Origin: a virus
IMG/VR virus record: IMGVR_UViG_3300032050_000862
Location: 1 to 22,767 of that record
Length of the DNA stretch: 22,767 nt
Strand: one strand, 5' to 3'
Shown here one piece after another: positions 1 to 22,767 of this stretch (positions are counted from its first letter, which is position 1; each line of letters starts with the position of its first letter). Both the position numbers and the translations under genes were made by a program. The notes beneath the pieces were generated by a model. The model was not told where the DNA came from. It worked only from the letters and a program-made list of their open reading frames with translations, and did not search any database.

Positions 1-39
1 ACGCCAGATGCTTGGTGGCAGCGGATCAGCGGTTTTCAT
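1..39 (-). CDS. Start of a leftward CDS cut by the window edge
   Basis: An ATG on the minus strand at 39 opens a frame that stays open to the window edge and encodes 13 residues beginning MKTADPLPP. It would overlap the end of the zinc-ribbon gene by 14 nt, in keeping with the overlapping layout of this operon. A GAGGG stretch lies upstream but is about 14 nt from the ATG, which is long. Too little is visible to name a product. It may be the next gene of the leftward operon or a chance frame. Confidence 0.35.
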   Translation of the reverse strand, partial: MKTADPLPPSIWR

Positions 40-250
40 ACGCTGCCCAACCCTCGCCACCCGGACCGGACAATCCCGGCCTTGGTTGCAGTTGCCGTTG
101 CAGCACGTTGTCATATCGAATCCTTTCCTCGGTTGTGAATCGGTGCAGGTTGGCACACTCGTATCGGCGCGTCACCACGCCGTCTGTTTTGCGTGTCCGG
201 GTTTCTTTGACCGAGGTCCACGCGCTGCACACAGGGCAGGTAATGCTCAA
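26..250 (-). CDS. Small zinc-ribbon protein (NrdR/Ogr-like finger), TTG start
   Basis: A 74-aa protein whose first 40 residues form a treble-clef or zinc-ribbon-like unit. C5 and C8 (CPVC) are followed after 23 residues by C32 and H36 in a segment ending HRFTTEE. This resembles the zinc finger of NrdR, but the last cysteine pair is replaced by Cys-X3-His. The rest (45-74) is Pro/Gly-rich and has no recognised fold. The start is TTG at 250, because TTGA overlaps the TGA stop of the upstream gene by 4 nt, indicating translational coupling. By analogy with phage zinc-finger regulators it could bind DNA or RNA polymerase, but that is inference. Its position at the promoter-distal end of the replication operon gives no further clue. 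Confidence 0.75.
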   Translation of the reverse strand: MSITCPVCSAWTSVKETRTRKTDGVVTRRYECANLHRFTTEERIRYDNVLQRQLQPRPGLSGPGGEGWAAYENR

Positions 251-636
251 AGCGATCTCCTCAGTTCCCTGATTTTGTCACGAGGAGTTGCCATGTTGAA
301 CACGCTGTTCATGCGAAATGGTGTGTTGCGCCTAGCTTCGCTGCGTCTGCGGTTCTCGCGCAGGTTGGGCTTTGGTTTCTTCTTGTCGGGCTTGTCGCCG
401 ATCATGAATACCGCACGAGGGTAGCGTTTGGCGTCATCGTGGACATAGGTCCAGTCTGCGATGTGGATGCGCTTTTCGCCAGCTTTGGTGCGCTTCGCCA
501 TGCGGTTCAGCACAGCGTGAGCATCGTAGCGTCCGATGTCGGCGTAGTCGGCGAACTCTTGTGCGGTGATCTTGCCGAACTCGTGCAGTGCTTCGTACGC
601 CTTGATGACGTGAAAGCCTGTGTTTGTCGAAGCCAT
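247..636 (-). CDS. Basic winged-helix-like DNA-binding protein, unknown role
   Basis: The predicted protein is 129 aa. Residues 10-65 read like a small winged helix-turn-helix: a helix around EALHEFG, then ITAQEFADYADIG as a candidate helix-turn-helix, then a recognition helix DAHAVLNRMAKR and an aromatic strand ending near DWTYV. Residues 80-105 are very rich in Lys/Arg and suggest nucleic-acid contact. I chose the ATG at 636 rather than an upstream frame extension to 750: it overlaps the stop of the 35-aa gene as TGATG and has GGAGG about 10 nt upstream. The extension (39 extra residues) is Pro/Ala-rich and collides with two better-supported small genes. The specific function is unknown. 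Confidence 0.72.
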   Translation of the reverse strand: MASTNTGFHVIKAYEALHEFGKITAQEFADYADIGRYDAHAVLNRMAKRTKAGEKRIHIADWTYVHDDAKRYPRAVFMIGDKPDKKKPKPNLRENRRRSEARRNTPFRMNSVFNMATPRDKIRELRRSL

Positions 637-743
637 CAGAAAGGTGCCTCCGGTAACTGGCTGCGCTGCTGGCGCTGATACTCGGACTCCTGCTGTGGAG
701 TCCACGGCACAGGGCCACCGGGGGGAGGGAAGGGCCACGTCAT
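636..743 (-). CDS. 35-aa Pro/Gln-rich phage peptide
   Basis: A short gene starting with MTWPFPPPGG and ending in a polar Gln/Glu/Arg-rich tail. Its ATG at 743 overlaps the TGA of the upstream 30-aa zinc-ribbon gene (ATGA), and a GAGG sits 8 nt before it inside that gene. Its own TGA overlaps the next ATG (TGATG). The pair of overlaps is the main evidence that it is translated. No domain is recognisable. The same frame stays open up to 824, but that part is antiparallel to nothing better and is displaced by the zinc-ribbon gene in another frame. Confidence 0.55.
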   Translation of the reverse strand: MTWPFPPPGGPVPWTPQQESEYQRQQRSQLPEAPF

Positions 744-832
744 TTGACAATCCTCATGAACGCGCCACACCGGACGCACTTGTAAAGTGGTTGACCTTCG
801 ACGGGTTCCCAGCGGTGTTGGCACTCGCTCAT
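740..832 (-). CDS. 30-aa zinc-ribbon micro-protein (CxHRW type)
   Basis: A 30-codon frame on the minus strand encodes a minimal zinc-binding unit: C4 and H6 in a CQHRW motif, then C19 and C22 in a CVRC motif. The start ATG at 832 overlaps the TGA of the preceding gene (ATGA), and its own TGA overlaps the next ATG (ATGA). The Cys/His spacing and the HRW signature are shared with the 47-aa protein at 11041-11184 in the other leftward operon, which supports both being real and related. The family function is unknown. Zinc ribbons this small often bridge protein or nucleic-acid contacts, but that is inference. Confidence 0.65.
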   Translation of the reverse strand: MSECQHRWEPVEGQPLYKCVRCGAFMRIVK

Positions 833-1038
833 GCGTCCACCTCAGTGGCTTTGTGCAAATAGGCCGTCAGGCGCTTGATCTGGGCCTCGCGGTACTTGCA
901 CATGCTGTCAGCGTATTCACGGGCTGACTGGGTTTCGAGGAGGCTGCGCTTGGCCTCCTCAAGTTCACGCAGCGCCAGCGACTCGGCACTCGGTGTGGCA
1001 TAGGCGTTTCGCACCCAGTTGTACAGTTCACGGATCAT
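829..1038 (-). CDS. Small coiled-coil phage protein
   Basis: The 69-aa product has an aromatic N-terminus (MIRELYNWVRNAY) followed by a charged helix from about residue 18 to 65 with heptad-like Leu/Ala spacing (LALRELEEAKRSLLE), compatible with a coiled coil. It starts at ATG 1038 behind a clear CTGGAGTAA ribosome-binding site with 7 nt spacing, the same site style used by the ssDNA-binding gene. It is the first gene after the helicase, separated by 36 nt that hold a possible promoter, and overlaps the following zinc-ribbon gene by ATGA. Proteins of this look recur in phages of Gram-negative hosts without assigned function (from memory, not searched). Confidence 0.8.
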   Translation of the reverse strand: MIRELYNWVRNAYATPSAESLALRELEEAKRSLLETQSAREYADSMCKYREAQIKRLTAYLHKATEVDA

Positions 1039-1059
1039 TACAGTTACTCCAGTTGTTGA

Positions 1060-1079
1060 TGTGACACAAGTGTATCACA
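1060..1079 (-). promoter_or_regulatory. Possible internal promoter/operator after the helicase gene
   Basis: The gap between the helicase and the 69-aa gene carries an imperfect 20-bp dyad, TGTGATACACTTGTGTCACA on the minus strand. It contains TACACT, the same -10-like hexamer seen at two other promoters in the window. No good -35 lies 17 nt upstream. It could instead be a protein-binding site or chance. Confidence 0.3.
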
Positions 1080-2481
1080 CATTTTTAGATATGCGGTATT
1101 GTTTTACAGCGTTACGTAATCCGGCCTGCGTGGTGGCCTTCTCATCGAGGGCCAGTGCCTGCGCTTGGTCAAGCGTGTCTTGCATCAGAATGCGGTGGCA
1201 CATGACCGGGGCACCTTGGCCTTGGCGGCGCACTCGGGCGTTGAACTGCTCGTACAGGTCCAGCGACCAGTTGAGGCCATACCACACGAGAATGTGGCCG
1301 TTCTTCTGCAAGCCGTCGATGCCGTGACCCATCGACGCTGGGTGGCCGATCATCAGTTGGCAGTCGCCCGTCTTCCAGCGGTGCATGGCGTTGGTGAGAG
1401 ACGCCTCGCTCTTGCACTCGGTCAGGTTGATGGGCCGCAGGTCTTTGAACCGGGTCATGATGCGCTCGGCGTCACTGCGGTACGCATAGGCGCACAGGAT
1501 CGGTGACCCTTGGGCCTCGTCGATGATGTCCTCCAGAGCGTCCAGCTTCATGTCGTGCACCGGCTCCCACAGCGGCATCCCGGCGATGGGGTACATGGCA
1601 CCGTTGGAGAACTGCAAACACTTGTTGGTGAGAGCCGCTTGGTTGAACGCTTCGATCTCTTTGCCGCTGTCGAGCACCAAGAAGAACTCCCTCTCCAGCT
1701 TGTCGTACTTGGCCCGCAACTCCTCGGGCATCTCGATCTCGATGTTGTTGACGATCAGGTCAGGCAGCGGGTTGTAGTCCTCGGCTGACATCTCCAGCGT
1801 GATGTCCCCGATCAGCTTCTTGATCGTGTCCTCGGTATCCTCGTAGGGCACCTCTTTGTACGGCCCGACCTTCTTGTAGAACCGGGTCTTGAACTGCGTC
1901 TTGCTGGTGCCCAGCCGCTCACCCCTGTCCACCACGAGGAACTGACCGTGCAGGTCTTTGTACCCGTTGCTGGCCGGGGTGCCGGTCAAGCCCGTGGCCC
2001 AGTCGAACTGGTCAGCGATCTTGCGAAACGCCTTGACCCGGTTCGTGGCGCTGTTCTTCATCTTGCTGATCTCGTCCCAGATGATCCCGTTGAAGGGCAT
2101 CGGCTTGCCCTTCTTGACGAAGTAAGTCTGGAGCGTTTCGGCAAGCCACCCGAGGTTCTCGTAGTTGATCATCCAGACATCAGCGGGACGCAGCAGGGCG
2201 CGGGTGCGCTGGTCCTTGGTGCCCGTGACCATGCTGAACTTGAGATGCTTGGTGTGCTCCCACTTTACAGCCTCTTGCCTCCAGACAAGCCGGATGACTC
2301 GGATGGGAGCCACAATGATCACACCTCGCAGGAAGCTGGTGCGGATCAGGTGGGCCAGCGTGGTCAGTGTGATCACGGTCTTGCCCAGACCCATGTCCAG
2401 CCACAGCATCGAGTGGGGATGCGTGGACTGGAAGTTGACAGCCTTCTGCTGGTAGCCGTGAAGCAGGTCAGGTGTCAGCAT
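1075..2481 (-). CDS. SNF2-like superfamily 2 DNA helicase
   Basis: A 468-aa SF2 helicase/translocase of the SNF2 type found in phage replication cassettes. Visible motifs in order are: Q-like LHGYQQKAV (8-15); Walker A MGLGKT (30-35); Ia VIIVAPIRV; Walker B variant DEIS (136-139) in place of DEAH; motif III LTGTPASN (165-172); and motif VI QFNARVRRQGQ (412-422) with both arginine fingers. This is close to full length for the phage subfamily. It should hydrolyse ATP to remodel DNA during replication or recombination. The ATG at 2481 lies 14 nt inside the upstream PP-loop gene and is preceded by GAGGTGAGCA. The neighbours (VRR-NUC nuclease, polymerase) support a replication or recombination role. 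Confidence 0.95.
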   Translation of the reverse strand: MLTPDLLHGYQQKAVNFQSTHPHSMLWLDMGLGKTVITLTTLAHLIRTSFLRGVIIVAPIRVIRLVWRQEAVKWEHTKHLKFSMVTGTKDQRTRALLRPADVWMINYENLGWLAETLQTYFVKKGKPMPFNGIIWDEISKMKNSATNRVKAFRKIADQFDWATGLTGTPASNGYKDLHGQFLVVDRGERLGTSKTQFKTRFYKKVGPYKEVPYEDTEDTIKKLIGDITLEMSAEDYNPLPDLIVNNIEIEMPEELRAKYDKLEREFFLVLDSGKEIEAFNQAALTNKCLQFSNGAMYPIAGMPLWEPVHDMKLDALEDIIDEAQGSPILCAYAYRSDAERIMTRFKDLRPINLTECKSEASLTNAMHRWKTGDCQLMIGHPASMGHGIDGLQKNGHILVWYGLNWSLDLYEQFNARVRRQGQGAPVMCHRILMQDTLDQAQALALDEKATTQAGLRNAVKQYRISKNV

Positions 2482-3196
2482 TGCTCACCTCGCACGTAAA
2501 GCCGCAATCGGCGGGCATGTCCACCTTGAACCGTCCACGATTGGGTGCTAACTCGTCCAAGTACACCGGGCCGTTTTCGTCCTTGTTTATGGCGTGGCCG
2601 ATAAGTCTTTCCACTTTTGCCATCTTGTCGAAACGATCTGGAAAGTCCTTGCGAATCTTGTTCCAATAACCCATCCCCCCCTTCACGCAACCAATACAGT
2701 TGTTGTTGGAGTACCCGAGGTGGTACATGGTTAGCAACTTCAGGCCCAGTCGGGTCAGGTGTGCGTAACAGTCCTGCTTGCTGACTTTGTTGTCAATCAG
2801 GATAAAGTCCTCACTGACATCATTGTTGCCGTCAATGAATCGGTCAGCGCGGTCTTGTTCTTCAGCGGTGTAACCAAACACTTGAATGTCGCCGGGGCGC
2901 TGGTACGACTTGCGCATGTCTTTCTTCAAAATCATTGTGCATGGTGCACCGTACTGATTCTTGATAAACCCGCGCTTTGCGAACACCTTGTAGATTGACC
3001 CCTCGTGTTGTTCATCCATAATGACCTTGACCGGGATGCCGGTCACACGAGTGAAGTCGTCAAGGAACCGAAGGTTGTCCTCGTGTTCTTCAACCACCCG
3101 GCAGTAGACAGCCTCAATCTCACCGTACTTGACGGCAGCGAGGATGGTGGCTACCGCACTGGCGGCACCACATGAAAACCATGAAATGACTCTCAT
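2468..3196 (-). CDS. PP-loop / PAPS reductase-like protein
   Basis: A 242-aa adenine-nucleotide alpha-hydrolase-like protein. The N-terminal PP-loop is S8-C9-G10-A11-A12-S13, with cysteine where the second position is usually glycine. Conserved cysteines follow at C86 (GAPCTMILKK), C167 and C170 (NNCIGC) and C231/C235, which could hold an Fe-S cluster or form a redox pair. The fold activates substrates by adenylation (PAPS reductase, tRNA thiolation, DndC). The phage substrate is unknown; nucleic-acid thiolation and sulfur assimilation are both possible. I prefer ATG 3196 to the GTG at 3202 because the ATG overlaps the preceding stop as TGATG and has GAGG 8 nt upstream. Confidence 0.9.
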   Translation of the reverse strand: MRVISWFSCGAASAVATILAAVKYGEIEAVYCRVVEEHEDNLRFLDDFTRVTGIPVKVIMDEQHEGSIYKVFAKRGFIKNQYGAPCTMILKKDMRKSYQRPGDIQVFGYTAEEQDRADRFIDGNNDVSEDFILIDNKVSKQDCYAHLTRLGLKLLTMYHLGYSNNNCIGCVKGGMGYWNKIRKDFPDRFDKMAKVERLIGHAINKDENGPVYLDELAPNRGRFKVDMPADCGFTCEVSNADT

Positions 3197-3492
3197 CAGC
3201 ACAACCTCGCTTCAATCATTTGCAGCATGAGGTTGATGGTTGACTTGCCCATCTCCACGTTGTCCACCACGAACACGTTGATCTGGTGCTGGCGCATCCG
3301 GTTGTGTTCACGCTCTTGAGCAGGCGTGGGCTTTTGCCCCTCGCGCTTGAACTCGATGAAGAACACGCGACCCTTGTAGATGAACATGCGATCAGGCACA
3401 GCGGCACGGGCCGGACTGGTGAACTTGTAGACACCCACCCCGCACTCTTTGGCGTAGTCGCAGACCTTGGCTTCAATCTGTTTTTCGAGCAC
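3196..3492 (-). CDS. VRR-NUC domain nuclease
   Basis: A stand-alone 98-aa VRR-NUC (PD-(D/E)XK superfamily) protein. Catalytic residues are visible as P33-D34, then E47-X-K49 in FFIEFKREG, and Q59 in TPAQ. An N-terminal acidic residue (E3 or E7) fits the first motif. Members of the family act as structure-specific nucleases or Holliday junction resolvases, and such single-domain versions commonly sit beside an SNF2 helicase in phages. The start is GTG at 3492, 7 nt after CTGGAG. The gene overlaps DUF3310 upstream by 20 nt and the PP-loop gene downstream by 1 nt. It probably trims or resolves replication intermediates (inference). Confidence 0.92.
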   Translation of the reverse strand: MLEKQIEAKVCDYAKECGVGVYKFTSPARAAVPDRMFIYKGRVFFIEFKREGQKPTPAQEREHNRMRQHQINVFVVDNVEMGKSTINLMLQMIEARLC

Positions 3493-3736
3493 GGCGGTTC
3501 TCCAGTTCGATCAGCAACTCAATGTAGTGCTTGGCCTTCTCCAGATCAGCAAGGCCGTTCTTCTTGCGCCAACGGGACACGTACTTGATCACGTTGCCTT
3601 CAAAGTAGCCAATTGCGTTGGCGTGGATGTACTCGACTGGTTGGATCGGTTGATCTTTGTAGTGATTGCCAGCGACCTGTTTGCTCAATGCGTCAAACGC
3701 TTCATTTTCTTCCATCGTCACTTCAAACTGAGACAT
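3473..3736 (-). CDS. DUF3310 protein
   Basis: An 87-aa protein with the DUF3310 signature: GNHYKD at 23-28, QPIQPVEYIHA (29-39), YFEGNVIKYVSRWRKKNG (44-61) and a final helix DLEKAKHYIELLIEL (64-78). Some family members are labelled nucleotide kinase-like, but a biochemical role has not been settled to my knowledge. It starts at ATG 3736 behind GGAGAAGCT and overlaps the end of the polymerase gene by 19 nt. Family members commonly sit in phage nucleotide-metabolism or replication clusters, as here. Confidence 0.9.
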   Translation of the reverse strand: MSQFEVTMEENEAFDALSKQVAGNHYKDQPIQPVEYIHANAIGYFEGNVIKYVSRWRKKNGLADLEKAKHYIELLIELENRRARKTD

Positions 3737-5571
3737 AGCTTCTCCACTTCCTTGATGTAATAGTCGAAATCGACAGGCAGCTTGCCTGCGTCCTTGATGT
3801 CGTTGCAGGGCTGGACACCCCAGCCACTCTCAACGGCAAACTTACGCCACTGACCGGGCTTCTTCGCCAGCGGTGGCATGTACTTGACCAACTGCCCGCC
3901 ACCCTTTGCCACGTAGTAGCGCGTGATGTTTTGAAGCTGCGAGGTCACGCCGTCCTTCTCGATGCCCAAGTGACTGGACCGGGGCACCTTGGTGCGCAGC
4001 ATGAAGTCCATGATGTGCGGCCACTGCTCGACTGTCTCGCGGATGGGTGCACCATCGACCAGCACCTTCTCGGCCACCTTGGCGATCACCAGCCCACCAG
4101 CGTTCTGGTGCCATTCCATGTCGTACTCGTAAGCACCCTTGCGCTTGGTGCTGCCGTTCTCAAACACGCCGATGTAGTTGTTGACATCGCGCACCATCAT
4201 GGCTTTGTAGACGGCTTCTTCGAGGTTCAAGCCGGTGCGCGTCTGCCATGCAGCGCGGGCCAGATCAACCAGCATCTTGTGGCTGCGGGGCACACGCACA
4301 GTCAGGCCGTCAGTGTTGACTTGGATCAGGCGCAGACCGGGGATGTGCATCAGACCCTCGGCCAGCAAGCACAGCAGCAGTTGACCGTTGAGCGTGATGC
4401 TCATGGTGAACAGCGGGTCGTAGAAGACGCTGAACTGATTGTTGCTGTCGCCGTACACACCGTTCAGTGCGAGTTTGAGCATCGCGCTTTCTGCTGACTT
4501 CTTGGGGTATGACTTGCGCTGCTCGAACAGGTACTTGTAGATGCTGACAAACTCTTTTCCGAGATGGGCCGGGTAAAACCCATTCGTGATTGCCAGATTT
4601 GGATAGTATGAAGTGACATCCAAGTCCACGATGACGTGCTCACCGTCAGACTCGATGACCTCAGACTCGACGGAGCCGTGGATGCCTCCAAGGCCGAAGA
4701 CGAAAGTGAATCCATTGATTGATGCTGTGAGGTCCGTGAAGACCCCCTTGGTCTCTGTGATTGATTGGGCCTTGAGCCAGTCCAGCACCCGGTTGAACTC
4801 GGGCTGCTCGAAGTTGATCCACGGCAGGATGGCGTCCTTGAGCGCGATGACTGGGCGCTTGGTCTGCCGGGGTGTGCGACCCTTGGGGCCGAAGTCATAA
4901 CAGGCGACACCGGCTTCTTCCAGCTTCATGACGAAGTAATCTTTGCCGATCTTGGTGTCGTTGTGGTTCATGAAGTCCCGAGCGTACTTGCGCGTCAGTT
5001 CTTCACGGAAGTGGATCATGTCAAGCGAATGGTGATAGAACGCTTTGGTCTGCGCCACATCGTGCTTGTTGTACTGCTTGAGCACCTCGATCTGCTCACG
5101 GTTCAGCACGGTGCCCACCGGGAACGGCAGGTCTTCAATGCTGGCGCTGCGCATGTTGAACTCCAGCACCTTCAGGCTGGTGGCTCGTGCCTTGTTGTCG
5201 AAGTGGTGAATCTTGAACAGGTCGATCTGCGTGACGAACTGGTCAGACGGTTTGACCGTGTGCATCCAACGGCCACCATCGTCGTCTTGTGCGTGGATGA
5301 TCGCCATCGCCTTTTGGTACAGCGTGTTGGCGTCACTGTGACCCATGCGGATCAACGTGTGGATCACAGGGTAATCGAACCCCAAGTTGTTAAAGCCGAC
5401 CATGCGTGAGTCGGTGTCCTTGAGGTGCTGGAGGAACTCAATGATCGCACGACTGTCGTTGCGTAGGTCACTGATCTCGAACATCCAGTGCAGAGGTGCT
5501 TCTGCGTGTTCCACTGCCAGCGTGAACACGTTGGGATAGGTTTCGATGTCGAATACATAGTCGTTACTCAT
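3718..5571 (-). CDS. Family-B DNA polymerase with proofreading exonuclease
   Basis: A 617-aa replicative polymerase. The N-terminal 3'-5' exonuclease is intact: Exo I FDIET (7-11), Exo II FNNLGFDYP (60-68) and Exo III YNKHD (167-171). The polymerase domain has motif A DVTSYYPNL (318-326), motif B KLALNGVYGDS (366-376) and motif C NTDG (419-422), in which the first Asp of the usual DTD is Asn while the metal-binding D421 is kept. It is short for family B and shows no terminal-protein or long insertion regions that I can identify. I chose ATG 5571 because MSNDYVFDIET begins right at the exonuclease strand; an extension to 5607 is possible but has no better ribosome site. It replicates the phage genome. 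Confidence 0.95.
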   Translation of the reverse strand: MSNDYVFDIETYPNVFTLAVEHAEAPLHWMFEISDLRNDSRAIIEFLQHLKDTDSRMVGFNNLGFDYPVIHTLIRMGHSDANTLYQKAMAIIHAQDDDGGRWMHTVKPSDQFVTQIDLFKIHHFDNKARATSLKVLEFNMRSASIEDLPFPVGTVLNREQIEVLKQYNKHDVAQTKAFYHHSLDMIHFREELTRKYARDFMNHNDTKIGKDYFVMKLEEAGVACYDFGPKGRTPRQTKRPVIALKDAILPWINFEQPEFNRVLDWLKAQSITETKGVFTDLTASINGFTFVFGLGGIHGSVESEVIESDGEHVIVDLDVTSYYPNLAITNGFYPAHLGKEFVSIYKYLFEQRKSYPKKSAESAMLKLALNGVYGDSNNQFSVFYDPLFTMSITLNGQLLLCLLAEGLMHIPGLRLIQVNTDGLTVRVPRSHKMLVDLARAAWQTRTGLNLEEAVYKAMMVRDVNNYIGVFENGSTKRKGAYEYDMEWHQNAGGLVIAKVAEKVLVDGAPIRETVEQWPHIMDFMLRTKVPRSSHLGIEKDGVTSQLQNITRYYVAKGGGQLVKYMPPLAKKPGQWRKFAVESGWGVQPCNDIKDAGKLPVDFDYYIKEVEKLCLSLK

Positions 5572-5663
5572 TACGGTTACCGTGTAGGTGGGGCTTACTC
5601 GCTGCACTGCGCTCCGGAGTCCGTGACGGCACTACGCAGCATCCGCTTTCAGCCCCGATTCAA

Positions 5664-6341
5664 TTACTGGCCGAAAAACGAAGGCAGACCAGCAGGTGCT
5701 GCGAACGGTGCGGCAGGCATAGCGGCAGCAGCAGGGGCAAACATACCAGCGGGAGCACCAGCCACAGCGCCGAACAAGTTCGATGCGTCCACGTTGGCTT
5801 CACCGAATGGTGTGTCATCACCAGCGAACTGGACAGCGATCAAGTCGCAGCGGATGCCACGGCCATGCTTGTTGTCTTGAGGCCAAGGCTTGACGGCAGC
5901 GTTGACACGGCAACCGCCGTACATCTTGCGGGCAAGCTGCTGGTAAGCCATCGTGTTGGTGGGGTCGATGGGTGTACCATCGGCTTGGATCATCTGCGGG
6001 GCCGAGTCACGTCCTGCGGTAATGAACACGTTGCCTGCGTAGCCGTCATACGGCTGGAAGGTCTTCTTGTTGACCTTCTCCTCGCCACGACCAAAGCAGC
6101 GGGTCTTGCGGTCGTTCTGGATCATGCTCATCACAGCTTGAGCGTGTTCCTTCCACTTCTCCAATGCCAGAGCACCGTAGCGGGCCATGAACTGCTGGAA
6201 GCCAGCGTGGTCCTGCGGCATGATGAACTCGCAGTTGTACGAGATGCGTTCTTTGCCGGTGGCCTCATTCATCTGGCGCTGTGGTTCAGCAAGGTGAGGG
6301 AAGGACAGACGGACGTTCGACAAAAAGATGATTTCAGACAT
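5664..6341 (-). CDS. DUF2815 single-stranded DNA-binding protein
   Basis: A 225-aa member of DUF2815, a phage family linked to ssDNA binding. The hallmark NVRLSFPHL sits at 9-17, followed by an OB-fold-like beta-rich core to about residue 175 with aromatic and basic positions (KTFQPYDGY, VNAAVKPWPQDNKHGRGIRCDL). Residues 176-225 are an Ala/Pro/Met-rich flexible tail ending PSFFGQ. Unlike bacterial SSB, the tip is hydrophobic with no acidic cluster. It starts at ATG 6341 behind CTGGAGTAAATGTA, immediately after the nuclease stop. It probably coats ssDNA for the adjacent polymerase. The 92-nt gap to the polymerase holds only short palindromes. Confidence 0.9.
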   Translation of the reverse strand: MSEIIFLSNVRLSFPHLAEPQRQMNEATGKERISYNCEFIMPQDHAGFQQFMARYGALALEKWKEHAQAVMSMIQNDRKTRCFGRGEEKVNKKTFQPYDGYAGNVFITAGRDSAPQMIQADGTPIDPTNTMAYQQLARKMYGGCRVNAAVKPWPQDNKHGRGIRCDLIAVQFAGDDTPFGEANVDASNLFGAVAGAPAGMFAPAAAAMPAAPFAAPAGLPSFFGQ

Positions 6342-6356
6342 TACATTTACTCCAGT

Positions 6357-7652
6357 TTAAGAAAGCCACGAGGGCAGGGATTCGGCAGCGGGTGCTGCCT
6401 CGACTGCGCTAAACAGCGGCGCAGCGTTCATGATGACAGCCGGACGGCCATCAGATTCGGGGACCACGGTCAGTTTGCCCGCCAGCTTGCTGACGTACTC
6501 CTGATCCATGCGCTTGAGTTGGCGCTCGGTCAGGGTCACCTTGGTGCCGTCCTTCTTTTCCCACGTCAGCTTCTCAGCCTTGGCGGGTGTGACGAGTTTG
6601 GTCTCGTAGACAGCAGACTTGGGGATGCCCATCTTGACCAGCTTCTCGGCCATCTGGTCTTCGGGCAGTGCCCAAGCGCGGGAGCCACGACCGTTGACCA
6701 GCTTCAAACCGGGGATGCTGCCACCAGACTCCAGACGGCGCAGTGCTTCCTTCTCGACAGCTTCGAGGAGTTGACGCATGAGGGGAGCGGCTTCCATGAT
6801 CTGACGAATCTGGGCATCGTCCATCGTGGATGGGTCTTTATCGGCGCTTTGCTGCGCGACATCGAGTGTTTCGGTTACGACAGGCTGGAACATGATCCCG
6901 ACCTCCTTCATTACATTGTTTGCCAGTGCAGAGCATGACCCCTTGGCACGGCAGAATTTACATTGACTGTCACCCGGTACAAGCGGGGCATCCGGTGCAT
7001 CGGTGGCCGCAGCTTGCGAGATGATTGTACCCATGTTCGCCATCAAGTCACGCACAGAAACCTCGTGCGATGTGATGGGCTTCATGCCCTTCATTGCCAG
7101 CTTGGGCTGGATGATGGTCATGCGAACTGTGCTGAACGGGTAGTTGCCATTGACTGGCAATCGCAGTCGGGCCAGCACACCGTATGCGTACTGCTCAAGC
7201 TGCAAGTTACCCTCGGCTGTGACGATACCCATGCCGTCTTTGTAGTCGATGAGTTCAAGCCAGTCAGGACCAAGAATCTGGCAGTCCACGGTGCCCGACA
7301 GGTCATCACGACCTAACAGGAACTCGGGGTCCACCTTCTGCTCAGAGATGACTGGCAACAAGCCACCCATCGAACGTTCACGGATGTACTCGATGGCCGA
7401 CTTGACCCGTGCAGCACGGTCAGCGTCCACCTTAAACTCACCCTCGTGATCGGTGAAGGTTTCCCCCACCTGATCCATCGGGTCCGACAAGCCGTTCTTG
7501 ATGCAGTGCTCCAGCAGCGTGTGGCTGTGGGTACCATCGGCAGCAGCGGGGCCGCTACCGGTGTCAGGGTACTTGGCCTCCTCTCGAATGCTGCCGGGGC
7601 ACAAGGCCCAGCGGCTGCGCTTCGATGGGGACAGCTTGGCGTGATCGCTCAC
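6357..7652 (-). CDS. DUF2800 RecB-like PD-(D/E)XK nuclease with likely Fe-S cluster
   Basis: A 431-aa DUF2800 protein. The AddB/Cas4-like nuclease core shows GTHSH (40-44), D123 in SGTVDCQ, D136-Y-K138 in LIDYKDG and Q151-X3-Y155 in QLEQYAYG. Four cysteines, C18 (ALCPGS), C231, C234 and C240 (CKFC...C), have the spacing of the Fe-S staple of Cas4/AddB nucleases. The C-terminal 160 residues are helical and rich in Lys/Glu. It is expected to process DNA ends during replication or recombination. The start is GTG 7652, since GTGA overlaps the preceding stop. It is adjacent to DUF2815, a common family pairing. Confidence 0.92.
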   Translation of the reverse strand: MSDHAKLSPSKRSRWALCPGSIREEAKYPDTGSGPAAADGTHSHTLLEHCIKNGLSDPMDQVGETFTDHEGEFKVDADRAARVKSAIEYIRERSMGGLLPVISEQKVDPEFLLGRDDLSGTVDCQILGPDWLELIDYKDGMGIVTAEGNLQLEQYAYGVLARLRLPVNGNYPFSTVRMTIIQPKLAMKGMKPITSHEVSVRDLMANMGTIISQAAATDAPDAPLVPGDSQCKFCRAKGSCSALANNVMKEVGIMFQPVVTETLDVAQQSADKDPSTMDDAQIRQIMEAAPLMRQLLEAVEKEALRRLESGGSIPGLKLVNGRGSRAWALPEDQMAEKLVKMGIPKSAVYETKLVTPAKAEKLTWEKKDGTKVTLTERQLKRMDQEYVSKLAGKLTVVPESDGRPAVIMNAAPLFSAVEAAPAAESLPSWLS

Positions 7653-8068
7653 TTCAGTGCCTCAACGCCAGCGTGGAGTTGACCGTAGTGCTCGGGCTTC
7701 ACATCGTTGATGTTCTGGTAGCCCAGACCAGTCAAGACGCCTTGGATCATGGCACCCTTTTGTGGGCCGAGGGCTTTGTAGGCACCCATCACGTAGTCGA
7801 TCAAGCCCTTGGGGTCACTGAACGGTGCGGCCAAAGTAATAGGTGCAACAGGTGCTGGTGCTGCGAATATGGGAGGCGCTGGCATGGCCGGGGCAGCAGC
7901 CACGGGTGCTTCCACGACAGGTGCTGCAACAGGAGCGGGGGCAGCTTGTACCACAGGGGCGGGTGTTGGCGCAACAGGTGCGGGTGCTGCTACATTGCTG
8001 GACTCCAGCTTGGCAGTCAGGGCAACCACGGCAGCGGTCAGGGCTTCAATCTTGAGTTCGAGTGACAT
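7649..8068 (-). CDS. Ala/Pro-linker two-domain protein, unknown function
   Basis: A 139-aa protein in three parts: a short N-terminal coiled coil (1-24, LKIEALTAAVVALTAKLES), a long low-complexity Ala/Pro/Val linker (25-82), and a compact C-terminal helical domain (83-139, DPKGLIDYVMGAYKALGP and following). The coiled coil may oligomerise it and the linker would tether the C-terminal unit. It starts at ATG 8068 behind CTGGAGAAACTTT, overlaps the upstream regulator gene by 23 nt and the nuclease by 4 nt. Being co-translated with the nuclease and ssDNA-binding protein hints at an accessory replication role. I do not recognise the family. Confidence 0.8.
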   Translation of the reverse strand: MSLELKIEALTAAVVALTAKLESSNVAAPAPVAPTPAPVVQAAPAPVAAPVVEAPVAAAPAMPAPPIFAAPAPVAPITLAAPFSDPKGLIDYVMGAYKALGPQKGAMIQGVLTGLGYQNINDVKPEHYGQLHAGVEALK

Positions 8069-8255
8069 AAAGTTTCTCCAGTTTACGGATTACAGGGGGT
8101 TGGATTGTGAGGCGATCTTCAACGAAAGCCTCGACGATTTCACGATGCACTTCGCTCGGTTTCCCGATCTTCTGTGCCTTGTCATGAAACTGGGTGTGCG
8201 TCTTGTCTGTCACTCGGACAGTCATGAACGCTGATTTGGGTTGGTTGGTGCGCAT
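8046..8255 (-). CDS. Ribbon-helix-helix-like regulator, first gene of the leftward operon
   Basis: A 69-aa protein. Residues 9-15 (AFMTVRV) form a plausible DNA-contacting beta strand, followed by helices 17-29 and 33-47 (PSEVHREIVEAFVEDRL), which is the order of an Arc/MetJ ribbon-helix-helix unit, and a basic tail. It starts at ATG 8255 behind AAGGAAATTATTC. Being the first gene after the divergent promoter with an 18-bp dyad, it is the natural candidate to bind that dyad and control both operons. That link is inference. A short non-regulatory DNA-binding protein is the alternative. Confidence 0.72.
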   Translation of the reverse strand: MRTNQPKSAFMTVRVTDKTHTQFHDKAQKIGKPSEVHREIVEAFVEDRLTIQPPVIRKLEKLYVTRTQD

Positions 8256-8273
8256 GAATAATTTCCTTAACCG

Positions 8274-8304
8274 TTGACGCAGTGTAGCAGACTTGTGCTA
8301 CGAT
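8274..8304 (+). promoter_or_regulatory. Rightward promoter of the primase gene
   Basis: TTGACG (8274-8279) and TACGAT (8299-8304) are separated by 19 nt, again with TGC before the -10. This mirrors the leftward promoter, and the two cores overlap face to face. Transcription would start near 8311, giving a leader of about 76 nt that contains the 8346-8369 hairpin before the leader ORF. Confidence 0.55.
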
Positions 8305-8311
8305 TGTGCAA
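8281..8311 (-). promoter_or_regulatory. Leftward promoter of the replication operon
   Basis: On the minus strand, TTGCAC (8311-8306) and TACACT (8286-8281) are 19 nt apart, with TGC directly before the -10 as in an extended -10 promoter. Transcription would start near 8274, leaving a leader of about 19 nt that includes the AAGGAAA site of the regulator gene. The 19-nt spacer is long, which the extended -10 could offset. Confidence 0.55.
8284..8301. promoter_or_regulatory. 18-bp dyad operator shared by both divergent promoters
   Basis: GTAGCA-GACTTG-TGCTAC is a perfect 6-bp inverted repeat with a 6-bp spacer. Each arm contains the TGCTAC that begins the extended -10 of one of the two opposing promoters, so one bound protein would block both. 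The neighbouring ribbon-helix-helix-like gene is a candidate ligand. Confidence 0.55.
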
Positions 8312-8337
8312 CAGTTTTGAAAAATTATTTTCAGGCA

Positions 8338-8370
8338 AAGAAAAACCCCGTGGTTTGTGGACCACGGGGC
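8338..8370 (-). terminator. Minus-strand terminator-like hairpin in the primase leader
   Basis: A perfect 8-bp stem (CCCCGTGG 8346-8353 with CCACGGGG 8362-8369, 8-nt loop). Read leftward it is followed by TTTTTCTTT, the form of a rho-independent terminator. Read rightward no T tract follows, and it instead sits just before the AAAGGAG site of the leader ORF. It may stop antisense transcripts from the right and/or affect translation of the leader. Confidence 0.55.
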
Positions 8371-8386
8371 TTAAAGGAGAAACACA

Positions 8387-8431
8387 ATGAACTTGTCGGC
8401 AACTGCAATCACCAACGAACCTATTCTATGA
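8387..8431 (+). CDS. 14-codon leader ORF coupled to the primase gene
   Basis: The ATG at 8387 follows a strong AAAGGAG site with 7 nt spacing and opens a 14-residue frame, MNLSATAITNEPIL. Its TGA (8429-8431) overlaps the primase ATG at 8428 (ATGA). The primase ATG has no Shine-Dalgarno sequence of its own, so ribosomes probably reach it by finishing this leader. The hairpin at 8346-8369 ends 4 nt before AAAGGAG. No domain is expected at this length; the role would be translational coupling or control. Confidence 0.6.
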   Translation: MNLSATAITNEPIL

Positions 8432-10926
8432 CAGCCCCTCAAACCGTGCAATCTCATCCTGCGTCAGTTGACGCCTACATCAGACACGGATGGAGCCTTG
8501 TACCCATCCCAGCCAACACCAAGGGGCCGCGCACACCGGGGTGGAACCTGCGAGAGAACGCCCTTAAGGCCCAAGGCGACCTGCCACCAGGCTACGGCAT
8601 CGGCTTGGCCCATGCGTACAGCGGCACGATGGCCCTTGACATCGACAACTGGACCGTCACAACCAGCCTGCTGGCAGAGCACGGCCTTGACCTCGATGCC
8701 CTCTACGCTGCACCCGATGCTGTGGTCATCAACTCAGGCAAGCCGGGTCACGGCAAGCTGCTGTACTCGATGCCCTTTGGCGCTGCGCTGCCATCGAAGA
8801 AGATCATGCACGGGGGCATCACGGCCTATGAGCTGCGGTGCGCCACCGTGAGCGGTCTGACGGTGCAGGACGTGCTGCCACCGTCTATACACCCCGAGAC
8901 ACTGCAACCGTACCACTGGGCAGGCCACGGTCACTGGACCCGTCTGCCTGTCATCCCCCAAGGTCTGCTGGACCTTTGGAACGGGATGCTGGCGCAGGAC
9001 AAGGAGCGCACCATCGCCACGGACGGCACGATTGACGCCTCGTGGGAAGAGATCAGGCAAGCACTCGATGCAGTCCCTGCTGAGTGCACCCGTGACGAGT
9101 GGGTAGGTATCGGCATGGCGCTGCACTGGGCAGGCACACAGACCGACCAGCTTGAGCAGGCGCTGGCTTTGTGGAACGAATGGAGTGCTACCGCACAGAC
9201 CAAGTACCCTGGAGAGCGTGAGATCCTGACCCAGTGGATCAGCTTCAAGCCTGACAAGGCCACGGCTGTCAAGTTGGGGACACTGTTTCACATCGCCAAG
9301 TCACACGGATGGACCAGACCCATGCCCGATGCGTCCGAGTTGTTCAGCAAGATCGAAGTGCCAGTCATGGAGCCGGTTCATGTGCTCGACGGGCTGCGCC
9401 CCAAGCCGCCCGAGATGGACTTGAACGTGTGGCCCACCATCCTGCGCCAGCGGTCGCAAGAGATCTCGGAAAGCGTGGGCTGTGACCCTTTGGTCCCTTT
9501 GTTCGCTGGGTTGGCCGCTGTCTGCGGGGTGATTGACGCCCGCATTCGGTTGGAACTCATGCCGGGGTTCAAGGTGCCCCCGGTGCTGTGGCTCATGACT
9601 TTGGGCGACCCAGCGGACAAGAAGTCACCCGGATCGCGTCCGATGTTGTCGCCCCTGAAGAACATCGAGGCTGAAGACCGTCCCCGCTACGGCAAGGAAC
9701 TGCTGGACTGGGAGGGCAAGGAAGCGGCCTACGCTTCGGCCAAAAAGGGATTCCTCGAATGGTCATCTTCACCCGAGGCTTTGCTGGGTGCTGACCAAGC
9801 CCCGATGGTTCCCGAAATGCCCCCGCAGCCCGTGCCCCTGAAGATTACGGTCAGTGACATCACAAGTCAGAAGCTGGTGCGCTCGGCTGCTGACCGGCCT
9901 CGCGGCCTGCTGTGCCACCTTGACGAGATGAACAGTTGGGTGCGCAAGCTGACAGACAAGACCAGCGGCGAGGATCGGTCTGCGTGGGTTGTCAGCTACG
10001 AGTCAGAACACTACGAGATGGACCGGGTGGGCGCTGGGTCGATCCACTGCGAGAATTTGGCCGTGAGCATCTACGGGAACATCCAGCCAGCGGTGTTCAG
10101 GGCCAGCATCGGGCCATTGTCGGCTGACGGTCTGCTGCAACGCTTTATCCCCGCCATCCTGCGCGGCAGCAAGACCAAGCTGGGCAACCCTGTGCCCGAG
10201 TATTTGACCAGTGCAGCAGCCTGGGAGAATACCCTGCGCCTGACTTATGCGCTGCCTGCACAAACCTACCAACTGTCGCCCGAGGCGTACACCGTGTTCC
10301 GTGAGTTTCAGACATGGTACGAGTCGGCCAAGCAGGACGAGCGGGTGCTGGACAGCGGGCCTGAGTACATGACAGCCTTTGGTAAGCTGGAGGGCTTGGC
10401 TGGCCGGTTGATCTTGCTGTTCCATGTCATCGAGTCCCCATTCAGTCCACAGGTTACGCCCGATGTTGTCAACAGGGTGATCTCGTTTGTGCGCGGCTAC
10501 GTGATCCCGGCCTACCGCTACGCACTGGGCGAGGTGGGTGGTGCGATCAACAACGACTTTGACCAGTGGGTGATCGACCACATCATCCAGAACAGCGCCG
10601 ACATAACCATGATTGACCTGCGCACCTTGAAGCGGTCAGCACGGCGTAAGCTGGACGGCAAGACCGAATGGCAAAAAGATCAAGCGGTGATGGACGCCAT
10701 GCTGGTGTTGGAGCAGGCTGGCTGGGCTGTCAAGATCGAGGAGGAGTTGCACAAGCACCGAGCCATGTGGGCCATCAATCCGAGTTTGGCTACCATGTTC
10801 AAGGACTACCGAGAGACAGTGATCAAGGCCAAGCAGCGCCACGCCGACTACATCTACCGCTACGCCTACGAGAAGGGCAAGGAGCGCAAGATAGTCAAGG
10901 GGTACACCCCGGACATGGACGAATGA
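8428..10926 (+). CDS. Prim-Pol / PriCT-2 / DUF3987 primase-helicase
   Basis: An 832-aa multidomain replication protein. Residues 15-170 look like a bifunctional primase-polymerase domain: GYGIGLAHAYSGTMALDID with D71-I-D73, SGKPGHGKLLY (103-113), and PPSIHPETLQPYHW. Residues 210-295 match PriCT-2 (TRDEWVGIGMALHWAG, ALWNEWS). From about 330 the chain is DUF3987-like, with a P-loop-like GDPADKKSP near 392 and LDEMNSW near 499. The P-loop lacks the usual glycine before Lys. It should synthesise primers and act with the replication operon. ATG 8428 is chosen because it overlaps the leader ORF stop; the frame upstream to 8293 lacks a ribosome site and spans the hairpin. Confidence 0.9.
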   Translation: MTAPQTVQSHPASVDAYIRHGWSLVPIPANTKGPRTPGWNLRENALKAQGDLPPGYGIGLAHAYSGTMALDIDNWTVTTSLLAEHGLDLDALYAAPDAVVINSGKPGHGKLLYSMPFGAALPSKKIMHGGITAYELRCATVSGLTVQDVLPPSIHPETLQPYHWAGHGHWTRLPVIPQGLLDLWNGMLAQDKERTIATDGTIDASWEEIRQALDAVPAECTRDEWVGIGMALHWAGTQTDQLEQALALWNEWSATAQTKYPGEREILTQWISFKPDKATAVKLGTLFHIAKSHGWTRPMPDASELFSKIEVPVMEPVHVLDGLRPKPPEMDLNVWPTILRQRSQEISESVGCDPLVPLFAGLAAVCGVIDARIRLELMPGFKVPPVLWLMTLGDPADKKSPGSRPMLSPLKNIEAEDRPRYGKELLDWEGKEAAYASAKKGFLEWSSSPEALLGADQAPMVPEMPPQPVPLKITVSDITSQKLVRSAADRPRGLLCHLDEMNSWVRKLTDKTSGEDRSAWVVSYESEHYEMDRVGAGSIHCENLAVSIYGNIQPAVFRASIGPLSADGLLQRFIPAILRGSKTKLGNPVPEYLTSAAAWENTLRLTYALPAQTYQLSPEAYTVFREFQTWYESAKQDERVLDSGPEYMTAFGKLEGLAGRLILLFHVIESPFSPQVTPDVVNRVISFVRGYVIPAYRYALGEVGGAINNDFDQWVIDHIIQNSADITMIDLRTLKRSARRKLDGKTEWQKDQAVMDAMLVLEQAGWAVKIEEELHKHRAMWAINPSLATMFKDYRETVIKAKQRHADYIYRYAYEKGKERKIVKGYTPDMDE

Positions 10927-10955
10927 AAAAGGGGACCACTGGTCCCCTTTTTTTA
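10926..10955. terminator. Bidirectional terminator between convergent genes
   Basis: AAAAA-GGGGACC-ACT-GGTCCCC-TTTTTTT: a 7-bp GC-rich stem with a 3-nt loop, flanked by an A tract on one side and a T tract on the other, so it works in both directions. The TGA of the primase (10924-10926) and the TAA of the leftward 38-aa gene (10953-10955) sit at its two edges. Confidence 0.92.
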
Positions 10956-11069
10956 CTTTCGGCCCAATGAGAACTTGAGCCAGCACGATTGACAGAACCA
11001 TTTGGCCGGGGTCATCTGCACCCCACCATCGGGCAGTCGGTTAAGAAGGCAGCGTGAGCACAGCTTCAT
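10953..11069 (-). CDS. 38-aa four-cysteine zinc-ribbon protein
   Basis: A minus-strand frame of 38 codons encodes two CxxC knuckles: C4/C7 in CSRC and C26/C29 in CQSC, separated by 18 residues, followed by a basic WLKFSLGRK tail. This is the layout of a minimal zinc ribbon. The ATG at 11069 sits behind AAGGAGAAACAGA with good spacing, inside the 3' end of the 47-aa gene (29-nt overlap). Its TAA forms the edge of the bidirectional terminator. It is the last gene of the accessory operon. The function is unknown. Confidence 0.75.
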   Translation of the reverse strand: MKLCSRCLLNRLPDGGVQMTPAKWFCQSCWLKFSLGRK

Positions 11070-11184
11070 TCTGTTTCTCCTTCAGCGTGGCCCATGCCAC
11101 TTGGGCACATCGGGCGCACTGGTAGTGGTACTGGGTGCGGTGTGGCGATGGGGTGAGCAGCCAGCGGTGTTTGCATTGGGTCAT
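11041..11184 (-). CDS. 47-aa zinc-ribbon protein (CxHRW type)
   Basis: A 47-aa protein with C4 and H6 in CKHRW and C23/C26 in CARC, the same Cys-X-His-Arg-Trp plus CxRC arrangement as the 30-aa protein at 740-832. A polar helix follows (27-47). ATG 11184 overlaps the TGA of the upstream gene (ATGA) and has AAGGAG 8 nt upstream. The frame extends to 11253, but that part runs through the upstream gene and is less likely. It is probably paralogous to the 30-aa protein, and the function is unknown. Confidence 0.72.
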   Translation of the reverse strand: MTQCKHRWLLTPSPHRTQYHYQCARCAQVAWATLKEKQNEAVLTLPS

Positions 11185-11915
11185 GTGTTCTTCTCCTTGA
11201 GTTTGGCTTCGATTTCCGCATGGATTAGTTCTATCTTTGTACTGGTCACCCAATGACGTTGACCAATTTCAAAATACTCCTCATCCGTCAGCCCAACCCA
11301 TTGCCGCTGTGCTGAACTCCCCCATTGCTCCAAAGGCACGCCGTTTGGATGCTGTTCATCAATCACCGTACATTTAAAACGTACTTCTGGCTCCTGCACA
11401 AATGCTGGCTGTGCGGATGGGGTGGTGTAGAGCATTGCGCCGTCAAGCTCTTTCAAGCGCCTGTGCTGCTCTGCGTTTCCAGAGATGTCGTAAGACCAGC
11501 CAAATTCACTGTCAGCATCATCAAAGACGCAGAGTTTTCCTAACGGCTGCTGCACAGGTGCTGCGGGTGGGGTGGTTAACGCCATGCAAATTTCGTCAGA
11601 AACCAATTTTGGCGTGTTGTTTTGGACGTACCGCACAGCAGCAGACAAAGCCAAAGACCGATCTTCCAAGTGGCATTGCTGGCAATGTCCCGGCCCCGCC
11701 TCGCAATGCGCCACAGGCTCCTGCACAGGTGCTGAACGGGCTTGCTTGATGGCGGTGATGATGGGCTTGGCCTTTTCATCAAACTCACGCAGATCAACAT
11801 AATCACCAGTGGCTGTCGGCTCAAACCTGATAAAAATGTTTGATCGTGTGCCCTTGTATCGCTGCATAGTTTCAAAAAACTCCAGCGCCAAGTCGAGTGC
11901 TTCGTCTTTGGTCAT
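11181..11915 (-). CDS. Modular hypothetical phage protein with repeated Pro/Gln linkers
   Basis: A 244-aa protein built of short segments joined by similar linkers: SAPVQEPVA (61-69), PAAPVQQPLG (117-126) and SAQPAFVQEPE (167-177). The N-terminus (MTKDEALDLALEFFETMQ) is helical. The C-terminal unit (206-244, WVGLTDEEYFEIGQRHW and following) resembles a module common in phage hypothetical proteins (from memory). A cysteine cluster (C71, C78, C81 in the CxxC of GHCQQC) occurs in the first inter-linker block. It starts at ATG 11915, overlapping the upstream stop by 4 nt. No catalytic motif is visible. The linker-encoding DNA carries a 19-bp repeat. Confidence 0.75.
   Translation of the reverse strand: MTKDEALDLALEFFETMQRYKGTRSNIFIRFEPTATGDYVDLREFDEKAKPIITAIKQARSAPVQEPVAHCEAGPGHCQQCHLEDRSLALSAAVRYVQNNTPKLVSDEICMALTTPPAAPVQQPLGKLCVFDDADSEFGWSYDISGNAEQHRRLKELDGAMLYTTPSAQPAFVQEPEVRFKCTVIDEQHPNGVPLEQWGSSAQRQWVGLTDEEYFEIGQRHWVTSTKIELIHAEIEAKLKEKNT
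11389..11734. repeat. Three dispersed ~19-bp repeats at linker-coding positions
   Basis: GGCTCCTGCACAAATGCTGG (11389-11408), GGCTGCTGCACAGGTGCTG (11545-11563) and GGCTCCTGCACAGGTGCTG (11716-11734) are near-identical. They encode the Ala-Pro-Val-Gln-Glu-Pro linkers of the 244-aa protein and suggest the gene grew by duplication or shuffling between these sites. Confidence 0.75.
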
Positions 11916-12064
11916 GCTGTCACCTGCGACATTTCCCAGCCCATTTGGAAATAATTCCAGCGGGTCTGAAGGTTCGTTACGGTGTAGCGGCCATTGTGCT
12001 GCGTGAAGTCCGTATGCCCTTTGGTGCGCATGATGGCTTCGAATATCTTTTGAGCTTTGGTCAT
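11912..12064 (-). CDS. 50-aa hypothetical phage protein
   Basis: A 50-codon gene starting at ATG 12064 behind GAAGGAAAAATAC, ending in a TGA that overlaps the next ATG (ATGA at 11912-11915). The product begins MTKAQKIFEAIMRTKGHTDF, has a central NGRYTVTNLQTRWNYFQMGWEM segment rich in aromatic residues, and looks like a small alpha/beta fold. It shares the MTK start style with the next gene but no longer similarity. I recognise no domain; similar short proteins recur in phages (recollection, unchecked). Confidence 0.7.
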   Translation of the reverse strand: MTKAQKIFEAIMRTKGHTDFTQHNGRYTVTNLQTRWNYFQMGWEMSQVTA

Positions 12065-12080
12065 GTATTTTTCCTTCAAT

Positions 12081-12165
12081 GGTTAGTTCGATGCCTTAAA
12101 AATTGGCAGTCGACGGTTAGTTCGATGCCTTAGTTTCAATGGCCGATGGTTGGTTCGATGCCTTA
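12081..12165. repeat. Three ~33-bp spaced repeats at the 3' end of the HTH gene
   Basis: GGTTAGTTCGATGCCTTA occurs at 12081-12098 and 12115-12132, and as GGTTGGTTCGATGCCTTA at 12148-12165. Copies 2 and 3 begin exactly 33 nt (11 codons) apart and encode the repeated ETKASN tail of the HTH protein. Copy 1, 34 nt away, lies past its stop codon in front of the 50-aa gene. Confidence 0.85.
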
Positions 12166-12455
12166 GTTTCAACGGCTTTCGGTCGTCCCCGGGGCCGCTT
12201 GGGGGCGGCGGGCACGGCGGCGGGCGTCAGCGCGTCGAGCACGGCGGGCGCGATGGCCTCGAGGGTGCCGAGCACGTCAAGCAACCGCATAGCGGCGGCG
12301 CTGGGTGCGCGGGTGCCCGCGATCCATTTGCGAAAGGTGTAAACCGGCACCCCGAGCAACCCGGCAGCGCTGGGTTCGTCAAGGGCACGGCGGGCGACAA
12401 AAGCCCCGAGGGTTGCGGCAAAGGGCACGGCGGGGGCACTGGGTGCGGTGTTCAT
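12117..12455 (-). CDS. Helix-turn-helix protein with AT-hook and repeated tail
   Basis: A 112-aa protein. Residues 15-62 form a Cro/YdaS-like helix-turn-helix: RRALDEPSAAGLLGVPVYTFRKWIAGTRAPSAAA is the helix-turn-helix stretch at 23-55 (described in parts: SAAGLLGV first helix, VYTFRKWIAG recognition helix). Residues 86-93, KRPRGRPK, are a textbook AT-hook. The tail ETKASNQPSAIETKASN comes from an 11-codon repeat. It is very GC-rich and lies between a terminator upstream and two repeats downstream, so it may have its own promoter, though I cannot see one clearly. It may be the accessory operon regulator and a candidate to bind the palindrome array at 14887-15466 (inference). Confidence 0.78.
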   Translation of the reverse strand: MNTAPSAPAVPFAATLGAFVARRALDEPSAAGLLGVPVYTFRKWIAGTRAPSAAAMRLLDVLGTLEAIAPAVLDALTPAAVPAAPKRPRGRPKAVETKASNQPSAIETKASN

Positions 12456-12475
12456 GGTTAGGCTTTCAAGGGGGT

Positions 12476-12503
12476 AAAAAAGCCCCCGGGGTGAACCGGG
12501 GGG
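12476..12503 (-). terminator. Rho-independent terminator, leftward
   Basis: Read leftward, CCCCCGG (12502-12496) pairs with CCGGGGG (12489-12483) around a 6-nt loop and is followed by C and six T's. It lies between the 28-aa membrane peptide gene and the helix-turn-helix gene, so it splits the leftward operon into two transcription units. Confidence 0.8.
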
Positions 12504-12505
12504 AC

Positions 12506-12519
12506 GGGTTAGGGGTTAG
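12506..12519. repeat. Two tandem GGGTTAG heptamers
   Basis: Two perfect copies of GGGTTAG overlap the stop codon of the 28-aa peptide gene. They are the counterpart of the GGGTTAC heptamers at 14413-14426 and 14833-14853, all at gene ends or leaders of this operon. Confidence 0.7.
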
Positions 12520-12602
12520 GGCTTCACCAGGGACGCAATCAGTAAGAGCACGGCGCGGATAGCGGCGAAGATCAGGGAGATGATCACGGACAGGGTTAGC
12601 AT
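12516..12602 (-). CDS. 28-aa single-span membrane peptide
   Basis: A 28-codon frame encodes an almost wholly hydrophobic peptide (MLTLSVIISLIFAAIRAV, then LLLIASLVKP) with one Arg in the middle and Lys near the end. It is long enough for one membrane span. ATG 12602 overlaps the stop of the 66-aa gene by 7 nt, and GGGGG lies 4 nt upstream. Its TAA falls in a GGGTTAG tandem repeat, just before the terminator. A holin-like, toxin-like or superinfection role is possible but not shown. Confidence 0.5.
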   Translation of the reverse strand: MLTLSVIISLIFAAIRAVLLLIASLVKP

Positions 12603-12796
12603 TCATCCCCCAAAAAAGCCCGCTCATATCGGGCGGCGTGAAGATCTGTTTTCAGTTGTTCGATTTCGTTGACAGCTTCGCCCAGGGCCTTCTGTAGGTC
12701 CGCGATCCTGGCGAACAGGGCGGCGGTCCCGGTGAACCCTTCAGCATAAGCCAGGGCTTCAGCTTCCACGGCGGGCAGTTTCATAAAGTCAATCAT
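12596..12796 (-). CDS. 66-aa coiled-coil protein
   Basis: The product is a 66-aa, mostly helical protein. Residues 25-60 (LFARIADLQKALGEAVNEI, then EQLKTDLHAARYE) have a regular hydrophobic spacing expected of a coiled coil. It starts at ATG 12796, with AAAGGATGAAGCC as ribosome site; the TGA inside that site is the stop of the upstream gene. It overlaps the 28-aa peptide gene by 7 nt. This coiled-coil gene plus membrane-peptide pair superficially recalls Rz/spanin-type gene pairs, but there is no signal peptide or lipobox, so I do not assign it. Confidence 0.72.
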   Translation of the reverse strand: MIDFMKLPAVEAEALAYAEGFTGTAALFARIADLQKALGEAVNEIEQLKTDLHAARYERAFLGDEC

Positions 12797-12800
12797 GGCT

Positions 12801-13163
12801 TCATCCTTTCAACGGGTGTACAGGTTTTGGGTTTTGCGCGGCGTCCAGGACCTGGGCGAAACGATCTAAGCCGATACGGTCAACGGTTAGGTCCAGATCC
12901 ACCAGGGCAGCGGCGCGGGCCTGGGTTACGGTTAGGTCCCTGGACGATACAGGGACACCCTTGTAACTGGCGGTGACCCGGCAAACCCGATAACCGCCCA
13001 CGGGGTCCGATATCGTCCATTCACCCTTACCCGCCAGAACGGGGTCACGGTGCAAAGCTAACCGCCAGGACCTGGACCCCCTCATAAAAATGATCGGGTG
13101 ATACTGGACGGGTTCGCGCACGTCATTGGCGCGGATCATGTTGAAAATCAATTTTTTGGGCAT
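12801..13163 (-). CDS. 120-aa hypothetical protein
   Basis: A 120-aa basic protein with a beta-rich first half (IIFMRGSRSWRLALHRDP, GEWTISDPVGGYRVCRV) and a helical end (TQARAAALVDLDLTVDRI). It starts at ATG 13163 behind GAAAGGATGAAAAC. The stop of the upstream 227-aa gene lies within that ribosome site. I recognise no domain or catalytic motif. GC-rich codon use matches the rest of this operon. Confidence 0.75.
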   Translation of the reverse strand: MPKKLIFNMIRANDVREPVQYHPIIFMRGSRSWRLALHRDPVLAGKGEWTISDPVGGYRVCRVTASYKGVPVSSRDLTVTQARAAALVDLDLTVDRIGLDRFAQVLDAAQNPKPVHPLKG

Positions 13164-13167
13164 GTTT

Positions 13168-13851
13168 TCATCCTTTCAATATCGGGATCACCCGGCGGGC
13201 TTTCGCATCAGTGACGGCGGCGCGGGTCCCGTGGGCGCGAAACCCAATGATCACCTGGCGATCAGCGATAGCGCAAAGCCCGCAGGATTGACAAGTAACG
13301 TCGTCCCGGACCTGGGCAGGGCATACGATGATTGTCCGCCCAGCGGGGGTGTAAGTCTTTGGCGGGGTGTCCATTGGCACAATGGCGCACACTGGGCCGG
13401 CGTCAGCTTCAGCCAGGGAGTCAGCTTCCCCAGCATCATCAGCGGACAGGTTAACGGTGAAACCCCAGTCATTCGAGTGTCGGACCCAGTCCAGGGCGTC
13501 AGCGGTTTTCTTGTGGGTGTACGTGAACCCACGGCGTCCAATATTGGCGCGGACGATATCGCCCAGGGCGGCGGGGTCCAGATCTTCCCCGGATCCGGGC
13601 AGATCGCCCGCTACATTGTGACGCCATAGGGACCCAGCGGGCAGGGCGGCGATTGACGCGCAAAGATCCGCCAGGGATCCGCCCCTGGCGGGGACCTTGT
13701 CCCAGGTCATCCGGGTGTAATAGTCTTCAGCATAACAGTCCGCCCGATAATGCGGGCAGGACGGCGGGCAGGTGTCCCGCTCAGAATAAGTGACGGGGAT
13801 CGGTCCAGTTTTGCGATTAGCGGACACGGCGACGAAGTGATAGGCGGGCAT
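13168..13851 (-). CDS. Gp88-like cysteine-rich phage protein (DUF7227-like)
   Basis: A 227-aa protein resembling phage Gp88-type proteins. An N-terminal cluster C28-X3-C32-X6-C39 (DTCPPSCPHY, DCYAE) is followed by the conserved WRHNVAGDLPG (76-86) and FTYTHK (109-114). A second cluster has C177, C187, C190 and C193 (TCQSCGLCA). Such clusters may bind Fe-S or zinc. The first recalls the radical-SAM-like phage families but lacks the CX3CX2C spacing, so I do not call it radical SAM. The start ATG 13851 overlaps the upstream stop as TAATG and has AAAGGA 7 nt before it. The biochemical function is unknown to me. The family name is given from memory and needs a profile search. Confidence 0.78.
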   Translation of the reverse strand: MPAYHFVAVSANRKTGPIPVTYSERDTCPPSCPHYRADCYAEDYYTRMTWDKVPARGGSLADLCASIAALPAGSLWRHNVAGDLPGSGEDLDPAALGDIVRANIGRRGFTYTHKKTADALDWVRHSNDWGFTVNLSADDAGEADSLAEADAGPVCAIVPMDTPPKTYTPAGRTIIVCPAQVRDDVTCQSCGLCAIADRQVIIGFRAHGTRAAVTDAKARRVIPILKG

Positions 13852-14084
13852 TATTTAGTCCTTTCGAGGGCTTCAGTGATCAGGGCGGCGGCGTAAGTCA
13901 GGGACCCAGCGGCGCGCTTGTCGGAGAATTCGCAGCGGGGACCCTTTAGGCGGGCAGATCCTGACGTGATCGCGTCCAGGATGTAACGCAGGTCCTCAGG
14001 GTCCAGGTGAACCCCAGCAGGCGCGGGGTTGTCGGTAATGGTGACCAGGGTGAAGTGATCCCGCATAAATTTAGCGTCGATCAT
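13851..14084 (-). CDS. 77-aa hypothetical protein
   Basis: A 77-aa protein starting MIDAKFMRDHFTLVTI with a beta strand pair, then LDPEDLRYILDAI and LTYAAALITEAL helices. Mixed alpha/beta, no recognised domain. ATG 14084 is preceded by GGAAGGGGG about 9 nt upstream. It ends in TAA overlapping the next ATG by 1 nt, so translation of the Gp88-like gene is coupled to it. Confidence 0.72.
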   Translation of the reverse strand: MIDAKFMRDHFTLVTITDNPAPAGVHLDPEDLRYILDAITSGSARLKGPRCEFSDKRAAGSLTYAAALITEALERTK

Positions 14085-14086
14085 AA

Positions 14087-14395
14087 TCAGGCCCCCTTCC
14101 TGGCGGACACGCGCACCACGTGAAACGGTGCACCCTGGGCGGTGTGCGCGGTGATCAATTGGCGTGAGGGGTTGAATTTAGCGGCGACGGCTTCCCAGTC
14201 GATCGTCTCACGTCCTGGGCAGAACGAAACAGCGACACGGTGCGCGGTGCCTTCGATCGCGGGCAGATCCGCAGCGATCAATTCAGCCTTGAGGGCCTTT
14301 TCTTCAGCGGACAGATCCGCCATCTGGGCTTTGATCGCAGCGAGTCGATCGACAAGGGCGGACAGGATTACAGGGGTTTTGACAGGGGCATTCAT
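14087..14395 (-). CDS. 102-aa phage protein with N-terminal coiled coil
   Basis: The 102-aa product has a charged helix at 12-42 (LVDRLAAIKAQMADLSAEEK, then ALKAELIA), then a short basic beta region around RVAVSFCPGRETIDWEAV and a final strand FHVVRVSARKG. This helix-plus-beta pattern recurs in small phage proteins that sit near recombination or replication genes (recollection). It starts at ATG 14395 behind CTGGAGATCCT, the ribosome site style of the replication operon rather than the GAAAGGA style of its neighbours. The function is unknown. Confidence 0.78.
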   Translation of the reverse strand: MNAPVKTPVILSALVDRLAAIKAQMADLSAEEKALKAELIAADLPAIEGTAHRVAVSFCPGRETIDWEAVAAKFNPSRQLITAHTAQGAPFHVVRVSARKGA

Positions 14396-14412
14396 GAGGA
14401 TCTCCAGTTACA

Positions 14413-14426
14413 GGGTTACGGGTTAC
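14413..14426. repeat. Two tandem GGGTTAC heptamers
   Basis: Two perfect tandem GGGTTAC copies overlap the TAA of the 46-aa membrane protein gene; GTTACA precedes and GGG follows. The same heptamer is tripled at 14833-14853. Confidence 0.75.
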
Positions 14427-14563
14427 AGGGAAAAGAGAACAACGGTCAACAGGTAGACAACGATCAGCGCCAGGGCAGCGCCTGCCCAGATCGCCAGGGC
14501 TGAGGGTTCGCGGTCAACGGGCTGAGGGTGCAGGTCGATGTAGTGCAAAGAATGACGGTTCAT
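14423..14563 (-). CDS. 46-aa single-span (tail-anchored) membrane protein
   Basis: A 46-codon gene with a polar N-terminus (MNRHSLHYIDLHPQPVDREP) and a C-terminal hydrophobic stretch at 21-46 (SALAIWAGAALALIVVYLL and then TVVLFSL) that should span the membrane once. ATG 14563 overlaps the upstream TGA (ATGA) and has AAGGGG 8 nt before it. It ends in TAA within the GGGTTAC repeats. The topology suggests the N-terminus stays cytoplasmic. The function is unknown; membrane-acting superinfection or lysis roles are possibilities only. Confidence 0.7.
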   Translation of the reverse strand: MNRHSLHYIDLHPQPVDREPSALAIWAGAALALIVVYLLTVVLFSL

Positions 14564-14817
14564 GATTGCACCCCTTCGATTGCAGCGGCTTGACGTTCAA
14601 GCCAGGGCAGATCAGCCAGGGGAAAATCCGAACAGTCAATTTCACCCAGCACATGATGTGCCGGGTTGACGTTACAAAAAAGATCCATCACGTTAAATTG
14701 CTGACCGTAGGCCAAGACAATTTGAGCGCGGGCAATTGCAGCAGTCGCAGCGGTGGCGCGGGCGTATTCGATGCGGGGTCCGCGCTTGTCAATGATTTGA
14801 AATTCGAATTGTTTCAT
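14560..14817 (-). CDS. 85-aa hypothetical protein, first gene of the accessory operon
   Basis: An 85-aa protein with an N-terminal beta strand (MKQFEFQIIDKRG), an Ala-rich helix (ATAATAAIARAQIVLAYGQQ) and a C-terminal DCSDFPLADLPWL segment. No domain is recognised, although proteins beginning with this FEFQ...AR...AQ pattern are familiar from phages. It starts at ATG 14817 behind GAAAGGACCTGATC. The leader carries three GGGTTAC heptamers and a TATAAT box. It is the promoter-proximal gene of the leftward accessory operon. Confidence 0.75.
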   Translation of the reverse strand: MKQFEFQIIDKRGPRIEYARATAATAAIARAQIVLAYGQQFNVMDLFCNVNPAHHVLGEIDCSDFPLADLPWLERQAAAIEGVQS

Positions 14818-14832
14818 GATCAGGTCCTTTCG

Positions 14833-14853
14833 GGGTTACGGGTTACGGGTTAC
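14833..14853. repeat. Three tandem GGGTTAC heptamers
   Basis: Three perfect tandem copies of GGGTTAC in the leader of the 85-aa gene, just upstream of its GAAAGGA ribosome site. Confidence 0.85.
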
Positions 14854-14881
14854 AGGGTGCCGGATTTGTTCCGGTGATGAA

Positions 14882-14916
14882 ATTATAACCCAGCGGGTTT
14901 GATGCTTTTCTGTCAC
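14882..14916 (-). promoter_or_regulatory. Possible leftward promoter of the accessory operon
   Basis: On the minus strand a perfect TATAAT lies at 14887-14882. The only -35-like hexamer, GTGACA (14916-14911), is 23 nt away, which is too long for a normal promoter; at 17 nt only GAAAAG is found. Palindrome 1 (14887-14899) overlaps the -10 by one base and fills the spacer, so the site would be controlled by whatever binds the palindromes. Confidence 0.4.
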
Positions 14917-14977
14917 TTATGCGACAAGTGAACAAATAACCCAGCGGGTAACGATCCCGGGGTGCTTTTTGGGGGTG

Positions 14978-15090
14978 GTGACAATGTGCCCTTTTGGTTC
15001 TAGGGGTTTGTTTTGTAGTTTGCTTAATCCTTGTGCAATTTGAAAAGTCTCTTATTTTCGCCTTGCCTGCGCGAAAGGGCACATTGTCAC
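14978..15090. repeat. Perfect 17-bp inverted repeat around an AT-richer spacer
   Basis: GTGACAATGTGCCCTTT (14978-14994) is the exact reverse complement of AAAGGGCACATTGTCAC (15074-15090). The 79-bp spacer is clearly more AT-rich than the surrounding DNA and includes a T-rich stretch (15006-15023). It may be an origin element, a pair of operators or the stem of a long hairpin. Confidence 0.85.
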
Positions 15091-15109
15091 AATCGGCCTC
15101 AATCGGCCT
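15090..15109. repeat. Two tandem CAATCGGCCT 10-mers
   Basis: CAATCGGCCT is perfectly duplicated at 15090-15099 and 15100-15109. It begins on the last base of the 17-bp inverted repeat and is followed 5 bp later by palindrome 3. Confidence 0.8.
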
Positions 15110-15469
15110 ATTTTGGCCCACTGGGTGCACGGTTGCCGTCAATCCCTTGACCCACTGGGGCATAAACTCTAACCCACTGGGTGCGGTGCCTGATCCACTG
15201 GGTGCGCGGTTTCGCCGCCCGCTTTGCCCCGGGCACCGGCACCCACTGGGTGCGCGGGTGCCGTGGGTTGCCGTGCCCACTGGGTGCGCGGCGCGGCGGT
15301 ATCGATCCCCGGCGCGATGGCGCGATCAACGGCGGCGCGGCGCAAAGCATAAACCGTGCCAGCGGTTCGATGGGGGCGGGTGAGGGCCGGAGCGAGGTGG
15401 GCCGCTGGCCGGGAGGTATCACAGAAACTCTGAAAATTTTTTAGAAAATCAAAAACCCAGTGGGTTCCA

Positions 15470-15498
15470 TAGACACCGTGAAAATACCGTAGTACACT
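15470..15498 (+). promoter_or_regulatory. Rightward promoter of the packaging operon
   Basis: TAGACA (15470-15475) and TACACT (15493-15498) are 17 nt apart, preceded by palindrome 9 and an A/T-rich UP-like stretch. Transcription would start near 15505, only a few bases before the small terminase ATG at 15508, so the message might be nearly leaderless. Confidence 0.5.
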
Positions 15499-15507
15499 GA
15501 AGGCACT

Positions 15508-16077
15508 ATGAAACAAGGAAACACTGATTTCGTAGGCACGGCTGTCGCCAGTGAGAACCAACTGCCAAACTGGCTAACCGTGCCCGACCCAGCCCCCATC
15601 AAACCCTCGAAAGAGGCAAGGGCGCTGCTGCATGTCGAATATGAGCAGATATTTGAGCGTGTTGTGGAGGACATCTACCGGGGCCGATCCCTGCAATCCT
15701 TGATCGAAGATGACTACCGGGCCATCTCGTATGAGGACTTCCTGCGCTGGGTCAAGCGCGAACCCACCCGCCATGAACGATTCAAGGAAGCGCAGGAGAT
15801 GCGTACTGAGTTTCTTGCGGGAGAAATCCTTGAGATTGCCGATGGGGTCGAGGCCATCGACGCCAACTCGAACGACACGGTGAACAGGGACAAGCTGCGC
15901 ATCGACACGCGCAAGTGGCTCATGAGCGCACACAACAAGAAACGCTACGGCGAGATCAAGCAGGTTGAACTCGGCGGCACCATCTCCATCACTGAGGCGC
16001 TGGCGCAGGCCCAAGCCCGGGTGATCGAGGGTGAGGTGATTGACGTATCCGATGTAACCCCTCGACTGGAGAACTGA
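15508..16077 (+). CDS. terS: Terminase small subunit
   Basis: A 189-aa small terminase, which recognises the packaging site and loads the large subunit. The family signature is present: a helix-turn-helix-like region at 55-85 (IYRGRSLQSLIEDDYRAIS), then REPTRHERFKEAQEMRTEFL and the closing RIDTRKWLMSAHNKKRYGE (131-149), followed by a beta/helix oligomer-type tail KQVELGGTISITEALAQA. ATG 15508 has GAAGG 4 nt upstream, a tight spacing, and lies beside the predicted transcript start. It is the first gene of the rightward operon and overlaps the next gene by 1 nt (TGATG). Confidence 0.88.
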   Translation: MKQGNTDFVGTAVASENQLPNWLTVPDPAPIKPSKEARALLHVEYEQIFERVVEDIYRGRSLQSLIEDDYRAISYEDFLRWVKREPTRHERFKEAQEMRTEFLAGEILEIADGVEAIDANSNDTVNRDKLRIDTRKWLMSAHNKKRYGEIKQVELGGTISITEALAQAQARVIEGEVIDVSDVTPRLEN

Positions 16078-16178
16078 TGATGCGCAAACGCTGGATGAAG
16101 ACCATGCTGGCTGCGTATGCGCTGTCGATGGTGCTTGGCCTGTGGGCACTGGTTGAACTGATTGCAAGGACGATTTGA
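16077..16178 (+). CDS. 33-aa membrane peptide between the terminase genes
   Basis: A 33-codon frame starting at ATG 16077 has a positive N-terminus (MMRKRWMK) and one hydrophobic span (TMLAAYALSMVLGLWALVEL), ending IARTI. The start overlaps the small terminase TGA, and the TGA (16176-16178) overlaps the large terminase ATG (TGATG), so the gap is exactly filled by a coupled ORF. The arrangement predicts an N-in single-span peptide. A holin-like or packaging-related role is speculation. Confidence 0.6.
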   Translation: MMRKRWMKTMLAAYALSMVLGLWALVELIARTI

Positions 16179-17719
16179 TGCAAAAACCCCGGTACAGCCC
16201 AGAAGACGAGCAGACGCTCATGGCCCAGCTTTGGAGTCCTGCCCTCAAGGACGACCCCGAGGCGTTTGTGCTGTTCGCGTTTCCTTGGGGGCAGAAGAAC
16301 ACCCCACTCGAACACTTCAAAGCCCCGCGCACATGGCAGCGTAGAGCACTGCGCAGGATACGGGACTTCATCAAAGAGAACCGGGGCAAGCAGAGCAACG
16401 ACGAGTTGATCGACGCGCTGCGCAGGGCTGTGTCCTCTGGCCGGGGGGTGGGGAAGTCTGCCCTCGTGTCGTGGCTGATCCTGTGGATGCTGACCACTCG
16501 CATCGGCTCCAGCGTGATCGTGTCGGCCAACAGCGAGAACCAGTTGCGCAAAGTGACATGGGGTGAGTTGACCAAATGGGTCACGATGGCGATCAATGCC
16601 CACTGGTGGGAACCCACGGCCACGAGCCTGACCCCGGCCAACTGGTTGACCGAACTGGTCGAGCGTGACCTGCGCAAAGGCACCCGGTACTGGGGTGCCG
16701 AGGGCAAACTGTGGAGCGAGGAGAACCCAGACGCCTATGCCGGTGTGCACAACATGGACGGCATGATGGTGATCTTCGACGAGGCCAGCGGTATTCCAGA
16801 CTCGATCTGGTCCGTGGCTGCGGGCTTCTTTACCGAGAACATCTTGGACCGGTACTGGCTGGCGTTTAGCAACGGTCGTCGCAACACCGGGTACTTCTAC
16901 GAGGCCGTGGACGGCAGCAAGCGGGAGTTCTGGGAGAGCGAGAAGATTGACGCCCGCACAGTCGAGGGCACCGACAAGACCATCTACCAGCAGATCATCA
17001 ACGAGTATGGTGAGGACTCGGACGAGGCGCGGGTCGAGGTCTATGGAGACTTCCCCAAGTCGGGCCAAGACCAGTTCATTGCACCGCACCTTGTCGATGA
17101 CGCCATGAAGCGGGCGCTGCACAAGGACATGACCGCGCCCATCATCATCGGCGTGGACCCGGCCCGGGGCGGCATGGACAGCACCGTGATTGCCGTGCGC
17201 CAAGGGCGGGACATCGTGGCGATCAAGCGGTTCCGTGGTGACGACACCATGACCACCGTGGGCCACGTCATCGACGCCATCGAGGAGTACCGGCCAGCAC
17301 TGACCGTGATCGACGAGGGTGGGCTGGGCTACGGCATCCTTGACAGATTGACCGAGCAGAAGTACAAAGTGCGCGGGGTCAACTTCGGCTGGAAGGCCAA
17401 GAACCCGGTGATGTGGGGCAACAAGCGGGCCGAGATTTGGGGAGCCATGCGCGACTGGGTGAAGACAGCCAGCTTGCCGCAGGACAGGTTGCTGAAAAGC
17501 GATCTGACCGGTCCGATGAAAAAGCCCAACTCGGCTGGCACCATCTTCTTGGAAGGTAAAAAGGAGATGAAAGCCCGTGGAGTTGCGTCACCGGATGCGG
17601 CTGACGCCATCGCTGTGACATTCGCGTACCCCGTGGCACATCGGGAGTACAATGACCGCACAATCACCCGGCGCAACGCTCAAAACGGTGCGGCCACAAC
17701 TTCATGGATGGGATCGTGA
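16178..17719 (+). CDS. terL: Terminase large subunit
   Basis: A 513-aa packaging motor. The ATPase has Walker A GRGVGKSA (88-95), Walker B MVIFDEA (197-203) and the coupling motif LAFSNGRR (228-235). The C-terminal RNase H-like nuclease shows D327 in GVDPARGGMD, D379 in VIDEGG, and D473/D476 in SPDAADAIA. All catalytic acids are present, and the length is usual. The ATG at 16178 is chosen over an in-frame TTG at 16175 because it overlaps the peptide stop as TGATG. It translocates and cuts DNA at the portal. Confidence 0.95.
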   Translation: MQKPRYSPEDEQTLMAQLWSPALKDDPEAFVLFAFPWGQKNTPLEHFKAPRTWQRRALRRIRDFIKENRGKQSNDELIDALRRAVSSGRGVGKSALVSWLILWMLTTRIGSSVIVSANSENQLRKVTWGELTKWVTMAINAHWWEPTATSLTPANWLTELVERDLRKGTRYWGAEGKLWSEENPDAYAGVHNMDGMMVIFDEASGIPDSIWSVAAGFFTENILDRYWLAFSNGRRNTGYFYEAVDGSKREFWESEKIDARTVEGTDKTIYQQIINEYGEDSDEARVEVYGDFPKSGQDQFIAPHLVDDAMKRALHKDMTAPIIIGVDPARGGMDSTVIAVRQGRDIVAIKRFRGDDTMTTVGHVIDAIEEYRPALTVIDEGGLGYGILDRLTEQKYKVRGVNFGWKAKNPVMWGNKRAEIWGAMRDWVKTASLPQDRLLKSDLTGPMKKPNSAGTIFLEGKKEMKARGVASPDAADAIAVTFAYPVAHREYNDRTITRRNAQNGAATTSWMGS

Positions 17720-17883
17720 TGGCTACCAAACCCGGACTCTACGCCAACATCAACGCCAAACGCGCCCGCATCGCAGCGGGTTCTGGCGAGAAAATGCGCA
17801 AAGCTGGCGCTGCTGGCGCACCCACCAACAAAGACTTCAAAGAGTCTGCCAAAACGGCCAAAAAGCCAGCCAAGGGGAAGTGA
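17719..17883 (+). CDS. 54-aa basic phage protein after terL
   Basis: A 54-aa highly basic protein (MATKPGLYANINAKRARIAA, later AKKPAKGK), lacking hydrophobic core or motifs and probably disordered or nucleic-acid binding. ATG 17719 overlaps the terL TGA (TGATG), and its TGA overlaps the next ATG. I recall near-identical small proteins in this position in many phages, with no known function. Confidence 0.8.
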   Translation: MATKPGLYANINAKRARIAAGSGEKMRKAGAAGAPTNKDFKESAKTAKKPAKGK

Positions 17884-18035
17884 TGCCACTCGTCAAGTCA
17901 CCCTCAAAAGAGGCGTTTCGCAAGAACGTCAAGGCCGAAGTAGCCGCTGGCAAGCCCCAAAAACAAGCAGTTGCGATTGCCTATTCTGTCAAGCGCGAAG
18001 CTGCCGAAAAACCCACAATGAAGCCCAAAAAATGA
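17883..18035 (+). CDS. 50-aa basic helical phage protein
   Basis: A 50-aa protein, MPLVKSPSKEAFRKNVKAEV then AAGKPQKQAVAIAYSVKREA and a KPKK tail. The GKPxKQAxAIAYxxKR pattern recurs in small phage proteins near the portal. It starts at ATG 17883, overlapping the preceding TGA, and ends in TGA overlapping the ATG of the GroES-like gene (ATGA). A longer frame reaching back to 17652 is only the shadow of terL. The function is unknown; likely a packaging or head accessory. Confidence 0.8.
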   Translation: MPLVKSPSKEAFRKNVKAEVAAGKPQKQAVAIAYSVKREAAEKPTMKPKK

Positions 18036-18280
18036 CCATTCAAGCCCTGCAAGACTGCCTGATTGTGCGCCCAGACATGGAGAAACACGAACTTTTCATC
18101 CTTTTGAAACAGAAACAAACGGGCACAGGTGTGGTAATCTCCGCTGGCCCAGACGCCAAAGACGTGAAAGTCGGCGACAAAGTGCTATTTGGTGATTCCA
18201 TCGGTCAGGACTTAAAATGGGAAGGTGACAACCTTCTGGTCATGAGGGAATCACACACCCTCGGAGTATTTGACGCATGA
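18032..18280 (+). CDS. GroES-like co-chaperonin (Cpn10 fold)
   Basis: An 82-aa protein with the Cpn10 barrel pattern: ALQDCLIVRPD at the start, GTGVVISAGPDAKDVKVGDKVLFG in the centre and LLVMRESHTLGVFD at the end. The mobile loop region (17-31, EKHELFILLKQKQTG) has hydrophobic residues where GroES has Ile-Val-Leu. By analogy with T4 gp31 it may replace host GroES so that GroEL can fold a phage head protein. It lies between terL accessory genes and the portal, overlapping both neighbours by 4 nt. Confidence 0.85.
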   Translation: MTIQALQDCLIVRPDMEKHELFILLKQKQTGTGVVISAGPDAKDVKVGDKVLFGDSIGQDLKWEGDNLLVMRESHTLGVFDA

Positions 18281-20472
18281 AAGACACCACCGGAATCGTA
18301 GCCGCAGCCAATGTGGCAAAAAACGGACCGTACCCGTCAAAAGGCGGTTCCGAGGAAATCCTGACCGTTGCCCGTTCACGCATGAACACGGCGATCACGG
18401 CGTTTTCCCAGACTCGGGAAGACGAACTCGATGACCTGCGGTTCTACGCAGGCTCCCCAGACAACCAGTGGCAGTGGCCCGCTGACGTGCTCCAGACTCG
18501 TGGTGCCGTGCAGGGTCAGACCATTAACGCCCGCCCCTGCCTGACCATCAACAAGCTGCCGCAGCACGTTCATCAAGTGACGAACGAGCAGCGCATGAAC
18601 CGTCCCGGCATCAAGGTGATCCCGGCTGACGACAAGGCAGACGTGGACGTGGCCGATGTGTTCAATGGCGTGATTCGCCACATCGAGTACATTTCCGATG
18701 CTGATGTGGCCTACGACACAGCCTGCGAGAACCAAGTGTCCTACGGCGAAGGCTACATCCGTCTGCTGACCGAGTACTGCGACGAAGACACGTTCGATCA
18801 GGACATCAAGATCGGGCGCATTCGCAACAGCTTCAGCGTCTACATGGACCCCCTGATCCAAGACCCCACTGGCGCAGACGCCAAGTGGTGCTTTGTGACG
18901 GAAGACCTACCCAAAGCTGAATATGAGCGTCTGTACCCCGATGCAGCGCCGATCAGCACCCTCATGAGCCTTGGCGTGGGCGATCAATCCATCGCACAGT
19001 GGATCGGTGAAAACACCATCCGCATCGCCGAGTACTTCTACATCGAGTACGAGAAGCAGACGCTCAACCTGTACCCCGGCAACCAGACTGCGTTCAGCGG
19101 TACGCCCGAGGACAAGACCCTGCGCATGATGTTCGGTAAGCCAATCCGCAGCCGCGAAGCTGACCGCAAAAAGGTCAAGTGGTGCAAGATTAACGGCTAC
19201 GACATCCTCGAAGAACGCGAGTGGGCTGGTGCCTACATTCCCGTGGTGCGCGTGGTCGGCAACGAGTTCGAGGTGGACGGCCAGATGTACGTGTCGGGCT
19301 TGGTGCGTAACGCCAAGGATGCCCAGCGCATGTACAACTACTGGGTGTCGCAGGAAGCTGAGATGCTGGCGCTGGCCCCCAAAGCACCGTTCATCGGGTA
19401 CGGCGGTCAGTTTGAAGGCTACGAGCAGCAGTGGAAGACTGCCAACACGAACAACTGGCCCTATCTGGAGGTCAATCCTGACGTTACAGACGGTCAAGGT
19501 GCTGTGTTGCCACTACCCCAGCGGGCACAGCCTCCGATGGCCTCCAGCGGCCTCCTGCAAGCCAAGGCAGGTGCTGCCGAGGACATCAAGTCGGCCACCG
19601 GCCAGTACAACGCATCGCTGGGCATGACCAGCAACGAACGTAGCGGAAAAGCTATTCTTGCCCGCCAGCGCGAAGGCGACATCGGCACCTACCACTACGT
19701 TGACAACTTGGCCCGTGCGATCCGTCACATTGGCCGTCAACTCGTGGACCTGATTCCCAAGATTTACGACACCGAGCGCATCGCCCGCATCATTGGCGAA
19801 GATGGTGAGCCATCGACCGTCAAGATGAACCCGATGCAGGAAGAACCTGTCAAGCGGATCGTGGACCAAGAGGGTGTGTTGATTGAAAAAATCTACAACC
19901 CTGCTGTCGGCAAGTACGATGTGCGCGTGATCACCGGCCCCGGCTACGCTACCAAGCGTCAGGAAGCCTTGGAGAGCATGGCCCAGTTGCTGCAAGGCAA
20001 CCCACAGTTGTGGCAAGTCGCTGGCGACCTGTTCGTCAAGAACATGGACTGGCCCGGTGCCCAAGACCTTGCCAAGCGGTTCAAAAAGACTATCGACCCC
20101 AAAGTGCTGGCCGACGAAGACGATCCAGCCTTGGCCGCTGCCAACCAGCAGATGGAGGCGATGGCCGCTGAGATGGAGAACATGTTCCAGATGTTGCAAA
20201 ACGTCAACCAGAGCATGGAAGCCCGCGAGATGCAGATCAAGCAGTTTGAAGCTGACATCAAGGCATACTCTGCCGAGACACAGCGCATCAGCGCGGTGCA
20301 GGCTGGCATGTCGCCCGAGCAGATTCAGGACATCGTGATGGGCACCATTGCCGCAGCGATGGACACTGGCGATCTGGTTGCAGGCGCACCGCAGATGCCT
20401 GAGATGCCGATGCAGCCCGAGATGCCGATGGAGCAGCCGCAGGGTCAAATGCCACCTGAAGGGATGATGTAA
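18277..20472 (+). CDS. P22-like portal protein
   Basis: A 731-aa portal of the P22-like family, which forms the dodecameric vertex for DNA entry and tail joining. Evidence: long N-terminal helix after RSRMNTAITAFSQTREDELDD, DLRFYAGSPDNQWQWP, LTINKLPQHVHQVTNEQRMN, DVADVFNGVIRHIEYIS, and VSYGEGYIRLLTEY. A helical region at about 620-690 precedes a Met/Pro/Gln-rich tail with repeats of PEMPMQ. ATG 18277 overlaps the GroES-like stop (ATGA). The length and order after terL fit the family. Confidence 0.93.
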   Translation: MKDTTGIVAAANVAKNGPYPSKGGSEEILTVARSRMNTAITAFSQTREDELDDLRFYAGSPDNQWQWPADVLQTRGAVQGQTINARPCLTINKLPQHVHQVTNEQRMNRPGIKVIPADDKADVDVADVFNGVIRHIEYISDADVAYDTACENQVSYGEGYIRLLTEYCDEDTFDQDIKIGRIRNSFSVYMDPLIQDPTGADAKWCFVTEDLPKAEYERLYPDAAPISTLMSLGVGDQSIAQWIGENTIRIAEYFYIEYEKQTLNLYPGNQTAFSGTPEDKTLRMMFGKPIRSREADRKKVKWCKINGYDILEEREWAGAYIPVVRVVGNEFEVDGQMYVSGLVRNAKDAQRMYNYWVSQEAEMLALAPKAPFIGYGGQFEGYEQQWKTANTNNWPYLEVNPDVTDGQGAVLPLPQRAQPPMASSGLLQAKAGAAEDIKSATGQYNASLGMTSNERSGKAILARQREGDIGTYHYVDNLARAIRHIGRQLVDLIPKIYDTERIARIIGEDGEPSTVKMNPMQEEPVKRIVDQEGVLIEKIYNPAVGKYDVRVITGPGYATKRQEALESMAQLLQGNPQLWQVAGDLFVKNMDWPGAQDLAKRFKKTIDPKVLADEDDPALAAANQQMEAMAAEMENMFQMLQNVNQSMEAREMQIKQFEADIKAYSAETQRISAVQAGMSPEQIQDIVMGTIAAAMDTGDLVAGAPQMPEMPMQPEMPMEQPQGQMPPEGMM

Positions 20473-20834
20473 TGAGTTGCGCTGAATTTGTTGGTGAGTT
20501 GTTCTTGGCGCGGGATGTGGCCCATTCCGTCCACCTCAACACCCGTTCCTACTCAAAACACAAGGCGCTGCGGCACTTCTACAAGGACGTTCTGGAAGCT
20601 GCCGACAAGTTTGCCGAGGCGTACCAAGGCCGTCATGGTCTAATTGGCCCCATCTCGCTCAAGTCAGCCCGCAAGGACGGCGCAATCCTGCCGTTTTTGG
20701 AGGACTCGCTGGCCTACATCGAGGAAAACCGGTACAAGGTCTGCGGCAAGACCGACACCACTTTGCAGAACATCATTGACGAGATCATTGCTGTTTACCT
20801 GTCCGCTTTGTACAAACTGAGGTTCCTCGCATGA
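20472..20834 (+). CDS. Helical phage protein (DUF5856-like)
   Basis: A 120-aa, largely helical protein with HLNTRSYSKHKALRHFYKDV, EAADKFAEAYQGRHGLIGP and LQNIIDEIIAVYLSALYKLR. It resembles a family of short phage proteins of four-helix appearance that I believe is DUF5856, but the identification is from memory. ATG 20472 overlaps the portal TAA by 1 nt, and its TGA overlaps the next ATG by 4 nt. The role is unknown. Confidence 0.75.
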   Translation: MSCAEFVGELFLARDVAHSVHLNTRSYSKHKALRHFYKDVLEAADKFAEAYQGRHGLIGPISLKSARKDGAILPFLEDSLAYIEENRYKVCGKTDTTLQNIIDEIIAVYLSALYKLRFLA

Positions 20835-21610
20835 GCATCGAAGTCGCATCCATGAGCCAATTTGGGCGCACGGAGCCTTTTGGGCTTCAGGTTGCCCGTG
20901 GGCAAATTCCAAACCACCAGTCGATCCAAATTTTTGGGTACAACGCAGACGTTGATCAGACGGAAGAATCAGTTTGGCCCGATGGTGGCACAGTGCCCCA
21001 CCCCACAGTGGCGTCCGTCTTAAAAATTAGTTCCACCAGCGCCAGCGACACCTCCGCAGGAACCGGTGCTAAAACCGTGTTCGTCAGCGGCTTGGACGGC
21101 AACTACAACGTGATGAGTGAAACCGTTATTTTGAACGGTCAGACCGAAGTCAATACCGTCAAATCGTACCTGTACGTCAACGAGTTTTACGTGATCACGG
21201 TGGGCACCGATGGTTACAATGTTGGAACTATCAATGCGGGCACCGGTACCGTAACTGCGGGTGTTCCTGCGGTTCTGTACGACCTAATTGCCCCCACGTT
21301 TAATAACCGCACGACAGCGCATTACTGCGTTCCCGTTGGCTATACTGGCTACATGGTAGAGGGTAAGTTTTCTGCCGGTCAAGCAAGCGGCACAACGGCT
21401 GTGACGGGTTACCTCAAGCAACATGGTCCTGACAACGTATTACGTGTTGGCGCTGTAACGACCTTAAACAACGGCGCGGCGCTTTTCACATTTGATCCAC
21501 CATACCGAATCCCTGAAAAGAACTGCATTGGTGCTTCCGCAGTCGGAGCAGCTAACAACAACTCTGTCAGTGCCTTCTTCAACCTCATACTGGTCAAAAA
21601 CGTAGGGTAG
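20831..21610 (+). CDS. Beta-rich virion structural protein, unknown role
   Basis: A 259-aa protein, Gly/Thr/Ser/Val-rich with repeated short strands: SIQIFGYNADV, TGAKTVFVSGLDGNYNVMSE, TVILNGQTEVNTVKSYLYVN, and a C-terminal beta region TAHYCVPVGYTGYMVEG. No signal peptide, coil or catalytic motif is seen. Such proteins are common beside portal genes in aquatic phages and are labelled structural (recollection). Decoration or fibre roles are possible; it does not look like a HK97-type capsid protein. ATG 20831 overlaps the upstream stop. Confidence 0.75.
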   Translation: MSIEVASMSQFGRTEPFGLQVARGQIPNHQSIQIFGYNADVDQTEESVWPDGGTVPHPTVASVLKISSTSASDTSAGTGAKTVFVSGLDGNYNVMSETVILNGQTEVNTVKSYLYVNEFYVITVGTDGYNVGTINAGTGTVTAGVPAVLYDLIAPTFNNRTTAHYCVPVGYTGYMVEGKFSAGQASGTTAVTGYLKQHGPDNVLRVGAVTTLNNGAALFTFDPPYRIPEKNCIGASAVGAANNNSVSAFFNLILVKNVG

Positions 21611-21639
21611 TGATTACAATACCCGCATAAGGAGCCAAA

Positions 21640-21942
21640 ATGGAACTTCTCAACCCTCTCGCCCAAGCCAACTTCCCGGCTCAAACTGCTGCTTTCACAG
21701 GCACCGCAGCCAACACATCTGGCTGGCCCGCTGGTCCCGAAGGTGTTGTGGTCTGGTCCACAGAACCCTGCTACGTTGAAGTTGGTGAAGGTGCTGTGGC
21801 GACAACCGCCAGCACTCCGATCCCCGCATTCACACCGATCCCGTTCAAAGTCCCCACCGGCACATCTGGCCTGTGGCGAGTAAGCGCCATCCAGATTTCC
21901 TCTGGTGGCACGGTGTACTGCAAACCGATGAACACCAAATGA
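21640..21942 (+). CDS. 100-aa beta-rich phage structural protein
   Basis: A 100-aa protein with a beta-sandwich look: EGVVVWSTEPCYVEVGEGAV, TPIPAFTPIPFKVPT, and LWRVSAIQISSGGTVYCKP. The pattern of a short module on neighbouring structural genes recurs in aquatic phages (recollection). ATG 21640 has AAGGAG 7 nt upstream after a 29-bp gap, and its TGA overlaps the next ATG (ATGA). Likely a virion component. Confidence 0.75.
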   Translation: MELLNPLAQANFPAQTAAFTGTAANTSGWPAGPEGVVVWSTEPCYVEVGEGAVATTASTPIPAFTPIPFKVPTGTSGLWRVSAIQISSGGTVYCKPMNTK

Positions 21943-22097
21943 GTTTCCTTGCTGCCCGCAACGCCATCGGGATTGGGCTGGGTGGCATTCTTTCGCTTTT
22001 CGGGGGTCGCAATAGCGAACAAGCCCAGAGCAACCTTCTTTGCGAAAACGGTGATAACCTCGTCCAAGAAGACGGTGGTTTGATTCTTTTGGAGTAA
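21939..22097 (+). CDS. 52-aa small protein with hydrophobic N-terminus
   Basis: A 52-aa protein with a hydrophobic, Gly-rich segment (FLAARNAIGIGLGGILSLFG) and an acidic tail ending LLCENGDNLVQEDGGLILLE. The tail contains the E-(N/D)-G...L(L)xE repeats seen at the C-termini of small phage proteins. ATG 21939 overlaps the upstream stop; 3 nt separate it from the next gene. The function is unknown; it may be membrane-associated or a virion peptide. Confidence 0.7.
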   Translation: MSFLAARNAIGIGLGGILSLFGGRNSEQAQSNLLCENGDNLVQEDGGLILLE

Positions 22098-22100
22098 CGC

Positions 22101-22601
22101 ATGCCCGTTGTATCACTTTCAATTTTTGGCGGCGTTGGTGCTCAATTCTTTGACAACAACGGCAATCCGCTGTCCGGTGGCAAGATTTACACCTACGAAG
22201 CGGGTACAACAACACCGCTGGCTACGTACACATCCTCGTCCGGTGACACGGCTCACACAAACCCCATTGTGTTGGATGCTGGTGGTCGAGTGCCCGGTGG
22301 GGAAATTTGGAACGCATTGCAACTGTACAAGTTTGTTTTGAAAACCAGTGCAGATGTTACGCTTGCAACGTACGACAATGTTGGCAGCAGCTTTAACGCC
22401 ACCGCAATTATTGCAAACTTTACAGGCAATGGTTCTACTGTTGCATTTACGTTGGCAAGCGCACCTGCGGGCGAAAACGCAACCAACGTGTACATCAATG
22501 GCGTGTACCAGCAAAAGAACACGTACAGCGTTGCTGGCGCTGTTCTTACTTTCTCAGAAGCACCCCCAGTTACTTCGTCAATTGAAGTGAACTACGTCTA
22601 A
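22101..22601 (+). CDS. Tail-fibre or receptor-binding-like protein
   Basis: A 166-aa protein. The N-terminal GAQFFDNNGNPLSGGKIYTY and AGTTTPLATYTSS region, followed by VLDAGGRVPGGEIW and YKFVLKTSADVTLATYDNVG, matches the head- or tail-binding module commonly found at the start of phage tail spikes and fibres. The second half is a short beta domain, VAFTLASAPAGENATNVYIN and GVYQQKNTYSVAGAVLTFSE. It stops without a long shaft, so it may be an adaptor to the next fibre gene. Confidence 0.82.
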   Translation: MPVVSLSIFGGVGAQFFDNNGNPLSGGKIYTYEAGTTTPLATYTSSSGDTAHTNPIVLDAGGRVPGGEIWNALQLYKFVLKTSADVTLATYDNVGSSFNATAIIANFTGNGSTVAFTLASAPAGENATNVYINGVYQQKNTYSVAGAVLTFSEAPPVTSSIEVNYV

Positions 22602-22610
22602 GGAACAATT

Positions 22611-22767
22611 ATGGCCGATACCAAAATCTCCGCGCTGACTGCATCCACAACCCCGCTTGCGGGCACTGAGGTATTGCCAATTGTTCAAAGCGGTGTAACC
22701 AAGCAAGTCAGCGTTGCCAATTTAACAGCGGGTCGCGCAATCAGCGCAACCGAACTGACGTTAAGCA
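22611..22767 (+). CDS. Tail-fibre-like protein, cut by the window edge
   Basis: The start of a CDS at ATG 22611 with AAGGAACAATT upstream. The 52 visible residues (MADTKISALTASTTPLAGTE then VLPIVQSGVTKQVSVANLTA) match the N-terminus of many phage fibre and appendage proteins. The rest lies outside the window, so length and C-terminal function cannot be judged. Confidence 0.85.
   Translation, partial: MADTKISALTASTTPLAGTEVLPIVQSGVTKQVSVANLTAGRAISATELTLS

Follow-up and report, generated by a model that had tools for sequence, protein, structure and literature searches.

Aca proteins are small phage HTH proteins which repress promoters through inverted repeats. Iteron origins, like P1 oriR and lambda ori, carry dense repeats for a phage or plasmid protein. 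In phage phi29, the early protein p4 (with p6) acts from a shared region to repress the early promoters and to activate the late one. Its four sites between these promoters are inverted repeats of the form CTTTTT-15 bp-AAAATG, and A-tracts matter as well (PMC3100819). MqsA, which is known from E. coli and P. putida, binds the palindrome ACCT-N3-AGGT, whose spacer is free. This operator lies in the promoter region of the operon that encodes MqsA, and the MqsA residues Asn97 and Arg101 matter for binding (PMC5422877). No description of an MqsA-like phage switch was found in a literature search, and no gene control was found described for the uncultured freshwater podoviruses of the proposed family 'Luchaoviridae'.

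The window analyzed here, i.e., the whole stretch of 22,767 bases, is an IMG/VR virus record of a P22-like podovirus. It encodes a large terminase, a P22-like portal, a DNA polymerase, a Prim-Pol/DUF3987 primase-helicase, an Enc34-type SSB and a DUF2800 exonuclease. The nearest named relative is phage DSL-LC05 (OR003940, 37.6 kb), whose large terminase is 93% identical and for which 'Luchaoviridae' was proposed (PMC10611076); the repeats described below are not mentioned in that paper. Further loci were gathered from IMG/VR by terS and terL, with a first set of 96 distinct loci, which are kin of one another and some of them fragments, so that counts are not independent. The region between the leftward operon and terS is probably an early/late switch, which would be run by an HTH protein on ACCC-N3-GGGT operators.

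This region contains nine ACCC-N3-GGGT palindromes between positions 14888 and 15465, of which five are exact and four deviate by a single mismatch (Table 1). A preliminary description had listed nine sites of the form (A/C)ACCC-N3-GGGT. The number stands, whereas the consensus is slightly idealised, because four sites depart from it by one base. The spacings are 51, 177, 34, 22, 21, 48, 34, and 180 bp, and the middle six sites are thus correctly placed 21-48 bp apart. The exact palindrome ACCCNNNGGGT occurs five times in the window versus 0.45 expected from shuffles, none of 100 shuffles reaching five, and a count over the 22.8-kb record gave no exact copy outside the array, which holds 5/5. 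With one mismatch permitted, 9 of the 26 matches in the record fall within 0.58 kb. The string CCCASTGGG is present in six copies, every one within the array, and in none when read backwards.

Table 1. Positions of the control elements and neighboring genes in the window.
Feature	Position	Strand	Remark
HTH protein	12117..12455	-	112 aa, MqsA/HigA-type HTH, AT-hook-like RPRGRPK tail; proposed array ligand
Intrinsic terminator	12483..12502	-	CCCCCGGTTCACCCCGGGGG then CTTTTTT, directly upstream of the HTH gene
First gene of the leftward operon	14560..14817	-	
Leftward (early) promoter, -10 TATAAT	14882..14887	-	read 14887-14882
Operator 1	14888..14898	-	ACCCGCTGGGT on the - strand, exact; adjoins the leftward -10 TATAAT
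Operator 2	14939..14949	-	exact
Conserved stem element (~113 bp)	14976..15092		17-bp perfect inverted repeat 14978-14994 / 15074-15090 around ~79 nt
Operator 3	15116..15126	+	GCCCACTGGGT, one-base departure (GCCC)
Operator 4	15150..15160	+	ACCCACTGGGG, one-base departure (...GGGG)
Operator 5	15172..15182	+	exact
Operator 6	15193..15203	+	ATCCACTGGGT, one-base departure (ATCC)
Operator 7	15241..15251	+	exact
Operator 8	15275..15285	+	GCCCACTGGGT, one-base departure (GCCC)
Conserved A/T tract	15430..15454	+	gaaaattttttagaaaatcaaaa, just upstream of operator 9; kept in loci without the HTH
Operator 9	15455..15465	+	ACCCAGTGGGT, exact; helical phase with the terS promoter across relatives
terS (late) promoter	15470..15498	+	TAGACA-17-TACACT, weak hexamers
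terS, terminase small subunit (Sf6-type)	15508..16077	+	first late gene
terL, terminase large subunit	16175..17719	+	

The same count in relatives showed the array to be conserved: about 90% of the 96 distinct loci examined have it upstream of terS. In the relatives' loci the site density reaches up to 3.8 per 200 bp in the array versus about 0.02 elsewhere. The array is retained down to a TerS identity of 46% (loci with 46-49%), and the logo ACCC[A/G]N[T/C]GGGT is found at the left, cluster and terS-proximal positions. That the sites serve a host regulator or are a chance repeat is extremely improbable: no support for it was found, and both the density, far above chance, and the strict co-inheritance with a phage gene argue against it.

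This gene encodes the HTH protein, which is very probably the ligand of the array, as the preliminary description had proposed. In 66 loci the sequence extends at least 3.9 kb upstream of terS; 61 of these carry the HTH as well as the array and three lack both (L194, L230, L222; Fisher p=2e-4), while two loci with the HTH carry fewer than four sites, namely three and two. A second search began from the HTH alignment and was not selected on terS. Of the 52 loci with sufficient sequence in this search, 50 have the array upstream, versus 1 of 80 in the downstream control, and the remaining two carry three sites. The HTH gene is oriented leftward in 70/70 loci and is located 2.0-4.1 kb from terS. 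Among named phages it was found only in DSL-LC05 and, as a weak match, in an Akkermansia phage, and no homologues were found in the bacterial and archaeal genomes searched.

The proposed pairing is also supported by covariation. The central-trinucleotide composition of the sites follows the distance between HTH cores (r=0.20, p<0.0005; partial r=0.22), which is a modest correlation. With TerS distance the correlation is r=0.003, and TerS was rejected as ligand on this ground. The same independence bears on the reading of the array as a packaging (pac) signal bound by TerS, for which the position next to terS would speak, since the pac sites of P22-like phages are located near this gene. This reading is very improbable, because other motifs are found in loci whose TerS is 70-77% identical, whereas the loci with 46-49% identity keep the array motif, and because operators lie inside the leftward promoter.

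Furthermore, the HTH is related to that of MqsA and the operator architecture resembles the MqsA operator. The top PDB match of the HTH profile is the C-terminal HTH of MqsA (3fmy, E=0.0012), and in the profile alignment Lys43 of the phage protein corresponds to Arg101 of MqsA; Tyr39 is paired with Asn97. A structure model (core pLDDT >90) matches the folds of HigA2, MqsA, and Aca10, with Foldseek E-values >0.07. Lys43 is changed in L126, which has the recognition helix RNW and carries TCAATGGGTT copies, as well as in L140/L141, which have the recognition helix RHW and variant sites. If the proposed switch holds true, its operator code shifts between lineages with the recognition helix, and specificity and switching would be directly testable.

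The apparent likeness to MqsA comprises the HTH domain, the operator architecture and an operator in the promoter region of the regulator's own operon (PMC5422877). However, the 112-aa phage protein is cysteine-free and consists of the HTH only, without the N-terminal zinc domain and its CxxC. In addition, the operator has C instead of T at base 4, there are nine sites versus one or two, and the protein would also act on a divergent late promoter. The MqsR toxin is not named among the PHROGs matches obtained. Aca2 and Aca10 are likewise small phage HTH proteins of similar predicted fold, but differ by the nine-site array and the late-promoter contact, and no anti-CRISPR operon was identified here (no dedicated search).

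AT-hook-like tails with an RGR core were found in 40 of 64 HTH proteins. Two other proteins of the window were considered as ligand: the DUF5856 protein at 20472-20834 and a 69-aa protein at 8046-8255, which resembles a ribbon-helix-helix regulator and has no Pfam match. The latter has a homologue in few loci only, and few loci extend that far upstream.

The outermost sites touch the promoters as described before: one abuts the leftward -10 and the other ends 4 bp before the terS -35. The leftward promoter of the window has a perfect TATAAT and a poor, non-canonical -35, unlike most relatives, which have TTGACA; this -35 counts against the switch. In 51 of 87 loci the left operator lies within the spacer of a strong TTGACA-16..18-TATAAT-like promoter, versus 0.1% of random positions, and in some other loci it covers the -35.

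On the right side, the hexamers of the terS promoter are weak (about 4/6). Every locus examined has its terS-proximal operator upstream of the core promoter. Relative to the ATG, this operator mostly occupies -53, -63, or -73, and it is phased at 10.25 bp (R=0.84 for 45 de-duplicated spacers, reached by 0 of 20000 random sets). Within the six-site cluster, the spacings are not in helical phase (R about 0.06 at 10.5 bp). The sequence ACTATG at the start of terS (15505-15510) is invariant throughout the family, which suggests a terS leader of about 3 nt and therefore a nearly leaderless mRNA.

These site positions support the earlier view that one regulator may contact both promoters, and the geometry points to a transcription switch. 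A left operator in or at the core promoter and a right operator upstream of it are what would be expected if the left promoter is repressed and the right one activated; activation is suggested by the position of the terS-proximal operator.

In the proposed switch, the leftward promoter would be active first and the leftward operon would be transcribed. The HTH gene is located about 2.4 kb into this operon and behind an intrinsic terminator, and its product would appear late in the early phase. As a dimer, the HTH protein would act on the ACCC-N3-GGGT operators. At operator 1, which adjoins the leftward core promoter or, in relatives, lies inside it, it would block RNA polymerase and therefore shut off its own operon. 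At operator 9, on a fixed helix face upstream of the weak terS promoter, it would contact RNA polymerase or loop to the six-site cluster and thereby activate the packaging and structural genes. Local occupancy may be increased by the cluster, which may also sharpen the switch. If this holds true, a 112-aa protein and nine short sites would form a compact early/late switch.

The timing is based on the terminator. In 54 of 70 loci, the HTH gene is preceded by a hairpin and T run resembling a terminator, versus 4% of random stretches; in the other 16/70 none was detected by the scan used. A terminator at this place suggests that the HTH protein is made by read-through and hence late in the early phase. 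Operators before the HTH gene itself were rejected, since the apparent matches in 19/70 loci are mostly located about 40 bp upstream, which is the position of the terminator hairpin.

The statement that no described system has this layout was too strong, as phi29 p4 is comparable (PMC3100819). Like p4, the HTH would be a phage early protein encoded in the operon it represses, and several inverted-repeat sites are located between the early and late promoters, which one protein may bind throughout. The differences from the four p4 sites are the nine ACCC-N3-GGGT palindromes, the MqsA/HigA-type HTH and the extra stem element.

The HTH protein could instead repress both promoters by looping between the left sites, the cluster and operator 9, and serve immunity or superinfection control as in temperate phages. 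HTH proteins of the Xre/MqsA type are mostly repressors, the left operator overlaps a core promoter, and the HTH of DSL-LC05 is annotated as 'repressor protein C'. Most of the gaps between left sites and cluster belong to length classes close to 156, 167, and 177 bp, which would suit looping. A looping repressor at terS would likewise need helical phase, which weighs against the switch. However, in the relatives examined the terS operator is always clear of the core promoter and shifts by full helical turns, unlike the left side, and an integrase is not named among the annotated genes of DSL-LC05. Control by repression only is quite improbable, and the switch is the reading followed here.

The preliminary description had also considered an iteron-type origin. 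In this case the HTH or the Prim-Pol/helicase would bind the array as iterons and open the DNA at the A/T tract or the stem, and the contact to the promoters would be secondary. As in iteron origins, the sites are dense and lie within one intergenic region, and an AT-rich stem element as well as the A/T tract are located beside them. In 7 of 105 loci (L224, L164, L043, L029, L017, L054, L067) the DnaA boxes TTATCCACA / TGTGGATAA surround an extra operator at about -750 to -600 from terS. Six of these loci have an inverted pair with a distance of about 60 bp, and the seventh has a single box; this count covers boxes near the array, and a further set at -5.5 to -3.5 kb is outside it. In MW202483, a small DnaA domain-IV protein accompanies a different array in the corresponding position.

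In contrast, the window and most relatives have no DnaA boxes near the array, the sites are palindromes and not directional iterons, and the cluster is unphased and GC-rich (AT 0.27-0.32). The GC skew of the complete DSL-LC05 genome has no extreme at the array, but it follows the coding strand and is uninformative in this respect. Furthermore, an origin alone leaves the operators built into promoters and the helical phasing at terS unexplained. As the main function of the region, an origin is therefore unlikely and the earlier reading is not supported; as an additional role it is possible, and the promoter geometry does not need it.

A covarying stem, the terminator before the HTH gene and the swap of operator motifs between lineages were unexpected and absent from the preliminary description. 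The stem element is located between the two left operators and the six-site cluster and was found in 98 of 105 loci, including loci with a different operator motif. Its outer stem covaries, with 64 cells in which both sides are changed versus 25 +/- 4 in shuffles. The covariation score is 0.217 versus 0.115 shuffled, a value reached by 0 of 500 shuffles, and slid versions score at most 0.097. This covariation is strong but not final, because the shuffles leave the relatedness of the loci in place. The wobble asymmetry (50 G-T versus 32 A-C cells, 12 versus 11 kinds) is not decisive for the strand. An Rfam search of the region gave no match, and this stem within the array possibly represents a kind of RNA or DNA element not described before.

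Finally, where the HTH is missing, the position of the array is occupied by other repeats. In L110/L230 and L222 these are AAACATC...GATGTTT-like repeats and in L106/L194 CCCGGTTTTTCCCGGA-like repeats. L121, whose locus is too short to reach the HTH region, carries TGTGACA repeats. The more distant MW202483 (L243) has GTTTAYGTAAAC palindromes (GTTTA-Y-GTAAAC, L243:28200-28600) upstream of the terminase region; its DnaA domain-IV protein (L243:31423-31719, PF08299, E=1e-17) may bind this array. The stem element was not seen in MW202483.

The region may be regarded, tentatively and with considerable doubt, as a modular control centre. A fixed frame of the ~113-bp stem, the A/T tract and the near-leaderless terS promoter would be combined with swapped sets of regulator and operator, like the MqsA-like HTH with ACCC-N3-GGGT, the DnaA domain-IV protein with GTTTAYGTAAAC, and others. 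The stem would then be an RNA or single-stranded DNA device which couples the switch to replication or packaging.

A sliding-clamp-like protein (L110:3805-4419, PF02767) is encoded in the leftward operon of L110, which is without the HTH, and a protein alike to it was found in L222, also without the HTH, at -1457 to -896 from terS.
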